This document shows positions 1 to 64,000 of a stretch of 64,000 nt of DNA, piece by piece. The DNA is from Thermoleophilaceae bacterium (GTDB lineage: Bacteria; Actinomycetota; Thermoleophilia; Solirubrobacterales; Thermoleophilaceae): the NCBI GenBank assembly GCA_030447875.1, contig JAUJOA010000002.1:1-64000 (forward strand), in the 5' to 3' direction. The translations under genes were made by a program, and so were the position numbers. The stretch's first letter is position 1; each line of letters opens with the position of its first letter. Below the pieces are notes generated by a model. That model did no database searches and was not told where the DNA came from. It saw only the letters and a list, made by a program, of their open reading frames with translations.

Positions 1-2
1 AC

Positions 3-611
3 GTGCCCTGTGAGCAATGCGACGGCAAGCGCTACAACCGCGAGACGCTCGAGGTTCGGTTCAAGGGGAGGACGATCGCCGACGTGCTCGGAATGCCGGT
101 CGAGGAGGCGGTCGATTTCTTCCAGCACATCCCGAAGATCAAGCGGCGGCTGCAGGCGCTGCACGATGTCGGGCTCGACTACATCCGGCTCGGTCAGCCG
201 GCCACGACGCTCTCGGGCGGCGAGGCGCAGCGCGTGAAGCTCGCCACTGAGCTGGCCAAGGTGGCCACCGGCAGGACCCTCTACATCCTCGACGAGCCCA
301 CGACCGGACTTCACTTCGCCGACGTCCAGCGGCTGCTCGAGATGCTTCAGCGGCTGGTGAGCGCCGGCAACACCGTCGTGGTGATCGAGCACAACCTCGA
401 CGTCATCAAGACGGCCGACCAGATCGTCGACCTGGGGCCGGAGGGCGGCGAAGACGGCGGGCTCGTGGTAGCCGCGGGCACGCCGGAGGAGGTGGCGCGA
501 GAGGCCCACTCCCATACCGGCCGGTTCCTCACTGACATGGTCAAGGCGCGACCGGCGCGTCGAGTGCGGCGAAAGGCGTCCGGGAAGCCGAATATCGCCG
601 CGGCGGCCTGA
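3..611 (+). CDS. uvrA: Excinuclease ABC subunit A, C-terminal fragment (runs off the window start)
   Basis: UvrA is the damage-recognition ATPase of nucleotide excision repair. Only the last ~202 residues are visible. The fragment opens with [10 protein letters not shown], the second CxxC half of the C-terminal zinc finger. The second ABC domain follows: signature [12 protein letters not shown] (~residue 70), Walker [12 protein letters not shown] (~95) and the switch-histidine segment [10 protein letters not shown] (~125). The tail after the ATPase is short, basic and Arg-rich. The frame is open to base 1, so the apparent GTG at position 3 is the window edge, not a start. UvrA is usually LexA-controlled, but its promoter lies outside the window. 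The next gene starts 15 bp downstream and could be co-transcribed. Confidence 0.97.
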
Positions 612-625
612 CCGCGCAGCCCCGT

Positions 626-1213
626 TTGAACCCGCGCCTCAAGCTCTACCTCCAGAAGTGGCGCTGGTACGAGCGAAACGGGCTGCCGTGGCGGCGCGCC
701 CGCATCCATCTGCACATGGCGCGGCGTGAGGCCTTCATCCGCTTCCCCGTCCAGGGCAATGTGCTCGAGGCCCTCGACGAGGGCTCGCTCGAGATCGGGA
801 AGGGCACTCTGCTCGAGCCGGGCTGCTGGATGACGATCGGCGATGGGGCAAGGCTCTCGATCGGCGCGGGCACCTTCCTCAACATGGGGTGCATGGTGGC
901 CGTTCAGGATCGCGTGACGATCGGCGACAACACCATGTTCGCGAACCACTGCTTCGTCTCAGACGCCTCGCACCGGTTCGATGATCCGGGGAAGCCGGTG
1001 ACATGGCAGGGCTTCACCTCCAAAGGCCCGACGCACATCGGCTCGAACTGCTGGTTCGGAGTCGGCTGCGTGGTCACGAGCGGGGTCACGGTCGGCGACC
1101 GGTGCGTGATTGGGGCCAACTCCGTGGTCACGCGCGACCTACCCTCGGGAGTCATCGCCGGCGGGGCGCCGGCCAAGGTCATCAAGGAGATCGAGTTCTC
1201 GAGCAGCCCATAG
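626..1213 (+). CDS. Hexapeptide-repeat (left-handed beta-helix) acyltransferase
   Basis: This is a LacA/NodL-like O-acetyltransferase that probably moves an acetyl group from acetyl-CoA to a sugar or other hydroxyl; the acceptor is unknown. After a basic N-terminal ~35 residues, hexapeptide [LIV]-G-x4 turns run from ~residue 50 to 185 (for example IGDGARLSIGAG, IGDNTMF, IGANSVV). They are interrupted by the usual loop SDASHRFDDPG, which carries the likely catalytic His. The end GGAPAKVIKEI is the typical helix cap of maltose/galactoside acetyltransferase relatives. The start is TTG, 15 bp after uvrA. The 195-aa length is normal for the family. Pathway context is not informative. Confidence 0.88.
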   Translation: MNPRLKLYLQKWRWYERNGLPWRRARIHLHMARREAFIRFPVQGNVLEALDEGSLEIGKGTLLEPGCWMTIGDGARLSIGAGTFLNMGCMVAVQDRVTIGDNTMFANHCFVSDASHRFDDPGKPVTWQGFTSKGPTHIGSNCWFGVGCVVTSGVTVGDRCVIGANSVVTRDLPSGVIAGGAPAKVIKEIEFSSSP

Positions 1214-1265
1214 CTCGACTGCTCCAGGAACCGCTCGCGCGTCTTCGTCGGCGCGATAGCTTTCC

Positions 1266-3140
1266 GTGACGACAATGGCCGACGTGCCACCTAGACGGGA
1301 GGACCCGGGGAACGGGCAAGCGGGTCGATCGGAGCGTGTGCGGGACGCGGCGCTGAAGGTCGTGGCCGCGCGCCCAGGGCTCGGGCAGGGAGAGCTCGCA
1401 CAGCGTCTTCGTGACGAGACGGGCGTGCCGATCTCCTCGGCGATCACGAGCATCCGTGGTCTGGAGCGCGAGGGCGCTCTCACGCTCCAGGACGAGGGGT
1501 ACGTGCTCGATCCTTCACTGAGCGACGTCGAGCAAGGGGCTGCACCTTCAGGTCTGAACCCAGCTGACGAGCGGTCCGAGAATGCTCCCGCCGCGGCGCC
1601 CTACGATCCGTCGACTCAACCGTCGGCGCCTTCGTCGAGCATGCCGGTCCGGGACCGAGCCATGGTCTCGCCCGCGCCGACGATGCCTCCGGATGAGGGC
1701 GAGGAATCGTCTGAGGCGCTGCTCGCACGAGGAGACGAGGAGGCGATGGGCTCCTTCAAGGACGCAAGGGCAGCGGCCGTGCAGGCGTACTGCGCTCGCG
1801 TCTGCGAGGTGGACGCCATCCCCGCCGCTCGCGAGGCCGCGTTCGCGGCGTTTGTCGAGTCACTGCGAAGCGGGGATGCGGCCGAAGAAGCAGACGTCGA
1901 CGCGGTCCTGCTCCAATCGACCCGCGAGCAGGCGGCCGAGAGAGCAACGACTTCGCCGAACGCTCTCAGCTCGCTTGGCGGCGGACGTTCCGGGGTGTCC
2001 GGCGTTATTCGGACGCTGAGGCCGAGCCCGGCATGCGAGGTTATGCCGACCCTTCTCGCCGCCCGGGGCGGTGGGCTCCTGTCCGCGGCGGACTTGGAGA
2101 AGATCAGCCGGCACATCGCGGGCTGCTCTCGCTGCCAGGCGACCGACGCCCGTTTCAAGGAGGCAGAGAGCGCGTGGGCCGCGCGCGTGGCGCAGCGGCC
2201 GCTCGACGGGGTCCTTGAAGCCGTCGTGGCGACGACCGCTGTCTCCGAGGAGCGTCCGAGCGAGCTTCCCGCCGTCGAGGAGAGGGGCCCGACCGAGAAC
2301 GCGATCGACGAACCCCTCCTCGACGCGCGCGAGGAAGATCAGCCGGTCGTGGAGGAAGGCGCCGAGCCGGACCGGCCGGGCGACGAGCAACCGGGCTCGA
2401 CGCTCGAGTGGCCTGCCTTGGGCGGGGAGCGCCAGGTGGAGACGACCGCCGAGCCGGCGGCTGGCCGGCCCGAGGTCGAGGAGGACGACTCCGGGGGGGA
2501 GCCGGTGGACGTCGCCGGAACCCGAGCGCCTCCCACGACAGCCGCGAGCGGCGAAGCAGAAGAAGCACGAAGCCGACGCCGGTGGCTACCCGCGATGAGC
2601 CGCAGGTTGTGGATCGCCCTTCTGGCCCTGGCCGCCCTGGCGCTGATCGCCGGCGTGGCCGTCTCGCTGGTCGCTTCATCCGGCGACGACGGGGAATCGA
2701 CTCCGCAGGTCGAGGCGCCGCCCCCGCCCGAGGCCTCCCCGGCCCCCGCCGCCGAAGCGATGGCGCCGCCGGCGCGGGACCGCTCGTCGGAGGCCTCGAG
2801 CCGGCCGCAGTCGTCATCGCCCGAGGGAACGGGCCGCCGGCCGGTCGATCCGAAGTCCGTGACCGTCGCCGTGCTCAGCGGTACCGGGATTCCGGGGATA
2901 GCGGGCCGAACGGCGGAGCGATTGGAGGCTCGGCGCTTCGAGATCGGCAGCGTGGACAACGCGGCCCAGCCGGCCGAGGAATCTGTCGCCCTCTACCGGC
3001 CGGGGAAGGCTCGCGAGGCCAGGGCAGTCGGGAAGCGGCTGGGTGTCTCGAGGTTCGATCAGGTCGATCCGGACAACCGTGCGCTCGCCGGAGGCGCCGA
3101 CGTGGTCGTGGTCGTCGGCTCCGACATCGAGTCACGCTAG
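1266..3140 (+). CDS. Composite membrane protein: winged-helix N-terminus, zinc-finger-like segment, one TM helix, LytR_C domain
   Basis: The function is unknown. The N-terminal ~80 residues look like a winged-helix DNA-binding fold (GELAQRLRDETGVPISSAI, then EREGALTLQDEGYVLDP). A helical Cys-containing segment (AYCARVCEVDAIP) lies near residue 175. An anti-sigma-type zinc-finger motif HIAGCSRCQ (H-x3-C-x2-C) sits near 280, followed by a long acidic, Pro-rich linker. One hydrophobic helix (LWIALLALAALALIAGVAVS, ~450) precedes a Pro/Ala stretch and a C-terminal LytR_C-like domain (VTVAVLSGTGIPGIAGRTAE). The topology implies cytoplasmic HTH and zinc finger with an external LytR_C domain, so a membrane-tethered regulator is possible. 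GTG 1266 is given; ATG 1275 is equally plausible because a TAGCTT hexamer ends at 1262. The 3' end overlaps convergent panB by 9 bp. Confidence 0.8.
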   Translation: MTTMADVPPRREDPGNGQAGRSERVRDAALKVVAARPGLGQGELAQRLRDETGVPISSAITSIRGLEREGALTLQDEGYVLDPSLSDVEQGAAPSGLNPADERSENAPAAAPYDPSTQPSAPSSSMPVRDRAMVSPAPTMPPDEGEESSEALLARGDEEAMGSFKDARAAAVQAYCARVCEVDAIPAAREAAFAAFVESLRSGDAAEEADVDAVLLQSTREQAAERATTSPNALSSLGGGRSGVSGVIRTLRPSPACEVMPTLLAARGGGLLSAADLEKISRHIAGCSRCQATDARFKEAESAWAARVAQRPLDGVLEAVVATTAVSEERPSELPAVEERGPTENAIDEPLLDAREEDQPVVEEGAEPDRPGDEQPGSTLEWPALGGERQVETTAEPAAGRPEVEEDDSGGEPVDVAGTRAPPTTAASGEAEEARSRRRWLPAMSRRLWIALLALAALALIAGVAVSLVASSGDDGESTPQVEAPPPPEASPAPAAEAMAPPARDRSSEASSRPQSSSPEGTGRRPVDPKSVTVAVLSGTGIPGIAGRTAERLEARRFEIGSVDNAAQPAEESVALYRPGKAREARAVGKRLGVSRFDQVDPDNRALAGGADVVVVVGSDIESR

Positions 3141-4067
3141 ATCAGACCGTCGGCTCCATGCTGCCGTCAGCAGTTCCTTCAACCGCGCCGTCTCGTCCGG
3201 GGCCATCGTGTAGCCGTGGTTGGGCTCGGGGTAGCGGCGCTCGCGCACGTCCTCGGCAAACGCGGCCACACCGTCGACCATCGCCGCTCGCACATCGCCG
3301 TAGCGCTTGACGAAGCGGGCCGCGTGCCCGTCGTAGATGCCGAGCAGGTCGTGGAACACGAGCACCTGGCCATCGGTCGCCGGGCCCGCGCCGATCCCGA
3401 TCACCGGTACGTCGAGGTGCGGCATGATCGCGTCGGTGAGAGCGCTCGGAATCGCCTCGAAGACGATCGAGAAGCAGCCCGCATCCTGCAGCGCGAGCGC
3501 GTCCTGCGCCACCTCCAGCGCGCGCTCGGCCGTTCGTCCCTGCGAGCGATAGCCGCCCAGGGCCGTGGCAGTCTGTGGAGTCAGGCCGACGTGACCCATA
3601 ACGGGTATGCCGGCTGCGACGATCGCCCGGGCGCGGTCGGCGGACGTGCCGCCGCGCTCGAGCTTGACGGCATCGCATCCGGCCTCCTTCACGAAGCGCT
3701 GGGCCGTGGCGACGGCCCGCTCATCGGACGCCTCATAGGAGCCAAACGGGAGGTCCCCGACGAGCAGCGGTGTGGACAGCCCACGGCGCACGGCCGCTGC
3801 GAGCATGAGCATCTCCTCCAATGAGACCGGAACCGTGCTCGGGTAGCCGAGCACGGTCATCGCCGCCGAGTCGCCCACGAGCACGACGTCCACGCCCGCG
3901 GTCTCCGCGACCTGCGCGCTCGGATAGTCGTACGCGGTGATCATCGCGATCGGCTCGCCGAGCGCCTTCTTCTCGGCGAGCACGGAGAGCGTCACGCGTC
4001 CGCCCGCCTTGGTGCCGCGCGAGTCGCGGTCGGGGCTAGCGGGAGAGGTCCTCGGCGCCGAGCTCAC
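3132..4067 (-). CDS. panB: 3-methyl-2-oxobutanoate hydroxymethyltransferase
   Basis: PanB transfers a hydroxymethyl group from 5,10-methylene-THF to 2-ketoisovalerate, giving ketopantoate, the first committed step of pantothenate and CoA synthesis. The TIM-barrel protein shows [14 protein letters not shown], the Mg-binding [31 protein letters not shown] and the catalytic-Glu segment [10 protein letters not shown]. It is 311 aa with a ~25-residue polar N-terminal extension before [10 protein letters not shown], so the true start may lie slightly downstream. The annotated GTG overlaps the panD stop by 4 bp (GTGA). It is the last gene of a minus-strand operon DUF2520-panC-panD-panB. Confidence 0.97.
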
Positions 4068-4444
4068 GAGAGCAGCTCCGCGACCGCGTCGTCCGTCCGC
4101 ACGATCGAGTTGTCGGCATCCACGTGAACGACCCTGGGCTCGTAGGTCGCGAGGTCAGCCTCGGAGTAGGAGGCATAGGAGACGACGATCACCCGATCGC
4201 CCGTGTGCACGAGTCGGGCGGCGGCGCCGTTCACCGTCACGTCGCCCGAGCCGCGGCGGCCGGCGATCGTGTACGTCTCGAAACGCGCGCCGTTGTCGAT
4301 GTCGAGCACGTGCACCAGCTCGTGCTCGAGAATGTCGGCCGCGTCGAGCAGGTCCGCGTCGACCGTGATCGAGCCGACGTAGTGCAGGTCGCTAGCCGTT
4401 ACACGGGCGCGATGGATCTTCGACTTGAGCATGGTCCGGTTCAT
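4064..4444 (-). CDS. panD: Aspartate 1-decarboxylase proenzyme
   Basis: PanD makes beta-alanine from L-aspartate for condensation with pantoate by PanC. It is made as a pyruvoyl proenzyme that self-cleaves between Gly and Ser in YVGSITVD, present near residue 25. MLKSKIHRA at the N-terminus, [11 protein letters not shown] and [10 protein letters not shown] are standard family motifs. The ORF track begins further upstream, but the start chosen here (MNRTMLKSK) gives 126 aa, the normal length, and overlaps the panC stop by 4 bp as ATGA, like its neighbours. The C-terminal extension ([17 protein letters not shown]) is a little longer than in E. coli. Confidence 0.96.
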
Positions 4445-5295
4445 GTGCCTCCCAGGATCGTGTTGTCGATGAGCCGTGCCGGCCCGACCCGGGCGGCCAC
4501 GGCGAGAAGCGTCGAGCCATTCACCCGCTCGGCGCAAGAGAGGTCCTCGGCGGAGCGGAGCTCCAGGTACTCGGCCTCGAGCCCGGCCGCGTCGAGCTCC
4601 GCTCGCGCGGCCGCGAGTACGGCGCCGGCCGAGCGTTCGCCCGCCGCTACCCTCGCCTCGCCGGCGTCCAGCGCACGGCTGAGGGCGAGCGCTCGCGCGC
4701 GCTCGTCCGGGTCGAGGTAGGCGTTCCGAGAGCTCATGGCGAGCCCGTCGGGCTCCCTGACGGTCGGACAGATCTCGACCCGCACCGGGATCTCGAGATC
4801 ACGGACGAGCTTTCGGATGACGAGCCCCTGCTGTGCGTCCTTCTGCCCGAAGTACGCGGCGTGCGGCTGGACGATGTTGAAGAGCTTGGTGACGATCGTG
4901 GTCACGCCGGCAAAGTGCTCAGCTCCACGCCGTTCGGGGGCGCCGCAGAGCACCTCGGTCAGTTCCCCAACGGTCACCGTCGTGTCGAAGCCGGTCGGGT
5001 AGATCTCTTGGACGGCGGGAACGAACAACAGATCCGCCCCCTCGCTCTCGGCGAGCGCCCGGTCGCGCTTCTCGTCGCGCGGGTAGCCAGCCAGGTCCTC
5101 GCCCGCGCCGAACTGCTTCGGGTTGACGAAGATGGAGACGACGACGACGTCGCAGTCCGCTCGGGCGTGCCGGATAAGGGACAGGTGGCCGTCGTGGAGG
5201 GCGCCCATCGTCGGCACGAGCCCCACGCTGCGCTCCGCCCGCCGGGCCGGCGCCAGGGCGGCGCGAAGATCGGTCACGGTGCGGACGGTCTTCAC
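4441..5295 (-). CDS. panC: Pantoate--beta-alanine ligase (pantothenate synthetase)
   Basis: PanC condenses pantoate and beta-alanine with ATP through a pantoyl-adenylate intermediate. The HIGH-type nucleotide-binding motif is seen as [14 protein letters not shown] (~residue 28), followed by [19 protein letters not shown] and the KMSKS-like [17 protein letters not shown]. The 284-aa length is typical. The start GTG overlaps the upstream DUF2520 gene by 4 bp and the stop overlaps panD, so PanC and PanD, whose product PanC uses, are translationally coupled. Confidence 0.97.
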
Positions 5296-6191
5296 GACGA
5301 GCTCCCGTTGAAAGCCGGCGTCCGTCCAGCCGGTCGCTGGGCTGCGAGGAGCCGCGTCCGATCCACGAGAGCATCGAACAGGGCGAGGAGGTCCGGCTCA
5401 GCTCGCTCGACCGCCTCACGCTGCGCCGCGACCGTCGCGTGATCTCCGCGCGCCACCGGTCCGGTGAGTGCCCGCTCGCCACCCAGCTCCGACCAGTTGT
5501 CCACCGTCGCCCGGACGAGCGGGGCGAGCAGCGTGCGGGCGTCGCTTCTCGGGATCCCTGCGGCGGCGGCCATGGTCTCCGCCGCCGTCTGGAGCGTGAC
5601 GAGGAAGTTCGAGGCGATCGAGGCGGCGGCGTGGTAGGCGGGCCGATCATCGTCGGAGAGCTCGAAGGGCAGCATCCCCAGGCGCTCGGCGATGCTCGTG
5701 GCGGCTCGCCGTGCCCCGGCCGACGAGCCCGCCACCGCGCAGCCCGATCCGGCGAAGCGACCGGACTTTGCCGCGCGTGTCGGGGCGAAGGTCTGAAGCG
5801 GATGAAGGCCGAAGACCTCGGCCCCCGCACGCCGGGCCGGGTCGAGCGCCGACAGCGGCGTTGCTCCGCTCGTGTGCCCGACGAGCGCCGACAGCCCGGC
5901 AATGGCACCGGCTGCGGCGGGGATCTCCGCGTCGGGGACGCAGAGAACGACGGCGTCGCCGGTGGGCGACTCGCCTCGACCCGCCGGTCCGTCGACCTCG
6001 TACCCGGCCCGCCGAAGGGCGTGGGCCAGCGCGCTCCCCAGGCGACCGGCGCCGACGATCGCAATGCGCGAGAGCCCCCGTGTGGCGGGCTCGGCAAGCT
6101 GCTTGTGGGCGGCGTTCCGTTCCAGTTCCCGCATGCGAGATACCGGTCGGCGGTGTTGGTCGGTCCACTCCCGGGCGGGTAGCGGCCTCAC
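5292..6191 (-). CDS. Rossmann-fold oxidoreductase with DUF2520 domain; candidate ketopantoate reductase (PanG-like)
   Basis: An NAD(P)-binding Rossmann motif IAIVGAGRLGSALAHAL begins near residue 43. It is followed by the F420-oxidoreductase-like core (VLCVPDAEIPAAAGA, GHTSGATPLSAL, FGLHPLQTF) and a helical DUF2520 C-terminal domain (residues ~160-290). The gene is first in the operon with panC, panD and panB, yet no panE or ilvC homologue is present. Proteins of this COG5495/DUF2520 type include Francisella PanG, which reduces ketopantoate to pantoate, so that is the likely role here. The GTG start at 6191 is uncertain: ATG 6134 (MRELERN) or a start just before LSRIAIVG would give a more usual N-terminus. 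A TATTCT -10-like hexamer lies at 6195-6200. Confidence 0.85.
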   Translation of the reverse strand: MRPLPAREWTDQHRRPVSRMRELERNAAHKQLAEPATRGLSRIAIVGAGRLGSALAHALRRAGYEVDGPAGRGESPTGDAVVLCVPDAEIPAAAGAIAGLSALVGHTSGATPLSALDPARRAGAEVFGLHPLQTFAPTRAAKSGRFAGSGCAVAGSSAGARRAATSIAERLGMLPFELSDDDRPAYHAAASIASNFLVTLQTAAETMAAAAGIPRSDARTLLAPLVRATVDNWSELGGERALTGPVARGDHATVAAQREAVERAEPDLLALFDALVDRTRLLAAQRPAGRTPAFNGSSS

Positions 6192-6258
6192 ATAAGAATA
6201 GCGCGCGGCGGCACGGCCGCGGCTCCGGTGCGGTCCGACGCACGCTCGTCGACCGCCC

Positions 6259-6264
6259 TAAGCT
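6259..6264 (+). promoter_or_regulatory. -10 hexamer TAAGCT, leaderless promoter of the UDG gene
   Basis: TAAGCT ends exactly six bases before the ATG at 6271, so the predicted transcription start coincides with the start codon. There is no Shine-Dalgarno sequence. No clear -35 element was seen. Confidence 0.55.
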
Positions 6265-6270
6265 TCCGCC

Positions 6271-6975
6271 ATGAGCGGGCGCTCGGCCGCCGACCGTCGC
6301 GAGGAGCTGGTGGGCCTCTACCGCTACCTCTCGGACTGCCACGAGTGTCCGCTGAAGGACACCCGCACCAACCTGGTGTTCGGCTCCGGGCACGCCGACG
6401 CCGACCTGATGTTCGTCGGTGAGGCGCCCGGATTCCACGAGGATCGGCAGGGCAAGCCGTTCGTCGGTCGCGCCGGGAAGCTGCTCGACCAGCTCCTGAC
6501 GGAGATCGGACTCGAGCGGGAGGGCGTCTTCGTCGCGAACGTCCTCAAGTGCCGGCCGCCCGACAACCGCGATCCGCTTCCGGAGGAGATCGAGGAGTGC
6601 AAGCCGCATCTCTTCAAGCAGATCGAGCTGATCGAGCCGCGCGTGATCTGCACGCTTGGGAACTTCGCCACCAAGCTCCTGTCCGGCAGCCCGCAGGGCA
6701 TCACGAAGGTTCACGGTCGCGCCCAGGATCGTGAGGTTGGAGGCCGCGCCGTGCGCCTCTACCCGATCTTCCACCCCGCCGCCGCCCTACGGACCGAGTC
6801 GATGCGGAACACTCTGCGCGAGAACTTTCGCCGGTTGCCGGAGCTGCTGGAGGAGCCCAGACCGTCGCCCGCCGCCTCACCGCCGCTGGCTCCGCACGGC
6901 CCCGAGCTTCCGGAGGGCGTCGACGGGGCGACCCAGGGCGACGAGCGCCCTCCGCAACTCGACCTCTTCGGGTAG
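6271..6975 (+). CDS. Family 4 (Fe-S) uracil-DNA glycosylase with a C-terminal clamp-binding peptide
   Basis: This enzyme removes uracil from DNA to start base-excision repair. Family 4 features are the motif A region VGEAPGFHED, the [4Fe-4S] ligands C23 and C26 in DCHECPL plus the later pair in VLKCRPPDNRDP and EECKPHL, and motif B IFHPAAAL. A ~35-residue Pro-rich linker then leads to the last residues QLDLFG, which match the bacterial beta-sliding-clamp-binding consensus QL[SD]LF. The 234-aa length is at the long end for the family because of this tail. The gene is divergent from the pan operon and appears to have a leaderless promoter. Confidence 0.95.
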   Translation: MSGRSAADRREELVGLYRYLSDCHECPLKDTRTNLVFGSGHADADLMFVGEAPGFHEDRQGKPFVGRAGKLLDQLLTEIGLEREGVFVANVLKCRPPDNRDPLPEEIEECKPHLFKQIELIEPRVICTLGNFATKLLSGSPQGITKVHGRAQDREVGGRAVRLYPIFHPAAALRTESMRNTLRENFRRLPELLEEPRPSPAASPPLAPHGPELPEGVDGATQGDERPPQLDLFG

Positions 6976-7017
6976 CCGACCTCGTCGGTTCGGCCCCAGG
7001 CTTCAGACTCACCGCGG

Positions 7018-7440
7018 ATGCGGCTCAGGACGGCGGACGCTGACGGCACCGAGGCGGTGGGAGCTCGCCTCGCCGACCGCCTTCACGCGGGGGACGTGGT
7101 GCTCGTGAGCGGCGAGCTTGGAGCGGGAAAGACGACGCTCATCCGCGGCGCCTGTCGTGCCCTCGGCGTGCGCGAGCCGGTGACGAGCCCCACCTTCACG
7201 GTCGGACAGCTCTACGCGGGGCGAACCGGTGACCGATCGCTGGAGGTCGCGCACCTGGACCTCTACCGCCTGAGCGAGATCGCCGGCGAGGATGTCGCCA
7301 TACTCGACGACTACCTCGGGCCGCAGCGCATCGCCTTCGTCGAGTGGCCCGACGTAGCGCGCGATCAGCTCGAGCGGGTGGTGGCGACCGTGAGGATCGA
7401 TCATGCCGGCGGCGATCGACGTGAGATCGAGATCACGTGA
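7018..7440 (+). CDS. tsaE: tRNA t6A biosynthesis ATPase TsaE
   Basis: TsaE is the P-loop ATPase that works with TsaB and TsaD to put threonylcarbamoyl on A37 of ANN-decoding tRNAs. The Walker A motif GELGAGKTTL is near residue 32, followed by TSPTFTVGQLY, HLDLYRL and the Walker-B-like IAFVEWPD. The 140-aa length is normal. Its TGA overlaps the GTG of tsaB (GTGA). This is the first gene of a tightly overlapping tsaE-tsaB-rimI-tsaD set; tsaC/sua5 is not in the window. Confidence 0.95.
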   Translation: MRLRTADADGTEAVGARLADRLHAGDVVLVSGELGAGKTTLIRGACRALGVREPVTSPTFTVGQLYAGRTGDRSLEVAHLDLYRLSEIAGEDVAILDDYLGPQRIAFVEWPDVARDQLERVVATVRIDHAGGDRREIEIT

Positions 7441-8111
7441 ACCTCCTCGGCCTCGACACGTCGACCACGGCCACGGCCGTCTGCGTGCAGCGCGCCGACG
7501 GACGGACCTTCGAGCTGGGGTCGGCTTCGCTCGGCTCGCCACCTCGTCACGCCGCCGAGCTGATGCCGGCGATCGAGGAACTACTGGAGGCCGCGGGGCT
7601 CGCGCCTGGCGACCTCGGCGCGGTCGCGGTCGGCACCGGGCCTGGCACCTTCACGGGGCTGCGCATCGGGATCGCCACGGCACGCGCGCTGGCCCAGGCG
7701 ACCGGCGTGCCGGTGCGGCCCGTCTCCTCGCTGGCCGCCCTGGCCGCCGGGGTGGATGCCCCTCTGGTGATCCCGACGATCGACGCTCGACGGGGAGAGC
7801 TGTTCGCCGCCCTCCATGACGGCCCGCGAGCGCGATGGGCACCGTTCGTGGCAGCACCCGACGAGCTGGCGCAGCGGGTCAGCCAAGGACTGGCGGAATG
7901 GTCGACCAGGCCACTGGCCGTGGGCGATGGCTCGCTACGATTTCGTGACGTTCTGGAGTCGGTGGCCGTGGAGGTGCCGCCGGACGAGTCGCAACTGCAC
8001 GCGATCCGCGCGTCGCACGTGTGCCGGCTCGCCGCCGGAGTTCCGGCCGTCCCGCCAGAGGCCGTTCTTCCCACCTACCTCCGAGCTCCGGACGCCCGTC
8101 CCGCGAGATGA
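7437..8111 (+). CDS. tsaB: tRNA t6A biosynthesis protein TsaB
   Basis: TsaB is an ASKHA-fold, catalytically inactive partner of TsaD and serves as the scaffold of the TsaBDE complex. The N-terminal LLGLDTSTTATAVCV and VGTGPGTFTGLRIG match the family. The C-terminal half is degenerate compared with TsaD, as usual. It is 224 aa. Both ends overlap neighbouring genes by 4 bp (GTGA with tsaE, ATGA with rimI), so translation is coupled. Confidence 0.95.
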   Translation: MNLLGLDTSTTATAVCVQRADGRTFELGSASLGSPPRHAAELMPAIEELLEAAGLAPGDLGAVAVGTGPGTFTGLRIGIATARALAQATGVPVRPVSSLAALAAGVDAPLVIPTIDARRGELFAALHDGPRARWAPFVAAPDELAQRVSQGLAEWSTRPLAVGDGSLRFRDVLESVAVEVPPDESQLHAIRASHVCRLAAGVPAVPPEAVLPTYLRAPDARPAR

Positions 8112-8644
8112 CCGACCCGCTCCACATCCGGCGCCTCAACTACTCGGACCTCCCGCAGGTGATCGCGATCGAGCGTCGAGCGTTTCCTACGCCGTGGTCG
8201 CTCGCGATGTTCGTACTCGAGCTGTCCAAGCCGTCGGGGATCTGCCTCGCGGCGCTCCAGGGCGATCGTTTGGTCGGCTACACGATCTGCTCGCGCTACG
8301 ACCGGGCGTGGCACCTGATGAACGTCGCGGTCGATGATCGGCTGCGCCGCCAGGGCATCGCCAGCACGCTTCTTGAGCACCTGTTCGCGGAGGCGGACGG
8401 CCCGGGCCAGCAGTACACGCTCGAGGTTCGGATGTCGAACGACATGGCGATCGCGATGTACGAGCGATTCGGGTTTCGCGCCGCCGGGCGTCGTCGTGGC
8501 TATTACCACGACAACCGCGAGGACGCGCTCATCATGTGGCGAACGGCGGAGAGCGAGGCGGTCGACGGCGCTACCGGAGCGCCAGTCACCGCGAGCGACG
8601 GTATGCAGGGCACCAGCGATCACGCGCGCCCGGCGCCGGCGTGA
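8108..8644 (+). CDS. rimI: Ribosomal-protein-S18-alanine N-acetyltransferase (GNAT)
   Basis: This GNAT-family N-acetyltransferase is expected to acetylate the N-terminus of ribosomal protein S18. The start ATG 8108 (MTDPLHIRRLNYSDL) is chosen over the longer ORF in the track because it gives an ATGA overlap with tsaB and a canonical GNAT N-terminus. The acetyl-CoA loop is seen as RLRRQGIASTLL (~residue 78), followed by LEVRMSNDMAIAMYERFGF and YYHDNREDALIM. The last ~25 residues are a low-complexity tail. It sits between tsaB and tsaD, a very common arrangement. Confidence 0.93.
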   Translation: MTDPLHIRRLNYSDLPQVIAIERRAFPTPWSLAMFVLELSKPSGICLAALQGDRLVGYTICSRYDRAWHLMNVAVDDRLRRQGIASTLLEHLFAEADGPGQQYTLEVRMSNDMAIAMYERFGFRAAGRRRGYYHDNREDALIMWRTAESEAVDGATGAPVTASDGMQGTSDHARPAPA

Positions 8645-9633
8645 TCCTCGGCATCGAGACGAGCTGCGACGACACCTGCGCCGCGGTCGTCGGCCCGGAC
8701 GGCAGGGTGAGGTCGAGCGTCGTGGCCTCACAGGGGCTGCTGCACGAGCGCTACGGAGGCGTCGTACCGGAGATCGCCTCCCGCAGGCATCTCGAGGTCG
8801 CCGGGCCGGTCATCCAGGACGCGCTCGAGCGAGCGGGCGCCGCGCTGGACGAGGTCGAGACCGTCGCGGTCACCCAGGGCCCGGGCCTGATCGGCGCCCT
8901 GCTCATCGGGCTGTCGACCGCCAAGGCGATCGCCGCCGCTCGGCGGCTGCCGCTCGTGCCGGTGGACCACCTCCATGCGCACGTGGTCGCGAGCACGCTG
9001 GGCGACGCCCCGATCGAGCCTCCCTTTCTCTGTCTCGTGGCTAGCGGGGGTCACACCTTCCTGGCCCGCGTGGACGATCCCGCGTCGCATCTCACGCTCG
9101 GACGTACCCTCGATGACTCCGCCGGCGAGGCATTCGACAAGGGCGCTCGGATGCTCGGGCTTCCCTATCCCGGCGGGCCGCAGATTGACCGCCTGGCACG
9201 CGAGGGAGACGCCCAGGCCTTCGGCTTTCCGCGCTCGCGCCCCGGCGGTGGGCTCGACTTCAGCTTCAGCGGGGTCAAGACGGCGCTGCTCTACGTCACA
9301 AGGGACCTCGGCGAGGTCGAGGCCACGAGCCGCCGGGCCGACCTCGCTGCCTCATATCAACGCGCGATCGTCGAGGCGCTGCTCGCCCGAGCCCGCGAGG
9401 CACTCGAAGGATCGGGCCTTCGGCGCCTCGCGCTGGGCGGGGGTGTGGCGGCGAACTCCGAGTTGCGACGCCGCGCTGGAGAGCTGTGCGAGGAGCTCGA
9501 GTGTGACCTGTGGGCGCCGGAGGCGGCCCTCTGCACGGACAACGCGGCGATGATCGCCGGAGCGGCGCGCTTCCTCGAGCCGCTCGAGTATCCGCGCTAC
9601 CTCGATCTCGACGCGTTCGCGAGGGCGGCCTGA
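8641..9633 (+). CDS. tsaD: tRNA N6-adenosine threonylcarbamoyltransferase
   Basis: TsaD is the ASKHA-fold catalytic subunit that transfers threonylcarbamoyl from TC-AMP to A37. The GTG start at 8641 gives VILGIETSCDDT, the standard N-terminus, and overlaps the rimI stop as GTGA; the track ORF starts too far upstream. The family signature GVVPEIASRRHLE and the metal-binding VDHLHAHV (two His) are present, as are GPGLIGALLIG, the nucleotide-site segment LDFSFSGVKTA and the late GGVAANSELR. At 330 aa it is full length. Confidence 0.96.
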   Translation: MILGIETSCDDTCAAVVGPDGRVRSSVVASQGLLHERYGGVVPEIASRRHLEVAGPVIQDALERAGAALDEVETVAVTQGPGLIGALLIGLSTAKAIAAARRLPLVPVDHLHAHVVASTLGDAPIEPPFLCLVASGGHTFLARVDDPASHLTLGRTLDDSAGEAFDKGARMLGLPYPGGPQIDRLAREGDAQAFGFPRSRPGGGLDFSFSGVKTALLYVTRDLGEVEATSRRADLAASYQRAIVEALLARAREALEGSGLRRLALGGGVAANSELRRRAGELCEELECDLWAPEAALCTDNAAMIAGAARFLEPLEYPRYLDLDAFARAA

Positions 9634-9641
9634 TCGCCCAC

Positions 9642-9878
9642 GTGACGCTCTACGGGAAGCCTGGCTGCTGCCTCTGCGACGAGGCCAGGGAGGTCGTGAG
9701 GGAGGTCCAGCGCGCCGGCGGGTTCGAGCTCGAGGAGGTCGACGTCTCGCTTGATCCGGGGCTGCAACGAGAGTACGGCGAGCGGATTCCGGTCCTGGCG
9801 GTGGATGGAGTGGACGCGTTCGAGTACCGGGTCGACGCTGCCGAGCTTCAGAAACGGCTCGATAGAGTGGCGCGGTGA
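9642..9878 (+). CDS. Glutaredoxin family protein
   Basis: This small thioredoxin-fold protein (~78 aa) starts VTLYGKPGCCLCDEAREVV. The redox site is C-x-x-C (CCLC, with an additional preceding Cys), and a cis-Pro-type RIPVLAVDG follows near residue 50. It belongs to the DUF836/glutaredoxin-like group found beside rex in actinobacteria. GTG 9642 is the first usable start after the tsaD stop; the track start at 9510 lies inside tsaD. Its stop overlaps the rex GTG, which suggests a redox-linked pair. Confidence 0.88.
   Translation: MTLYGKPGCCLCDEAREVVREVQRAGGFELEEVDVSLDPGLQREYGERIPVLAVDGVDAFEYRVDAAELQKRLDRVAR
9863..9868 (+). promoter_or_regulatory. -10 hexamer TAGAGT, possible leaderless promoter of rex
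   Basis: TAGAGT lies inside the end of the glutaredoxin gene and is followed by six bases and the rex GTG (9875). This is the same spacing as other leaderless starts in the window, so rex may be expressed both from the operon and alone. Confidence 0.45.
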
Positions 9879-10543
9879 GCTTCAACGAGTCCTACGCAGG
9901 CGCCGTCGAGCTCGAGCGCGACGGCGAGCGCCTGTCGCTGGGAGTGGCGGCCCGGCTGTCGCGCTACCTCCAGGTCCTGACCCAGGCGAAGAAGATGGGG
10001 CGCGACACGATCTCCTCCCAGGAGCTCGCCGACTACACGCACATCAACTCGACGCAGATCCGCCGCGACCTCTCGGGCTTCGGCAAGTTCGGCAAGCGCG
10101 GCGTGGGCTACAACGTCGACTCGCTGCTCTCCCAGATCCGAAAGATCCTGCGTACGAGCGGCCAGCACAACATCGCCCTGTTCGGCGCGGGACACCTGGG
10201 AAAGGCGATCGCGAGCTCCGACATCTTCGCCGACCATGGCTTCCGGGTCGTCGCGATCTTCGACACCGATCCCCGAAAGGTCGGGGACCCGATCGGCAAT
10301 TCCCTGACGGTCCGCCCCTACGACGATCTCGGCGCGGTGGTCGACGAGGAGGAGATCGTGGTGGGAGTGCTGGCGGTCCCAACCGATGCCGCGCAGGCGG
10401 TGGCCGACGATCTGGTCGGGGCGGGCGTGCGCATCATCTTCAACTACTCCGAGGCGCTCCTGCAGGTGCCCCCTGAGGTCACGGTGCACACGTCGAGCCC
10501 GGCCGTCGACCTGCTCTACGCACTGTACTTCTACCTCACATAG
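9875..10543 (+). CDS. rex: Redox-sensing transcriptional repressor Rex
   Basis: Rex senses the NADH/NAD+ ratio and represses respiratory and fermentative genes when NADH is low. The winged-helix N-terminus is seen at residues 20-80 (SRYLQVLTQAKKMGRDTISS, then HINSTQIRRDLSGFGKFGKR). A Rossmann domain follows, with FGAGHLGKAIASS (G-x-G-x-x-G) at ~107 and the domain-swap C-terminal helix ending LLYALYFYL. The 222-aa length is normal. It follows a glutaredoxin gene and precedes a carboxylate-amine ligase, so the neighbourhood is redox-related. Confidence 0.96.
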   Translation: MSFNESYAGAVELERDGERLSLGVAARLSRYLQVLTQAKKMGRDTISSQELADYTHINSTQIRRDLSGFGKFGKRGVGYNVDSLLSQIRKILRTSGQHNIALFGAGHLGKAIASSDIFADHGFRVVAIFDTDPRKVGDPIGNSLTVRPYDDLGAVVDEEEIVVGVLAVPTDAAQAVADDLVGAGVRIIFNYSEALLQVPPEVTVHTSSPAVDLLYALYFYLT

Positions 10544-10552
10544 GGCCTCGAC

Positions 10553-11698
10553 ATGCTGGACATGGCGCAGGCCCGAGAGGTCTTCGATGCCTCCGAGGAC
10601 TTCACGGTGGGGCTCGAGGAGGAATTTGGAATCCTCGATCCGGGAACCCACTCGCTGACCCATGGCTTCGAGGAGCTCGAGGCGGCGGCGCAGGAAGACG
10701 AGGTGCTCCGCGAGGCCGTCGCGGGGGAGCTCATCTCGTCGGAGATCGAGATCCGCTCGGGAAGGGGGGCCACGTTCGCTGACGCGCTGGGCCGTCAGCG
10801 CGAGGCTCGTGCGCGGCTGTTCGGCCTCGCGGCAGAGCACGGCTTGCTGCTGGCAGCCAACGGCACGCACCCCTGGAGCCCCTGGCAGCAGCAGCGGATC
10901 ATCGACACCGATCATTACCGCCGGCTCGACGAGGAGCTCCGCTACGTGGCATGGCGGAACAACACCTTCAGCCTGCACGTCCACGTCGGCGTGCGGGGCG
11001 CGGACCGCGCGATCGCCGTGTGCGATCGGCTGCGGTCGTTGCTCCCGGAGCTCCTGGCCCTGTCGGCCAACTCCCCGTTCCTCGACGGACGTGACTCCGG
11101 TCTACAGTCCGTCCGCTCTCAGATCTTCACGAAGAGCTTCCCCCGCTGCGGCGTGCCGGACGTGTTCGGCGACTTCGCGGCCTATCGCGAGTACGTCGAG
11201 CTTCTCGTTCGCGTCGGCTCGATAAGCGAGCAGACGCAGCTGTGGTGGAGCGTGAGGCCGCACCATCGCTTCGGGACTGTCGAGGTCCGCGTCTGCGACG
11301 CTCAGACGACGGCCGAGGAGTCCACGGCCGTGGCCGGCTTGATCGTGGCCTGCGTGGCTCAGGCGGCGCTCGATCATGACGAGGGCAGCGCGCCGGACCC
11401 GCCACCGGGACGGCTGATCGAGGAGAACATGTGGCGTGCCATCCGTCACGGGCTCGAGGGCAAGATGATCGACCTCGAGCGCGGGCAGGAGTTTCCCTCG
11501 GCCGCACTGGGCGATCGCCTGCTCGCGTGGACCGCCCCGGCGCGCGCGGGGCTCGCGATCGACGGGACGCTGCCGTCGGAGAACGGGGCGCAGCGCCAGC
11601 GACGGGCGCTTGCCGGGGGGGCGACGATGGAGGACGTGTATCTAGCGGAGGTGGCGGAGACCCAGCGAAGCTACGCGGCGGAAGGAGTTACGACATGA
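10553..11698 (+). CDS. Carboxylate-amine ligase, YbdK/GCS2 family (putative glutamate--cysteine ligase type 2)
   Basis: The GCS2-family ATP-dependent ligase fold is clear: FTVGLEEEFGILDP at the N-terminus (nucleotide/Mg-binding Glu residues), GELISSEIEIRSG, LHVHVGV (~residue 143) and WWSVRPHHRFGTVEVRVCD. YbdK proteins have weak glutamate-cysteine ligase activity, and actinobacterial versions join other amines, so the substrate is not certain. It is 381 aa with an ATG start. It lies 9 bp after rex, and its stop overlaps the next gene as ATGA. Confidence 0.9.
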   Translation: MLDMAQAREVFDASEDFTVGLEEEFGILDPGTHSLTHGFEELEAAAQEDEVLREAVAGELISSEIEIRSGRGATFADALGRQREARARLFGLAAEHGLLLAANGTHPWSPWQQQRIIDTDHYRRLDEELRYVAWRNNTFSLHVHVGVRGADRAIAVCDRLRSLLPELLALSANSPFLDGRDSGLQSVRSQIFTKSFPRCGVPDVFGDFAAYREYVELLVRVGSISEQTQLWWSVRPHHRFGTVEVRVCDAQTTAEESTAVAGLIVACVAQAALDHDEGSAPDPPPGRLIEENMWRAIRHGLEGKMIDLERGQEFPSAALGDRLLAWTAPARAGLAIDGTLPSENGAQRQRRALAGGATMEDVYLAEVAETQRSYAAEGVTT

Positions 11699-12144
11699 GT
11701 CATCAGGAGCCAACGGAGGAGGAGCTGCGCGCGGCGATGGAGGAGCAGATGCGCAACGTGACGGTGCAGGACGTCCTGCTCCAGTCGGTCGCGACGCTCG
11801 TCAACCTCGGCGGTCGTCGGCTCGGCCTCGGGCCTGGCGGCGAGTCGGAGCGCGACCTCGAGCAGGCACGGATCGCCATCGAGGCCACGCGCGCGCTGGT
11901 GCCGCTCCTCTCCGGGGAGGAGGCGACCGCGGTCAAGCAGGCGCTCAGTCAGCTTCAGGTGGCCTACGCGCGTGAGGCACAGGCGGGCGCCCCCGAGGGC
12001 GGCGAGGAGCCGGCCGGCGGCCAGCCGGCGCCGGGCGCCCCGCCCGCCGCCGGAGCGCAGACCCAGGGGGCAGGCGGCAGCGCCCGCCAGGAGGCCGAGC
12101 GAGCCAAGGCGCGCTCGAAGATTTGGACTCCGCCGGGAACGTGA
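11695..12144 (+). CDS. DUF1844-like small helical protein
   Basis: A helical N-terminal half (VTVQDVLLQSVATLVNLGG, then DLEQARIAIEATRALVPLL and QALSQLQVAYARE) resembles the DUF1844 family of unknown function. The second half is a Gly/Ala/Pro/Gln-rich disordered tail ending ARSKIWTPPGT. ATG 11695 is used because it overlaps the upstream stop as ATGA and begins where similarity begins; the track start 264 bp upstream is inside the ligase gene. It is 149 aa. Its stop overlaps the GTG of the phosphorylase gene. Confidence 0.8.
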   Translation: MSHQEPTEEELRAAMEEQMRNVTVQDVLLQSVATLVNLGGRRLGLGPGGESERDLEQARIAIEATRALVPLLSGEEATAVKQALSQLQVAYAREAQAGAPEGGEEPAGGQPAPGAPPAAGAQTQGAGGSARQEAERAKARSKIWTPPGT

Positions 12145-12929
12145 TCGGGGTCTTCGGCGGATCGGGCCTCTATCGCCTGCTCGACGAGGTCGAGGAAGTA
12201 CGGATCGACACGCCCTATGGGTCGCCGTCGGCGCCGGTGCGGATCGGCGAGATCGACGGGACCCGGGTGGCGTTCATGCCTCGTCACGGCGATGGCCATG
12301 ACCTGCCGCCGCACCGGGTCAACTACCGGGCGAACCTCTGGGCGATGAGAGAGGCCGGGGTCACGAGGGTGATCGGGCCCTCCGCCTGTGGGTCGCTGAA
12401 GCGTGACCTCGCGCCCGGAACGTTTCTGGTGGCCGACCAGTTCGTGGATCGAACGCATGGCCGCCCCGATACCTACTTTGACGGACCCGAGACGACTCAC
12501 GTCTCGGCGGCCGATCCCTATTGCCCGAGCCTGCGCGAGACGCTGCTGGGGGTCGCGCGAGAGCTCGAGATCCCGGCCGTCGACGGTGGGACGGTGGTGG
12601 TGATTCAGGGACCGCGATTCTCGACACGCGCCGAGTCGCGCTGGTTCTCGGGGCTCGGCTGGGACGTCGTGAACATGACCCAGTACCCCGAGGCATGGCT
12701 GGCTCGCGAGCTCGAGCTCTGCTACGCGAACGTGTCGCTCGTCACCGACTACGACGTGGGGTTGGAGGACGATCCGGCGGTGGAGCCGGTCTCGGCGGAG
12801 GCCGCGTTCAGAGTTTTCTCCGAGAACCTCGATAGACTGCGCGCGCTTCTGTTCCGGGCGGTGCCGAGAATCGGTCCGCAGCCGGACGACATCTGCGCCA
12901 AGGCCAGGGCAAGCGCGGTCGTGCTCTAG
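12141..12929 (+). CDS. mtnP: S-methyl-5'-thioadenosine phosphorylase (MTAP/PNP family 2)
   Basis: This enzyme is expected to split methylthioadenosine (from polyamine synthesis or SAM use) into adenine and methylthioribose-1-phosphate. The phosphate-binding GGSGLY is at the N-terminus, followed by MPRHGDGHDLPPHRVNYRAN, GPSACGSLKRDLAPGTF and the MTAP-type base/methylthio pocket VVNMTQYPEAWLARELELCY, then TDYDVG. GTG 12141 (MIGVFGGSG, 262 aa) overlaps the preceding stop as GTGA. The TTG 12123 start in the track adds six residues and is less likely. A methylthioinosine or general purine nucleoside phosphorylase is a weaker alternative. Confidence 0.88.
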   Translation: MIGVFGGSGLYRLLDEVEEVRIDTPYGSPSAPVRIGEIDGTRVAFMPRHGDGHDLPPHRVNYRANLWAMREAGVTRVIGPSACGSLKRDLAPGTFLVADQFVDRTHGRPDTYFDGPETTHVSAADPYCPSLRETLLGVARELEIPAVDGGTVVVIQGPRFSTRAESRWFSGLGWDVVNMTQYPEAWLARELELCYANVSLVTDYDVGLEDDPAVEPVSAEAAFRVFSENLDRLRALLFRAVPRIGPQPDDICAKARASAVVL

Positions 12930-12992
12930 GGCACTCGATACCGCTCGTGCCCGAGCGCGCCGCACAAAAACCATCTCCGGAGGAATCTTCCT

Positions 12993-14195
12993 GTGACAGA
13001 GTTCTTGACTGATTGGGGCATCGTCGTGGCGCTCGCCTGTGCGGGCGCCGCCGTCGTCTACGGCGCCACCACGTCCCGCTGGCTTCTCTCGAAGTCCGCG
13101 GGCAACGAGGAGATGCGCTCGATCTCCGGCGCCGTACAGGAGGGCGCGACCGCATACCTCACGCGCCAGTACACGATCATCGGGGCGGTCGCCGTGGTGC
13201 TCGTGATCCTGCTCGCGATCGCGATCGACATCCGAACCGCGATCGGCTTCGCGATCGGCGGCGCCTTCTCGGCCGCCGCCGGCTTCATCGGCATGAACGT
13301 GTCCGTGCGCGCCAATGCGCGCGTGGCCGAGGAGGCGCGTGGGGGCATCTCGGGAGCGCTCGCCGTGGCCTTCAAGGGCGGAGCGGTCACCGGACTGCTC
13401 GTGGCCGGTCTGGCGCTCCTCGGCGTGGCCGGCTATTACGGCGTGCTGCTGCTAACCGGCACTGAGGAGAAGGACGCGGTCGACGCGCTCGTCGGCCTCG
13501 GGTTCGGCGGCTCGCTCATCTCCGTCTTCGCGCGACTCGGCGGCGGCATCTTCACAAAGGCCGCCGACGTCGGCGCCGACCTCGTCGGGAAGGTAGAGGC
13601 CGGCATCCCGGAGGACGACCCCCGTAACCCGGCGGTGATCGCCGACAACGTGGGCGACAACGTGGGCGACTGCGCCGGCATGGCCGCGGACCTGTTCGAG
13701 ACCTACGCCGTCACGGCCGTCGCCGTCATGCTCCTCGGCGTTCTTACCTTCAACGAGCTCGGGGCGGTGGCGGTCTACCCGCTCGTCGTCGGGGGCGTCT
13801 CGATCATCGCCTCGATCATCGGCACGTTCGCGGTGAGGAGCCGCGCCGGCAACGTCGAGCGCGCCCTCTACCAGGGGTTGATCGTCTCGGGCGTCATCGC
13901 GGCGCTGGCGTTTCTGCCCGTGACGCTCTGGCTGATGGACGACATCACCTTCAGGGGCGGAGCGGACCCGCTTCTCACCGGAGGGGGATCACCGGCCACC
14001 GGCATCCAGCTGTGGCTCTGCACGCTCATCGGCGTCGGAGTGACCGCGCTGCTCTTCGTGATCACCGACTACTTCACCTCCACGCGCTTTCGGCCGGTGA
14101 GGACCACCGCGAGGGCGTCGCAGACCGGCCACGCTACGAACATCATCCAGGGCCTCGCGCAGGGTTCCAGTCCACGGCGCTTCCCGCGGTCGTGA
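12993..14195 (+). CDS. hppA: Membrane-bound H+-pumping pyrophosphatase, 5' part of a frameshifted gene
   Basis: HppA couples pyrophosphate hydrolysis to proton pumping across the membrane. This frame holds the first ~390 residues: six or more TM helices and the pyrophosphate/Mg-binding loop [19 protein letters not shown] plus [15 protein letters not shown] strong Shine-Dalgarno GGAGGAAT precedes the GTG start. After NIIQGLAQG (base ~14164) the frame runs into unrelated residues SSPRRFPRS and stops. The rest of the protein continues in frame -1 from QSTALPAVV. One extra G in the run at 14162-14164 would restore one ~694-aa protein of normal length. Treat this and the next entry as one gene, broken or mis-sequenced. 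Confidence 0.93.
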
Positions 14196-15076
14196 TCGCC
14201 CTGGGGATCCTCGCCGCCAACGAGCTGGGCGGCATCTACGGCATCGGCGTGGCGGTGATGGCCCAGCTATCGCTCACGGGCCTGATCGTGGCGCTTGACG
14301 CCTTCGGCCCGATCACCGACAACGCCGGTGGGATCGCCGAGATGGCGGACATGCCCCAGGCGGTGCGCGACGTGACCGACCCGCTCGACGCGGTGGGAAA
14401 CACGACCAAGGCGGTCACCAAGGGCTACGCGATCGGCTCCGCCGTGCTGGCAGCGCTGGTGCTTTTCGCCGCGTTCATCGAGGAGCTCCGCGAGGAGGCG
14501 GCATCGGAGGGCGAGCAGCTCGCCCTCTTCCAGATCTCCTCGCCCGAGGTCCTGATCGGCCTGCTGGTCGGGGGTCTGATGGTCTACCTCTTCGTCTCGC
14601 TCTCGATCGAGTCGGTCGGGCGCGCCGGTGGCCTCGTGGTGGAGGAGGTGCGCCGCCAGTTCCGCGAGAGCCCCGGGATCATGCAACGCACGGAGAAGCC
14701 CGACTACGCACGCGCCGTGGGCATCGTCACGACCGCCGCGCAGAAGGAGATGATCCTGCCGGCGCTGATCCCGATCGTCGTTCCCGTGGTGGTCGGACTT
14801 TTGTCCTACCAGGCGCTCGGTGGCCTGCTGATCGGCGTGATCGTGGTCGGCTTCTTCGTGGCGGTGTCGATGACGTCGGGCGGCGGTGCCTGGGACAACG
14901 CGAAGAAGCTGATCGAGGACGGCGAGTACGGCGGCAAGGGCTCGGAGGCGCACGCGGCCTCCGTGACCGGCGACACGGTGGGCGACCCCTACAAGGACAC
15001 CGCCGGTCCGGCGATCAACCCCATGATCAAGGTGGCGAACATCGTCGCCCTCCTGATAATCCCGTTCCTCATCTAA
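14165..15076 (+). CDS. hppA: Membrane-bound H+-pumping pyrophosphatase, 3' part of a frameshifted gene
   Basis: This is the continuation of HppA in another frame, starting at [15 protein letters not shown] with no start codon of its own at the junction. The track ORF starting at 14012 is artificial. It carries [16 protein letters not shown], whose Lys and Thr at the diagnostic positions indicate the K+-independent class, and the C-terminal substrate loop [18 protein letters not shown]. The protein ends [12 protein letters not shown] as in intact homologues. All catalytic Asp/Lys motifs survive across the two halves, which favours a sequencing error over long-standing decay. Confidence 0.9.
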
Positions 15077-15119
15077 GCGTAGGCCGGCACGCTCGATCCG
15101 GCGACGAGACCGGCATTGA

Positions 15120-15134
15120 GCCCGTATCACGGGC
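15120..15134 (+). terminator. Small hairpin after hppA
   Basis: GCCCGT-ATC-ACGGGC forms a six-pair stem, followed by ATAAATGCGC with no U-tract. It could end hppA transcription. Its core is strikingly like the hairpin at 21873-21902, so a dispersed element is an alternative. Confidence 0.35.
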
Positions 15135-15201
15135 ATAAATGCGCTCTCGCCGAGGGTGCCGCTCGGCGCGCGAACCGCCTCTGGCCGCTAGATGGCATCT
15201 G

Positions 15202-15207
15202 TAGGTT
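15202..15207 (+). promoter_or_regulatory. -10 hexamer TAGGTT, leaderless promoter of the first APC-Usp gene
   Basis: TAGGTT is followed by six bases and the GTG at 15214, with no Shine-Dalgarno. This would place transcription initiation at the start codon. Confidence 0.5.
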
Positions 15208-15213
15208 TCGCCG

Positions 15214-17097
15214 GTGGCTGAGCGTCGGCCGAAGAACCTAGGGCTCGAGCGCGTGCTCGGCACGGGCGCGCTGTTCTCCACCGCCTACGGCAACGTGGGC
15301 AGCTCGATCTACTACGCGCTCGGCCTGGTCGCCGTCTTCGCCCTCGGGATGACGCCGATCGTCTTCCTGATCGCCGGCCTCATATTCATGGCCACCGCCG
15401 CCACCTACACGGAGGCCACGACGATGTACCCGGAGGCCGGCGGCTCGTCGTCGTTCGCGCGCCGGGCCTTCAACGAGTTCTGGTCGTCGCTGACCGCGTG
15501 GGGCCAGATGCTCAACTACATCATCACGGTCTCGATCTCGGCCTTCTTCCTCCCGCACTACCTCGGCATCTTGTGGGAGCCGCTGCTGACATCCCCGGGC
15601 GACATCATCGTCGGGATAGCAGTGGTCGTGGTCCTCGCCGCACTGAATATCCGCGGGTCGAAGGAGGCCGCCGGGCTCAACGTCGTCCTCGCCGTCGCCG
15701 ACTTCCTGACCCAGGTAGCGCTGGTCGTGCTCGGCATCGTGCTCGTGCTCTCGCCGGAGCGCCTCGTGGAGAACGTGGAGTTCGGCACGGCGCCGACCGT
15801 CAGCAACTTCCTGATCGCGATCCCGGTCGGAATGGTGGCCTTCACCGGCATCGACACGATCTCGAACATGGCCGAGGAGGCCAAGGACTACGGAAGGACC
15901 ATCCCGCGCGCCATGAAGGGGGTCGTGATCGCGGTGATGACGATCTCGCTGACGCTCCCGGCGGTCGCCCTGTCGGCGATGCCGGTGGAGGACGGGCGCA
16001 CGCTGCTCGCGCTGGGACCCGAGGAGGGTGGCTTTGCCGACAACCCGGTTCTCGGCGTCGTCAAGAACTTGGGCCTTGGAAGCCTTCAGCCGGTGGCCGA
16101 GGTCTACGTGGGCCTGCTCGCCGCCACGATCCTGTTCGTCGCGACGAACGCCGGACTCATCGGCCTGTCTCGGCTGAGCTACTCCATGGGCCAATACCGC
16201 CAGCTCCCGGAGCAGATCAGGCAGCTGCATCCACGCTTTCGAACGCCTTACGTCGCGATCATCGTCTTCGGCCTCGTCGCCTGTCTGACCATGCTCCCCG
16301 GGCAGGCCGAGCTCCTGGGCACGGTGTACGCGTTCGGGGCCATGCTGGCCTTCACCGTCGCCCACCTCTCGGTGATCGCCCTCCGCATCAAGGAACCCGA
16401 GCGCGAGCGGCCGTTTCGCGGTCCCGGCAACGTCCGGATCGGCGGCATCGACTGGCCGCTGTTCGCGGTCCTCGGCGGGCTCGGAACGGGTGCGGCGTTC
16501 GTCGCCGTCACCGTCCTGAACCGGGAGACGCTTGTCATCGGCGGCATCTGGCTGACGATCGGCGCGGTCACCTACGTCGTCTACCGGCGCCGCCAGGGCC
16601 TGCCGCTGTCCAAGACGACGAAGGTGGTGCTGCCCGAGCCCATCGTCGAGCACGAGGTCGAGTACGAGTCAATCCTGGTTGCGTTCGAGGACGAGGAGTA
16701 CTCGAGGGAGGTGATGGCCACGGCGGTGAAGCTCGCCGCCAAGCGCCGGCGCGGGATACACGTGCTCGTCACCATGACCGTGCCGGCCAACACGCCGATT
16801 GACGCGGTGATGCCGGAGCAGGAGCGACGGGTGCAGGCGACGATCGATTCCGCTCGAGTCCTCGGAGGGAGGCGCGTGACCGGCCATTACGAGAAGGTGC
16901 GCGCCGGTGAGGCCGGCCGACGGATCGTCGAGGAGGCGCGTGAGATCCGGGCGCGCGCGATCGTGATGACGCCGCCACGGCGGCGGACAGGGTCCTCGCT
17001 GCTCGGTCGGACGCTCGAGGCGGTGCTCGAGGAACGTCCGTGCCGGGTGATTATCGAGTCGCCCGCCTCCCGCGCTCCCGAGCGCGCAGCCGCTTAG
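15214..17097 (+). CDS. APC-superfamily permease fused to a universal-stress-protein domain (copy 1)
   Basis: The first ~455 residues form a 12-helix APC transporter. The unwound substrate-binding TM1 is visible as TAYGNVGSSIYYALGL, and TM6 as MVAFTGIDTISNMAEEAKD. After a basic linker a cytoplasmic UspA-like domain begins (~residue 482, SILVAFEDEEYSREVMATA) and ends with GSSLLGRTLEAVLEERPCR and VIIESP. The substrate is not evident: amino-acid permease is the default call, but the permease-plus-Usp architecture is also that of the KimA potassium importer. Two TrkA/RCK genes downstream support an ion-transport reading. It has a GTG start behind a leaderless -10. Confidence 0.88.
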   Translation: MAERRPKNLGLERVLGTGALFSTAYGNVGSSIYYALGLVAVFALGMTPIVFLIAGLIFMATAATYTEATTMYPEAGGSSSFARRAFNEFWSSLTAWGQMLNYIITVSISAFFLPHYLGILWEPLLTSPGDIIVGIAVVVVLAALNIRGSKEAAGLNVVLAVADFLTQVALVVLGIVLVLSPERLVENVEFGTAPTVSNFLIAIPVGMVAFTGIDTISNMAEEAKDYGRTIPRAMKGVVIAVMTISLTLPAVALSAMPVEDGRTLLALGPEEGGFADNPVLGVVKNLGLGSLQPVAEVYVGLLAATILFVATNAGLIGLSRLSYSMGQYRQLPEQIRQLHPRFRTPYVAIIVFGLVACLTMLPGQAELLGTVYAFGAMLAFTVAHLSVIALRIKEPERERPFRGPGNVRIGGIDWPLFAVLGGLGTGAAFVAVTVLNRETLVIGGIWLTIGAVTYVVYRRRQGLPLSKTTKVVLPEPIVEHEVEYESILVAFEDEEYSREVMATAVKLAAKRRRGIHVLVTMTVPANTPIDAVMPEQERRVQATIDSARVLGGRRVTGHYEKVRAGEAGRRIVEEAREIRARAIVMTPPRRRTGSSLLGRTLEAVLEERPCRVIIESPASRAPERAAA

Positions 17098-17105
17098 CGC
17101 CGCTC

Positions 17106-17111
17106 TAAGAT
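17106..17111 (+). promoter_or_regulatory. -10 hexamer TAAGAT, leaderless promoter
   Basis: TAAGAT is followed by seven bases and the GTG at 17119. It drives the small membrane protein and probably the second APC-Usp gene, which overlaps it. Confidence 0.5.
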
Positions 17112-17118
17112 CTGCCCG

Positions 17119-17322
17119 GTGGAGCGGGCCTACCGCCACTCGACGCGCGCGGCTAGCGCGCTCCTTCTCGCACTTGGTGTCGCCATGGTGGTTACCACCG
17201 TCGCCCGCGGGGGCGGCCCGCTCGCCGTCGGAGTGATCGTCGGCTTGATGCTCGCGGCCATCGGTGCGGGGCGGCTGGTGCTCCTCGGCGGCGGCGGCGC
17301 CGGCCGGCGTGGTCGGGCGTGA
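17119..17322 (+). CDS. Small two-helix membrane protein
   Basis: This 67-aa protein has two hydrophobic helices (ASALLLALGVAMVVTTVA and LAVGVIVGLMLAAIGAGRLV) joined by a short Gly-rich turn, with a basic C-terminus GRRGRA. No family is recognised. Its stop overlaps the GTG of the second APC-Usp permease (GTGA), so the two are translationally coupled; an accessory subunit or a spacer for coupling is possible. Confidence 0.7.
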   Translation: MERAYRHSTRAASALLLALGVAMVVTTVARGGGPLAVGVIVGLMLAAIGAGRLVLLGGGGAGRRGRA

Positions 17323-19337
17323 AGCTCGCGAGCAGGCTGGATCGTCCACAGTCGCAGCCGGGCCCGCGGGTGACCCGTGGCCTGGGCGCTCCCGCGCTGG
17401 TAGCGATCGGTCTCAGTGCCCTCGGCGCGTCAATCTACTTCGGCCTGGGGGTGGTCGCGGGCGACGCTCTCGGCCTGACGCCGATCGCCTTCCTGCTCGC
17501 CGCGGCCTTCTTCCTCCTCACGGTGATGACCTACCTCGAAGGGAGCTCGCTGCACCCCGAGACCGGCGGGGCGTCAACCTTCGCCCGATACGCGCTGAAC
17601 GAGCTGTGGAGCTTCATAGCCGGGTGGGCGATCATCCTGGACTACCTGATCGTGATGGCAATCGGCGCCTTCGCGGTGTCGCATTACCTGGCGGCCTTCT
17701 GGACGGCCGCCGGCGAACCCGGGCTCGAGCTGGTCCTGGCAGGGGCCACGGTGGGTTTCGTCGCGTGGTCGAACATCCGCGGCATCTCGGCCGACCGGCT
17801 GACACGCGTCCTCCGGCTCGGCCTGCTGAACCTCGCGCTCAGCATGGCCATCGTGGTCCTAGGGGTCGCGATGCTGTTCGAGCCAAGCGTGATCCTCGAT
17901 CCGATCGCCCTTGGCAGGTCACCGCGGGTGGCCGATCTGCTGTTCGCGACGGTCATCGCGGCGGCCGCGCTGACCGGGATAGAGGCTGCCTCGGGGCTGG
18001 CGGGCGAGATCCGTGTCGGCCGTCGGGCGCTCCGGCGGGTCGTGCTCGTCACGGCGGCGGCCGTTCCGCTCCTGTTCGTCGGCATGTCGATTGTTGCCCT
18101 GGCCGCAGTGCCTGTGGTCGGCGGGTCGACCGAGCTCAGCGGCCGCTTCATCGACGCGCCGGTGCTGGGCGTCGTGTCCGCGTTCGAGCCGGAGTGGCTT
18201 CGCGAGGTGCTGACCGCCGCCGTCGGGGCGCTCGGGGCGGCTGTGCTCGTGACCGCGGTGAACGGGAACATGCTCGGGCTCTCACGCCTCGGGTACTCGC
18301 TGGCGACCAACCGGCAGATACCGAGCGCCGTCGGGAAGCTGCATCCGCAACGCTCGACGCCGTACGTGCTCGTGTCGATCGCCGCCGTGATCAGCTTCGG
18401 ACTGGCAGCCGCCGACGTGGAGTTCCTGGCGGGGATCTTCGCCTTCGGCGCAATGCTCGCCTTCACGATCGCCCACGCGTCGATCGTGATCATGCGCTTC
18501 AGGGATCCCACGGCCAGGCGGGCGTTCCGAATTCCACTCTCCGTTGCGGTGGGTCGCGGGTCGGTACCGATCCCGGCGGCGGTCGGCGCGATCACGGGAG
18601 GGGCCGCTTGGATCAGCGTGCTCGTCCTGCACGAGGGTGCTCGAGTGGTCGGGGGCCTGTGGATGCTCGCGGGGCTGTCCCTGTACGTGATCTACCGAAA
18701 GACCCAGGGCAAGTCGCTGACCCAGCGGTTCACGATTCCCGCGGAGGCCCTGCGCGAGGACGCCGCCGTGGAGTACGGCAGCATCCTCGTTCCGGTCTTC
18801 GGCGAGCCACTCGACGACGACATCGTCGGCACGGCCGGCAGGCTGGCGGCCGAGGAGGGCGACGAGGGCGACGGGGCGGTGATCGAGGCCGTCTACGTGC
18901 TCGAGATCCCCATGTCGCTGCCGATAGACGCGCGCGTGCCGCCCGAGCGGGTCGAGCAGGCCAAGCGCGCCCTGGCGCGCGCGAAGGACGTTGGAGAGGA
19001 GTACGCGGGCGTGCACGTGGCGACCGTGACCGCCAGGGGGCGCTCTGTGGGGGCGGCGATCGTCGAGGAGGCGCGCCGCCGCGGTGTCGAGGCGATCGTG
19101 CTGGCGGCCGAGGAGCCCACCCGCGTGCGCGGCGGCGTGCTCCTCGGCGGGCGCAGCGGGCCGCGGGACAAGTTCGTGGGCGACGGCGGCGTGCTCCTCG
19201 GCGGGCGCAGCGGGCCGCGGGACAAGTTCGTGGGCGACATCACGCGGTACGTGGTGGAGAAGGCGCCGTGTCGGGTGCTCCTGACGGCCCCCCCGGCCGG
19301 AGAGAACGGCCTCCGCGAGGCGGTGGGGCCTGAGTGA
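17319..19337 (+). CDS. APC-superfamily permease fused to a universal-stress-protein domain (copy 2, internal 18-residue duplication)
   Basis: This is a paralogue of the 15214 gene: a 12-helix APC core (residues ~25-455; TM1 LGASIYFGLGVVAGDALG, TM6 TGIEAASGLAGE) and a UspA-like domain from SILVPVFGEPL (~488). The ATP-site loop region contains GGVLLGGRSGPRDKFVGD twice in a row because of a perfect 54-bp tandem repeat. A normal Usp domain would have it once, before RYVVEKAPCRVLL. It probably imports an ion or amino acid with its upstream partner. The 672-aa length is longer than copy 1, partly from the duplication. Confidence 0.87.
   Translation: MKLASRLDRPQSQPGPRVTRGLGAPALVAIGLSALGASIYFGLGVVAGDALGLTPIAFLLAAAFFLLTVMTYLEGSSLHPETGGASTFARYALNELWSFIAGWAIILDYLIVMAIGAFAVSHYLAAFWTAAGEPGLELVLAGATVGFVAWSNIRGISADRLTRVLRLGLLNLALSMAIVVLGVAMLFEPSVILDPIALGRSPRVADLLFATVIAAAALTGIEAASGLAGEIRVGRRALRRVVLVTAAAVPLLFVGMSIVALAAVPVVGGSTELSGRFIDAPVLGVVSAFEPEWLREVLTAAVGALGAAVLVTAVNGNMLGLSRLGYSLATNRQIPSAVGKLHPQRSTPYVLVSIAAVISFGLAAADVEFLAGIFAFGAMLAFTIAHASIVIMRFRDPTARRAFRIPLSVAVGRGSVPIPAAVGAITGGAAWISVLVLHEGARVVGGLWMLAGLSLYVIYRKTQGKSLTQRFTIPAEALREDAAVEYGSILVPVFGEPLDDDIVGTAGRLAAEEGDEGDGAVIEAVYVLEIPMSLPIDARVPPERVEQAKRALARAKDVGEEYAGVHVATVTARGRSVGAAIVEEARRRGVEAIVLAAEEPTRVRGGVLLGGRSGPRDKFVGDGGVLLGGRSGPRDKFVGDITRYVVEKAPCRVLLTAPPAGENGLREAVGPE
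19131..19238 (+). repeat. Perfect 54-bp tandem duplication, two copies
   Basis: Copies at 19131-19184 and 19185-19238 are identical, in frame, and encode 18 residues each. The identity at every base implies a very recent event or an assembly artefact. Confidence 0.95.
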
Positions 19338-19380
19338 GCCGGCGCAGTCGGGGGCGGCACGTCGGCACGCTCGGCGGCGG

Positions 19381-19386
19381 TAGAGT
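19381..19386 (+). promoter_or_regulatory. -10 hexamer TAGAGT, leaderless promoter of the first TrkA gene
   Basis: TAGAGT is followed by six bases and the ATG at 19393. No ribosome-binding site is present. Confidence 0.5.
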
Positions 19387-19392
19387 GCTCCC

Positions 19393-19821
19393 ATGTTCGT
19401 CCTGATCGTCGGCGCGGGGCGCGTGGGATCAGCGATCGCAAAGACGATGCTTCGCGACGGCCACGAGGTATCGGTCGTCGACGAGGATCCGGAGTCGATA
19501 TCGCTTCTAGAGCGCGGTGAGAACAGTGGCTGGGAGGACCTCGGGGGCTCGTTCACGGTGGGCACGGCGCTCGAGGTCGATGCTCTCATCGAGGCCGGGA
19601 TTGAGCGCGCCGACGCGTTCGTGGCCTCGACGAACGGCGACAACACCAACCTCGTGATCGCCCAGATCGCGCAGCGCCGGTTCAACGTGGAGAAGGTGGT
19701 GGTGCGGGTCCTCGATCCTCTGCGTGCCGGCTGGTACCGCGAGCAGGGGCTGCTCACGGTATGCCCCACGCAGGTGGCGATCGAGATGCTCGAGGCCGCC
19801 GTTCGCGAGGAGGTCGGCTAG
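19393..19821 (+). CDS. TrkA-N (RCK) domain protein, short form
   Basis: A single Rossmann RCK domain: FVLIVGAGRVGSAIAKTML (G-x-G-x-x-G), then the acidic end of beta-2 (VVDEDPES) and ADAFVASTNGDNTNL near residue 76. At 142 aa it lacks the TrkA-C lobe carried by its neighbour. RCK subunits bind nucleotides and gate K+ transporters of the Trk/Ktr type, but no TrkH/KtrB pore is in the window. The partners could be the adjacent APC-Usp proteins or a transporter elsewhere. Confidence 0.88.
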   Translation: MFVLIVGAGRVGSAIAKTMLRDGHEVSVVDEDPESISLLERGENSGWEDLGGSFTVGTALEVDALIEAGIERADAFVASTNGDNTNLVIAQIAQRRFNVEKVVVRVLDPLRAGWYREQGLLTVCPTQVAIEMLEAAVREEVG

Positions 19822-19824
19822 CTC

Positions 19825-20499
19825 GTGTACGCGCTCGTCGTGGGCGCCGGAAAGGTCGGCTGGAACCTCGCACGGGAGCTGATCGAGAAGGGGCACGAGA
19901 TCACGATCGTCGAGTCAAGCCAGAGGCGTTACGCGACGGTCGAGGAGGAGCTCGAGCACGCGGTGCAGTACGGGGACGGCTCGGAGCTCTGGGTGCTCGA
20001 GCGTGCGGGGATCGAGCGCGCGGACATGGTGATAGCCGTGACCGGCGACGACGAGGACAACCTCCTGATTTGCCAGGTGGCGCGCGAGAAGTACGGCGTG
20101 GAGCGCGTCATCGCCCGGTGCAACAACCCGCGCAACCTGGCCCACTTCGACCTCCTGGGCGTGAAGCCCGCGGTGTCGGCCACGGATCTGATTCTTCGCC
20201 TGATCGAGCACGAGGTGCCCAAGTACGGCCTCGTGCACCTGCTCGACCTGCCGCAGGAGCGCCTCGAGATCATCGAGCTCGAGGTGGCGACGGGATCCGC
20301 CGCGGACGGCCGGATGGTCAAGGACCTGGGGCTGCCGGACGGCTCGCTCGTCATATCGATCCTTCGGGAGGAGGGCGGCCTCGTGCCGGGAGGCGACTCG
20401 GTGATCGAGGCCGGCGATCAGGTGCTCCTCGTGCTCGACATGGGGCTCGAGGCCGAGGTCACGCGGCGCTTCGTGCCCGCGACCTCCGAGGCCGCGTGA
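19825..20499 (+). CDS. trkA: TrkA-type K+ uptake regulator (TrkA-N + TrkA-C)
   Basis: The N-terminal RCK domain (YALVVGAGKVGWNLARELI, then IAVTGDDEDNLLICQVAR and RVIARCNNPRN) is followed by a TrkA-C lobe (residues ~140-220, IIELEVATGSAADGRMVKDL and GDSVIEAGDQVLLVL). The 224-aa length is that of KtrA/TrkA proteins. The GTG start lies 3 bp after the previous RCK gene, so the two are likely co-expressed and may hetero-oligomerise. Confidence 0.92.
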   Translation: MYALVVGAGKVGWNLARELIEKGHEITIVESSQRRYATVEEELEHAVQYGDGSELWVLERAGIERADMVIAVTGDDEDNLLICQVAREKYGVERVIARCNNPRNLAHFDLLGVKPAVSATDLILRLIEHEVPKYGLVHLLDLPQERLEIIELEVATGSAADGRMVKDLGLPDGSLVISILREEGGLVPGGDSVIEAGDQVLLVLDMGLEAEVTRRFVPATSEAA

Positions 20500-20517
20500 A
20501 CGGGCTCGGCCGCTGAG

Positions 20518-21744
20518 GTGGCCGATCGCTCGGTCGACTACCTGCTGATCGGTGGCGGGCTGGCCGCGGCCGCGTGCGCCCGCCGACTCCGGGAGGAGGG
20601 CGCCGATGGCTCGATCATGGTCGTGGGCCGCGAGCCGGACCCGCCGTACCACCGACCGCCGCTCTCGAAGGCCTACCTGCGTGGCACGCAGATGCGCGAG
20701 GACGCGCTCGTGCAGCCGGCGGGGTGGTGGCAGGATCACGAAGTGGAGCTGCTCACGCGTGCGAGCGTGATGAAGCTCGACCCATCGGAGCGGGTCGCGA
20801 AGCTGTCGACCAGGCGGGACGTTGGTTTCGGCAAGGCTCTGATCGCCACGGGCGCGAACGTTCGTCGCCTTCGCGTGGAGGGCGCCGACCTGGAGGGCAT
20901 CCACTACCTGCGCACGTTCGGCAACTCGGATGCGATCCGCGAGGACGCTGCCGACGCGGAGCGGATCGTCATGGTCGGCGGCAGCTACATCGGCACCGAG
21001 GTCGCCGCTTCGCTCACCGCGCTCGGCAAGAGCTGCGCGATCCTGATGCAGGAGGGCGTGACGCTCGACCGCCAGTTCGGCCCGGTGGTCGGTGGCTTCT
21101 TCCAAGCTGTGCTCGAGGAGCACGGGATCGAGGTTCGGGGCTCCGATGAGCTCGAGCGCTTCGAGGGCACTGACGGGCGCGTGACGAAGGTCGTCACGAA
21201 GCGGGGCGCAGAGCTTCCCTGCGAGTGCGTGGTCGTAGGGGTCGGCGTGGTGCCGGACGTCATGCTGGCCAAGGGGGCGGGACTCGACATCGGCGGGCTT
21301 GGCGGGGTCACGTGCTCGTCGCGGCTCGAGACATCGGTCCCCGGCATCTTCGCGGCAGGCGACATGGCCGAGTACGACTCGGTGATCCACGGCCAGCACA
21401 TGCGGATCGAGCACTGGGATGCGGCCGCGACGCAGGGCGAGACCGCCGCCCTCAACATGCTCGGCCGCGACGTGCCTCACGACGAGGTGCCGTATTTCTT
21501 CTCCGACCTGGCCGACTGGGTGTCGATGGAGTCGGTGGGCCCGGGTTCCGGCGAGGACGTGGTGCGCGGATCGCTCGAGGACGGTCGCTTCACGGCTTTC
21601 TACCTCGACCAGGGCCGCGTGACCGCCGCGCTGACCGTCGGGCGCTCGGATGACTTGGAGCACGCGCGGCGACTCATCCGAGAGGGCGCTCGGCCGGACC
21701 TCCGCGCGCTGGCGGATCCGGACTCGGACCTGTCCACGCTCTGA
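20518..21744 (+). CDS. NAD(P)/FAD-dependent oxidoreductase, ferredoxin-reductase/AIF type
   Basis: A two-dinucleotide-domain flavoprotein. The FAD-binding motif LIGGGLAAAACARRLREEG is at the N-terminus and DPPYHRPPLSKAYL is typical of rubredoxin/ferredoxin reductases. The NAD(P) motif IVMVGGSYIGTEVAASLTALG is near residue 150. The second FAD motif GIFAAGDMAEYDS is near 277, and a C-terminal reductase domain follows (EHWDAAATQGETAALNML). It is 408 aa. The electron partner is not encoded nearby. It starts 18 bp after trkA with no obvious functional link. Confidence 0.9.
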   Translation: MADRSVDYLLIGGGLAAAACARRLREEGADGSIMVVGREPDPPYHRPPLSKAYLRGTQMREDALVQPAGWWQDHEVELLTRASVMKLDPSERVAKLSTRRDVGFGKALIATGANVRRLRVEGADLEGIHYLRTFGNSDAIREDAADAERIVMVGGSYIGTEVAASLTALGKSCAILMQEGVTLDRQFGPVVGGFFQAVLEEHGIEVRGSDELERFEGTDGRVTKVVTKRGAELPCECVVVGVGVVPDVMLAKGAGLDIGGLGGVTCSSRLETSVPGIFAAGDMAEYDSVIHGQHMRIEHWDAAATQGETAALNMLGRDVPHDEVPYFFSDLADWVSMESVGPGSGEDVVRGSLEDGRFTAFYLDQGRVTAALTVGRSDDLEHARRLIREGARPDLRALADPDSDLSTL

Positions 21745-21872
21745 GGGCCGCCGTCCGAGTAGATCGACGACGAGAGTCGGTTAGTGAGCGACGCTATGGG
21801 CGCCGCGGAACCACGGCTTCGACATCCAGCGAGGGTCGACTAGCCGCTTGATGTAACGCTTCTCGCATGAGT

Positions 21873-21902
21873 GCAAATTGCCCGTATATGCGGGCATTTT
21901 GC
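21873..21902. terminator. 12-pair hairpin between the oxidoreductase gene and tRNA-Gln
   Basis: GCAAATTGCCCG-TATATG-CGGGCATTTTGC pairs at 11 of 12 positions. It lies ~130 bp after the oxidoreductase stop and ~40 bp beyond the 3' end of tRNA-Gln, so it may terminate either or both. It shares GCCCGTAT...CGGGCAT and a following TGCGC with the hairpin at 15120. Confidence 0.45.
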
Positions 21903-21943
21903 GCCATCTGACCAGTATCCTCTAGGTGTGAGGCGGGCGTGAG

Positions 21944-22014
21944 CTGCGGGACATGGATTCGAACCATGGCTTCCAGGGCCAGAACCTGGCGGGCTGCCTC
22001 TACCCCATCCCGCA
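21944..22014 (-). tRNA. tRNA-Gln (anticodon CTG)
   Basis: Read on the minus strand, the acceptor stem TGCGGGA pairs with TCCCGCA (U1-A72 and discriminator G73 are glutamine hallmarks). The anticodon stem CCAGG/CCTGG encloses TTCTGGC (anticodon CUG), and the T arm is CATGG-TTCGAAT-CCATG. The D stem GGG/CCC is short, giving 71 nt. No CCA is encoded. The ORF track calls a protein across it, which is false. Confidence 0.9.
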
Positions 22015-22024
22015 CCGAAGGCTG

Positions 22025-22030
22025 AGGATA
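22025..22030 (-). promoter_or_regulatory. -10 hexamer TATCCT for tRNA-Gln
   Basis: On the minus strand TATCCT lies ten bases before the mature tRNA 5' end. It falls at the edge of the divergent HNH gene. Confidence 0.4.
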
Positions 22031-22035
22031 AGCCA

Positions 22036-22863
22036 TTGGCCCACGAGCACCGAAGCAGCTCGTCCGGCTCGGCTGTGAGCCGCCGCTACGACTGGCAAGC
22101 CATTCGGACTTTCTATGAGGCCGGGCACTCGGTGCGGGAGTGCCAGGAGCGTTTTGGTTTCTCCAACGGCGCGTGGGATACCGCGGTGCGCCGAGGAGAC
22201 CTGGTCCCGCGAGCCGGTGGTGCCCCTAGGAGGCCACGCGGGACGACGCGCAGGGCTGTCGCCAGGCTGCTTGGGGATGGAAGGACCGTGGGTCAGATAG
22301 CGGCGGAGCTCGGCATCGCGGTGCCGACCGTCAGCTATCACGCTCGCAGACTGGGCGTCCCTCCTTCACTCAAGTGTGCTCGTCGATACAGCTGGTCAGA
22401 GGTCCAGCGCTACTACGACCAAGGGCACTCCATACGAGCCTGCTGCGAGCGCTTCGGGATGTCCTCTCAGACCTGGCACGAGGCGGCGAAACGGGGGGCA
22501 TTGACCTCGCGGCCGGCCGCCGCGCCGATCGAGACCTATCTCGCGAGCGGGCGGAGAGTGAATCGGCGCCATCTGAAGCTTCGGCTGATCAGTGCGGGAC
22601 TGAAAGCGCCTGCGTGCGAGCGGTGCGGGATCAGCGAATGGCTGGACGCGCCGCTGTCGCTGACGCTTCATCACGTGAATGGAGAACGCGACGACAACCA
22701 GCTCGAGAACCTCCAGATTCTGTGCCCCAACTGCCACAGCCAGACGCCAAACTTCGGAAGCCGCAACTCAAGGCGGCGCAATCAGACCATCAGGCTCCGT
22801 CGAGCGGGCGCGAAGCCCATCGGACCGACGCGGATGCTCCCGGTCGTCGGAAGCGCCCAGTGA
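22036..22863 (+). CDS. HNH endonuclease-like protein with duplicated HTH-like repeats
   Basis: The C-terminal ~90 residues form an HNH nuclease: CERCGISEW, then LTLHHVNGERDDNQLENLQ and CPNCHSQT, giving the His-His/Asn core framed by two CxxC zinc knuckles. The N-terminal part has two ~45-residue repeats (RRYDWQAIRTFYEAGHSVRE and RRYSWSEVQRYYDQGHSIRA) flanking a helix-turn-helix-like stretch (VGQIAAELGIAVPTVSYHAR), presumably for DNA binding. The start is TTG at 22036, only 22 bp from the tRNA-Gln 5' end on the other strand. Base composition is more AT-rich than the neighbours. Homing or phage-derived nuclease is likely; the target is unknown. Confidence 0.8.
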   Translation: MAHEHRSSSSGSAVSRRYDWQAIRTFYEAGHSVRECQERFGFSNGAWDTAVRRGDLVPRAGGAPRRPRGTTRRAVARLLGDGRTVGQIAAELGIAVPTVSYHARRLGVPPSLKCARRYSWSEVQRYYDQGHSIRACCERFGMSSQTWHEAAKRGALTSRPAAAPIETYLASGRRVNRRHLKLRLISAGLKAPACERCGISEWLDAPLSLTLHHVNGERDDNQLENLQILCPNCHSQTPNFGSRNSRRRNQTIRLRRAGAKPIGPTRMLPVVGSAQ

Positions 22864-22882
22864 CGCTGAGGACCGTCTCGTC

Positions 22883-24682
22883 CTACGCCGCCTGCTCCGC
22901 CCAGTCGCCGTAGAGGCGCGCGTAGTGGCCTTCCGCCTCCAGCAGCTCGTCATGGGTGCCCTGCTCGACGATCTGGCCTGAGTCGAGCACCACGATCCGT
23001 CCGGCGCCGCGGATCGTGGACAGCCGATGGGCGATCACGATCGCCGTGCGCCCGGCCAGCAGCCGGCGAAGACCCTGCTCGATCCGCGCCTCGGTCTGGA
23101 CGTCCACGTTCGACGTGGCCTCGTCGAGGACGAGGATCCGCGGATCGGCCGCGGCCGCGCGCGCGAACGCGACGAGCTGGCGCTGACCGGCGGACAGGTG
23201 CCCGCCGCGCTCGCCGACCTCCGTGTCGTATCCGGCGGGCAGTCTCGAGATGAACTCGTCCGCCCCGACCGCGGCCGCCGCGGCGCGCACCTCCTCGTCC
23301 GTCGCATCCGGCCGGCCGAAGGCGATGTTCTCCCGGATCGTGCCCGAGAAGAGAAAGCCCTCCTGGGGCACGAGGCCGAGCTGTGAGCGAAGCGACCCCT
23401 CGGTCACGTCGCGCAGGTCATGGCCGTCCACGAGCACCCGTCCACGCGTCGGGTCGTAGAAGCGCGCCACCAGCTTGGCGAGCGTCGACTTGCCGGCCCC
23501 CGTCGCCCCGACGAGCGCCAGGGTCTGGCCGGGGGGGACGCTCAGGTCGACACCGCGCAGCGCCCAGTCACGCCCGTCCGGGCCGCCGTAGGAGAACGAG
23601 ACGTCCTCGAAGCGGATCTCGCCACGCACGGCGGGGAGCGTCCGGGCGTCCGGGCTCTCGGCCAGATCGGGCTCCTCGTCGAGCAGCTCGAACACCTTGT
23701 CGAGCGCCGCCATACCGGCCTGATAGGTCGTGTACAGCTGCGAGAGCTGCTGTATCGGGTCGAAGAAGGTCTGAAGGTAGAAGACGAACGAGGCGAGGAC
23801 GCCGAGCGTGACCCCGCCGCTCCCCACGCGGCTCCCGCCATAGAGCAGAATCACGGCGGTCGCCACCGCCGTCAGCAGCTCCACGCCGGGAAAGTAGGCG
23901 GCGTTCAGGTTCACCGTCCGCATGTTCGCCTCGCGGTTCTCCTCGTTCAGCTGTGCGAAGTGCTTCTTGTGGCGGTCCTCCTGTCCGAACGCACGCACGA
24001 TCCGGATGCCCGAGAGGGTCTCCTGAAGGTAGGCGGTCACGGCGGCGATTCGCTCGCGCGTCAGCCGGTAGGCGCCGGTCGAGGCGAGCCGGAAGGCGAT
24101 GCTGGCCACGGCGAGGATCGGAAACGTCAGGAATGCCACGAGCGCGAGCTTCGGGTCGAGGTAGACGAGGATCGCCGCCACGCCGACGAGCGTCAGCGTC
24201 GAGGAGAAGAGCGTGACCACCCCGTCGGTGACCAGTTGGTCGAGTGCCTGCACGTCGTTCGTCATCCGCGAGATGAGCACGCCTGCCTTGTTGCGCGAGT
24301 AGAACCCGATCGAGAGGCGCTGCAGGTGCTCGAAGATCCGGCTGCGGAGATCCTGAAGCGCCCGCTGGCCGACCCAGTTGACGAGGTAGGTCTGGAGATA
24401 CGTAGCCCCCCAGTTGAGGAGCGCGGCTACCAGGAACGCGATAACGACCACGGTCAGCGCGTCAAAGTCCCGCTGGTCGATGCCCTCGTCGATGGCGCGC
24501 CCGGCGAGGTAGGGCGGCGCCAGCGCAGCCCCGGTCGCCACGACCAAGGCGACGAACATGAGGATCACCCGCCCGCGATAGGGCCGAAGAAGCTCCAAAA
24601 GGCCCTTCAGCTTCCGCGCGCGCTGATCCTCTCCCCGCAGGAGCCTCCAGCCCGATCGCAGCCGCGCGCCCAGGCCGCTCAC
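22883..24682 (-). CDS. ABC exporter half-transporter, canonical ATP-site subunit
   Basis: This is a fused type IV ABC exporter half: six TM helices (residues ~35-320) and one nucleotide-binding domain with Walker A GATGAGKST, signature LSAGQRQLVAFARA, Walker B ILVLDEATSNVD with the catalytic Glu, and H-loop VIAHRLSTI. The signature is changed (LSAGQ, not LSGGQ). Its partner encoded upstream has an Asp in place of the catalytic Glu, so together they match TM287/288-type heterodimers with one degenerate site. Its start overlaps the partner's stop by 4 bp. Drugs or lipids are typical substrates; none can be named from sequence. Confidence 0.93.
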   Translation of the reverse strand: MSGLGARLRSGWRLLRGEDQRARKLKGLLELLRPYRGRVILMFVALVVATGAALAPPYLAGRAIDEGIDQRDFDALTVVVIAFLVAALLNWGATYLQTYLVNWVGQRALQDLRSRIFEHLQRLSIGFYSRNKAGVLISRMTNDVQALDQLVTDGVVTLFSSTLTLVGVAAILVYLDPKLALVAFLTFPILAVASIAFRLASTGAYRLTRERIAAVTAYLQETLSGIRIVRAFGQEDRHKKHFAQLNEENREANMRTVNLNAAYFPGVELLTAVATAVILLYGGSRVGSGGVTLGVLASFVFYLQTFFDPIQQLSQLYTTYQAGMAALDKVFELLDEEPDLAESPDARTLPAVRGEIRFEDVSFSYGGPDGRDWALRGVDLSVPPGQTLALVGATGAGKSTLAKLVARFYDPTRGRVLVDGHDLRDVTEGSLRSQLGLVPQEGFLFSGTIRENIAFGRPDATDEEVRAAAAAVGADEFISRLPAGYDTEVGERGGHLSAGQRQLVAFARAAAADPRILVLDEATSNVDVQTEARIEQGLRRLLAGRTAIVIAHRLSTIRGAGRIVVLDSGQIVEQGTHDELLEAEGHYARLYGDWAEQAA

Positions 24683-26439
24683 AGGCTCGCCGCCTCTCGC
24701 TCGGGCTCCGCCGCGACGGCCACCGGCGCCTCGGGCAGCCCGCTCTCCACGATCTCCCGGTAGAGGGACGAGCTCTCCATGAGCTCGTCGTGCGGCCCAT
24801 GCGCTGCCACACGGCCATCGTCGAGCACCACGATCTCGTCCGCCAGTGCGATCGTGGACAGCCGGTGGCCGATCACGAAGGTGGTGCGGTCCTTCATCAG
24901 CTCACGCAGCGAGCGCTTGATCTCGCTCTCCTTCGTGGCGTCGACGCTGGAGGTGGCGTCGTCGAGGATCAGGACGCGCGCGTCGCGAAGCAGCGCCCTG
25001 GCTATGGCGATGCGCTGGCGCTGACCTCCGGACAGCGTAAGCCCGCGCTCGCCGACGAGCGTGTCGTAGCCATCGCGTAGCGCGGCGATGAAGTCGTGCG
25101 CCCCCGCGCGGCGCGCGGCCGCCTCGACCTCCTCGTGGGTCGCATCCGGCCGTGAGTAGGCGATGTTCTCGCTCACCGGGGCCGAGAACAGGAAGGCGTC
25201 ATCGGAGACGAGCGCGATCTGCGACCGAAGCGCGACGAGATCGACGTCGCGTACGTCGACCCCGTCGATCAGGACCTGGCCCTCGACCGGGTCATAGAGC
25301 CGCGGCACGAGCGCGACCAGCGTCGTCTTGCCGGCGCCGGTGCCGCCGACGATGGCGACCGTCCGCCCCGGCTCCACCGTGAGGTCGACCCCGCGCAGCA
25401 CCGGATCGCCGCCCTCGTAGGCGGCCGTGACCTGCCTGAGCTCCACGCGCCCGGCGCCCGAGGGCAGCGGCCCGGCGCCCGCCGGCGCCGCGAGCTGCGG
25501 CTGGCGATCCAGGATCTCGAACACGCGCGCGCCTGAGGCCACCGCCCGCTGCGCCATCCCGAGCGCCACGCCGAGCATCCGAAGCGGCGAGACGAGCAGG
25601 ACCACGTACCCGTAGAAGGCGACGAACTCGCCGATCGAGATCGTCCCCCGGATCGCCTGCCGACCCCCGACGAGCAGCAGCGCCGCCAGGCCCAGGTTCG
25701 GCAGGAAGCCGATGAACGGGTTGTAGAACGCCCGCAACCGGGTCGACACCATCGACTGGTCGAACACGCGCGTGACGCGGTGGCGGAAGCGAGAGAGCTG
25801 TCGCGCCTCCTGGGCGAACGCCTTGACCACGCGGATGCCGGACACGTTCTCCTCGGCCTCCGCTGTCAGCTCGGCGATCCGCTGCTGCACCTCCTGGCTC
25901 GCGGGCCGATTGCGCTTGCCGTAGCGGAAGGCGGCCCAGATCACGAACGGGGTCGGGGCGAGGGCGACGGCGGCCAGCCCCGGGTTCACGAAGAGCATCA
26001 CCGCGGCCGCGATCGCGAGCGTGAGGAGCGACTGGAGGATGAAGATCAGCCCGTAGCCGAGGAAGAACCTGACCGACTGCAGGTCCACGGTCGAGCGCGA
26101 CATGAGCTGTCCGGTCTGCTGTGAGTCGAAGAAGGCGAGCTCGAGCGACTGAAGGTGCTCGTACATGCGGTTTCTCAGGTCGTACTCCACACCCAGCGAC
26201 ACGCGCCCCGCCACGAGGCGCCGAGCCACGCTGAAGACGAGCCGCAGGACCCCCGCGCCGAGGATCGCCGCGGTGAGCCCCCAAAGGCTCTCCCCGCGCT
26301 CGATCGAGTCGACGGTCCGGCCCACCAGGAAGGGGAGGAGCACGCCCATGCCGGTGGCGCAGGCGGCCAGCACGAAGGAGACGAGGACGCCTCGTCGGTA
26401 CGGCTTGAGGAATCCCAGTAGGCGCCAGAAGACTTTCAC
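24679..26439 (-). CDS. ABC exporter half-transporter, degenerate ATP-site subunit
   Basis: The arrangement is the same as its neighbour (TM domain ~15-300; NBD with Walker A GGTGAGKTT, intact signature LSGGQRQRIAIARA, H-loop VIGHRLSTI). Walker B, however, reads VLILDDATSSVD, with Asp where the catalytic Glu should be. In known heterodimeric exporters this subunit supplies the non-hydrolysing site together with the altered signature of the partner. The GTG start is preceded by a TAAAGT -10 hexamer inside an AT-rich palindrome, so this gene and the next may be regulated separately from the upstream SRPBCC gene. Confidence 0.93.
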   Translation of the reverse strand: MKVFWRLLGFLKPYRRGVLVSFVLAACATGMGVLLPFLVGRTVDSIERGESLWGLTAAILGAGVLRLVFSVARRLVAGRVSLGVEYDLRNRMYEHLQSLELAFFDSQQTGQLMSRSTVDLQSVRFFLGYGLIFILQSLLTLAIAAAVMLFVNPGLAAVALAPTPFVIWAAFRYGKRNRPASQEVQQRIAELTAEAEENVSGIRVVKAFAQEARQLSRFRHRVTRVFDQSMVSTRLRAFYNPFIGFLPNLGLAALLLVGGRQAIRGTISIGEFVAFYGYVVLLVSPLRMLGVALGMAQRAVASGARVFEILDRQPQLAAPAGAGPLPSGAGRVELRQVTAAYEGGDPVLRGVDLTVEPGRTVAIVGGTGAGKTTLVALVPRLYDPVEGQVLIDGVDVRDVDLVALRSQIALVSDDAFLFSAPVSENIAYSRPDATHEEVEAAARRAGAHDFIAALRDGYDTLVGERGLTLSGGQRQRIAIARALLRDARVLILDDATSSVDATKESEIKRSLRELMKDRTTFVIGHRLSTIALADEIVVLDDGRVAAHGPHDELMESSSLYREIVESGLPEAPVAVAAEPEREAASL

Positions 26440-26442
26440 TGC

Positions 26443-26461
26443 TCATTACTTTACGTAATGA
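26443..26461. promoter_or_regulatory. Palindromic operator candidate in front of the ABC exporter genes
   Basis: TCATTAC-TTTAC-GTAATGA is a perfect 7+7 inverted repeat, very AT-rich for this genome. It overlaps the stop codon of the SRPBCC gene and the predicted -10 of the exporter operon. A MarR/TetR-like repressor site is plausible. Confidence 0.5.
26448..26453 (-). promoter_or_regulatory. -10 hexamer TAAAGT for the ABC exporter operon
   Basis: On the minus strand TAAAGT is followed by eight bases and the GTG at 26439, the leaderless pattern seen elsewhere in the window. Confidence 0.45.
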
Positions 26462-26930
26462 AGTCCGAGCGGCTCCTCGACTCGATCAGCCGCGCTACCG
26501 CGTCGCGGCGGAAGTCGAAGATCCGCTCCAGATCCCGCCGGACGACGAGGAGATGCGCGAACGCCCCGATCAGGCCGAGCGGCAGCGCGTAACGCACCAC
26601 GTCGCGCATCAACGTGCCATCGCCATCCCGCTCGAACGAGTGGGTGTGGTGCCAGAGTCGGTAGGGGCCGCTGAGCTGGACGTCGGTGAAGCGTCGCCCA
26701 GGTTCCCACGCCTCTATCCGTGTCCGCCAGCTCACGGGGACGCCGTGGAGTCGCAGCCTGTACTCGATGAGCGTGCCGGACCGCATCTCGATCGGTCCCG
26801 GGGTGATCACTCTGAAGCGCAGCCACGGCGGCGTGATGGCCTCCAGGTTCATCGCGTCCGCGAAGAGCTCGAACGACTGGTCCGGAGGCGTCGGCAGGTG
26901 CTGCCGCCGCTCGAGCTTGTGGTGGCGCAT
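26451..26930 (-). CDS. SRPBCC (START-like) ligand-binding domain protein
   Basis: This single-domain helix-grip fold (159 aa) begins with the typical RRQHLPTPPDQSFELFADA and LEAITPPWLRFRVITPGP and ends with the long C-terminal helix GAFAHLLVVRRDLERIFDFR. Related proteins are annotated as SRPBCC/cyclase-like, binding hydrophobic ligands, without a set function. ATG 26930 (MRHHKLERR) is preferred; the track extension of 45 residues is basic low-complexity sequence. It lies 11 bp upstream of the ABC exporter pair and could be co-transcribed with it. Confidence 0.82.
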   Translation of the reverse strand: MRHHKLERRQHLPTPPDQSFELFADAMNLEAITPPWLRFRVITPGPIEMRSGTLIEYRLRLHGVPVSWRTRIEAWEPGRRFTDVQLSGPYRLWHHTHSFERDGDGTLMRDVVRYALPLGLIGAFAHLLVVRRDLERIFDFRRDAVARLIESRSRSDFIT

Positions 26931-27106
26931 GGAGTGGTTACGCGTTTGCGGTCCTCGGTGGCCCAGTGCGAGCCGTCGTGCGCGCCACCTACTACATCGC
27001 ACTCCGGGTGAGCTTTCGCCGCTCAAAGCTCTGCAAAGCCGCCAGACCTCCCGCGAACTCTGCACAGCCGCCGATCGTGATCAGCAGACCTGAGCCCCCA
27101 CTCACT

Positions 27107-28744
27107 ATGAGAACCAAGACAATCAAGGCCCTGGCGGTCTCGCTGGCGCTCGCGGTTGCTCCGGCCCTGGCCGCCTGTGGCGAAAGGGAGCCGACCAGCG
27201 GCGGCCCAGCGTCCATCACGATCGGCCTGTCCGCCCAGCCCGATGCCCTCGATCCGGCGCTCAGCTACGCCCCGGAGGCATGGGAGTCGCTCTGGCTCGT
27301 CTACACCCCGCTTCTCACCTACCGCCACGCGGAGGGCGAGGCGGGGACCGAGCTCATCCCGGGCCTCGCCGAGGACCTGCCGACGATCTCCGACGACGGC
27401 AAGACCTACACGCTTCGGTTGCGTGAGGGGCTCGAGTACTCGGACGGCACGCCGGTCAAGGCGAGCGACTTCGAGCACGCGATTCAGCGCGTCCTGAACC
27501 TGGAGTCGCCCGGCACGCCGTTTTTCACCGGCATCGTCGGGGCCGAGGACTACGTCGAGCGTGGCAAGCCGAAGGCGGACATCGAGGGCATCGAAACCGA
27601 CGACGACACCGGGGAGATCACGATCACCCTGACGAAGCCCGACGGCACCTTCTCGAACGTGCTGGCCATGAACTTCGCGGGGCTGGTGCCGGGCGACACG
27701 CCCTTCGAGGACCTGACGAAGACACCGCCGCCGGGGGTCGGGCCGTACGAGCTGACCGACTCGGAGCCCAACCGCGAGTTCGTGCTCGAGCGCAACGACT
27801 CATTCGACCTTCCCGGTATCCCGCGCGGACAGATCGATCGGATCACCGCGACGATCGTCAAGGACCCCCGCCGCGCCACCGAGGACGTGATCTCCGGCCG
27901 GCTCGACTACATCGTGGATCCGCCGGTTCCCGACCAGCTCGCCGAGGTCCGGGAGCGCTACGGCGACCGCTTCAAGGAGTTCACGACGATCTCGACCTAC
28001 TACTTCTTCCTGAACTCGCGCATCGAGCCGTTCGATGACCCGAAGGTCCGCGAGGCGGTGAACTACGCGATCGACAAGCGCGCGATCGCGCGGTTGTTCG
28101 GCGGCCTCATGGCGCCCACCTGCAACTTCTTCCCGCCCGGCCTTCCCGGCTATCAGCGCCTCGACCCGTGTCCCTGGGGCGATCCGAACGCGGCTCCGGA
28201 CCAGGAGCGCGCGCGCGAGCTGATCCGGGAGGCGGGCGCCGAGGGGGCGGAGGTGACGGTCTGGGGCAACAACGAGCCGGAGCCCGAGCGCGTGACCGAG
28301 TACTACGCCGACGTGCTCAACCAGATCGGACTGGACGCGAAGCCGAAGGTGATCGACTCCAGTGTCTACTTCCAGACGGTGGGTAACGAGAGGACCGAGG
28401 CCCAGACCGGGTTCGCCAACTTCTTCCAGGACTTCCCGCACCCGGCGAACTTCATGACCGTCGTGGACGGCGACGCGATCCAGCCGACCAACAACTCGAA
28501 CTTCGGGAACGTCGACGATCCGGAGATCAACGCGGGCATCGATCGGCTGAGCAAGGAGCCCGACCTCAGGGCGGTAAAGGACCAGTGGGCGCAGCTCGAT
28601 CGCCAGCTCGTCGAGGACGCCTGGCTCGCCCCCTACGGCAACCGCATGCTGACCACCTTCATGTCAGAGCGGATGGACTTCGATCGCTGCTCGCTTGTCC
28701 ACCCCCTCTACCAGAACGACTACACGAGCTTCTGCCTCAAGTAG
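27107..28744 (+). CDS. Peptide ABC transporter substrate-binding lipoprotein (SBP family 5)
   Basis: This extracytoplasmic receptor serves an oligopeptide/dipeptide importer. ATG 27107 gives a lipoprotein signal peptide (MRTKTIKALAVSLALAVAP) with lipobox LAAC and acylated Cys24; the track start 141 bp upstream adds residues that spoil the signal. The family 5 fold is shown by SAQPDALDPALSYAPEAWES, LAEDLPTISDDGKTYTLRL, YSDGTPVKASDFEHAIQRVL and DPKVREAVNYAIDKRAIA. The mature length (~521 aa) is normal. Genes for two permeases and two ATPases follow directly. Confidence 0.93.
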   Translation: MRTKTIKALAVSLALAVAPALAACGEREPTSGGPASITIGLSAQPDALDPALSYAPEAWESLWLVYTPLLTYRHAEGEAGTELIPGLAEDLPTISDDGKTYTLRLREGLEYSDGTPVKASDFEHAIQRVLNLESPGTPFFTGIVGAEDYVERGKPKADIEGIETDDDTGEITITLTKPDGTFSNVLAMNFAGLVPGDTPFEDLTKTPPPGVGPYELTDSEPNREFVLERNDSFDLPGIPRGQIDRITATIVKDPRRATEDVISGRLDYIVDPPVPDQLAEVRERYGDRFKEFTTISTYYFFLNSRIEPFDDPKVREAVNYAIDKRAIARLFGGLMAPTCNFFPPGLPGYQRLDPCPWGDPNAAPDQERARELIREAGAEGAEVTVWGNNEPEPERVTEYYADVLNQIGLDAKPKVIDSSVYFQTVGNERTEAQTGFANFFQDFPHPANFMTVVDGDAIQPTNNSNFGNVDDPEINAGIDRLSKEPDLRAVKDQWAQLDRQLVEDAWLAPYGNRMLTTFMSERMDFDRCSLVHPLYQNDYTSFCLK

Positions 28745-28798
28745 TCGGAGGACCAGGTCCCGCATGAGCGCCTCCTCGCGATCGATCGGCGAGCGGCG

Positions 28799-29836
28799 AT
28801 GACCGCGTGGACCTCGTCCGCGCCGCCGGAGGCACTGCCGAGCACACCGCAGGAGGTCAGGGTCGACCCAGTCCCCCCGCCGGTTCCGCCCGTCGGGGTT
28901 CGGCGCCTGCTGAGAAGCCGCCTGGTGATCGCATCGGCGGTCGCCCTCGGCCTACTCGTGGCGGCCTGCATCGCGGCTCCGCTCTGGGCGGCCGCGGTGG
29001 CGGGCACCAGCCCGGAGCGAACCAACGCCTCGCCGGACGACACGGTCGTGGTCGACGGCGAGGAGCGCAGCGTGCTGGCGGACGACGGTCGACCGATCGG
29101 CCCGACCTGGGGCCGGCGTTTCTTCCTGGGCGCCGACGACGAGGGGCGCGACGTGATGGTGCGGCTCCTCTACGGCGGCCGCGCTTCGCTTGCGATCGGC
29201 ATCGGGGCGGCGCTCCTCACCGCGCTCCTGGCAGTGCCGCTCGGGCTCGTCGCCGGCTACCTCCGGGGGCCGATCGACGCCGTGGTCACCTGGGCGCTCG
29301 ACGTGATCTGGGCGTTCCCCGTAGTGCTCCTGGGCGTCGCGCTCGGCGTTGCCCTCGCGCTGGGGGGACTGAAGATCGGGCCGATCGAGATAGCCGGCGG
29401 CTCGCGCCTGATCCCGCTGCTCGTGATCGCCGTCGTCTACATCCCGTACATGGCGCGGCCGATTCGTGCCCAGGTGCGTTCGCTCGCCGAGCGCGAGTTC
29501 GTGGAAGCGGCGCGCGCCCAGGGAGCTGGCCCCGTCCGGATCATGGTCGCGGAGCTCCTGCCGAACCTCACCTCCACGATCGTCGCGCTGGTGCCCCTGC
29601 TCATGGCGAACGCCATCCTGCTGGAGGCGGCGCTCTCGTTCCTCGGAGCGGGCGTCCAACCGCCCGACCCCTCCTTGGGCACGATGCTGCGCGACGGGAT
29701 CGAGCGACTGACGACAGCTCCGCACGCCACTCTGGTGCCCGGATTAGCGCTCGTGGCCGCGGTGCTCTCGATCAATCTCCTCGGCGACGGTGTGCGCGAG
29801 GCCCTGGAAGGCGATGCCGTGGCGGACGGCTCCTGA
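28799..29836 (+). CDS. Peptide ABC transporter permease, DppC/OppC type
   Basis: A membrane subunit with an N-terminal TM (LVIASAVALGLLVAACIAAP), a ~90-residue external loop, and a five-helix MetI-like core. It carries the EAA coupling motif EFVEAARAQGAGPVRIMVAEL near residue 238. The OppC-like signature GRDVMVRLLYGGRASLAIG is present. It is 345 aa. Here the DppC-type gene comes before the DppB-type gene, the reverse of the usual dppABCDF order. Confidence 0.92.
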   Translation: MTAWTSSAPPEALPSTPQEVRVDPVPPPVPPVGVRRLLRSRLVIASAVALGLLVAACIAAPLWAAAVAGTSPERTNASPDDTVVVDGEERSVLADDGRPIGPTWGRRFFLGADDEGRDVMVRLLYGGRASLAIGIGAALLTALLAVPLGLVAGYLRGPIDAVVTWALDVIWAFPVVLLGVALGVALALGGLKIGPIEIAGGSRLIPLLVIAVVYIPYMARPIRAQVRSLAEREFVEAARAQGAGPVRIMVAELLPNLTSTIVALVPLLMANAILLEAALSFLGAGVQPPDPSLGTMLRDGIERLTTAPHATLVPGLALVAAVLSINLLGDGVREALEGDAVADGS

Positions 29837-29841
29837 GCCTG

Positions 29842-30789
29842 ATGGTTCGCTTCATGCTCAGGCGACTCCTAGCGATGGTGCTCGTGCTCCTCGCGGTGTC
29901 GGTCGTCGTTTTCCTGATCTTCAACGTCATCCCGAACGGCGACCCGGCGGCTCGGATGGCGGGCAAGCAGGCCACCGCGACGCAGGTCGAGGCCATCCGG
30001 CGCGAGTGGGGCTTCGACGAGCCGATCTGGGTCCAGTACGCGACCACGATGCGAAAGGTCTTCACCGGTGACCTGATCTCGTACACCAACCGCCTCGACG
30101 TGGATGAGGAGATCCTCAGAGGCCTTCCGGCGACGCTTTCGCTCGCCATCGGCGCGGCGGTGATCTGGATGGTCCTGGGCGTCGCTTTCGGTGCCTTCGC
30201 CGCGCTTCGGGCGGGGCGGCTGGCGGATCGAGCGATCAGCGTTCTCGCGCTCGTCGGCATCTCGGTGCCGGTCTTCTGGCTCGGGGCCCTGATGAGCCAC
30301 TACCTCGGCTTCAGGGCGGGCATCTTCCCGAGCGGCGGCTACGAGCCGCTGACCCGTGACCCCCTCGGCTGGGCCTACCACCTCGTACTTCCCTGGACCG
30401 CGCTTGCCCTGCTATTCGTCGGGCTCTACTCGCGCGTTCTCCGCGCAAGCGTGCTCGACGGGCTCCGCCAGCCGTATGTCGAGACCGCTCGCGCGAAGGG
30501 CCTGTCCGAGCGACGGGTGCTCGTGGGCCATGTGCTGAAGAACTCCCTCATCCCGATCGTGTCGCTCTGGGGTCTCGACTTCGCCGTCGTGCTGGGCGGC
30601 GGGGCGATCCTCACGGAGTCGGTCTTCGACCTCGACGGGGTGGGCCAGTTCGCGGCCGACGCCATCGCCCAGCTCGACGCTCCACCCGTGCTCGCCGTCA
30701 CGCTGCTCGGCGCCTTCTTCGTCGTGCTGCTGGGAGCGGTCGTCGACATCGTCCACGCCGCGCTCGACGCGCGCGTACGCGTGACATGA
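29842..30789 (+). CDS. Peptide ABC transporter permease, DppB/OppB type
   Basis: A six-helix permease whose N-terminus MVRFMLRRLLAMVLVLLAVS and NVIPNGDPAARMAG is typical of OppB. The coupling motif YVETARAKGLSERRVLVGHV is near residue 212. ATG 29842 (315 aa) is used; the track start nearly 1 kb upstream is an open but non-coding frame across the previous gene. The stop overlaps the next ATG by 4 bp. Confidence 0.92.
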   Translation: MVRFMLRRLLAMVLVLLAVSVVVFLIFNVIPNGDPAARMAGKQATATQVEAIRREWGFDEPIWVQYATTMRKVFTGDLISYTNRLDVDEEILRGLPATLSLAIGAAVIWMVLGVAFGAFAALRAGRLADRAISVLALVGISVPVFWLGALMSHYLGFRAGIFPSGGYEPLTRDPLGWAYHLVLPWTALALLFVGLYSRVLRASVLDGLRQPYVETARAKGLSERRVLVGHVLKNSLIPIVSLWGLDFAVVLGGGAILTESVFDLDGVGQFAADAIAQLDAPPVLAVTLLGAFFVVLLGAVVDIVHAALDARVRVT

Positions 30790-31829
30790 GCGCAGACCCG
30801 CTTCTTCACGTGTCGGGCCTTGACGTGTCGTTCGAGACCCGCCAGGGGCTTGTGCGAGCGGTCGACGGGCTCTCGCTTACGCTGGCTCGCGGCGAGGTTC
30901 TGGGGATCGTCGGCGAGTCGGGCTCCGGCAAGTCGGTGGCCATGCGGAGCCTGCTTGCGCTGGCACCCGGGCCCGGAGCTCGCTTGTCGGGCTCCGTCCG
31001 CTTCGACGGGGTGGAGCTCCTCGCCGCTACGGAGCGCGAGCTGGGGCGAGTTCGCGGCGCACGCATCGCGCTCGTGCCACAGGACGCCATGAGCGCGCTC
31101 GACCCCGTGATGCGGGTCGGCAAGCAGATCACCGAGCAGATCCGGACCCACGAGGACTGCTCGCGCGAGGAGGCGCGCGGCCGCGCGCTGGCGCTCCTCG
31201 AGCGAGTAGGCATCCCGCGCCCCCGGGAGGCCTTCCGCGCCTATCCGCACGAGTTGTCGGGCGGCATGCGCCAGCGCGCGTTGATCGCGATGGCCGTCTC
31301 GTGCGGTCCCGAGGTGCTGATCGCCGACGAGCCCACGGCCGCGCTCGACGTGACGATCGAGGCACAGGTCCTCGAGCTGCTCCGGGACATCGGCGAGCGG
31401 CTCGGCACCGCGGTGATCCTCGTGACGCACGACATCGCCGTCGTCGCGGGTCTGGCGGATCGCCTGGCCGTCATGTACGCGGGGAGGATCGTGGAGGAAG
31501 GACCTGCCGACCGGGTCCTCTCCGACCCGCAGCACCCCTACACCTGGGGGCTTCTGGGCTCCGCACCCTGCGACCGCAACGGGGAACCGCGGGCGCTCAC
31601 GGCGATCCCCGGCGCGCCGCCGTCCCTCGTCCACCCGCCCGAGGGCTGCCACTTCCGGCCTCGCTGCTCGCACGAGTTCGAAGCTTGCTCGGCGACCCCC
31701 CGGCTGGAGGAGCGGCTCGTGGATGCTCACGGCCACGCCGACCGCTGTTGGCTGTCGCCCGAGGAGAAGCACGCCCGCCGCCTGCCCTCCGAGCGCGCGG
31801 AACTCGGACCCGAACGGACCCCGGCATGA
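30786..31829 (+). CDS. Peptide ABC transporter ATP-binding protein, DppD/OppD type
   Basis: A cytoplasmic ATPase with Walker [12 protein letters not shown] (~residue 39), signature [14 protein letters not shown], Walker [14 protein letters not shown]-loop VTHDIAV and the C-terminal oligopeptide-transporter extension with Cys-rich [14 protein letters not shown]. It is 347 aa. It overlaps both neighbours by ATGA and would pair with the DppF-type subunit. Confidence 0.94.
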
Positions 31830-32923
31830 TGACCGGCAACGGCTCGGACGGCTTCCCGCGCACGAGCGTGCCGATCCTCGAGGCCGAGCACCTTACCCAC
31901 CGGTTCCGTGCCCGCCGTGGCCTCCGTCGCGGCCGAGGCGACGTACGCGCGGTGGACGACGTGACGATCGAGCTTCGGGAAGGTGAGACGGTCGGCCTCG
32001 TGGGCGAGTCGGGCTCCGGCAAGACGACGCTGGCCCGCTCGCTTCTCCGTCTCGTGGAGCCGACCGGTGGGGCCGTGCGCTTTCGCGGGCGCGACATCAC
32101 GCACGCTTCCCGCCGCCAGCTCCAGCCGCTGCGCGAGGACGTACAGATCGTCTTTCAGGATCCCGTCGCGTCGCTCAATCCGCGTCGACGCGTCGATCAG
32201 ATGCTCCGCGGGGCGCTTCGGCCACGAGGTCTGGATGGATCGAGAGCCGAGCTCGCGGCCCGGGAGCTGCTGGAGCGCGTTGGCCTGTCGGGCGAGCACC
32301 TCAACCGCTATCCGCACGAGCTGTCCGGGGGTGAGCGCCAGCGAATCGGGATCGCGCGAGCGCTAGCTCCGTGCCCGAGTGCGCTGATCCTCGATGAGCC
32401 CGTGTCAGCGCTCGACGCGTCGATCCGAGCGCAGATCCTGACCCTGCTGCGGCAGCTTCAGGAGACCTCCGGGCTCGCTTACCTCTTCGTGGCCCACGAC
32501 CTCGGCGTCGTGCGCCACATCTCCGATCGCGTGGCGGTCATGTATCTAGGGAAGATTGTCGAGTCCGGTCCCGCCGAGGAGCTCTTCCGCCGGCCGATCC
32601 ACCCCTACACGGGTGCGCTGATCGCCTCAATGCCAACGCTCGACCGGCGTTCCCGCCGCCCGCCGGCCGCCGCGCCGCTTCGAGTGGGAGGGTCGGAGGC
32701 CGCGAGCCTCGGGGAGCCACCGCCCGCCTGCCGCTTCCAGCCACGCTGTCCTCGGGCGACGGACGTCTGCACGGCCGTCGAGCCCCCGCTCACCCGCTAC
32801 CCGGGTGGGCGGCTCGCTGCATGCCATCACCCCCAGAACGTGTCGGTCCGGGAAATCGGCGATGCGGCGCGCTCCTCCGCCAGCCCGAGGACCGCCGGCT
32901 CGCAGCTTTCGCCGGTTAGTTGA
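31826..32923 (+). CDS. Peptide ABC transporter ATP-binding protein, DppF/OppF type
   Basis: The second ATPase of the importer: Walker [14 protein letters not shown], signature [14 protein letters not shown], Walker [13 protein letters not shown]-loop VAHDLGV and the family C-terminus [12 protein letters not shown] plus [17 protein letters not shown] 31826 (MMTGNGSDG, 365 aa) gives the ATGA overlap; the track start at 31301 is inside the previous gene. It ends the five-gene importer operon, with a ~25-residue variable tail. Confidence 0.94.
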
Positions 32924-32994
32924 ACGGACCCGTCTCTTGAACTTGTGCAAAGGAGCCGAACGGGCTCAAGGCCCGCTCAAAACGCTCCGAAATA

Positions 32995-33219
32995 GTGCCC
33001 GTGCCTTCTCATCCCTCACCAACTGCAGGCAGACGTCTGGCCCTGTCGACTTCCCAGGTAGCGCGCCGGCTAGGCGTTTCCGTCGGAACCGTGCGACGGT
33101 GGTCTGACGACGGGCACCTCAGCGCCTACCGGACGCCGGGGGGTCAACGACGCTTCAGCTCAGAGCAGGTCGACGCGTTCCTCGCATCGCTCGAGCGCTC
33201 GGGCGGGCGGTCTCGCTAG
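32995..33219 (+). CDS. Small MerR-like helix-turn-helix protein, BldC/excisionase family
   Basis: A 74-aa stand-alone winged HTH: STSQVARRLGVSVGTVRRWS, then DDGHLSAYRTPGGQRRFSSE. This matches BldC-type regulators, which bind DNA head-to-tail and control development in Streptomyces, and also excisionase-like HTH domains. No dimerisation helix follows. The start is GTG 32995, or GTG 33001. No integrase is nearby, so a host regulator is more likely than a phage Xis. Confidence 0.85.
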   Translation: MPVPSHPSPTAGRRLALSTSQVARRLGVSVGTVRRWSDDGHLSAYRTPGGQRRFSSEQVDAFLASLERSGGRSR

Positions 33220-33238
33220 CTCCGCCTCCTGCGGCTCG

Positions 33239-34576
33239 TCACGGCGCGACGGCCTCGCTGATTCGTCGCTCCACATCGAGCTCGCGGTCGAAGTCGGCGC
33301 CGCCCGCGTGCCGGTATTCGACGCCGGTGCCGCCGAGTACCTGACCAAGGGCCTCCACGTAGCGCTCGTCGAGCTGGGAGCCGGCCACCCGTCGGAGCTC
33401 CGTGAGTGCCTCGAACGAGCTCATCTTCGTCCGATAGGTGTCGTCCGATGTGAGCGTGTCGTAGACCTCAGCGACCGCCACGATCTTGGCTATCTCGGGA
33501 ATCTCTTCGCCCGGCAGGCCGGCCGGATAACCGCGTCCGTCGAGCCGCTCGTGGTGCGTGCGGATGATCTCCGCGATCGGGCCGTACACGCCCAGGTCCT
33601 TCAACATCGTGGCGCCGAGCTCCGGATGACGGCGAACGCCCTTCCAGTCCGTCTCGCTCAGCTGGACTCCGGGCTCCATGACGCGGTCGGACAGCGCAAA
33701 CTTGCCGACGTCATGGAGCAGTCCCGCGGTGTGCGCCAGCTCGCACTCGTGCTCGGGGAGCCCGACTGCACGGCCGATGTCGCGCGCGAACATAGCCACC
33801 GCCGCCGAATGGCGCGCGGTTCGGCGGTCGCGCATGTCGAGATTGCGGAGCATCCCGGAGAGCACCCCCCATGAGAGCGAGGCGTACTCGCGCGTGCGCT
33901 CTTCGGCGCGGGCTACGAGGCGAAGCTGATATGTGAGGGCGAGCAGTCCGCTCAGGATCAGCGCTGCTGCACTTAGTCCGGCAGTGGCATAGACAGAGGC
34001 AATCGCCACTGTCACCGCGACGTTGACGGCCCAGACCGGCACGAGCTCTCGAAGGAAGCGGGCGCCCCAAGTCGGTCGCTCGCCGTCGTGCAGTGAGTGA
34101 ACCGCGCCGATTATGAGCACGTTCAGGCCGAGCGCCGCAAAGGCGAGCGCCGCGAACGTGAGGTAGAAGACGGCGCCTTTTGTGGGTCCGCTCGGCGCGA
34201 CGGTTTGCAGGGTCGCTCCGGCTACAAGCGCCGGCGCACCGAGGCCGAATACATTCAATGGCAGAGCGATCGGCCTTAGTCGCTCGATGCCCCATCCAGC
34301 TACTTCTGCGACCACCACGACGGTGAACGCAGGGGCAGGGCCTAGGAACGCACCCGCGATCAGTGCGGCGATTAAGGATCCCGACAGCTCAACTGACCGG
34401 TTCCAGCGGGCGGACAGTAGGTTGGTGGCAAGTGCGAAGACCGCCAGGAGGGCGGTCAGTGGATCAAGCACCGCTCCCGGATCGCTGAAACCGAATGCAA
34501 TCAGGCAGGCAAGACAGCCACTGATGGCGACGACGAAAGCCGTCAGGCGCAAGCGAGGGGAACTTACAGGCGCCAC
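33239..34576 (-). CDS. Membrane HD-GYP domain phosphohydrolase
   Basis: The N-terminal ~230 residues form about eight TM helices (MASE-like sensor). They are followed by an HD-GYP domain with TARHSAAVAMFARDIG, the metal-binding LLHDVGKFALSD and the diagnostic RLDGRGYPAGLPG. HD-GYP enzymes hydrolyse cyclic di-GMP to GMP or related dinucleotides. At 445 aa with no REC or GAF part, the signal is probably sensed in the membrane. The GTG start sits six bases after TACGGT, so the mRNA is probably leaderless. Confidence 0.92.
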   Translation of the reverse strand: MAPVSSPRLRLTAFVVAISGCLACLIAFGFSDPGAVLDPLTALLAVFALATNLLSARWNRSVELSGSLIAALIAGAFLGPAPAFTVVVVAEVAGWGIERLRPIALPLNVFGLGAPALVAGATLQTVAPSGPTKGAVFYLTFAALAFAALGLNVLIIGAVHSLHDGERPTWGARFLRELVPVWAVNVAVTVAIASVYATAGLSAAALILSGLLALTYQLRLVARAEERTREYASLSWGVLSGMLRNLDMRDRRTARHSAAVAMFARDIGRAVGLPEHECELAHTAGLLHDVGKFALSDRVMEPGVQLSETDWKGVRRHPELGATMLKDLGVYGPIAEIIRTHHERLDGRGYPAGLPGEEIPEIAKIVAVAEVYDTLTSDDTYRTKMSSFEALTELRRVAGSQLDERYVEALGQVLGGTGVEYRHAGGADFDRELDVERRISEAVAP

Positions 34577-34582
34577 GGAGTG

Positions 34583-34588
34583 ACCGTA
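34583..34588 (-). promoter_or_regulatory. -10 hexamer TACGGT, leaderless promoter of the HD-GYP gene
   Basis: On the minus strand TACGGT is followed by six bases and the GTG at 34576. Confidence 0.45.
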
Positions 34589-34657
34589 ACGCCTGTCCTG
34601 AACCTCAAGAGATGTGTTTAGCGGCTACGAACGCCCATACCTGTGCACCCCCTCCCA

Positions 34658-34684
34658 GAGGTTTAGCTAGCAATAGGGAGGTTT
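34658..34684 (+). repeat. Direct repeat GAGGTTT, spacing 20
   Basis: GAGGTTT occurs at 34658-34664 and 34678-34684 in the space between the divergent HD-GYP and MerR genes. Two copies on one helical face could bind a BldC-like or response-regulator protein. Confidence 0.3.
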
Positions 34685-34710
34685 GGACCGTAACAGGAAT
34701 CTCGGCAAAT

Positions 34711-34739
34711 TGCACGGGATTCGTCGCCCTACCCGTGCA
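34711..34739. promoter_or_regulatory. Inverted repeat, operator candidate for the MerR-like gene
   Basis: TGCACGGG-N13-CCCGTGCA is a perfect 8+8 inverted repeat whose half-sites are two helical turns apart. It ends 56 bp before the MerR-like ATG and is suited to autoregulation by a dimer or tetramer. Confidence 0.45.
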
Positions 34740-34795
34740 GAACGATTGCGTCCCTTCAAGTCGCGCCCGCGCCATGGGACCTTTTCCTTGGCGCC

Positions 34796-35701
34796 ATGCG
34801 AACTCTGAAGACGAGCGAGGCCGCTGCGTTCCTCAACGTGTCCGCAAACACTCTGAGGTCCTGGGAGCGGCGATTCGGCTACCCACGACCCATGCGGTCG
34901 CCCGGGCAGCACCGCCTGTACACCTACGGGGACATCACCGCGCTGCGGGACGCGCTGCTGGCGGGGCTCTCGATCTCCTCCGCCATCGGTGTGGCTCAGG
35001 AGGGACTGCGGTCGGGAATGAACGCGCTCCTCGGCGCCCTCGCCGCCTTCGACGCGCCGGCCGCCGACGAGGTCATGGAGTCGACGCTGGCGCTCCGCTC
35101 GGTCGAGCGCTCCGTCGAGGACGTCCTGCTACCGGCGATGGACCAGATCAGCGAGCGCCACGGCGCCGACAGCGCTCCGGCCGCCTTCGCCGCCCGTTGG
35201 GCGGGCGACTGGTTGCGCCGCGCGCTGCGCCTCGCCTACGCCCCGGAGCAGAAGGCATCAATCGTGATCGGCGACGCGTCGCGCGACGAGTTCGACCCCG
35301 ACGCCGTCTACATCCGTGCGCTCGAGCTCGTGTGCGAGCGCTCGGGCCCGGGCCCGCTGTGTCTGCCGGTGCGGGGTATCGGCTCCATGACCCAGGCGAT
35401 CTCCGCCACGAGCCCGAGCGCGATCGTCATCGCCGGTCGCCACGCGAGCGACGACCAGGTGGCTCGCTGGGCCTACACGGTGCGCTCGGCCGCCGGGCCG
35501 TTGCCCGTGGCGCTCTTCCGGCGACGCCCCGACTCGGAGCGCCTCCACCCGACGGGCGCTCGCGTGCTCTCGCAGTCGCCGCTCGCCGCTCAGCAGCAGC
35601 TGATCGAGACGATCGCGGCGGAGCGCCCTTCCGGTCAGGCGGCGCGCGCGCGTGCTGCACCACGGCGCCGCCTGGCGCCCGTGAGGCGTGCGGCCGTATG
35701 A
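34796..35701 (+). CDS. MerR-family regulator with cobalamin-domain-like cap lacking the B12-ligating His
   Basis: The N-terminal MerR winged helix is clear (KTSEAAAFLNVSANTLRSWE, then RRFGYPRPMRSPGQHRLYTY). A helical cap follows (residues ~75-155) and then a Rossmann-like domain (~160-270: SIVIGDASRDEFDPDAVYI, SPSAIVIAGRH), the layout of CarH/LitR photoreceptors. In B12-binding members the first loop carries E/D-x-H-x-x-G; here it reads GDASRDEFDPD with no His, so cobalamin ligation is doubtful. The C-terminus is Ala/Arg-rich. The gene overlaps the following zinc-ribbon protein gene region. Confidence 0.85.
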   Translation: MRTLKTSEAAAFLNVSANTLRSWERRFGYPRPMRSPGQHRLYTYGDITALRDALLAGLSISSAIGVAQEGLRSGMNALLGALAAFDAPAADEVMESTLALRSVERSVEDVLLPAMDQISERHGADSAPAAFAARWAGDWLRRALRLAYAPEQKASIVIGDASRDEFDPDAVYIRALELVCERSGPGPLCLPVRGIGSMTQAISATSPSAIVIAGRHASDDQVARWAYTVRSAAGPLPVALFRRRPDSERLHPTGARVLSQSPLAAQQQLIETIAAERPSGQAARARAAPRRRLAPVRRAAV

Positions 35702-35723
35702 GCCGGCGAACAGGGAGCCGGTA

Positions 35724-36221
35724 GTGGGCGCTGCACCACGTGCGCTGAGGCTGATCCAGCCGAGCGAGCCGGCGCTCCTCAAGCAGTTCTGCGGCCACTG
35801 CGCGCGCTCGCCGGAGATAGAGCCGGGGCGTGAGCCGGCCTCACGCGTGTGCGCCCACTGCGGCCTCGGACTGATGCTCGAGGCCAGTACCGACGTCGCC
35901 CCGACGCCCGAGGACCCGTTCATCGTGATCGACCAGGCGATGTCGCTCAGCGCGGTCTCCAGGAAGGCCGAGAAGTTCCTTGGTGTGCGTGAGCCGGCGG
36001 CCGTCGGTCGGCATCTCAAGGAGTTCCTGGTCCCGGCCGACACGGACATCCCGGCCGCGCAAAGCTTCTTCGCCCTGGTGATGCTCGCGGCGGCCGGCGG
36101 CTCGGAGCCCCGAACCGTGGCCGTGCGGCCGGCCGACCTCTTCGGCGTGCGCTACTGGGCGCGTGTCGCGACGTGCGGCCCCTCGAACGCCGCGCTGCTG
36201 CTACTCGTCACGATGGATTAG
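35724..36221 (+). CDS. Zinc-ribbon protein with PAS-like domain
   Basis: Two CxxC knuckles (FCGHCARS and VCAHCGLG) in the first ~50 residues form a probable zinc ribbon. A PAS-like segment follows (FIVIDQAMSLSAVSRKAEKF, then LGVREPAAVGRHLKEFL), and the C-terminus continues to LLLLVTMD. The track start GTG 35688 overlaps the MerR-like gene. GTG 35724 is chosen because AGGGAG lies six bases before it. The close pairing with the MerR-type regulator suggests a partner or sensor role; no named family was recognised. Confidence 0.72.
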   Translation: MGAAPRALRLIQPSEPALLKQFCGHCARSPEIEPGREPASRVCAHCGLGLMLEASTDVAPTPEDPFIVIDQAMSLSAVSRKAEKFLGVREPAAVGRHLKEFLVPADTDIPAAQSFFALVMLAAAGGSEPRTVAVRPADLFGVRYWARVATCGPSNAALLLLVTMD

Positions 36222-36299
36222 CCGCTCCGGCGTAACCCGGCGTCGCCTGTCCGGCGCCGCGTCGGTCTGCCTGAGGCGTGCGGTTTACTTCGTCCCGAG

Positions 36300-38093
36300 A
36301 TGGGAGGCATGCTGGACCTTCTGCGGCGCGACCCGCGCTCGCGGATCTTCTTCGTCGCGCATGTTCAGTCGTCGATCGGCACCGGCGCCGCTTACGTAGG
36401 CCTGCTCCTCATCGCGTACGAGCGGCTACGGTCACCGTGGGCGATAACGCTCGTCCTGCTGGCGGACTTCCTGCCGGCTATGCTGCTCGGACCGCTGTTC
36501 GGGGCGGCGGCCGATCGTTGGTCGCGCCGGTGGTGCGCAGTGGCCTCCGACCTGGCGCGCGGAGGCGCCTTCATAGCCATCGCGCTCGTAGGAAGCTTCG
36601 AGCTCACGGTGCTCTTCGCGCTCATCGCCGGGGCCGGGAGTGGGCTCTTCACCCCAGCGGTGCTGGCTGGACTGCCGAGCTTGGTCTCCCAGCCGCGCCT
36701 GCCGGCCGCTACCTCGCTGTACGGCGCTATCGCCGACCTCGGGCATACGGTCGGCCCCGCGTTGGCGGCCGGAGTGCTCGTCCTCACGACCCCCGAGGCC
36801 TTGATGATCGCCAACGGAGCGACGTTCGCGATCTCGGCGCTGCTGCTCGCCCGGCTGCGTTTCGGGGAGCGACCGGCCGAGTCAGCTGGGGAGCGGCGAT
36901 TGCGGCCATCGCTCCTGGCCGAGGCGCGCTCCGGACTGCGAGCGACCGCCGAGATGCATGGGGTGAGGACGCTGATCCTGGCGTCGAGCGCGGTGATCCT
37001 CTTCGCCGGCATGTTCAACGTCGGTGAGCTCCTGCTCGCCCAGGGCGAGCTGGGTGCGGGCGAGTCGGCCTTCTCCGCGCTCGTCGCCGTCTTCGGTGTG
37101 GGGGTGATCGCCGGCTCCTTGGCCGGGTCCAGGGCGGATACGCCGGCGAAGCAGAAGCGCAACTATCTGCTGGGGCTGCTCGGCGTGGCGATCGGACTCG
37201 TCGCGTCGGGGCTCGCGCCTTCCTACGGGGTCGCCATCGCGACGTTCGGGCTGACTGGCATCGGCAACGGCCTCGTGCTGGTCCACGAGCGACTGCTGAT
37301 GCAGCGCACCGTGCCCGACGGGCTCATGGGACGCGTCTTCGGCGTCCGCGATGGTCTCGGGGCGTGGGGGTTCGGTCTCGCGTTCGCGGGGGCGGGAGCG
37401 ATCCTGGCCTTGATCGGGACGCGTCCCCTGTTCTTGGTTGCCGGGGCGGGTGCCCTCGTGGTTTGGGCAGTGTCGGCGCTGGCGCTCCGGGGAGCTTGGA
37501 ATCAGCGCGTTCCGGCAGGTGCGCCGGCGCCGGTCCCCGGCGAGCCACTCGCGTCACCCTTCCCGGGCGGGCTCGCTTCGGAGACTGCAGCCGCGGTCTC
37601 TCTGGGCCGCGGGGCGTTGATCGAGCCGCGATCTCCCGCGAAGCCCGCGCCCGATAGGTTCATCCGGATGACCGACGACGCCCCCCAGCCCACGCCCGCC
37701 CCCCGCTCGCAAGACGGATGGCGACGACTGATCCCGTGGGGGCTGGCGGTCCTGGCGCTCGGCCTTGCCGCCGGGGCGGGCGGCTATGCGCTCGGCCGGA
37801 CCAGCGGCCAGGACCTAGAGGCGGCGAAGCTCGCCGGCGCTCGTGCGGGGGAGGAGACCGGAACCTCGGTCGGTACCGAGCAGGGGTTCAAGGTCGGCGT
37901 GCAAGAGGGTCGTAGGGACGGTTATCGACGAGCCATCCGGCGCGCCGAGTCGCAGGCGGCTGACGACGCCACCCCGGCACCACCGGTCGCACCTGATCTC
38001 TCAGCCCCGGAAGGCCCGCCGACGGCCGACCAACCGGCGCCACAGCCGGAGGCACTCGAGCCCGCCGCGCCCTCGAGCGGCGACGAGGGCTAG
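36300..38093 (+). CDS. MFS transporter, in-frame fused to a single-TM extension
   Basis: Residues 1-~400 are a 12-helix major facilitator (IFFVAHVQSSIGTGAAYVGL, LGPLFGAAADRWSRRW, GNGLVLVHERLLMQRTVPDG) resembling enterobactin/macrolide-type exporters. After ALALRGAW a ~60-residue Pro/Ala linker leads to MTDDAPQPTPAP, one further TM (WGLAVLALGLAAGAGGYALG) and a charged Gly-repeat region (GTEQGFKVGVQEGRRDG). The linker contains a typical leaderless -10 (TAGGTT) before that internal ATG, and the extension looks like the separate protein encoded next. Possibly two genes without an intervening stop. The substrate is unknown. Confidence 0.82.
   Translation: MGGMLDLLRRDPRSRIFFVAHVQSSIGTGAAYVGLLLIAYERLRSPWAITLVLLADFLPAMLLGPLFGAAADRWSRRWCAVASDLARGGAFIAIALVGSFELTVLFALIAGAGSGLFTPAVLAGLPSLVSQPRLPAATSLYGAIADLGHTVGPALAAGVLVLTTPEALMIANGATFAISALLLARLRFGERPAESAGERRLRPSLLAEARSGLRATAEMHGVRTLILASSAVILFAGMFNVGELLLAQGELGAGESAFSALVAVFGVGVIAGSLAGSRADTPAKQKRNYLLGLLGVAIGLVASGLAPSYGVAIATFGLTGIGNGLVLVHERLLMQRTVPDGLMGRVFGVRDGLGAWGFGLAFAGAGAILALIGTRPLFLVAGAGALVVWAVSALALRGAWNQRVPAGAPAPVPGEPLASPFPGGLASETAAAVSLGRGALIEPRSPAKPAPDRFIRMTDDAPQPTPAPRSQDGWRRLIPWGLAVLALGLAAGAGGYALGRTSGQDLEAAKLAGARAGEETGTSVGTEQGFKVGVQEGRRDGYRRAIRRAESQAADDATPAPPVAPDLSAPEGPPTADQPAPQPEALEPAAPSSGDEG
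37655..37660 (+). promoter_or_regulatory. -10 hexamer TAGGTT inside the MFS reading frame
   Basis: TAGGTT is followed by seven bases and ATG 37668. This suggests an independent leaderless transcript for the C-terminal part of the long ORF. Confidence 0.4.
37668..38093 (+). CDS. Possible separate small membrane protein inside the long MFS ORF
   Basis: Starting at the internal ATG, 141 residues form a self-contained protein: a Pro-rich cytoplasmic start, one TM helix ending GGYALGRTSGQ, a charged segment with Gly every four residues (TGTSVGTEQGFKVGVQEG) and a Pro/Ala tail. The next gene has the same plan (one TM ending GGYAIGSSS, then RGYERGLAKGRRE), so the two look like paralogues. It is listed as an alternative to the fusion, because a leaderless promoter motif precedes this ATG. 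Confidence 0.4.
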   Translation: MTDDAPQPTPAPRSQDGWRRLIPWGLAVLALGLAAGAGGYALGRTSGQDLEAAKLAGARAGEETGTSVGTEQGFKVGVQEGRRDGYRRAIRRAESQAADDATPAPPVAPDLSAPEGPPTADQPAPQPEALEPAAPSSGDEG

Positions 38094-38132
38094 CCGTGTC
38101 GGCGGGGTTATGAGGCGATCGAGGGGGAGCAA

Positions 38133-38579
38133 GTGAACCGGCTTGAGCGCTTCATCGCCGTGGGGATCCTCGTGGTGAGCGCGATGGCCTTCGGCGGCTA
38201 CGCGATCGGCAGCTCGAGCGTGCCGAGTGAAGAGGAGGCCAATCGGGTTCGCGATCGGGCGCGGGCGGAGGCCGAGCAGGCGGCGGTCGAGCGCGTGTAC
38301 GAGGCAAGTCGTGAACGCGGCTACGAGCGAGGGCTCGCCAAGGGCCGCCGGGAGGCCGAGCGGACCGGGGTGGAGGGCCCGCCGGCGGAAGCCGAAGTGG
38401 GCTGCGGCGAGGGCGAGATCTTCGACGAGGTCCGGGGCTGCGTTCCCGCCGCCCGCGACGACCAGGAGAAGGCGGCGCCCGACGCATCGGATTCCGGAGC
38501 TGGTGAATGTCCCTCCGGCGAGGTGCCCTTGGCCGCCGGGGGGTGCGGCCCCCCGGCGCCGACGGAGCAAGGCGAATAG
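38133..38579 (+). CDS. Small single-TM protein with charged Gly-repeat and Cys-containing tail
   Basis: This 148-aa protein has an N-terminal TM (FIAVGILVVSAMAFGGYAIG), then a charged helical region with repeated Gly (YEASRERGYERGLAKGRREA), then a Cys-containing low-complexity tail (EVGCGEGEIFDEVRGCVP, then ECPSGEVPLAAGGCG) with four Cys that could form disulfides outside the cell. The GTG start has a strong upstream GAGGGGGAG. It resembles the C-terminal extension of the preceding MFS ORF. Function unknown. Confidence 0.7.
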   Translation: MNRLERFIAVGILVVSAMAFGGYAIGSSSVPSEEEANRVRDRARAEAEQAAVERVYEASRERGYERGLAKGRREAERTGVEGPPAEAEVGCGEGEIFDEVRGCVPAARDDQEKAAPDASDSGAGECPSGEVPLAAGGCGPPAPTEQGE

Positions 38580-38602
38580 CATCTGCTCCTCCCTCTTCCG
38601 GC

Positions 38603-38623
38603 GCGTGTGGAGCATTCCCACGC
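38603..38623. terminator. Weak hairpin between convergent genes
   Basis: GCGTGTGG-AGCATT-CCCACGC forms an imperfect stem in the 69-bp gap between the convergent 38133 and 38649 genes. Confidence 0.25.
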
Positions 38624-38648
38624 CCCCTTCGCTCGAACGCCGCGTTTG

Positions 38649-39038
38649 CTAGTCGCGGATCCCGACCGAACGCAGTGCCGCGCGGCGATCGAAGTAGATC
38701 CGGCACCGCAGCGCCCGGTCGTTCTGGAGCGTCCAGACGTGAGCGAACCCGAAGTCCTGTCCCAAGCTCTCACCGCTTGGTCGGGGACGCTCATGGAGGA
38801 GGGCGACGACCTTGTCGTTGCATTGCCTCAGTTCCTGGATCTCCACTCGGAAGTGGTCCCAGAACAACCGGAAGTACTCCCACGCCGCTCTTGTGCCCAC
38901 ATAGATTCGAGCTTGGGGAAACTCAGGAGCGTCGTGCAGCTCGAAGTTGGGATCGAGCCGCCGGAACACCGCCGCCGGATCGCCGAGGTTCCAAGCGCCG
39001 TAGAGCTCCCTGATGACCTTCTTGTGTCGCTCGGACAC
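38649..39038 (-). CDS. Nuclear transport factor 2-like (SnoaL-type) protein
   Basis: A single NTF2-like alpha+beta cone fold of 129 aa: MSERHKKVIRELYGAWNLGD, DPNFELHDAPEFPQA and the late strands VVALLHERPRPSGESLGQDF and FAHVWTLQNDRALRCRIYFD. The family includes ketosteroid-isomerase-like enzymes and ligand-binding proteins; no catalytic pair can be assigned. The GTG start is preceded by AGGTGAG at a good distance. It is monocistronic. Confidence 0.85.
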   Translation of the reverse strand: MSERHKKVIRELYGAWNLGDPAAVFRRLDPNFELHDAPEFPQARIYVGTRAAWEYFRLFWDHFRVEIQELRQCNDKVVALLHERPRPSGESLGQDFGFAHVWTLQNDRALRCRIYFDRRAALRSVGIRD

Positions 39039-39256
39039 TTCTGCTCACCTGCCTTAGCCGCCTGAGCATGAACCTGACGGGCCCACGTCTCGCTTGCTTC
39101 TACGTTGAGTCTCCCCGCGCACGAACCGCCGGTAAACGCGACGGGGTGCCGTCAGAGGACGACGTAGTGCGCTACGGAGACGCGGACCAGGCCAGGAGTG
39201 GTGCCTAGCTCGAGGCGGAAACGGGTACTTCGCTGACGAGCGAGGGAGGTGACAGC

Positions 39257-39400
39257 GTGGAGAGCGACGAGAAGGAACAGGGCACCCCTCAGCAGGAGAT
39301 GCAGGGCGGCGACGTGCTGAAGCCCGAGAGCGAGGAGGAGCCCGAAGAGGCGGGCGGCGCCGATACGGCCGGCGACGCCGCGAAGGAGAAGCAGGGCTAG
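39257..39400 (+). CDS. Small acidic disordered protein, 47 aa (missed by the ORF track)
   Basis: The frame GTG 39257 to TAG 39398 encodes VESDEKEQGTPQQEMQGGDV and continues with PESEEEPEEAGGAD to KEKQG. It is strongly acidic, lacks aromatic residues and has no predicted fold. An excellent ribosome-binding site GGGAGGT lies six bases upstream, and a perfect 10-pair hairpin follows the stop, so it looks like a real expressed gene. No family is recognised; stress-related hydrophilic peptides have similar composition. Confidence 0.6.
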   Translation: MESDEKEQGTPQQEMQGGDVLKPESEEEPEEAGGADTAGDAAKEKQG

Positions 39401-39443
39401 CGGGGACGGCCAGCGCAAGCCCGGTAGAGGCGAACGGCTCGTA

Positions 39444-39467
39444 GAGACCCCGCTGCGGCGGGGTCTC
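39444..39467 (+). terminator. Strong intrinsic-type hairpin after the 47-aa gene
   Basis: GAGACCCCGC-TGCG-GCGGGGTCTC is a perfect 10-pair stem with a 4-base loop, 44 bp after the stop. The U-tract is missing, as is common in GC-rich actinobacteria. Confidence 0.65.
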
Positions 39468-39695
39468 GTCGTCCGTGGCGATGTGATCGGTAGCTCTTCG
39501 ACAGCTACTGTGCACCCGCCAGCAGATCCTCGGCGCCGACTACTACATATCCGAGAGGATCAAGGAGCACGGCGAACTTGTGGCATTCCCGTTTCGAAAG
39601 CGCGCCTTCAGTGTCGACGGTCGGACACCTGGGAGGGCCGAGAAGGGCCACGACAGCCGATGCCTAATCTGTTGCTCAGAGGATGAGGTTTGGCT
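39468..39695. other. Gene-poor gap before the sulfotransferase
   Basis: There is no convincing gene here. A start-less open frame (39487-39711) with protein-like composition, including ADYYISERIKEHGELVAF, ends at the leader ORF. It may be the remnant of a lost gene. GTAGCT-N7-AGCTAC forms a small hairpin near 39490. Confidence 0.4.
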
Positions 39696-39701
39696 TAGGG
39701 T
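39696..39701 (+). promoter_or_regulatory. -10 hexamer TAGGGT before a 15-codon leader ORF
   Basis: TAGGGT is followed by six bases and ATG 39708, the same spacing as other leaderless starts. Confidence 0.45.
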
Positions 39702-39707
39702 GGCGCG

Positions 39708-39755
39708 ATGAAAGCCGCCACTGGACTCAGAAGGCAACGGTTCGCCGGACGGTGA
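39708..39755 (+). CDS. Possible 15-residue leader peptide
   Basis: ATG 39708 to TGA 39753-39755 encodes MKAATGLRRQRFAGR. Its stop overlaps GTG 39752 and ATG 39755 of the sulfotransferase (GTGATG), so reading the leader would deliver ribosomes to that start. It has a leaderless -10 but no similarity to known attenuators. Confidence 0.35.
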   Translation: MKAATGLRRQRFAGR

Positions 39756-40588
39756 TGGTGGAGCGCCTGCCCCGACGGTGGTGGATCTCAGATCTCCGCG
39801 GCTGCTTCCCGCCCCGACGCTTTGCAGCCGTGGAGTCCTACTGCATGTTTCTCGGCTACCCGCGAAGCGGTCACTCGCTGCTGGGCGCGCTGCTCGACGC
39901 GCATCGCCACGCCGTCATCGCGCACGAGCTTCACGCTTTGCGGCACGTACACGCCGGCGCTGGCCGCAAACGCCTCTTCTCGCGCTTGTGCGCCCAGTCA
40001 CGCGCGTTCGCCGATCAAGGGAACGAATGGACTGGTTACTCCTACTCCGTTCCGGGCCAGTGGCAGGGACGCGTCGACCGGCTTGTGGTCATCGGCGACA
40101 AGAAGGGCGGGGGGTCGGCCAAGTGGTTGCGCAAGCATCCGGACAGTCTCGAGCGGCTCGAACGGCTCGTGCGCGTGCCCGTAAAGCTGATTCACATGGT
40201 CCGCAATCCCTACGACAACATCACCACGATCGCTGCGCGCAATGAGCTGCCCCTCGACGAGGCGGCGCGCCGCTACTTCAGGTTGTGCAAGACGATCCAG
40301 CCAATCGTCGAAGCGCGCGGGCGCGGCGTCACGCTGATCAGGCACGAGGACCTGATAGAGGATCCCCGGACGCACCTGTCGGCCGTATGCGCCTTCCTGG
40401 GCCTCGACGCCCCCTCCGATTACCTCGCTGCCTGCAGCGCCGTAGTCTTCCCCTCGCCTCAGAGCACCCGGTTACGAGCCGCGTGGACCTCGGAGCTCAT
40501 CGCCGACGTTTCAGCGGAAATGGCGCGATATCCGTTTCTGCAGGGTTACTCCTATGAGACCCGACCGACCCCGCGGTTGGCCCACTGA
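39755..40588 (+). CDS. Sulfotransferase-family protein
   Basis: This PAPS-dependent sulfotransferase-like P-loop protein has the 5'-phosphosulfate loop MFLGYPRSGHSLLGALLDAH (~residue 31), the 3'-phosphate-binding region RNPYDNITTIAARN (~150) and LIRHEDLIEDPRTHLSAVCA. The C-terminus ends with MARYPFLQGYSYETR. The acceptor (a carbohydrate, lipid or small molecule) is not evident. ATG 39755 gives 277 aa; the track start 39683 adds 24 residues and lies before the likely promoter. Base composition is a little less GC-rich than the flanks, so it may be acquired. Confidence 0.8.
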   Translation: MVERLPRRWWISDLRGCFPPRRFAAVESYCMFLGYPRSGHSLLGALLDAHRHAVIAHELHALRHVHAGAGRKRLFSRLCAQSRAFADQGNEWTGYSYSVPGQWQGRVDRLVVIGDKKGGGSAKWLRKHPDSLERLERLVRVPVKLIHMVRNPYDNITTIAARNELPLDEAARRYFRLCKTIQPIVEARGRGVTLIRHEDLIEDPRTHLSAVCAFLGLDAPSDYLAACSAVVFPSPQSTRLRAAWTSELIADVSAEMARYPFLQGYSYETRPTPRLAH

Positions 40589-40602
40589 GAGAACCTCGCC
40601 AG

Positions 40603-40608
40603 TAGATT
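40603..40608 (+). promoter_or_regulatory. -10 hexamer TAGATT with no protein gene behind it
   Basis: TAGATT sits in the context ACCTCGCCAGTAG, the same 13-mer that precedes aroC (55171-55183). Only hairpins follow, so it may drive a short RNA. Confidence 0.35.
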
Positions 40609-40614
40609 CATCCG

Positions 40615-40680
40615 CGGCCAAGACAACGCCGAGCGGCTTCGCCAACGGCCGCTCGCGACAGAAAAGCCCGGCGGGGCTTT
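40615..40680 (+). ncRNA. Candidate small RNA (~65 nt)
   Basis: Between the TAGATT promoter motif and a terminator-like stem lies a perfect hairpin GAGCGGC-N10-GCCGCTC (40631-40654), then AAAGCCC-GGCG-GGGCTTT. The whole unit is non-coding and converges on tRNA-Met. The evidence is structural only. Confidence 0.3.
40662..40680 (-). terminator. Terminator downstream of tRNA-Met
   Basis: On the minus strand AAAGCCC-CGCC-GGGCTTTT forms a seven-pair stem ending in a T run, 7 bp after the tRNA 3' end. It is close to symmetric and may act in both directions. Confidence 0.65.
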
Positions 40681-40686
40681 AAGAGA

Positions 40687-40760
<74 letters not shown>

Positions 40761-40773
40761 GCGCTGGGGGAGA

Positions 40774-40779
40774 ATTCTA
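40774..40779 (-). promoter_or_regulatory. -10 hexamer TAGAAT for tRNA-Met
   Basis: On the minus strand TAGAAT lies 13 bases before the mature tRNA 5' end, inside the gap to the divergent formimidoyltransferase gene. Confidence 0.45.
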
Positions 40780-40783
40780 TTCC

Positions 40784-41668
40784 GTGACCGCGCGCCCGCT
40801 TCTACTCGCTGTGCCGAACGCCAGCGAAGGGAGCCGGGAGAGCGCAATCCGGGCGATCGGAGCCGCCTTTCGCCCCGCGCGGCTGCTCGACACCCATTCC
40901 GACCCCGACCACGCGCGATCGGTCTACAGCCTGGCCGCACCTCAGGGAGAGATGGCCGGCGCCCTGGTCGCAGGGGCCCACGAGACGCTTCGTCGGATCG
41001 ATCTCAGGGGCCATGCGGGGCTTCACCCGCGCGTTGGGGCGATCGACGTGGTGCCCGTCGTATATGTGCGCGAGTCTGATCGCGGCGCCGCCTGCGCCGA
41101 GGCCCTAACCGCCGCCGCCCTGATCGGCGAGGACCTCGGCGTGCCCGTCTTCCTCTACGGGCAGCTTGCCACCGCGCTCGAACGACGCGAGCGCGCGGCG
41201 CTGCGTGAAGGTGGGGTCACCGGACTGCGCGCCCGCATCGAGGCCGGTGAGCTGATCCCCGACTACGGGCCTGCTCGCATCGATCCCGCAAGCGGCGCGG
41301 TGCTGGCCACGGCGCGACCGCCGCTCGTGGCCTTCAACGTCGAGCTACGTAGCGACGATCGGGACCTGGCCAGGCGTGTGGCAGCGGAGCTGCGCGAGTC
41401 GGGTGGCGGGCCGCCGGGTGTCCGGGCGATCGGGCTGTTTCTGCCGAGCCGCGGCCACGCTCAGGTCTCCATGAACGTCCACGATCCGGCGGCCTTGCGG
41501 CTCGCAGAGATAGTCCGGGCGGTGCGCGCGAGGGCAGAGGTGTGCGCCGCCGAGATCGTCGGGCTGGTCCCACGCGCCGCCCTCGAGGGCTTTCCCGACG
41601 ATGTCCCGCTTCGGGGCTTCGCGCCCGAGCGGCAGGTGATCGAGGACTCGTTACGCTCAGTGGAGTGA
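40784..41668 (+). CDS. Glutamate formimidoyltransferase
   Basis: This is the FtcD-type transferase domain alone (294 aa). It moves the formimino group from formiminoglutamate (histidine degradation) to tetrahydrofolate, or works in reverse in C1 metabolism. Motifs are VPNASEGSRESAIRAI, LLDTHSDPDHARSVYSLA, HAGLHPRVGAIDVVPVVYV (active-site His region), GVPVFLYGQLAT and MNVHDPAALRL. The cyclodeaminase domain of FtcD is absent. No hut genes are nearby. The GTG start lies 23 bp from the tRNA-Met 5' end, on the other strand. Confidence 0.9.
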   Translation: MTARPLLLAVPNASEGSRESAIRAIGAAFRPARLLDTHSDPDHARSVYSLAAPQGEMAGALVAGAHETLRRIDLRGHAGLHPRVGAIDVVPVVYVRESDRGAACAEALTAAALIGEDLGVPVFLYGQLATALERRERAALREGGVTGLRARIEAGELIPDYGPARIDPASGAVLATARPPLVAFNVELRSDDRDLARRVAAELRESGGGPPGVRAIGLFLPSRGHAQVSMNVHDPAALRLAEIVRAVRARAEVCAAEIVGLVPRAALEGFPDDVPLRGFAPERQVIEDSLRSVE

Positions 41669-41715
41669 CCGCCTCGAAGCCGCGCCGACCAACGCCTCGC
41701 GCGTAACGCAGCGCC

Positions 41716-42102
41716 TTGGCCCAGACCAAGAAGAAGCGGCGCCGCAAGCACTCGGGCACCCAGGCGGGAACGGTGGAGCGCCGGACGAGCAGCGCATCGA
41801 GCGGACGGCCGCAGTCCAAGGAGGAGAAGCGTCAGGTAGCTCGCGAGCGTCGTATGGCCCGGCTACACACGCCGCCCACCTGGCGCGGCGCCGTCACACG
41901 TGCCGCGGTGGCGGCGCTGATCTTCGCGGTCGTGGTGATCCTGCTGTTCAGGCGGCCGCCCCTAGAGGGAGCCGCTCTGGCGGCGGTCATGTTCGTCATC
42001 TACATCCCGATGAGCTACTTCACCGACCGCTTCATGTACAGCCGGCGGCAACGGCAGAAGCAGCGCGGCGGCGGGTCCGGAGAAGCACGCTCCGACAGGT
42101 AG
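41716..42102 (+). CDS. Small two-TM membrane protein with strongly basic N-terminus
   Basis: A 128-aa protein: ~65 Lys/Arg-rich cytoplasmic residues (QTKKKRRRKHSGTQAG, EEKRQVARERRMARLH), two TM helices (AVAALIFAVVVILLF and AALAAVMFVIYIPMSYFTDR) with a very short outer loop, and a basic tail. No family is recognised. The start is TTG 41716. It lies just upstream of the MBL hydrolase gene, which has its own promoter motif. Confidence 0.72.
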   Translation: MAQTKKKRRRKHSGTQAGTVERRTSSASSGRPQSKEEKRQVARERRMARLHTPPTWRGAVTRAAVAALIFAVVVILLFRRPPLEGAALAAVMFVIYIPMSYFTDRFMYSRRQRQKQRGGGSGEARSDR

Positions 42103-42105
42103 GCT
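42100..42105 (+). promoter_or_regulatory. -10 hexamer TAGGCT, leaderless promoter of the MBL-hisS-aspS group
   Basis: TAGGCT overlaps the stop region of the preceding gene and is followed by seven bases and ATG 42113. Confidence 0.5.
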
Positions 42106-42112
42106 CAGCGCG

Positions 42113-42751
42113 ATGGAAGTGCGCATGTTCACCGTCGGGATGGTGCAGGAGAACTGCTACCTATTCCGCCGCGACGGCGCCGACGAGGCGCTGATGATCG
42201 ACCCCGGCGACGAGGCGCCGAAGCTGCTGGGCGTCCTGGAGGCGCTCGACGTGAAGCTCGCCGGCATCCTCCTGACCCATACGCATTTCGACCACGTGGG
42301 CGCCGTCGCCCCCGTGGCCAGGGCGACGGGCGCGGAGGTGTGGGTGCCCGAGATCGAGAAGGGCGTGCTCGCGGACATCATGAGCTACGTGCCGTGGCCG
42401 GGCTTCGGTCCGTTCGAGAGCTACGACGCGGACCACACGCTCTCAGGCGGCGAGCGGCTCGAGCTGGCCGGCTTCGAGATCGACGTTCTGTTCACGCCCG
42501 GCCACAGCCCCGGGCACGTGACCTTCTCGATCCCGGACGAGCAGGCCGTCTTCTCCGGCGACGTCCTGTTCCAGGGATCCGTCGGCAGGACGGACCTTCC
42601 GGGCGGCGACTGGGGCGTGCTGCTCGAATCGATCCGCTTGCTCGTCGACTCCCTTCCGCACGAGACGACGGTGTACCCGGGCCACATGGGCGTCACATCG
42701 CTCGGCGCGGAGCGGGCGAGCAACCCCTTCCTGGCCGAGCTAGCGCGCTAG
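42113..42751 (+). CDS. MBL-fold metallo-hydrolase, glyoxalase II-like
   Basis: This 212-aa metallo-beta-lactamase fold carries the binuclear metal motif LLTHTHFDHVGAV (H-x-H-x-D-H, ~residue 53), the second His in TPGHSPGHVTF, the bridging Asp in FSGDVLFQGSVGRTDLPGGD and the last His in VYPGHMG. This is the GloB/YcbL type that hydrolyses thioesters such as S-lactoylglutathione-like compounds. Placement before hisS is frequent in bacteria, but the link is not functional as far as is known. Confidence 0.92.
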   Translation: MEVRMFTVGMVQENCYLFRRDGADEALMIDPGDEAPKLLGVLEALDVKLAGILLTHTHFDHVGAVAPVARATGAEVWVPEIEKGVLADIMSYVPWPGFGPFESYDADHTLSGGERLELAGFEIDVLFTPGHSPGHVTFSIPDEQAVFSGDVLFQGSVGRTDLPGGDWGVLLESIRLLVDSLPHETTVYPGHMGVTSLGAERASNPFLAELAR

Positions 42752-42754
42752 CGC

Positions 42755-44002
42755 GTGTCGCGCGCGGAGAAGCTGCGGGCGCCGAGAGGCACCTTTGACA
42801 TATTGCCGCCGGACGGGCGGCGCCGGCGCGAGCTCGCCGGCATCGCCGCCGAGCTATTCGACGCCGCGGGGTACGAGCCGGTCGAGACCCCGATCTTCGA
42901 GGACACGGACCTCTTCGCCCGCGGCGTGGGCGAGACGACCGACATCGTGCAGAAGGAGATGTTCACCTTCGAGGACGCGGGTGGTCGGTCGATCACGCTG
43001 CGCCCGGAGGGAACCGCCGGCGTCTGTCGCGCCTACGCCGAGCATGGGATGCACAAGCTGGCCCAGCCGGTCAAGCTCTGGTACGCGGGCCCCTACTTCC
43101 GGTACGAGGCACCACAGGCCGGCCGCTTCAGGCAGTTCAGCCAGATCGGCGCGGAGGCACTCGGGTCCGATGATCCCTCGATCGACGCCGAGCTCATCCT
43201 GCTGCTCCGCGACCTCCTCGAACGCGCCGGAGCGCGAGGTGTTCGCCTGCGGCTGTCAAGCCTCGGCACGCCCGAGGCGCGTCGCGCCTACTCCGGCGAG
43301 CTTCGCGAGTACCTGCGCGCCCGGGAGTCGGAGCTCTCCGACGACGTGCGCGCCCGGCTCGACGCAAACCCCCTGCGGGCGTTCGACTCAGACCACCCAG
43401 GCACGCGCTCCGTCGTGGAGGGCGCCCCGCGGCTGCTCGACCGCTTGGCGCCCGAGGACTCCGAGCATCTGGTCGCCGTCTGCGCCCTGCTGGATGACGC
43501 GGGCGCCGACTACGAGCTCGACGGCACCCTGGTACGCGGCCTCGACTACTACACACGGACGGTGTTCGAGTTCACAAGCGACGCGCTCGGCGCCCAGAGC
43601 GGCGTGGGCGGCGGCGGTCGTTACGACGGCCTCGTGGAGCAACTCGGCGGCCCAGCGACCCCCGGCGCGGGCTGGGCGGCCGGCATCGAGCGGATCCTGC
43701 TCGCGTCGGAGCGCTCGGGCGCGCCGGGGCCCGCGCCGGTCTTCGTCGCGCTGGAGGAGGGCGAGGATGCGCGGCGGGGCTTCGCCCTCGTCAGGCGGCT
43801 GCGCGCCGCCGGGCTCGGTGCCGAGATGGAGCAGGCCGGGCGTTCGCTGAAGGGACAGCTGAAGCATGCCGATCGCCGGGGAGCGCGCTGGGTGGTGATC
43901 GTCGGATCGGGCGAGCTCGCCCTGAGGGACATGACCAGCGGAGAGCAACGGCCGCTCGGGGACGAGGGGCAGCTGATCCGGACGGTCACGGAGCTGCGAT
44001 GA
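42755..44002 (+). CDS. hisS: Histidine--tRNA ligase
   Basis: A class II aminoacyl-tRNA synthetase. Motif 1 region (GTFDILPPDGRRRRELAG), motif 2 (VKLWYAGPYFRYEAPQAGRF followed by RQFSQIGAEALGS), the HisA segment RGLDYYTRTVFEF and motif 3 (GVGGGGRYDGLVEQLGG, GAGWAAGIERILLA) are intact. The C-terminal anticodon-binding domain spans ~residues 320-410. It is 415 aa. The GTG start is 3 bp after the MBL gene, and its TGA overlaps the aspS ATG. Confidence 0.97.
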   Translation: MSRAEKLRAPRGTFDILPPDGRRRRELAGIAAELFDAAGYEPVETPIFEDTDLFARGVGETTDIVQKEMFTFEDAGGRSITLRPEGTAGVCRAYAEHGMHKLAQPVKLWYAGPYFRYEAPQAGRFRQFSQIGAEALGSDDPSIDAELILLLRDLLERAGARGVRLRLSSLGTPEARRAYSGELREYLRARESELSDDVRARLDANPLRAFDSDHPGTRSVVEGAPRLLDRLAPEDSEHLVAVCALLDDAGADYELDGTLVRGLDYYTRTVFEFTSDALGAQSGVGGGGRYDGLVEQLGGPATPGAGWAAGIERILLASERSGAPGPAPVFVALEEGEDARRGFALVRRLRAAGLGAEMEQAGRSLKGQLKHADRRGARWVVIVGSGELALRDMTSGEQRPLGDEGQLIRTVTELR

Positions 44003-45762
44003 GGTCGCCGCCGCCGAACCGCTACAGAACGGCATGGGCGGGTGACCTGCGCCCGGGCGACGTGGGAGCCGACGTCCGCGTGGCCGGCTGGGTCCACCGA
44101 CGTCGCGACCACGGCGGCCTGATCTTCATCGATCTGCGCGACAGGACTGGGCTCCTGCAGCTCGTCTTTCGGCCCGAGGAGGCGCCCGACGCGCACGCGG
44201 CCGCCCACGGTCTGCGGTCGGAGGACGTGATCACCGCCGCCGGTTCGCTCTCGCCGCGGGAGGAGGGAACCGTCAACCGCGGGATGAGCACCGGCGAGGT
44301 GGAGTTGAGCGTCACAGAGATGGAATTGCTGGCCGACTCCGAGACGCCCCCGTTCCAGATCGACGAGGACACACCCGTGGAGGAGGAGCTGCGGTTGCGC
44401 TACCGCTACCTGGACCTTCGGCGCGACCAGATGCGCTCCGCCATGGAGCTGCGCGGCGCGATCACCCACACGATGCGCCGGCACCTCCACGACCAGGGCT
44501 TCCTCGAGATCGAGACGCCGATCCTCACGCGGTCGACGCCCGAAGGAGCGCGCGACTACCTCGTGCCGAGCCGCCTGCAGCGTGGATCGTGGTACGCGCT
44601 CCCGCAGTCGCCGCAGCTCTTCAAGCAGCTCCTGATGGTGGCCGGGTACGAGCGCTACTTTCAGATCGCCAGGTGCTTTCGCGACGAGGACTTCCGCGCC
44701 GACCGCCAGCCCGAGTTCACGCAGCTCGACGTGGAGATGTCGTTCGTCGAGGAGGACGACGTGATGCGGGTATGCGACCAGCTGCTTGGAGCCGTGCTCG
44801 CGGTCGCCGGCGTCGAGGTGTCGCTCCCGCTCGAGCGCATGGCCTACGACGAGGTGATGCTCCGCTACGGCACCGACCGCCCCGACCGCAGGATCGGCAT
44901 GGACATTCACGACCTCGGGGCCGCGTTCGCCGGCTCGGAGTTCAAGGTCTTCACGAGCGCACTCGCTTCGGGGGGTGTCGTGCGCGGGTTTCGCGCGAAC
45001 GGCGACTTCTCGCGGGCACGCCTCGACGAGCTCACCGAGCGCGCCAAGGAGCTGGGGGCCAAGGGGCTCGTCTGGGCGGTCGTCGAGTCCGACGGCTGGC
45101 GGTCACCGATAGCGAAGTTCCTTAGCACCGAGGAGACCGCGGACGCCGGCGCCGAGCTTCAGGCCGGCGAAGGCGACACCCTGTTCATCGTGGCCGACGA
45201 GGAGAGGGTGGCCGCACGCGTGCTCGGCCGCCTGAGGATCGAGGTGGCGGGCCCGCCGTCGGGCCACGACCTCTTCTGGGTCACCGACTTCCCCATGTTC
45301 GAGTGGAGCGACGAGGAGTCGCGCTGGGACGCGCTGCACCATCCCTTCACCGCTCCCCAAGGTGACCTCGACGCCGACCCGGGCACGTGGAGGAGTCGCG
45401 CCTACGACGTGGTCATGGACGGCCTCGAGATCGGCGGCGGCTCGATCAGGATCGACCGGCCGGACGTGCAGCGCAAGGTGTTCGATGCACTCGCCCTGTC
45501 CTCGGAGGAGGCCACTCGCCGGTTCGGGTTCCTCCTCGAGGCGCTTCGCTACGGGGCGCCTCCTCACGGGGGCATCGCCTTCGGCCTCGACCGGGTCGTG
45601 GCGCTCCTGGGGGGCCGCGACTCCATCCGCCAGGTCATCGCATTTCCAAAGACCGCGAGCGGCTCTGACCCGATGACGGGCGCCCCGGCGCCGGTGGGCG
45701 AGACTCAGCTGCGTGAGCTTGGGATCCGGCCGTCCGGCGCAGGCTCCGAGGGCCGGGCCTGA
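43999..45762 (+). CDS. aspS: Aspartate--tRNA ligase, bacterial type
   Basis: A class IIb synthetase with an N-terminal OB-fold anticodon domain (VRVAGWVHRRRDHGGLIFID), the catalytic core (DFRADRQPEFTQLDVEMSFV) and a bacterial GAD insertion (residues ~285-410). Motif 3 is GIAFGLDRVVALLGG. Whether it is discriminating or also charges tRNA-Asn cannot be decided by eye, and no gatCAB genes are in the window. It is 587 aa and overlaps hisS as ATGA. Confidence 0.97.
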   Translation: MRSPPPNRYRTAWAGDLRPGDVGADVRVAGWVHRRRDHGGLIFIDLRDRTGLLQLVFRPEEAPDAHAAAHGLRSEDVITAAGSLSPREEGTVNRGMSTGEVELSVTEMELLADSETPPFQIDEDTPVEEELRLRYRYLDLRRDQMRSAMELRGAITHTMRRHLHDQGFLEIETPILTRSTPEGARDYLVPSRLQRGSWYALPQSPQLFKQLLMVAGYERYFQIARCFRDEDFRADRQPEFTQLDVEMSFVEEDDVMRVCDQLLGAVLAVAGVEVSLPLERMAYDEVMLRYGTDRPDRRIGMDIHDLGAAFAGSEFKVFTSALASGGVVRGFRANGDFSRARLDELTERAKELGAKGLVWAVVESDGWRSPIAKFLSTEETADAGAELQAGEGDTLFIVADEERVAARVLGRLRIEVAGPPSGHDLFWVTDFPMFEWSDEESRWDALHHPFTAPQGDLDADPGTWRSRAYDVVMDGLEIGGGSIRIDRPDVQRKVFDALALSSEEATRRFGFLLEALRYGAPPHGGIAFGLDRVVALLGGRDSIRQVIAFPKTASGSDPMTGAPAPVGETQLRELGIRPSGAGSEGRA

Positions 45763-45788
45763 GAGTGCGTTTCGCCGCGTCCCGACGG

Positions 45789-45975
45789 CGCTGTGAGTGC
45801 TAGCTTGTTCGCAGGCCCGAGCCTGTTCGCCAGCCGTCTATTCGTTGAGCCAACACGACTGGGATGGGTGTCCGGCTCGGGGCGAGTCGAGGCTCGTCCC
45901 GGAGGACGCCCAAGCTTGCTAAGGCAGGTTCAACTCCCAGGCGGCAGCGGCAGGTTGGGGCCTGATCCCACAGCG
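45789..45975 (+). ncRNA. Structured RNA element, rod-like fold (~187 nt), upstream of mnmA
   Basis: Nested helices seen by eye are CGCTGTG/CACAGCG (45789/45969), CAGGCCC/GGGCCTG (45812/45958), AGCCTG/CAGGTT (45820/45951), TTGAGCC/GGTTCAA (45845/45927), GGGTGTCC/GGACGCCC (45866/45904) and CGGGGCGAG/CTCGTCCCG (45878/45893). Four helices contain G-U pairs that would be C-A clashes on the other strand, so the RNA is plus-strand. GGATGGG (45862) can alternatively pair with CCCATCC directly before the mnmA GTG. It is either a cis-regulatory leader of mnmA or a separate ncRNA. I found no SRP, 6S, tmRNA or RNase P signature. Confidence 0.5.
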
Positions 45976-45985
45976 ATCCCCATCC

Positions 45986-47506
45986 GTGGCTAACCAGCGC
46001 TTCCCAGCTGAGGTCAAGGCGGCCGCGGCGCCGCTCCTCTCTCCATTCGAGGATCACCTCTCGACGCCGCGTGGACGCGGGCGGCTGCGGCAGGCGCCTC
46101 ATATGGGGGCGGCCGGCGGGGCCGCGTGTGGCGACCTCATCCGCGTGGCCGTTCAGGTCGACGAGGATCGAGTGGTCGACGCCGGCTTCGACGCCCGCGG
46201 TTGCGCCGCCGCTTCTGCGGCCGGCAGCGCCGTGGTGGAGCTCGTGGCGGGGGCGCCGCTGCTCGCGGCGGCCCGCGTGACACACGACTGTGTCGCCGAT
46301 GCGCTCGGCGGGCTCGACCCGTCGCGCCGCCACGCCGCGGCACTGGCCGCCGATGCGCTCCACCGCGCGCTCGGTGCAGCGGTCGCGGACGGGATGGCAC
46401 GATTGGACGCCTCGAGCGACCGTACGCTGGTGGCGATGAGCGGTGGGGTCGACAGCGCCTTGGCCGCTCGACTCGCGCTCGAGGCAGGCCACCAGGTGAT
46501 CGGGGTGACGCTCGAGCTGTGGTCCGATCCGGCCAACGACGGGGGGAAGAGCTGCTGCTCGCCGCAGGCGGTGACCGGCGCGCGGGCGCTCGCGCACGGG
46601 ATGGGCCTGGCGCACCTGACGCTCGATCTTCGGGGGCGGTTTCGCACCGCCGTGGTGGACGACTTCGTGGCCGAGCACGACGCGGGTCGCACACCCAATC
46701 CGTGCGTACGTTGCAATGGACTCGTTCGCTTCGACGCCATGCTGAGGCTCGCCGGGTCGCTCGGTGCCAGGCGCCTCGCGACCGGCCACTACGCACGAAT
46801 CGCGCGCGATGAAGAGGGGCCGCTCCTTCGCGCGGCGGCCGATCCCGACAAGGATCAGACCTACATGCTCGCGCGGCTCACGCCTGACGAGCTCGAGCGT
46901 CTGTGGTTTCCGCTCGGAGGTCTGACGAAGGACGTCGTCCGGCAGCGCGCCCGGTCCGTGGGGCTGTCCGTGGCCGACAAGGCCGAGAGCCAGGACCTCT
47001 GCTTCCTAGCCGGAACGCGCCGCGCGAGCTTCCTCCGCCGTCACGCGACGCGGACATCGAAGACGGCACGCCGGGGGGAGATCGTCGACCTCGGGGGAAC
47101 GGTGATCGGCCACCATCAGGGCCACCAGGAGTTCACCATCGGTCAGCGGCGCGGCCTCGGTCTCGCGGCCCCTCAGCCGCTGTACGTCATCCACAAGGAC
47201 CCAGTCGCCAATCGCGTCAAGGTCGGTCCGCGCGCCGCGCTCGCCACCCGCCGCGTGGCCCTCCGGCTGGCGCGCCTGGACCGCGCGGGGGGCGCCGTGG
47301 ACCGTGTGAAGCTTCGCTACCGGTCGGAGCCGGTTCCGTGCCGTCTGGCGGGCGGACCTCCCGCGGGCGACCACGACCGACTCGAGCTTCGGCTCGAGAG
47401 ACCGGTGGAAGCGGTGGCACCGGGGCAGACGGCCTGCCTGATGCGCGGCGACGCCGTGGTTGGATGGGCGACCATCGACGAGCAGGAGGAGCGCCGTGCC
47501 GCCTGA
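45986..47506 (+). CDS. mnmA: tRNA 2-thiouridine(34) synthase MnmA with N-terminal NifU/SufU-like scaffold domain
   Basis: The C-terminal ~360 residues are MnmA, which thiolates U34 of Lys, Glu and Gln tRNAs: PP-loop AMSGGVDSALAARLA, catalytic Cys in RTPNPCVRCNGLVRF, second Cys in ESQDLCFLAG, and GHHQGHQEFTIGQRRGLGLA. The first ~145 residues are an IscU/SufU-like scaffold (EDHLSTPRGRGRL, GGAACGDLIRV, ARGCAAASAAGSAVVELVAG). The first two metal-ligand Cys are present, but the third is Ala (RRHAAALAADAL instead of H/KCA). The start GTG 45986 has no Shine-Dalgarno and follows the structured RNA element. Total length is 506 aa versus ~360-380 for ordinary MnmA. Confidence 0.93.
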   Translation: MANQRFPAEVKAAAAPLLSPFEDHLSTPRGRGRLRQAPHMGAAGGAACGDLIRVAVQVDEDRVVDAGFDARGCAAASAAGSAVVELVAGAPLLAAARVTHDCVADALGGLDPSRRHAAALAADALHRALGAAVADGMARLDASSDRTLVAMSGGVDSALAARLALEAGHQVIGVTLELWSDPANDGGKSCCSPQAVTGARALAHGMGLAHLTLDLRGRFRTAVVDDFVAEHDAGRTPNPCVRCNGLVRFDAMLRLAGSLGARRLATGHYARIARDEEGPLLRAAADPDKDQTYMLARLTPDELERLWFPLGGLTKDVVRQRARSVGLSVADKAESQDLCFLAGTRRASFLRRHATRTSKTARRGEIVDLGGTVIGHHQGHQEFTIGQRRGLGLAAPQPLYVIHKDPVANRVKVGPRAALATRRVALRLARLDRAGGAVDRVKLRYRSEPVPCRLAGGPPAGDHDRLELRLERPVEAVAPGQTACLMRGDAVVGWATIDEQEERRAA

Positions 47507-47888
47507 GAGGATCGAGCTCGTAACGCCCGCCGGACGCGACTGGTCGCCGGTCGTGCGGCTCGTGCTCGGCGGGATCGGAGATCGCCTCGACCTGGGCTTT
47601 GACGAGCTCGACGACCTCCAGCTCGCCGTGGAGCGGCTGCTCGCGGAAGCGGGGGCTCAGGAGGCGGTTCGGATATCGGTCGAGATCGTCGACGGGGGCG
47701 TGAAGGCGCAGATCGGCCCGCTGAACGAGGTCACCATCGCGGAGGCGCTGCAGGGACCGGAGCCGCGGCCCGGCGAGCTGACCCTGCGCCGGGTCCTCGA
47801 GACGGTCGTCGATTCCTTCGGCGTCGAGGACGTGGACCGCGAGGGGCTCTACGTCAGGCTCGACAAGGTGGTGCACCGGTCCCGGTGA
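47496..47888 (+). CDS. Anti-sigma factor serine kinase, RsbW/SpoIIAB-like
   Basis: A GHKL-type ATPase domain of ~130 aa: helical N-box region FDELDDLQLAVERLLAEAG, then SVEIVDGGVKAQIGPLNE and the C-terminal LRRVLETVVDSFGVED. The G-boxes are worn, as in many actinobacterial homologues. It presumably binds and inhibits the sigma factor encoded immediately downstream (GTGA overlap). GTG 47496 with GCAGGAGGA five bases upstream is preferred over the track start. No anti-anti-sigma (STAS) gene is adjacent, so release of the sigma factor must come from elsewhere. Confidence 0.82.
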   Translation: MPPERIELVTPAGRDWSPVVRLVLGGIGDRLDLGFDELDDLQLAVERLLAEAGAQEAVRISVEIVDGGVKAQIGPLNEVTIAEALQGPEPRPGELTLRRVLETVVDSFGVEDVDREGLYVRLDKVVHRSR

Positions 47889-48676
47889 CGAGCAAGCGCG
47901 ACGGGAGGGGCGGTCGGGCCGCCGGTACGTCGACCGCGCCGGGCGCTCCACCGCAGACCGACCGAGAGCTGCTTCGGCGCTACCACGAGGGAGGGGACCG
48001 GACTGCGCGCGAGGAGCTCGTGCAGCGCCACCTGCCCCTGGTCCGCGCGCTGGCGCGCCGCTACGCCGGGCGGGGCGAGCCGCTCGACGACATCGAGCAG
48101 GTCGGCGCGATCGGCCTGCTCAAGGCGATCGATCGCTACGAGCTGTCGCGCGAGGTCGCGCTCACGACCTACGCGACGCCCAACGTGGTGGGCGAGATCA
48201 AGCGGCACTTTCGTGACAAAGGTTGGGCGATCAGGATTCCGCGCGGCCTGCAGGAGCTGAACGCGCGCATGTCCTCGACGGTCGAGAGGCTCACCTCGCG
48301 GATGGGACGCTCGCCGACGATCGCCGAGATCGCCCGTGAGCTAACCGTGGGCCCCGAGGAGGTACTCGAGGCGCTCGAGGCGGGGTCGGCCTACGCTCCT
48401 ATGTCGCTGTCGGGGAACCCCTCGAGCGAGAGCGATCTCGACCCGATGGAGGCGCTTGGCGGAGAGGATGAGGCGTTCGAGCGATCGGAGCAGCGCGCGA
48501 CGCTCGAGCCGGCGCTTCACGCTCTGCCCGAGCGCGATCGGGAGATCTTGAGAAAGCGCTTCGAGGAGGGGCTGACGCAGACGCAGATCGCCGAGCAGGT
48601 CGGGATCTCACAGATGCACGTGTCGAGGCTTATCCGGAAATCGCTCGCACGGATGCGAGCGGAGCTGTCCGGTTAG
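47885..48676 (+). CDS. RNA polymerase sigma factor, SigB/SigF/SigG subfamily (group 3)
   Basis: Sigma-70 regions in order: region 2 (ELVQRHLPLVRALARRYAGR, then DDIEQVGAIGLLKAIDRYE and ALTTYATPNVVGEIKRHFRD), region 3 (PRGLQELNARMSSTVERLT) and region 4 HTH (PERDREILRKRFEEGLTQTQ, then EQVGISQMHVSRLIRKSLAR). It is 263 aa, the general-stress/sporulation-type length. It is in an operon with its probable anti-sigma kinase. The 3' end overlaps the convergent HD-GYP gene by 47 bp. Confidence 0.94.
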   Translation: MTSKRDGRGGRAAGTSTAPGAPPQTDRELLRRYHEGGDRTAREELVQRHLPLVRALARRYAGRGEPLDDIEQVGAIGLLKAIDRYELSREVALTTYATPNVVGEIKRHFRDKGWAIRIPRGLQELNARMSSTVERLTSRMGRSPTIAEIARELTVGPEEVLEALEAGSAYAPMSLSGNPSSESDLDPMEALGGEDEAFERSEQRATLEPALHALPERDREILRKRFEEGLTQTQIAEQVGISQMHVSRLIRKSLARMRAELSG

Positions 48677-49280
48677 CCGCCACGTCGCCGGCTTGCGCCA
48701 GCTCCATCTCGCGGTCGGTAGTTCGCCCGCGACGGGCGAAGAGGACGCGCGCCACGGCGGCGACCACGGTCGGGTCGAACTGGCTTCCCGCGCCGGCCCA
48801 CAGCTCGGCGACCGCTCGTGCGTGGCTGACCCCCTTGCGGTAAGGGCGGTCGGTCGTCATCGCGTCGTAGCTGTCGCAGCAGAAGACGATTCGGGCGGCC
48901 AGTGGGATGTCCTGGCCGGCCAGCCCGTCGGGGTAGCCCGTCCCGTCCCAGCGCTCGTGTGATGACCTGACGATTCGAGCGATGCTCGACAGCGACTCCT
49001 CGGCGCGCGCGAGCATGGCTTCACCCTCGGTGGTGTGGGTCTCGATCACCTCACGCTCGACGGTGGTTAGCCCGCTGGGCTTGTCGAGGATCGCGTTCGG
49101 GATGTTGAGCTTGCCGATGTCGTGGAGAAGTGCCGCGAGCTCGAGCTCCTGGCGTGCCTCAGGCTCGAGGCGGAACTCCTCGGCGACCAAGCTGGCCAGC
49201 TCCGCAACGGAGCGAGCGTGGTCCGCGGTGCGGTGGTCAGCCGCCTCGGCGAGGGACAATGCGTGTGCCGCGAGCGACAT
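48630..49280 (-). CDS. HD-GYP domain phosphohydrolase, stand-alone
   Basis: A 216-aa cytoplasmic HD-GYP protein with no sensor domain: HRTADHARSVAELASLVAEE, the metal site LLHDIGKLNIPN, SSHERWDGTGYPDGLAGQDI and CCDSYDAMTTDRPYRKGVS. It is expected to degrade cyclic di-GMP or another cyclic dinucleotide. Its last 15 codons lie opposite the end of the sigma factor gene. Confidence 0.92.
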   Translation of the reverse strand: MSLAAHALSLAEAADHRTADHARSVAELASLVAEEFRLEPEARQELELAALLHDIGKLNIPNAILDKPSGLTTVEREVIETHTTEGEAMLARAEESLSSIARIVRSSHERWDGTGYPDGLAGQDIPLAARIVFCCDSYDAMTTDRPYRKGVSHARAVAELWAGAGSQFDPTVVAAVARVLFARRGRTTDREMELAQAGDVAANRTAPLASVRAISG

Positions 49281-49325
49281 CGAGAGCCAAGCCTGGGGGG
49301 TACGACATCCGTCCGCGTACCAGCC

Positions 49326-49345
49326 TGCAAATTGCAGACTTTTTG
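49326..49345 (+). other. AT-rich palindrome in the HD-GYP/alaS gap
   Basis: CTGCAA-A-TTGCAG followed by ACTTTTT is a short perfect palindrome in an otherwise GC-rich region, between two divergent genes. It may be an operator or a terminator-like stem; no regulator can be named. Confidence 0.35.
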
Positions 49346-49405
49346 GCGACTAAGTTGTCCCTCGCTTGCAGGTTTGATCGACCTGCGGTGGCCATAACCC
49401 CGCTC

Positions 49406-49411
49406 TAGACT
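49406..49411 (+). promoter_or_regulatory. -10 hexamer TAGACT, leaderless promoter of alaS
   Basis: TAGACT is followed by eight bases and GTG 49420. Confidence 0.5.
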
Positions 49412-49419
49412 GACCAGCG

Positions 49420-52050
49420 GTGCAGGCGGACGAGATCAGAGAGACCTACCTCGAGTTCTTCGAGGAGCGGGGCCACCGGCGCGTGCCCTCGGCATCGCTC
49501 GTGCCGTCGAGCTACGACCCTTCGGTCCTGCTCACCACGGCGGGCATGCAGCCCTTCAAGCCCTACTTCCGCGGTGAGGAGGAGCCTCCAGCCCCGCGGC
49601 TCACCTCCTGCCAGAAGTGCTTTCGCACGACCGACATCGAGAACGTAGGCATGACCGCGCGCCATCTCACCTTCTTCGAGATGCTCGGAAACTTCTCCCT
49701 CGGCGACTACTTCAAGCGTGGGGCGGTCGAGTACGCCTGGGAGCTGTCGACGGCGGGCTTCGGGCTAGACCCGGAGAGGATCTGGATCACGGTCTTCGAG
49801 GGCGACGAGTCGCTCTCGCTCGGGCCGGACGAGGAGGCGATCGAGTGCTGGCGCTCCGTCGGGGTGCCGGACGAGCGGATCTTCCGGCTGGGCCGGGACG
49901 ACAACTTCTGGCAGGCCGGTCCAACGGGGCCGAGCGGACCGTCCTCCGAGCTGTATCTCGATCGTGGGCCTGGGTTCGGGTCCGACGGGGACCGGCCGGG
50001 CGACGATACGGAGCGCTTCCTGGAGTTCTGGAACCTGGTGTTCATGCAGTACGAGCTGCACGACGATCAGTCGCTCACCCCGCTTCCGAAGCGCAACATC
50101 GACACGGGGCTCGGGCTCGACCGGCTCGCGGTGCTGCTCCAGGACGTCGACTCCGTCTACGAGACCCACCACTTCCGGCCGCTGGTCGAGCTCGGGGAAG
50201 AGCTCTCCGGGCGCTCCTACGACGCCGACGAGGCCACGACGCGCGCGCTACGGGTCCTGGCGGACCACGGGCGTTCGATGACGTTCCTCCTGGCCGACGG
50301 AGTCGTCCCCTCCAACGAGGACCGCGGCTACATCCTGCGGCGCATCATGCGGCGGGCGATCCAGCAGGCCCGTGTGCTCGGCATCGAGGACTCGTTTCTG
50401 CCCGTCCTCTGCCAGCGGGTCACCGACGTCATGGGCGATGCCTATCCGCAGCTGGCAATGGAGCGGGAGTCCGTGGCGCGCTGGGCCGCCGCCGAGGAGC
50501 ACGGCTTCGGCCGCACGCTCTCGCAGGGGGAGCGACTGCTGACCGATGTAATTCGCCGCGCGAAGGACGCGTCCACGTCGTGGGTGCCCGCCGAGGATGC
50601 CTTCCGGCTTCACGACACCTACGGGTTTCCCTACGAGATGACCAAGGAGCTGCTGGCGGACGCGGGGCTCGCGGTTGACGATCGCGGCTTCGGCGAGCTC
50701 ATGGAGGCCGCGCGTGAGCGCTCGCGCGGTCCCGGCCGCGCGGAGGTCCGAGCGCCGACCGCGGGCGGTGGGCCGCCGCACGAGCGGGTGATCGAGTTCG
50801 CCCGCTCGACCGGCTTCGCGAGCCGGTTCGTCGGCTACGAGTCGATGGAATCGGACACGGTGGTGGCTGCCCTCGAGCGCGCGAACGGCCGCTACCTGGC
50901 GAAGCTCGGCGAGAGCCCCTTCTATCCCGAGGGCGGCGGGCAGGTGTCCGATTCGGGCTTGGTCGAGACGCCGTCAGGGGCGGCGCGGGTATCGGCCGTC
51001 TATCGAGTGGGCGACGACCAGGCGGTGGCCCTCGAGACCACGAGCGGCGAGCTGGCGGTGGGTGACACCGCGCGCGCCGTGGTGGATCGCGAGGCGCGAC
51101 TCGCGACGATGTGCAATCACACGGCGACGCACCTCCTCCACGCCGCGCTCCGCGAACGGCTCGGCACGCACGTCCGTCAGGCGGGCTCCTACGTCGGTCC
51201 GGACAAGCTTCGTTTCGATTTCACGCACGGGGAGCGCCTGAGCGGCGCGGAGGCGGCCGACGTCGAGGAGCGGGTGAACGCGTGGATCCTCGAGAGCCGG
51301 CCGGTCCGGGCGATCCACACCACGCGGACCGAGGCGGAGGCGCTCGGAGCCATGGCGCTGTTCGGCGAGAAGTACGGGGACTGGGTGCGAATGGTCGAGG
51401 TGGAGGCGGTCTCGCGCGAGCTCTGCGGTGGCACGCACGTCGGGTCGACGGCGGAGATCGGCCTCTTCCACATCACGACCGAGACCTCGAGCGCATCGAA
51501 CGTGCGGCGGATCGAGGCCGTGACGGGTCACGCGGGCGTGGAGGTCTTCCGCGCGCGCACGCGCGACCTGCGCGACATCGCGGCTCTGCTCAGGGTGCCC
51601 GAGCACGACGTCGTGCGGGCGGTGGGAAAGCTCACGGACCGTGTTCGCGAGCTATCGAAGCGCTCGGGCGGGGGGGACGACCGGGCGCTCGCCGAGTCGC
51701 TCATCGAGGGAGCTACGGAGGTCGGCGGAATACGGATCGTCGGCGAGGTGGTCGATGCAGCGGACCCGAAGGCGCTCCTCGATCTGTCCGACCGCGTCAA
51801 GCAGTCGCTCGACGGCGCGGTCGTGCTCGGGTGCGCTGTCGACGGCCGGGCGCACCTCGTGGCCAACTTCTCGCCGTCGGCCATCGAGCGGGGGCTCAAG
51901 GCCGGCGAGGTGATCCGCGCGGCCGCCGAGATCGCCGGGGGCGGTGGCGGTGGACGCGACACGATGGCTCAGGCCGGCGGCCGCGACCCCGAGAAGCTGC
52001 CCGAGGCGATCGCCGCCGCGCGGCTGGCGATGGAGCAGGCGCTCGGATGA
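49420..52050 (+). CDS. alaS: Alanine--tRNA ligase
   Basis: A class II synthetase with all domains: the catalytic core (ETYLEFFEERGHRRVPSASL, TSCQKCFRTTDIENVG, HLTFFEMLGNFSLGDYF), the tRNA-binding helical domain, the editing domain with HTATHLLHAALRERLGTHV and RELCGGTHV (zinc His/Cys), a DHHA1 domain (~residues 720-876) and a Gly-rich loop AGGGGGGRDTMAQAGG near the end. It is 876 aa with a GTG start. Its stop overlaps ruvX as ATGA. Confidence 0.97.
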   Translation: MQADEIRETYLEFFEERGHRRVPSASLVPSSYDPSVLLTTAGMQPFKPYFRGEEEPPAPRLTSCQKCFRTTDIENVGMTARHLTFFEMLGNFSLGDYFKRGAVEYAWELSTAGFGLDPERIWITVFEGDESLSLGPDEEAIECWRSVGVPDERIFRLGRDDNFWQAGPTGPSGPSSELYLDRGPGFGSDGDRPGDDTERFLEFWNLVFMQYELHDDQSLTPLPKRNIDTGLGLDRLAVLLQDVDSVYETHHFRPLVELGEELSGRSYDADEATTRALRVLADHGRSMTFLLADGVVPSNEDRGYILRRIMRRAIQQARVLGIEDSFLPVLCQRVTDVMGDAYPQLAMERESVARWAAAEEHGFGRTLSQGERLLTDVIRRAKDASTSWVPAEDAFRLHDTYGFPYEMTKELLADAGLAVDDRGFGELMEAARERSRGPGRAEVRAPTAGGGPPHERVIEFARSTGFASRFVGYESMESDTVVAALERANGRYLAKLGESPFYPEGGGQVSDSGLVETPSGAARVSAVYRVGDDQAVALETTSGELAVGDTARAVVDREARLATMCNHTATHLLHAALRERLGTHVRQAGSYVGPDKLRFDFTHGERLSGAEAADVEERVNAWILESRPVRAIHTTRTEAEALGAMALFGEKYGDWVRMVEVEAVSRELCGGTHVGSTAEIGLFHITTETSSASNVRRIEAVTGHAGVEVFRARTRDLRDIAALLRVPEHDVVRAVGKLTDRVRELSKRSGGGDDRALAESLIEGATEVGGIRIVGEVVDAADPKALLDLSDRVKQSLDGAVVLGCAVDGRAHLVANFSPSAIERGLKAGEVIRAAAEIAGGGGGGRDTMAQAGGRDPEKLPEAIAAARLAMEQALG

Positions 52051-52481
52051 GCCGAGTGCTCGCACTGGATTACGGACGGGCTCGCTGCGGCTGCGCGATC
52101 TCGGACCCGACGGGGCAGCTTGCCACGCCGCTGTCCGTGATCGAGCGGCCGCCGACCCGCCGCGGTCTGGCCACCCTTCGCTCCTTGATCGAAGAGCGCG
52201 AGGTGGAGCGGGTCGTGGTCGGGCTGCCGCTGACCCTCGCGGGCGACGAGGGAAGCCAGGCGGACGAGACGCGCGCTTTCTCGGCGCAGCTCGCTAGCCT
52301 CGTGCGCGTGCCGGTGGAGCTCCACGACGAACGGCTGACCACGGTTCAGGCCGACCGAAGCGGCCTGGCAGCGGGCGGCACGGCGCCCGTGGACTCGCGC
52401 GCCGCTGCTCACCTGCTCGAGAGCTATCTCGCCGCGGGCGGCCGCGGCGCCGCGCCGGTCGACCCCCGAGCCCGCAAGTGA
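52047..52481 (+). CDS. ruvX: Putative pre-16S rRNA nuclease / Holliday junction resolvase YqgF
   Basis: An RNase H-like fold of 144 aa: RVLALDYGRARCGCAISDPT (first Asp of the active site), VERVVVGLPLTLAGDEG and the late acidic DERLTTVQAD. The family is implicated in 16S rRNA 5' processing and possibly junction resolution. The order alaS-ruvX-mltG-aroE is conserved widely in actinobacteria and Firmicutes. ATG 52047 overlaps alaS; the track start is artefactual. Confidence 0.93.
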   Translation: MSRVLALDYGRARCGCAISDPTGQLATPLSVIERPPTRRGLATLRSLIEEREVERVVVGLPLTLAGDEGSQADETRAFSAQLASLVRVPVELHDERLTTVQADRSGLAAGGTAPVDSRAAAHLLESYLAAGGRGAAPVDPRARK

Positions 52482-53854
52482 GCACTCCCGGCGACCGGCG
52501 CCAGCGCAGCGAAGAGGAGCGTGAGCGGGCGCGCATCGAGCGCGAGGCACGCCGCTCGGGGCGGCCTCAACCGGCCCCCGGCGCGGCGAGCGGGAACGGA
52601 AGCGATGCTTCGCGAGCGCCTCGATTCAGGCATCGCCGCGAGGACCCGGGCACGCAGCGCGAAGAGCCCCCACCGTACTCCGTGCACCGGGCCGGCGGCG
52701 GGCGCCCGGCCGCCGACTCGGCCCGGCGGATACTGGCGGCGCGCCGTGAGCAGCTCGCCCGGGGTCGTGACGGAGGGGAGCCGGCGAAGGTAGGCGCGGC
52801 CAACCGGCGTCGTAGGCTGCTCCCGCTTCTCCTTGCACTCGCCGCCGGCTCCCTCGTCGGCCTGTGGTTCCTGCTCTCCCTGTTCCAGCCATTCAAAGGC
52901 GACGGGGAGGGAGAGCTTCGCGTGGCCATCCCGGAGGGCTCGAGCATCGGACAGATCGGCGACCTGCTGGACGAGCGCGGCGTGGTGTCCAGCGGCTTCT
53001 TCTTCGCCACCCGTGCGCGGCTCGCGGGTGACGCGAGCGAGCTCAAGTCAGGGAAGTACACGTTGAGGCGGGGCATGAGCTACGCGGCGGCGCTCGACGT
53101 GCTCTCCGCCGGGCCGCCGCCGCCGAAGACCCTGAACATCACGATCCTCGAGGGGCCATCGAGAGAGGAGGTGGCCCCAACGGTCGAGGATGCCGGCGTG
53201 GAGGGCGACTACCTGAAGGCCACGAAGAGCTCCAAGGCACTCGATCCAGCCGACTACGGCGCCGATGGCGCGGAGAACCTAGAGGGCTTTCTGTTCCCCG
53301 CCACGTACGAGCTGAAGGCCGGCGCGGCGGTCGACGATCTGGTCACACAGCAGCTCGATGCGTTCAAGGATCAGTTCGCCGACGTGGACCTGAAGGCGGC
53401 GAAGCGGGCGAACCTCAGCCCATACGAGGTGCTTGTGATCGCCTCGATGGTCGAGCGCGAGGCGCAGCTCTCGAAGGAGCGGCCGATAATCGCCTCGGTG
53501 ATCTACAACCGGCTGAAGGACGGCATGCCGCTCGGGATCGACGCCACCACGCGCTTCGCGACCGGGAACTGGACGGAGCCGCTCACGGAGTCGGAGCTCG
53601 CGCTCGACTCGCCTTACAACACGCGCGAGAACGCCGGCCTGCCCCCGGGCCCGATCGGCAACCCGGGACTCGACTCGATCGAAGCCGCGGCGAACCCCGA
53701 CGACACCGACTTCCTCTTCTACGTCGTGAAACCGGGCACCTGCGGCGAGCACGCGTTCTCGGAGACGGACGCCGAGTTCCAGCAGAACGTGGAGCGCTAC
53801 AACTCCGAACGCGCGGCGCGCGGGGGGCAGTCGCCCACCGATTGTCCTTCCTAG
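52478..53854 (+). CDS. mltG: Endolytic murein transglycosylase MltG (YceG-like)
   Basis: This enzyme cuts nascent glycan strands and helps terminate peptidoglycan polymerisation at the membrane. It has a ~110-residue charged cytoplasmic region, a single TM (LLPLLLALAAGSLVGLWFLL, ~113-132), a LysM-like subdomain (VAIPEGSSIGQIGDLLDERG) and the YceG catalytic domain. The predicted catalytic Glu is in VIASMVEREAQ, followed by YNRLKDGMPLGIDATTRF and NTRENAGLPPGPIGNPG. It is 458 aa and its GTG overlaps ruvX. The long cytoplasmic N-terminus is typical of actinobacterial MltG. Confidence 0.95.
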   Translation: MSTPGDRRQRSEEERERARIEREARRSGRPQPAPGAASGNGSDASRAPRFRHRREDPGTQREEPPPYSVHRAGGGRPAADSARRILAARREQLARGRDGGEPAKVGAANRRRRLLPLLLALAAGSLVGLWFLLSLFQPFKGDGEGELRVAIPEGSSIGQIGDLLDERGVVSSGFFFATRARLAGDASELKSGKYTLRRGMSYAAALDVLSAGPPPPKTLNITILEGPSREEVAPTVEDAGVEGDYLKATKSSKALDPADYGADGAENLEGFLFPATYELKAGAAVDDLVTQQLDAFKDQFADVDLKAAKRANLSPYEVLVIASMVEREAQLSKERPIIASVIYNRLKDGMPLGIDATTRFATGNWTEPLTESELALDSPYNTRENAGLPPGPIGNPGLDSIEAAANPDDTDFLFYVVKPGTCGEHAFSETDAEFQQNVERYNSERAARGGQSPTDCPS

Positions 53855-54691
53855 ATGCGTGACGGTCCCCCCGGCGCCGGTGGGCTGGCCGGCGTGGTCG
53901 GCTTTCCGGTGGGACACAGCCGCTCGCCGGCGATGCACAACGCGGGCTACGCGGCGCTCGGGCTCGACTGGCGCTACCTGAAGCTTCCGGTGGCGCCCGA
54001 TCGGTTCGCCGAGACCGTGCGGGCGCTTCCGGGGTCCGGCTATCGCGGCGTGAACGTGACCGTGCCCCACAAGCTCGCCGCGCTCGAGCTGGCCGACGAG
54101 CCCTCGCCGCCCGCCGCGGCCATCGGAGCGGCGAACACGCTGACGTTTCGCGAGGACGGGCTCGTGAGCGCCGACAACACGGACGCCCGGGGCTTCCTCG
54201 ACGCCCTCGGCGCTGACCAGCGCGGCGTTCGAGCGCTCGTGCTCGGGGCGGGGGGTGCGGGCAGGGCGGTGGCCTGGGCGCTGCGGGAAGCGGGCGCCGC
54301 CGACGTCGCGATCTGGAATCGGAGCCCGCAGCGCGCCACCGCGCTCGCACACGAGCTCGGCCTTCGGAGGGTGGCGGCGCCCGAGCCCGGGGACCTGCTG
54401 GTGAACGCGACCACCGTCGGGCTCGAGGCGGGCCTGGACGAGCCCGCAGCGCTCGAAGCACTCGGCCTTACGCGCGTCGAGCCGTTCCCGACGGTCGTGG
54501 ACCTCGTCTACTCGAGCGAGGTCACCCCGGTAGCGGCGTGGGGCGCTCGCGCGGGGTCGCGTGTCGTGGACGGCCTCGAGGTGCTCGTGCGCCAGGGGGC
54601 GCTCTCCTTCGAGCTCTGGACGGGCATGTGCCCGCCGCTCGACGTGCTGCGTGGAGCGGTGCGAGCGGCCGGCCCGCCGGCTACCCGGTAG
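53855..54691 (+). CDS. aroE: Shikimate dehydrogenase (NADP+)
   Basis: AroE reduces 3-dehydroshikimate to shikimate. Substrate-binding VVGFPVGHSRSPAMHNAGY, the catalytic-Lys segment GVNVTVPHKLAAL, SADNTDARGFLDAL and the NADP motif VLGAGGAGRAVAWALREAG with NRSPQR (phosphate-binding Arg) are all present. The end is VDGLEVLVRQGALSFELWTG. It is 278 aa; the ATG follows the mltG stop with no gap. The last 11 bp overlap the convergent 54681 gene. Confidence 0.96.
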   Translation: MRDGPPGAGGLAGVVGFPVGHSRSPAMHNAGYAALGLDWRYLKLPVAPDRFAETVRALPGSGYRGVNVTVPHKLAALELADEPSPPAAAIGAANTLTFREDGLVSADNTDARGFLDALGADQRGVRALVLGAGGAGRAVAWALREAGAADVAIWNRSPQRATALAHELGLRRVAAPEPGDLLVNATTVGLEAGLDEPAALEALGLTRVEPFPTVVDLVYSSEVTPVAAWGARAGSRVVDGLEVLVRQGALSFELWTGMCPPLDVLRGAVRAAGPPATR

Positions 54692-55115
54692 CGGGTCCCT
54701 CGACGACCAGCGACCCCGCTCGCCGGTCGATTCCATCGGTCGGCTTGAAGACCACGTCGAAGCGCCCCGGGCGGTCGACCAGCAGGTCGAACACCGCCGG
54801 TGTGCCCGACTCCGCCGGGGCCACCCGCCCCAGGCCATCGAGCTCTACGAGGCCGGGCTCGGAGGCCGTGACGGTGAGGATCACGCGAGTGCCGGCCTCG
54901 ACCGTCTTGGGCCTCGGCCGGTCGAGGGGCGACCCGGCCGCGGCCGTGAACTTGATTCGCCTGGGCTCGTCGGCCGACTCGCTCGAGTCATCCGGCGCCG
55001 CGGGGGGCGGGGCCGGGGCGTCGCTCGATTCGGGAGCCGGTCTCAGCAGCGAGGAGACACCGGCGACGACGAGAAGGGTGATCGCCAGCAGAAGGAGGCC
55101 GCGCCGAAGGTCCAT
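54681..55115 (-). CDS. Membrane-anchored protein with cupredoxin-like domain
   Basis: ATG 55115 gives MDLRRGLLLLAITLLVVAGV, a signal anchor, then a Pro/Asp/Ser linker and a ~85-residue beta-rich domain (RIKFTAAAGSPLDRPRPKTV, EAGTRVILTVTASEPGLVEL, PGRFDVVFKPTDG). This resembles the EfeO/cupredoxin-like fold, but the copper-ligand His and Cys are missing, so metal binding is doubtful. The track ORF extends 88 residues too far upstream into the opposite aroC gene. A TAGCAT -10 lies 10 bp before the ATG. Confidence 0.7.
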   Translation of the reverse strand: MDLRRGLLLLAITLLVVAGVSSLLRPAPESSDAPAPPPAAPDDSSESADEPRRIKFTAAAGSPLDRPRPKTVEAGTRVILTVTASEPGLVELDGLGRVAPAESGTPAVFDLLVDRPGRFDVVFKPTDGIDRRAGSLVVEGPATG

Positions 55116-55125
55116 GGGCGCGAGG

Positions 55126-55131
55126 ATGCTA
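55126..55131 (-). promoter_or_regulatory. -10 hexamer TAGCAT for the cupredoxin-like gene
   Basis: On the minus strand TAGCAT is followed by ten bases and ATG 55115, giving a leader of only ~3 nt. Confidence 0.4.
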
Positions 55132-55181
55132 GCCCGCTCGCACAGCGGCCTCTCGTGGCCGGCCGAGGAGCACCTCGCCAG

Positions 55182-55187
55182 TAGGGT
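55182..55187 (+). promoter_or_regulatory. -10 hexamer TAGGGT for aroC
   Basis: TAGGGT is followed by ten bases and ATG 55198. The upstream ACCTCGCCAGTAG is repeated exactly at 40593-40605. Confidence 0.45.
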
Positions 55188-55197
55188 TAGCCGCACG

Positions 55198-56361
55198 ATG
55201 GCGCTTCGCTTCACAACGGCCGGCGAGTCCCATGGTCCGGGGCTCGTGGCGGTGCTCGAGGGCCTCCCGGCCGGCCTCGAGCTCGAGCCCGACGACGTCG
55301 ATCGCGACCTGCGCCGCCGGCAGCTCGGCCATGGACGCGGTGGCCGGATGAAGATCGAGAAGGACCGAGCGGATGTCACCGCCGGCCTTCGTCACGGGCG
55401 CACGCTGGGCAGCCCCGTGGCGCTACGGGTCGAGAACCGCGACTACGCGAACTGGGAGGAGCGGATGAACCCGTGGCCGGTCGCCGCCGCTGTCGACGAA
55501 GTCCATCTTCCGCGCCCGGGACACGCCGATCTGGCCGGGGTCCAGAAGTACGGCTTCACCGACGTGAGGAACGTGCTGGAGCGCGCCAGCGCGCGCGAGA
55601 CCGCCGCGCGTGTGGCCTGCGGAGCGCTAGCCAAGGTGTTCCTGCGGGCGCTGGGCGTACAGGTCCTGAGCCACGTGCTAAGCATCGGATCGGTCGAGGC
55701 GCGCGCGCGCGACGACCTCACGCCCGCCGAGTTTGAAGGCGTCGACGAATCTCCCGTGCGCTCCCTCGACGGAGACGCCTCCGCGGCGATGGTGGCCGAG
55801 ATCGACGCGGCGCGCAAGGCGAACGAATCGCTGGGGGGCGTCTACGAGGTGCGCGCCTTCGGCGTCGTTCCGGGTCTCGGATCGCATGTGTCCTGGGAGG
55901 AGCGCCTGGACGGCCGCTTGGCCCAGGCGATCATGTCGATTCAGGCGATGAAGGGGGTCGGGATCGGCGAGGGCTTCGGCCTCGCGGGAATCGTGGGATC
56001 GCGGGCCCACGACGAGATCTTCTGGTCCGAGGAGCGCGGTTACTACCGCGAGACCAATCGCGCGGGAGGGCTCGAGGGCGGCATGACCACCGGCGACGCG
56101 CTCGTAGTGAGGGGAGCGATGAAGCCGCTCCCCACGCTCACGAAGCCGCTCCGCTCGGTCGACCTGGCGAGCAAGCAGCCCGCGCAGGCGCTGCGCGAGC
56201 GCACCGACTCCTGCACGGTGCCGGCGGCGGCCGTCGTCGCGGAGGCGATGGTGGCGCTGGTGCTCGGCTCGGCGTACCGTGAAAAGTTCGGCGGCGACCA
56301 CCTGGACGACGCTCGGGCGGCCCTGCGGGCCTACGAGGAGCGCATCGGTTGGAGGCGCTAG
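55198..56361 (+). CDS. aroC: Chorismate synthase
   Basis: AroC removes phosphate from EPSP in an FMN-dependent trans-1,4 elimination to give chorismate. The family signatures are FTTAGESHGPGLVAVLEGLP, RRRQLGHGRGGRMKIEKD, HADLAGVQKYGFTDVRNVLE, the Arg-rich ERASARETAARVACG, MKGVGIGEGFGLA and NRAGGLEGGMTTGD. It is 387 aa. ATG 55198 is chosen by homology; the track start is 660 bp too early. It begins an aroC-aroKB-aroQ-pepP operon. Confidence 0.97.
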   Translation: MALRFTTAGESHGPGLVAVLEGLPAGLELEPDDVDRDLRRRQLGHGRGGRMKIEKDRADVTAGLRHGRTLGSPVALRVENRDYANWEERMNPWPVAAAVDEVHLPRPGHADLAGVQKYGFTDVRNVLERASARETAARVACGALAKVFLRALGVQVLSHVLSIGSVEARARDDLTPAEFEGVDESPVRSLDGDASAAMVAEIDAARKANESLGGVYEVRAFGVVPGLGSHVSWEERLDGRLAQAIMSIQAMKGVGIGEGFGLAGIVGSRAHDEIFWSEERGYYRETNRAGGLEGGMTTGDALVVRGAMKPLPTLTKPLRSVDLASKQPAQALRERTDSCTVPAAAVVAEAMVALVLGSAYREKFGGDHLDDARAALRAYEERIGWRR

Positions 56362-56390
56362 TCCGGGACAAGGGGACCGCGGCGGGGAGG

Positions 56391-57923
56391 ATGAGCGACC
56401 GCGCACTCGTCTTCGTCGGCTTCATGGGGGCGGGCAAGTCGAGCGCGGCCCGCGCGCTGGCGGGGCGGCTCGGGGTCGAGGCACTCGACTCCGACCGGGA
56501 GCTCGAGCTAGAGCTCGGTGAGCCACTCGAGTCGTTCTTCGACCGCGCCGGCGAGGCGGCCTTCCGTGAGCGCGAGGAGCGGGTCGTCACGCGCCTGCTC
56601 GCGCGTTCGGATGCCCTCGTGGTGGCGCTCGGTGGCGGCGCGCTCGGCTCCGCGGCGGTCCGCAAAGCGCTGGAGCCGCATACCGTCGTCCACCTCGAGG
56701 TGGATCCATCCGAGGCGTGGGCCCGTGCCGCGGGTGGCGGGCGCCCGCTCGCGCGCGATCGCGAGTCGTTCGAGGCGCTGCACGCCGAGCGCGCGGCGGG
56801 TTACGCAGAGGCGGCCGACGCCGTGCTTCCTTGCGGTGACCGGGAGGCCCCCGTTCGCGCGTTCCCGGCGCTCGTCGCACTGCACGGACTCCTCGCCGGC
56901 GCCGACGCGCCGCGCGCGCGCCTGATCTGGGCCGATGCTCGCTCGGGCGACTATCCGGTGTTCATCGGGCGCGGGATCCTGGCCGCGGACTTCTTCTACC
57001 CCGAGGACGGGCGCCGCTTCCTGGTCACGGACGAGAACGTGGAGCGGCACCATGCGGTGACCGCCGACGCGCGGGGTGCAATCCCGGCCGGGGAGGCCCA
57101 GAAGACCTTGCCGCGCGCCGAGGAGCTTCTGCGCGCGATGGCCCGCGCGGGACTCGGCCGCGACGACGTGGTGGTGGGCCTCGGCGGGGGCGTCGTGGGC
57201 GACATGGCGGGCTTCTGCGCGGCCGTGTATCAGCGCGGGATCCGCTGCGTTCAGGTGCCAACGACGCTCGTGGCGCAGGTCGACTCCGCCTACGGCGGCA
57301 AGACCGGCGTGGACCTGCCCGAGGCGAAGAACTACGTGGGTGCGTATCACCAGCCCGCGAGCGTCTTGCTCGATCCCGCCGCGCTCGACACCCTGCCGGC
57401 GGCCGAGCGCGCCGCCGGCTACAGCGAGGTTCTGAAGACGGCGCTTATCGGCGGCGGGGCGCTCTGGGAGCGGGTGCGCGCCGGCGCGGATCCGGACGAG
57501 GAGATGATCGTCGGGTGCCTTCGAACGAAGCTCGCGATCGTGGCCGAGGACGAGCGCGACGATGGGCCGCGGCAGGCTCTGAACCTGGGTCATACCGTCG
57601 CTCACGGGATCGAAGCCGCCACCGGCTACGCCCGCTACCGCCACGGGGAGGCGGTCGCGATCGGGCTCCTCTGCGCGCTTCGCCTGTCCGGTCAGGATGA
57701 GCTCAGGGAGCAGGCGGCCGAGCTGTTGTCCGCCCGCGGGTTGCCGCTCAGGTTCGAGGGGGCGCGGCCCGAGGAGGTGCTCGCGCGCGTCGAGCTCGAC
57801 AAGAAGCGCCGCGGCGGTCGAGTCCCGTTCGTGCTGGTCGAGGGACCCGGACGGGTCACCCACGGCCATGAGATCGACGAGCGCGACCTCCGCGCGGCCG
57901 TGGAGGAGGCATGGGCGGGATGA
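56391..57923 (+). CDS. aroKB: Bifunctional shikimate kinase / 3-dehydroquinate synthase
   Basis: Residues ~1-165 are shikimate kinase: Walker A VGFMGAGKSSAARALA, shikimate-binding LDSDRELELELGE and ALGGGALGS. Residues ~175-510 are dehydroquinate synthase: VVGLGGGVVGDMAGFCAAVY, VPTTLVAQVDSAYGGKTGVD, ALIGGGALWERVR and the metal ligands in NLGHTVAHGIE and RHGEAVAIGLL. The fusion joins steps 5 and 2 of the shikimate pathway. ATG 56391 (510 aa) starts right at the kinase; TTG 56349, overlapping aroC, is the alternative with better ribosome-binding spacing. Confidence 0.96.
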   Translation: MSDRALVFVGFMGAGKSSAARALAGRLGVEALDSDRELELELGEPLESFFDRAGEAAFREREERVVTRLLARSDALVVALGGGALGSAAVRKALEPHTVVHLEVDPSEAWARAAGGGRPLARDRESFEALHAERAAGYAEAADAVLPCGDREAPVRAFPALVALHGLLAGADAPRARLIWADARSGDYPVFIGRGILAADFFYPEDGRRFLVTDENVERHHAVTADARGAIPAGEAQKTLPRAEELLRAMARAGLGRDDVVVGLGGGVVGDMAGFCAAVYQRGIRCVQVPTTLVAQVDSAYGGKTGVDLPEAKNYVGAYHQPASVLLDPAALDTLPAAERAAGYSEVLKTALIGGGALWERVRAGADPDEEMIVGCLRTKLAIVAEDERDDGPRQALNLGHTVAHGIEAATGYARYRHGEAVAIGLLCALRLSGQDELREQAAELLSARGLPLRFEGARPEEVLARVELDKKRRGGRVPFVLVEGPGRVTHGHEIDERDLRAAVEEAWAG

Positions 57924-58360
57924 GGAACCGCGTGGAGATCCTCCACGGCGTGAACCTCGACGCCCTCGGCCGCCGCGACCCAAGCCACTACGGCCGAATG
58001 ACGCTCCCCGAGCTGGAGGTCAAGGTGAGGCGCTTCGCGGTCGATCTTGGGCTCGAGCCGTCGTTTGCACAGACCAACCACGAGGGTGAGTTCTGCGAGT
58101 TCCTCCAGCGGGCCGGCGAGACGTCCCACGGGCTCGTGCTGAATCCCGGCGCCTGGACCCACTACTCCTACGCGATCCGCGATGCCCTCGAGGTGGCGGC
58201 GCTGCCCGCGATCGAGGTCCACATCTCGGCCGTCGACGACCGCGAGGAGTGGCGGCGCTTCTCCGTGATCGAGGAGCTCTGCGCGGGGCGCGTGCAGGGG
58301 CGCGGGGTGGACGGCTACCGCGACGCCCTCGAGCTCCTCAAGGCGGAGCTCGAGCGATGA
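57920..58360 (+). CDS. aroQ: Type II 3-dehydroquinate dehydratase
   Basis: AroQ removes water from 3-dehydroquinate to give 3-dehydroshikimate. It is a small flavodoxin-like protein (146 aa): ILHGVNLDALGRRDPSHYG with the catalytic Arg and Tyr, QTNHEGEFCEFLQ, LNPGAWTHYSYAIRDAL and EVHISAVDDREEWRRFSVI. A few conserved positions differ from the common pattern (WTHYS for YTHTS, VDD for IHA), as in a minor actinobacterial branch, but key His and Arg remain. ATG 57920 overlaps the upstream TGA as ATGA. Confidence 0.94.
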   Translation: MRNRVEILHGVNLDALGRRDPSHYGRMTLPELEVKVRRFAVDLGLEPSFAQTNHEGEFCEFLQRAGETSHGLVLNPGAWTHYSYAIRDALEVAALPAIEVHISAVDDREEWRRFSVIEELCAGRVQGRGVDGYRDALELLKAELER

Positions 58361-59430
58361 GCGCGTCGAGGGCCGACCGGCTGGCGGAGCTGGTCACGGC
58401 GAGCGAGCTCGACGCGCTCGTGGTCACCAACCTGATCAATGTGCGCTACCTCTCCGGCTTCACCGGCACGAACGGGTTCTGCGTGGTCGGCGACGGCCTT
58501 CGCCTGTTCCTGACGGACTTCCGCTACGTGGAGCGAGCCAAGCACGAGGTCACGGGGTTCGAGCAGATGCGCGGGCAGCAGGATCTCTTCAAGGACGCGG
58601 TCGAGCGACTCGCCGAGTCGGGCGCGAAGCGCGTCGGCTTCGAGGACCATCACGTGTCCGTGCGCCAGCACGCCCGCTTCGCCGAGGCGCTGCCGAACGG
58701 CTTGGAGCTGTCACCGGCCGGCGACCTCGTCGAGGGTCTTCGCGCCGTCAAGGACGCGGACGAGCTTCGGACCATGCGCGAGGCGGCGGCGGCCGGCACC
58801 GGCATCCTCGAGCACCTGCGAGCGCGTGGCCTGACCGGTCGCAGCGAGCGCGACGTGGTTCGTGACATCGAGCGTGAGATGCGCGAACGGGGGCTCGAGC
58901 CGTCGTTCCCGCCGATCGTGGCCGCGGGGGCGAACGGCGCCCTGCCGCACGCCACGCCAAGCGAGGAGCCGATCCCCGCCGACACCCTCGTGGTCGTGGA
59001 CCTCGGCTGCGTAGTCGACGGCTACTGCTCCGATTGCACGCGAACGTTCGCCACGGGGCGGCTCTCGGACGATGCCGCCGGCGTCTACGAGCTCGTTCGC
59101 GCGGCTCAGGCGCGTGCTCGATCGGCTGTGGAGGCGGACGCGGGCTGTCGAGCGGTCGATTCGCTCGCCCGCGAGATGATCGCGGATGCGGGGCACGGCG
59201 ACCGCTTCGGGCACGGACTCGGGCACGGGGTGGGCCTCGAGGTGCACGAGGCCCCGCGCCTCTCGCAGGCGGGGGAAGGAGAGCTCGTGGCCGGCAACGC
59301 CGTGACGGTCGAGCCGGGCGTCTACGTTCCGGGCGCCTACGGCGTCCGGATCGAGGATCTGGTGGTAGTCGTGGACGGCGGCTGCGAGGTGCTCACGAGC
59401 TTCCCCAAGGAGCTCATAACGCTCGAGTAG
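58357..59430 (+). CDS. pepP: Xaa-Pro aminopeptidase / M24-family peptidase
   Basis: A creatinase-type N-terminal domain (VTNLINVRYLSGFTGTNGF, FLTDFRYVERA) is followed by a pita-bread metallopeptidase domain. Metal ligands are visible in VVDLGCVVDGYCSDCTRTFA (two Asp), FGHGLGHGVGLEVHE (His), VTVEPGVYVPG (Glu) and GVRIEDLVVV (Glu). It releases N-terminal residues before proline. It is 357 aa and overlaps aroQ as ATGA. In many actinobacteria efp follows; here the SOS module follows instead. Confidence 0.94.
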   Translation: MSASRADRLAELVTASELDALVVTNLINVRYLSGFTGTNGFCVVGDGLRLFLTDFRYVERAKHEVTGFEQMRGQQDLFKDAVERLAESGAKRVGFEDHHVSVRQHARFAEALPNGLELSPAGDLVEGLRAVKDADELRTMREAAAAGTGILEHLRARGLTGRSERDVVRDIEREMRERGLEPSFPPIVAAGANGALPHATPSEEPIPADTLVVVDLGCVVDGYCSDCTRTFATGRLSDDAAGVYELVRAAQARARSAVEADAGCRAVDSLAREMIADAGHGDRFGHGLGHGVGLEVHEAPRLSQAGEGELVAGNAVTVEPGVYVPGAYGVRIEDLVVVVDGGCEVLTSFPKELITLE

Positions 59431-59446
59431 GCGCTTGCGGTCTATG

Positions 59447-59460
59447 CGAACATACGTTCG
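59447..59460. promoter_or_regulatory. LexA (SOS) box before imuB
   Basis: CGAACATACGTTCG is a perfect match to the Gram-positive/actinobacterial LexA operator CGAAC-N4-GTTCG. It ends two bases before the ATG of imuB, so bound LexA would block initiation directly. Its core TACGTT also fits a -10 hexamer. Confidence 0.9.
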
Positions 59461-59462
59461 CC

Positions 59463-60161
59463 ATGATCGTATGCGTCCTCCTCCCTCGCCTCCCCCTCCT
59501 GGGGGCGGTGGGCGACCGGCGGGCACTGCTCGGGAAGCCGGTGGCGCTCGCGCCCGAGGCCGGTCGCGAGCAGAGCGTGGGGGATGCCTCGACGGCGGCC
59601 GAGGCGTTCGGAGTCGTGCCGGGGATGCGCGTGGGGGAGGCGCTGGCGCGCTGCCCCGAGCTGAGGCTCGTCCCACCCGACCCGGAGGGAGTTCGGATGC
59701 TCTGGAGCGGTCTGCTCGACCGCCTAGAGCAGATCGGCGCGAGCGTCGAGTCGGATGCGCCGGGCGCCGCCTTCTTCGCCGCCGATGGCCTGCGCGGCAT
59801 CCACGGCGGGCGGCTGGAGGACGTCTTGGCGGCCACACGGTTGATGCTCGGCCGCACGCTGCCCGGCGCGGCTGACGGCCTTCACGGCGTACGCCGTGGC
59901 CGCGCACATGCGCCCGCGGGGGCGCCGGCGCACCGGGCACCGCTCCACCGAGATCGTCCAGGATCGTGCGGCAAGGGCGTTTCTCGCCCCACTGCCCGTC
60001 GCCCTTCTGCGCTCACGCCCAGAGCTCGCCGAGCTGCCCGACGTTCTGGAGCGCCTCGGCCTCAGTACGCTCGGCCAGCTCGCCGATCTACCGGCCGCGG
60101 CGGTGGCGGAGCGCTTCGGCCACCCGGGGCTGCTCGCGCTCGACCTCGCACAGGGGCGTGA
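59463..60161 (+). CDS. imuB: ImuB-like catalytically inactive Y-family polymerase, 5' part of a frameshifted gene
   Basis: ImuB is the beta-clamp-binding adaptor of the mycobacterial-type mutasome and recruits DnaE2 to damaged DNA. The N-terminus is Y-polymerase-like (VCVLLPRLPLLGAVGDRR, VVPGMRVGEALARCPELRLV, FFAADGLRGIHGG), but both catalytic acid positions are replaced (LLPRLPL and SDAPGAAFF), as in ImuB. The frame is genuine to about base 59870 (TLPGA) and then turns to nonsense. The rest is in frame +1 (next entry). The start is ATG 59463, directly behind a LexA box. Confidence 0.85.
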   Translation: MIVCVLLPRLPLLGAVGDRRALLGKPVALAPEAGREQSVGDASTAAEAFGVVPGMRVGEALARCPELRLVPPDPEGVRMLWSGLLDRLEQIGASVESDAPGAAFFAADGLRGIHGGRLEDVLAATRLMLGRTLPGAADGLHGVRRGRAHAPAGAPAHRAPLHRDRPGSCGKGVSRPTARRPSALTPRARRAARRSGAPRPQYARPARRSTGRGGGGALRPPGAARARPRTGA

Positions 60162-60681
60162 CACCCAGCTCGATCCGCGCCGTCCCCCCGAGCCCGTCGT
60201 CGAGCGGCTGGCCCTCCCGGAGGCGGCCTCCGGACCGCAGCTCGAGCGCGCGCTCGAGCTTCTGATCGCTCGAGTGCTCGCGCGGTCGGAGCGCCGCGGC
60301 CGCTCGCTGCGCTCGCTCGCCGTCTTCGCCCGCTTCGTGGAGGGCGGCACCTGGCGCGCGCGCACGACGCTCCGCCGGGCGAGCGCCGACCCGGTGCGCC
60401 TGCGGCTAGCACTTTCCCCGCGGCTCGCTGAGCTCCCGGCGCCGGCCGAGTCGATCGGCGTCGAGGTGGAGGCCTTCGGGCCGCCGGCACATGATCAAGG
60501 GCGATTGCTGGAGGAGCCGGCCGCGGTCCGCCGGGCTCGTCTGGGGGAGGCGGTTCGCCAGGCGCGCCAGGCGGCCGGCCACGCCGCGGCACTGCGCGTG
60601 CTAGAGGTCGACCCCGACTCGCGGGTGCCCGAACGGCGCGCGACCCTGGCGCCCTACCCGGTCGAGGATGAGCGCGAATGA
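59872..60681 (+). CDS. imuB: ImuB-like protein, 3' part of a frameshifted gene
   Basis: This is the continuation of ImuB in frame +1, beginning near FTAYAVAAHMRP. The helix-hairpin-helix thumb is visible (LPDVLERLGLSTLGQLADLP, then AERFGHPGLLALDLAQGRDT) and the little-finger region follows (~LEVEAFGPPAHD). There is no matching start codon, so the piece cannot be made alone as a natural protein. A net shift of +1 between ~59865 and 59881 (for example a two-base loss in GCGCG) separates the halves. The final codons overlap the next gene as ATGA. Combined length ~405 aa is shorter than most ImuB proteins. Confidence 0.82.
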   Translation: MTAFTAYAVAAHMRPRGRRRTGHRSTEIVQDRAARAFLAPLPVALLRSRPELAELPDVLERLGLSTLGQLADLPAAAVAERFGHPGLLALDLAQGRDTQLDPRRPPEPVVERLALPEAASGPQLERALELLIARVLARSERRGRSLRSLAVFARFVEGGTWRARTTLRRASADPVRLRLALSPRLAELPAPAESIGVEVEAFGPPAHDQGRLLEEPAAVRRARLGEAVRQARQAAGHAAALRVLEVDPDSRVPERRATLAPYPVEDERE

Positions 60682-60923
60682 GCGATCTACGCCGCCTGGC
60701 GGCGCCCCGACCGGTCGCCGTCACGGCCGGACCGGGCGGCGTGCCGCTTGCCTTCGGAGGATCGCCGGTCGAGGCGGTGGCCGAGGAGTGGGTGGTCGAG
60801 GATCGGTGGTGGACCGGCCGCCCGCTTCGGCGACGCTACTTCGAGCTGGTCCTCGCCGACGGACGCAACGCCGTCGTGTTCCGCGATCTCCTGAGCGGGG
60901 AGTGGTACTCGCAGCGGAGCTAG
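60678..60923 (+). CDS. DUF6504 small protein of the mutasome neighbourhood
   Basis: An 81-aa protein: VTAGPGGVPLAFGGSPVEAV, the core EEWVVEDRWWTGRPLRRRYF and FRDLLSGEWYSQRS. This pattern is typical of small proteins between imuB and dnaE2 in actinobacteria (DUF6504). Function unknown. It overlaps imuB as ATGA and is probably SOS-induced with it. Confidence 0.85.
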   Translation: MSDLRRLAAPRPVAVTAGPGGVPLAFGGSPVEAVAEEWVVEDRWWTGRPLRRRYFELVLADGRNAVVFRDLLSGEWYSQRS

Positions 60924-61025
60924 ATGCAGCTGGGCATTGACTCCCTGCGAAGCAGGCCGTGCGGAAGTCACCCATAGTGGTGACGGGCGCGTATCTGGAG
61001 AACCCGCCGGACCGGAAAGGAATCC

Positions 61026-62063
61026 GTGAACCAACCCCTACAAGAGCTCACCCTCGACGCCGCCAACGACACGATCGAGAGCATCCCCGCGACCGCTCGC
61101 GAGATGCTCGAGATGGACATCGCCTACGTGGCGCAGTTCACGGACGGCCAGCAGGTGTTCCGCCACCTGGATGGCGATTCCCGGTCGTTCGGCGTGGAGC
61201 CCGACCAGTCGATGCCGCTGGAGGGCACCTACTGTCAGCGCATGGTCGAGGGCGACATCTCGAACGTGGTCGAGGACGCGCCCGCCATCGAGGCGCTCGC
61301 CTGCCTGCCGGTCACGGAGACGGCCGCGATCGGCTCCTACATCGGAGTGCCGATCCACCTCTCGAGCGGTGAGCTCTACGGCACCCTCTGCTGCCTGGAT
61401 CACGACACCAATCACGCGCTCGCCGCGCGCGAGGTGCGGTTCATGCACGTGCTGGGCCGGCTCGTGGCGCAGGCCTTGGAGCGAAAGGAGACGGACGAGC
61501 GGCTGAGCCGGATGCGCTCGCAGGCCCAGGGACTCGAGGCGCTGCTTGCCGCGCTCGGCGCCCGCGACAACTACACGGGCGAGCATGTGCAGGCGGTCGT
61601 CGGCCTCGCCGTGGGCTGCGCGCGCCGGATCGGTCTCCCCGAGGCCAAGGTCGGCGAGATCGAGCAGGTCGCGCTTCTCCATGACATCGGCAAGGTCGGG
61701 ATCGCCGACTCGATCCTCAGCAAGCCGGGACCGCTGAGTGACGAGGAATGGGTGGCGATGAAGGAGCACCCGAAGATCGGCTCGCGCATCATCAGCTCGA
61801 TTGACTCGCTGCGCCATCTCGCACCGGCGGTCCGCTCGGAGCACGAGCGCTGGGACGGAAAGGGCTATCCCGACGGCTTGAGCGGCTACGAGATCCCGGT
61901 GGCGAGCCGCATCGTCTTCGTCTGCGACGCCTACCACGCCATGACGAGCGATCGGCCCTACCGCAAGGCGCTCAGCGCGGAAGAGGCGCGCATGGAGATC
62001 GCCGACAAGGCGGGCAGTCAGTTCTGCCCCGAGTCGGCGGAGACGCTCCTGACGGCTCTGTAG
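61026..62063 (+). CDS. GAF domain plus HD-GYP phosphohydrolase
   Basis: An N-terminal GAF sensor domain (residues ~15-155; DIAYVAQFTDGQQVFRHLDG, LEGTYCQRMVEG, SYIGVPIHLSSGELYGTLCC) is joined through a short helix to an HD-GYP domain (~175-340; YTGEHVQAVVGLAVGCARRI, LLHDIGKVGIADSIL, RWDGKGYPDGLSGYEIPVAS). It is likely a ligand-controlled cyclic-dinucleotide phosphodiesterase. The GTG start has a clear GGAAAGGA ribosome-binding site, unlike the leaderless genes. It stands between the imuB operon and dnaE2 but has no LexA box of its own. Confidence 0.93.
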   Translation: MNQPLQELTLDAANDTIESIPATAREMLEMDIAYVAQFTDGQQVFRHLDGDSRSFGVEPDQSMPLEGTYCQRMVEGDISNVVEDAPAIEALACLPVTETAAIGSYIGVPIHLSSGELYGTLCCLDHDTNHALAAREVRFMHVLGRLVAQALERKETDERLSRMRSQAQGLEALLAALGARDNYTGEHVQAVVGLAVGCARRIGLPEAKVGEIEQVALLHDIGKVGIADSILSKPGPLSDEEWVAMKEHPKIGSRIISSIDSLRHLAPAVRSEHERWDGKGYPDGLSGYEIPVASRIVFVCDAYHAMTSDRPYRKALSAEEARMEIADKAGSQFCPESAETLLTAL

Positions 62064-62170
62064 GCGCTCGCGAGGCCGATCCCGACTTCGGCCGCGTCGA
62101 AGAGGTGCTCGAAGGGCTCGCACGCTTCGAGCCCTGAGCGTCCGCTTCTTGCGTCCGCTCCGGTGGCATG

Positions 62171-62184
62171 CGAACATACGTTCG
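62171..62184. promoter_or_regulatory. LexA (SOS) box before dnaE2, inside a longer palindrome
   Basis: The same 14-mer CGAACATACGTTCG as before imuB. It sits in the longer palindrome GGCATGCGAAC-ATAC-GTTCGCATGCC (62165-62190), whose right arm contains the start codon. LexA control of dnaE2 is very likely. Confidence 0.92.
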
Positions 62185-62185
62185 C

Positions 62186-64000
62186 ATGCCATACGTAGAG
62201 CTCCACTGCCACTCCGCCTTCTCGTTCCTCGACGGTGCCTCGCATCCGGTCGAGCTGGCCGCCGCGGCGGCGGAGCAGGGGCACACGGCGCTCGGGCTGA
62301 CGGACCACGACGGCCTGCCCGGGACGATGGAGTTCGCGGAGGCCTCGAAGCCGCTCGGCGTGCGGCCGATCACCGGCGCCGAGCTGACCCTCGATGACGG
62401 CTCGCACCTCACCCTTCTCTGCGAGGACCGGACCGGCTATCGCAACCTCTGCCGGCTGATCACGACCGCGCACGAGGGAACGCGAGGGCCGCCCTCCGGC
62501 GAGGCCTCTGCGGGGGGCAGCATCCGCGCGCCCGTGAGCTCGCCGCGAATCTCGCTCGAGGCCATCGAACGGCACTCGGGCGGTCTCGTCTGCCTCTCGG
62601 GTTGTGCGGCCGACGGGGCGCTGGCGGCGCGCATCGAGCGCGGACAGCACGCCGCCGCGGCCGCGACCGGCAAGCGCCTCCTGACGACCTTTGGCCCTGG
62701 CCGCTTCCGCGTGGAGCTCCAGCGTCCGTTCGCGCGCAACGACCGCCGCCGCAACCGCCTCCTCGCGGGACTTGCCGAGCGGCTCGGCGTGCCGTGCGTC
62801 GCGACCGGAAACGTGCATGTGCACCATCGTTCGCGGGCGCCGCTACAGGACGCCTTCGTCGCCGTGCGCCATGGCACCACGCTCGAGGAGTCGGAGGCGC
62901 TTCGCCGCGGCAACCGCTCGCACGCGCTCGCTTCGCCCGCGACGATGGCCGAGCGCTTCGCCGACCACCCCGACGCGGTGCAGGAGTCCGGCCGGCTGGC
63001 TGAGCGGCTCAGCTTCGACCTGACGTGCGACCTCGGCTACCGCTATCCGGGCGCCGAGGATCCCACGGCCGACCGCCGGCTGGCGGAGATCTGCCGCGCG
63101 GAGCTCCGCGATCGCTACCGCCGTCGCTCCACCCGTGGCGAGGCCATCGGGCGGCTCGAGGAGGAGCTCGGAATCATCCGTTCGCTCGGGCTCTCGGGCT
63201 TCTTCCTGCTCCACCGCGACCTGCTCGAGCTGGCGCGCGAGGTGGCCTGCGAGGTTCGTGGTGCCGATGCGGCACGACGGACGCTGCCGCCCGGTCGGGG
63301 GAGGGGGTCGAGCGTCTCGTCGATCGTCTGCTACCTGACCGGCCTCTCGCACGTGGATCCGGTCGAGAACGAGCTCTTTCTCGGGCGCTTCCTGAACGAG
63401 GATCTGAAGGCGCTCCCTGACATCGACCTCGACTTTCCGCGCGACATCCGCGAGGTCCTGATCCCGCGAGTGCACGAGCGCTACGGGCACGACCGCTCGG
63501 CGCTGATCGCCTCGTTCCCGACCTACCGCGTGCGCTCGGCAATCCGCGACTTCGGCAAGGCGCTCGGACTACCGCCCGGAGAGATCGAGCGCTCCGCGCG
63601 CTCGTCCGATCCCTTCAGCTTCGATCTTGCGGGCGGCGACATCTTCGAGGCCGTTGGCGAGCAACGCGCGGAGTCGCCGCGCTGGCGCGCACTGGTTCGG
63701 CTGATGGCCGATGCCACGAACCTGCCACGTCACGTGAGCCAGCACCCCGGCGGCATGGTCATCTCGACCGAGCCGCTGGTGGACATGTGCCCGGTGCAGC
63801 CGGCGGCCATGGAGGGGCGGCAGGTGGTGCAGTGGGACAAGGACTCCTGCGCCGACGCCGGCTTCGTGAAGATCGACCTGCTGGGGCTCGGAATGCTCTC
63901 CGCGGTGGAGGACTGCGTCGCGCGGATCGCCAGGGCGCGCGGCGAGCGGATCGATCTCTCGCGCATCCCCTTCGACGACCCGAAGGTCTACGCCGAGATC
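62186..64000 (+). CDS. dnaE2: Error-prone DNA polymerase DnaE2, N-terminal part (runs off the window end)
   Basis: DnaE2 is the damage-inducible C-family polymerase responsible for SOS mutagenesis together with ImuB. The visible 605 residues begin with the PHP domain MPYVELHCHSAFSFLDGASH and GLTDHDGLPGTMEFAEASK. The polymerase core then follows, with PGRGRGSSVSSIVCYLTGLS and the catalytic aspartates in LPDIDLDFPRDIR, then QHPGGMVISTEPLVDMCPVQ. The ORF track omits it because no stop is reached. ATG 62186 lies within the arm of the LexA palindrome. The C-terminal OB/HhH parts are outside. Confidence 0.95.
   Translation, partial: MPYVELHCHSAFSFLDGASHPVELAAAAAEQGHTALGLTDHDGLPGTMEFAEASKPLGVRPITGAELTLDDGSHLTLLCEDRTGYRNLCRLITTAHEGTRGPPSGEASAGGSIRAPVSSPRISLEAIERHSGGLVCLSGCAADGALAARIERGQHAAAAATGKRLLTTFGPGRFRVELQRPFARNDRRRNRLLAGLAERLGVPCVATGNVHVHHRSRAPLQDAFVAVRHGTTLEESEALRRGNRSHALASPATMAERFADHPDAVQESGRLAERLSFDLTCDLGYRYPGAEDPTADRRLAEICRAELRDRYRRRSTRGEAIGRLEEELGIIRSLGLSGFFLLHRDLLELAREVACEVRGADAARRTLPPGRGRGSSVSSIVCYLTGLSHVDPVENELFLGRFLNEDLKALPDIDLDFPRDIREVLIPRVHERYGHDRSALIASFPTYRVRSAIRDFGKALGLPPGEIERSARSSDPFSFDLAGGDIFEAVGEQRAESPRWRALVRLMADATNLPRHVSQHPGGMVISTEPLVDMCPVQPAAMEGRQVVQWDKDSCADAGFVKIDLLGLGMLSAVEDCVARIARARGERIDLSRIPFDDPKVYAEI

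What the first reader, a model, noticed from the sequence alone, without database searches (positions are those of the whole stretch)
45789..45985. Unclassified ~187-nt rod-like RNA just before mnmA, with a possible start-codon switch
Six nested helices can be drawn by eye over 45789-45975, four of them with G-U pairs that would be mismatches on the minus strand, so a plus-strand RNA is favoured. GGATGGG at 45862 sits at the foot of an inner helix but is also complementary to CCCATCC immediately before the mnmA GTG. A second alternative pair (CTGGGA 45859 / TCCCAG 45935) crosses the TTGAGCC/GGTTCAA helix. Competing structures of this kind are what a riboswitch or tRNA-sensing leader looks like. 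No SRP, 6S, tmRNA, RNase P or T-box motif was recognised.
Basis: partly seen in the sequence, partly recalled or inferred. Interest (0 to 1): 0.68.

Follow-up and report, generated by a model that had tools for sequence, protein, structure and literature searches.

The report
6S RNA downstream of aspS
The rod-shaped RNA is not an unknown riboswitch but 6S RNA, the RNA that mimics an open promoter and shuts down the main RNA polymerase; its presence here and in many other Actinomycetota matters because recent papers say this phylum lacks it.

Summary
The structure is real, on the plus strand, and is a full-length 6S RNA (Rfam RF00013, 55.6 bits against a cut-off of 46.4, model 1-187/187). The default whole-window scan missed it. 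The RNA proper is about 45813-45966. My models find the RNA in 153/249 genomes of the class and 103/397 of the phylum, almost always one copy, and downstream of aspS in 77/85 loci examined, as Bacillus subtilis 6S-1 is. The rod covaries strongly. The riboswitch / start-codon idea fails: GGATGGG/CCCATCC is not conserved (P = 0.34). Likely function: bind the sigma70-type holoenzyme and be released when polymerase copies the invariant GAGCCAAC template into a short product RNA. New member of a known kind; published statements that Actinobacteria lack 6S RNA need narrowing.

The parts
43999..45762 (+). aspS (aspartyl-tRNA synthetase), conserved upstream neighbour of the RNA
   Evidence: Pfam tRNA-synt_2, GAD, OB-fold; upstream on the same strand in 77/85 homologous loci
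45798..45806 (+). extended -10 promoter element TGCTAGCTT of the 6S gene; expected start of transcription near 45813
   Evidence: TGnTAnnnT within 30 nt upstream in 71/85 homologues against 0-1/85 in control windows; the start site itself is inferred from spacing
45813..45966 (+). 6S RNA (approximate ends)
   Evidence: Rfam RF00013 55.6 bits, full model; covariation; fold z -6.53
45814..45829 (+). closing stem P1, 5' arm (pairs with 45948-45962)
   Evidence: 14 pairs, 97.6% of cells paired, 7 pairs with changes on both sides
45833..45839 (+). inner part of the closing stem, 5' arm (pairs with 45939-45945)
   Evidence: fold; matched-against-permuted z -6.6 within families, -11.0 global
45845..45854 (+). 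P2 5' strand and product-RNA template TTGAGCCAAC; predicted product RNA 5'-GUUGGCUCAAC... starting opposite C45854
   Evidence: GA-CCA invariant and the following A and C at least 90% conserved in 59 sequences although AAC is unpaired; B. subtilis product RNA GUUCGGUC; start site inferred by analogy
45859..45864 (+). [quoted passage not shown]
   Evidence: matched-against-permuted complementarity, 0/20000; z -5.0 within families, -11.1 global
45865..45912 (+). terminal arm: P3 45865-45873/45904-45912 and P4 45877-45887/45892-45902
   Evidence: P3 99.2% of cells paired, 3 pairs with double changes; P4 more variable, 82.2% paired; fold
45913..45930 (+). 3'-central-bubble hairpin 45913-45919/45924-45930, which shares GG 45927-45928 with P2 and so competes with it
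   Evidence: covariation; forms in the minimum-energy fold when the template is blocked
45927..45933 (+). P2 3' strand GGTTCAA (pairs with 45845-45851)
   Evidence: 93% of cells paired, few variable pairs
45935..45940 (+). [quoted passage not shown]
45986..47506 (+). downstream gene: MnmA with a NifU/IscU-like N-terminal domain, GTG start; not controlled by this RNA as far as the evidence goes
   Evidence: Pfam NifU_N plus three tRNA_Me_trans domains; pairing of the RNA with the start region not conserved

Best explanation
45813-45966 encodes 6S RNA. Shown here by comparison: family membership, a conserved promoter element of its own, single copy, conserved place downstream of aspS, covariation of the rod, and covariation of two alternative helices in the central bubble. 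Inferred from work on other species: the RNA folds as a rod with a central bubble that mimics an open promoter and occupies RNA polymerase carrying the primary sigma factor when growth slows. When nucleotides return, polymerase starts a short product RNA at C45854 (5'-GUUGGCUCAAC...), which opens helix P2. The freed strands then form the central bubble collapse helix (45859-45864/45935-45940) and the 3'-bubble hairpin, and polymerase is released.
For: Rfam 6S full length above the curated cut-off, and in 15 of the 34 class loci scanned at E <= 0.0034, all next to aspS. Found in 153/249 class genomes and 103/397 phylum genomes; Rfam confirms 11/11 tested families outside the class at 65-122 bits. 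aspS upstream in 77/85 loci; extended -10 element in 71/85. Rod covariation 0/500 shuffles; 3'-bubble hairpin; collapse helix. Blocking the template switches the predicted fold to the collapse helix. Invariant GAnCCA plus AC matching the B. subtilis template.
Against: No expression or binding data; every functional step is by analogy. Product-RNA start site is by homology only. The collapse helix shows no signal outside the class, and single-sequence folds contain it in only 35 of 82 blocked structures (against 22 of 82 free). No 6S was detected in families f2 and f4 of the same order.
Confidence: 0.95

Rival explanations
1. A cis-acting leader (riboswitch, T-box or tRNA-sensing element) that controls translation of mnmA by sequestering its start.
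For: GGATGGG 45862 is complementary to CCCATCC before the GTG; the RNA lies about 20 nt upstream of mnmA.
Against: Pairing no better than permuted partners in 16 relatives (P = 0.34). GGG of GGATGGG is an invariant part of P3. mnmA is hundreds of bases away or not found nearby in most other families while aspS stays upstream. Own promoter element. Rfam reports 6S and no riboswitch or T-box here.
Confidence: 0.01
2. An Ms1-type RNA, the actinobacterial RNA that binds core polymerase without sigma.
For: Same phylum; Ms1 is structurally related to 6S (PMC9130861).
Against: Length about 154 nt rather than about 300 and no extra terminal hairpins (PMC9130861 for Ms1); Rfam 6S match; template motif conserved; aspS synteny as in Bacillus. 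All orders with Ms1 listed in PMC9130861 belong, to my knowledge, to the class Actinomycetes.
Confidence: 0.03
3. A chance GC-rich inverted repeat with no function.
For: High GC favours stable folds.
Against: z -6.53 against dinucleotide shuffles, Rfam match, compensatory changes in 16 of 31 pairs.
Confidence: 0.002

Closest known systems
6S RNA family, Rfam RF00013 (E. coli ssrS; B. subtilis 6S-1)
   Same: Rod with closing stem, central bubble and terminal arm; full-length model match; product-RNA template motif; downstream of aspS as B. subtilis 6S-1 (aspS-yrvM gap)
   Different: Shorter (about 154 nt against about 180-200); GC-rich; in a phylum from which 6S has been called absent
Central bubble collapse helix and 3'-bubble hairpin of B. 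subtilis 6S-1 and Aquifex 6S RNA (PMC8876501)
   Same: Same two strands: distal 5' bubble with the 3' strand of the P2 region; 3'-bubble hairpin present as well
   Different: Known there from probing and mutants; here from covariation in the class, with register shifts between families; no experiment
Ms1 RNA (Mycobacterium, Streptomyces)
   Same: Phylum; related rod-and-bubble shape; polymerase-associated
   Different: About 300 nt, extra hairpins, binds core enzyme (PMC9130861)

Membership tests
6S RNA (RF00013) | Covariance-model score above Rfam's gathering threshold, full length | tested here: met
   55.6 against 46.4 bits, model 1-187
6S RNA (RF00013) | Rod with closing stem, large central bubble and terminal arm, conserved by compensatory change | tested here: met
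6S RNA (RF00013) | Template for product RNA in the 5' strand of the bubble | tested here: inconclusive
   Sequence motif GAnCCAAC conserved and like B. subtilis; synthesis not testable here
6S RNA (RF00013) | Free-standing transcript from its own promoter | tested here: inconclusive
   Conserved extended -10 in 71/85; no transcript data
6S RNA (RF00013) | Binds holoenzyme with the primary sigma factor and inhibits it | not testable with these tools
   needs pull-down and in vitro transcription
Ms1 RNA | About 300 nt with two extra short hairpins at the 5' and 3' ends | tested here: not met
   about 154 nt rod between a conserved -10 element and the end of conservation; Ms1 description from PMC9130861
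mnmA leader riboswitch / T-box | Match to a known riboswitch or T-box family | tested here: not met
   only 6S reaches its threshold in the region
mnmA leader riboswitch / T-box | Conserved pairing between the leader and the start region | tested here: not met
   P = 0.34

The most novel reading that the evidence does not exclude
6S RNA at the aspS locus is ancestral in Actinomycetota and was lost in the lineages that carry RbpA (and, in the literature, Ms1), while in Thermoleophilia the central bubble collapse helix is a selected release switch, visible as covariation between the two bubble strands. In 397 sampled genomes 6S and RbpA overlap in only one, which has only a partial RbpA-like match; that association is confounded by ancestry.
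Probability: 0.45. Interest if true: 0.65.

Novelty: new member of a known kind. Interest (0 to 1): 0.5.

Why it matters
Two recent papers state that 6S RNA is widespread except in Actinobacteria, or not identified there apart from one Streptomyces candidate (PMC9130861, PMC11077062). Here it is found in much of one class and in about 20 other families of the phylum, mostly beside aspS as in Bacillus, which points to an old locus. That makes it possible to ask when and why 6S was lost and Ms1 took over. The collapse helix, inferred from probing in two species, gains comparative evidence and a set of natural compensatory variants to test.

Tried and rejected
Default Rfam scans of the window and the own-genome family search missed the RNA; permissive filters on 361 bases found it. 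Riboswitch, T-box and start-codon switch: rejected. Collapse helix outside the class: no signal, partly because my text anchors misplaced the 3' strand in several sequences. Rfam 6S next to aspS in 13 loci of other phyla (mainly Clostridia) with default filters: none at gathering, T-boxes instead, so synteny outside the phylum rests on the B. subtilis literature only. Families f2 and f4 of the same order: no 6S near aspS even with filters off, nor in the f2 and f4 genomes listed in the genome scans. Matches of model R1 on the opposite strand of the same loci are the mirror image of a near-palindromic rod and were ignored.

Full report
What is there. The plus strand of 45789-45985 folds far better than shuffles (z -5.28, 0/200) and the minus strand does not (z -1.36). 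Given only 361 bases with permissive filters, Rfam identifies 45812-45965 as 6S RNA (RF00013) from model position 1 to 187, 55.6 bits against a curated threshold of 46.4, E 1.4e-10.

Extent and promoter. Aligning homologues shows a conserved TGnTA just upstream of the rod. TGnTAnnnT lies within 30 nt upstream in 71 of 85 homologues, against 0-1 of 85 in four control windows of 20 nt. A -35-like hexamer (at least 4 of 6 matches) at 16-18 nt spacing is present in 29 of those 71, against 7.5% for random positions. In the window the element is TGCTAGCTT, 45798-45806, so transcription should start near 45813 (inferred from spacing). Its complementarity is not conserved (P = 0.72), and removing the flanks improves the folding z-score to -6.53.

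Relatives. The window's genome belongs with MAGs titled Thermoleophilaceae: L055 has a contig length of 319,815 bases, equal to G001 contig 10, and G001 is in the same family as the window. A model from 16 sequences (R1) finds the RNA in 153 of 249 genomes of the class and 80 of 108 genera; one match per genome in all listed but one. A model from 59 sequences (R2) finds it in 103 of 397 genomes of the phylum, including about 20 families outside the class. Rfam independently confirms all 11 of those that I tested, at 65-122 bits. The RNA lies downstream of aspS on the same strand in 77 of 85 loci, median distance 124 nt, 75 within 1 kb. B. subtilis small RNAs, 6S-1 among them, come from the aspS-yrvM gap (reference title in PMC12005410; that 6S-1 is the RNA meant is my own knowledge). 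Families f2 and f4 of the same order have no detectable copy.

Covariation. On an unguided alignment of 59 sequences from seven families the rod has 94.8% of cells paired, 16 of 31 pairs with changes on both sides and a covariation score of 0.362. No shuffle of 500 reaches any of these measures, and sliding partners by one column drops pairing to about 50%. The 3'-bubble hairpin also covaries (18 double-change cells against 6.5 in shuffles, 0/500). It shares two bases with the 3' strand of P2, so the two cannot be complete at once.

The two alternative pairs. The second (CTGGGA/TCCCAG) is supported. Because its register shifts between families, fixed columns undercount it (53.9%). A test without fixed register compares the complementarity of matched strands with that of permuted ones. 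Over an 8 x 8 grid of strand segments the known helices stand out, and the only other strong cell is the distal 5' bubble against the strand 3' of P2: z -11.1 for global and -5.0 for within-family permutation. In one search the mean matched energy was -7.26 kcal/mol against -4.80 (global) and -6.52 (within family), with 0 of 20000 permutations as good in either case. The unrelated cells of the grid serve as an empirical null for relatedness. Twenty-one further class members give z -2.6, although some are close relatives of those used. Outside the class there is no signal (z -0.3).

This pair is what PMC8876501 calls the central bubble collapse helix: it involves the distal 5' bubble and the 3' strand of P2, and was inferred for B. 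subtilis 6S-1 and Aquifex 6S RNA. Folding the window RNA with 9 or 14 template bases blocked, to imitate a bound product RNA, switches the minimum-energy fold from the open bubble to the collapse helix plus a 7-bp 3'-bubble hairpin. Across 82 homologues the minimum-energy fold contains at least three collapse-helix pairs in 22 free and 35 blocked structures, so single-sequence folding supports it only in part.

How it most likely works. Shown here: family, extent, promoter motif, synteny, rod and bubble helices. Inferred from E. coli and B. subtilis: binding of the sigma70-type holoenzyme as an open-promoter mimic, product-RNA synthesis from C45854 (5'-GUUGGCUCAAC...; compare B. subtilis 5'-GUUCGGUC), opening of P2, collapse of the bubble, release.

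Novelty. The RNA belongs to a known family. What is not ordinary is the lineage. PMC9130861 and PMC11077062 say 6S is missing or unidentified in Actinobacteria apart from one Streptomyces candidate, with Ms1 in many of them. No paper in the held library combines 6S RNA with Thermoleophilia, Conexibacter, Rubrobacter or Coriobacter. The main surveys (Wehner 2014, Barrick 2005) are not held and may already list some of these species, so I do not claim first discovery. In the 397 phylum genomes 103 have 6S and 54 have RbpA, with one overlap, a partial RbpA match (Fisher P 1e-6, confounded by ancestry).

Noticed in passing
45986-47506 +: MnmA carries an N-terminal NifU/IscU-like domain (Pfam NifU_N, 86 bits, residues 23-129) fused to the tRNA thiouridylase, and the fusion recurs in the gene next to 6S in relatives; an Fe-S scaffold or sulfur-handling domain fused to MnmA would be worth a look.
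   Followed up: partly
47460-48676 +: Directly downstream of mnmA: a small protein without a Pfam match whose reading frame overlaps the next gene, then a SigB/SigF-like sigma factor (Sigma70 regions 2, 3, 4), so a stress-type sigma factor sits two genes from the 6S RNA.
   Followed up: no
48630-49280 -: HD_5/HD domain protein (HD-GYP-like) convergent with the sigma factor gene.
   Followed up: no
L025-L027, L030, L035, L036, L039, L040, L043, L047, L048, L051, L053 (family f2): A whole family of the same order has no detectable 6S RNA near aspS or in the genome scans, which suggests a lineage loss or strong divergence.
   Followed up: partly
L174, L180-L182 (family f7): In this family the product-RNA template may sit in the loop of a 5'-bubble hairpin (for example ACGTG...CACGT around GAACCAAC), a variant not seen in the window.
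   Followed up: no
phylum sample of 397 genomes: 6S RNA (103 genomes) and RbpA (54 genomes) are almost mutually exclusive (one overlap, with a partial RbpA match), confounded by ancestry.
   Followed up: partly
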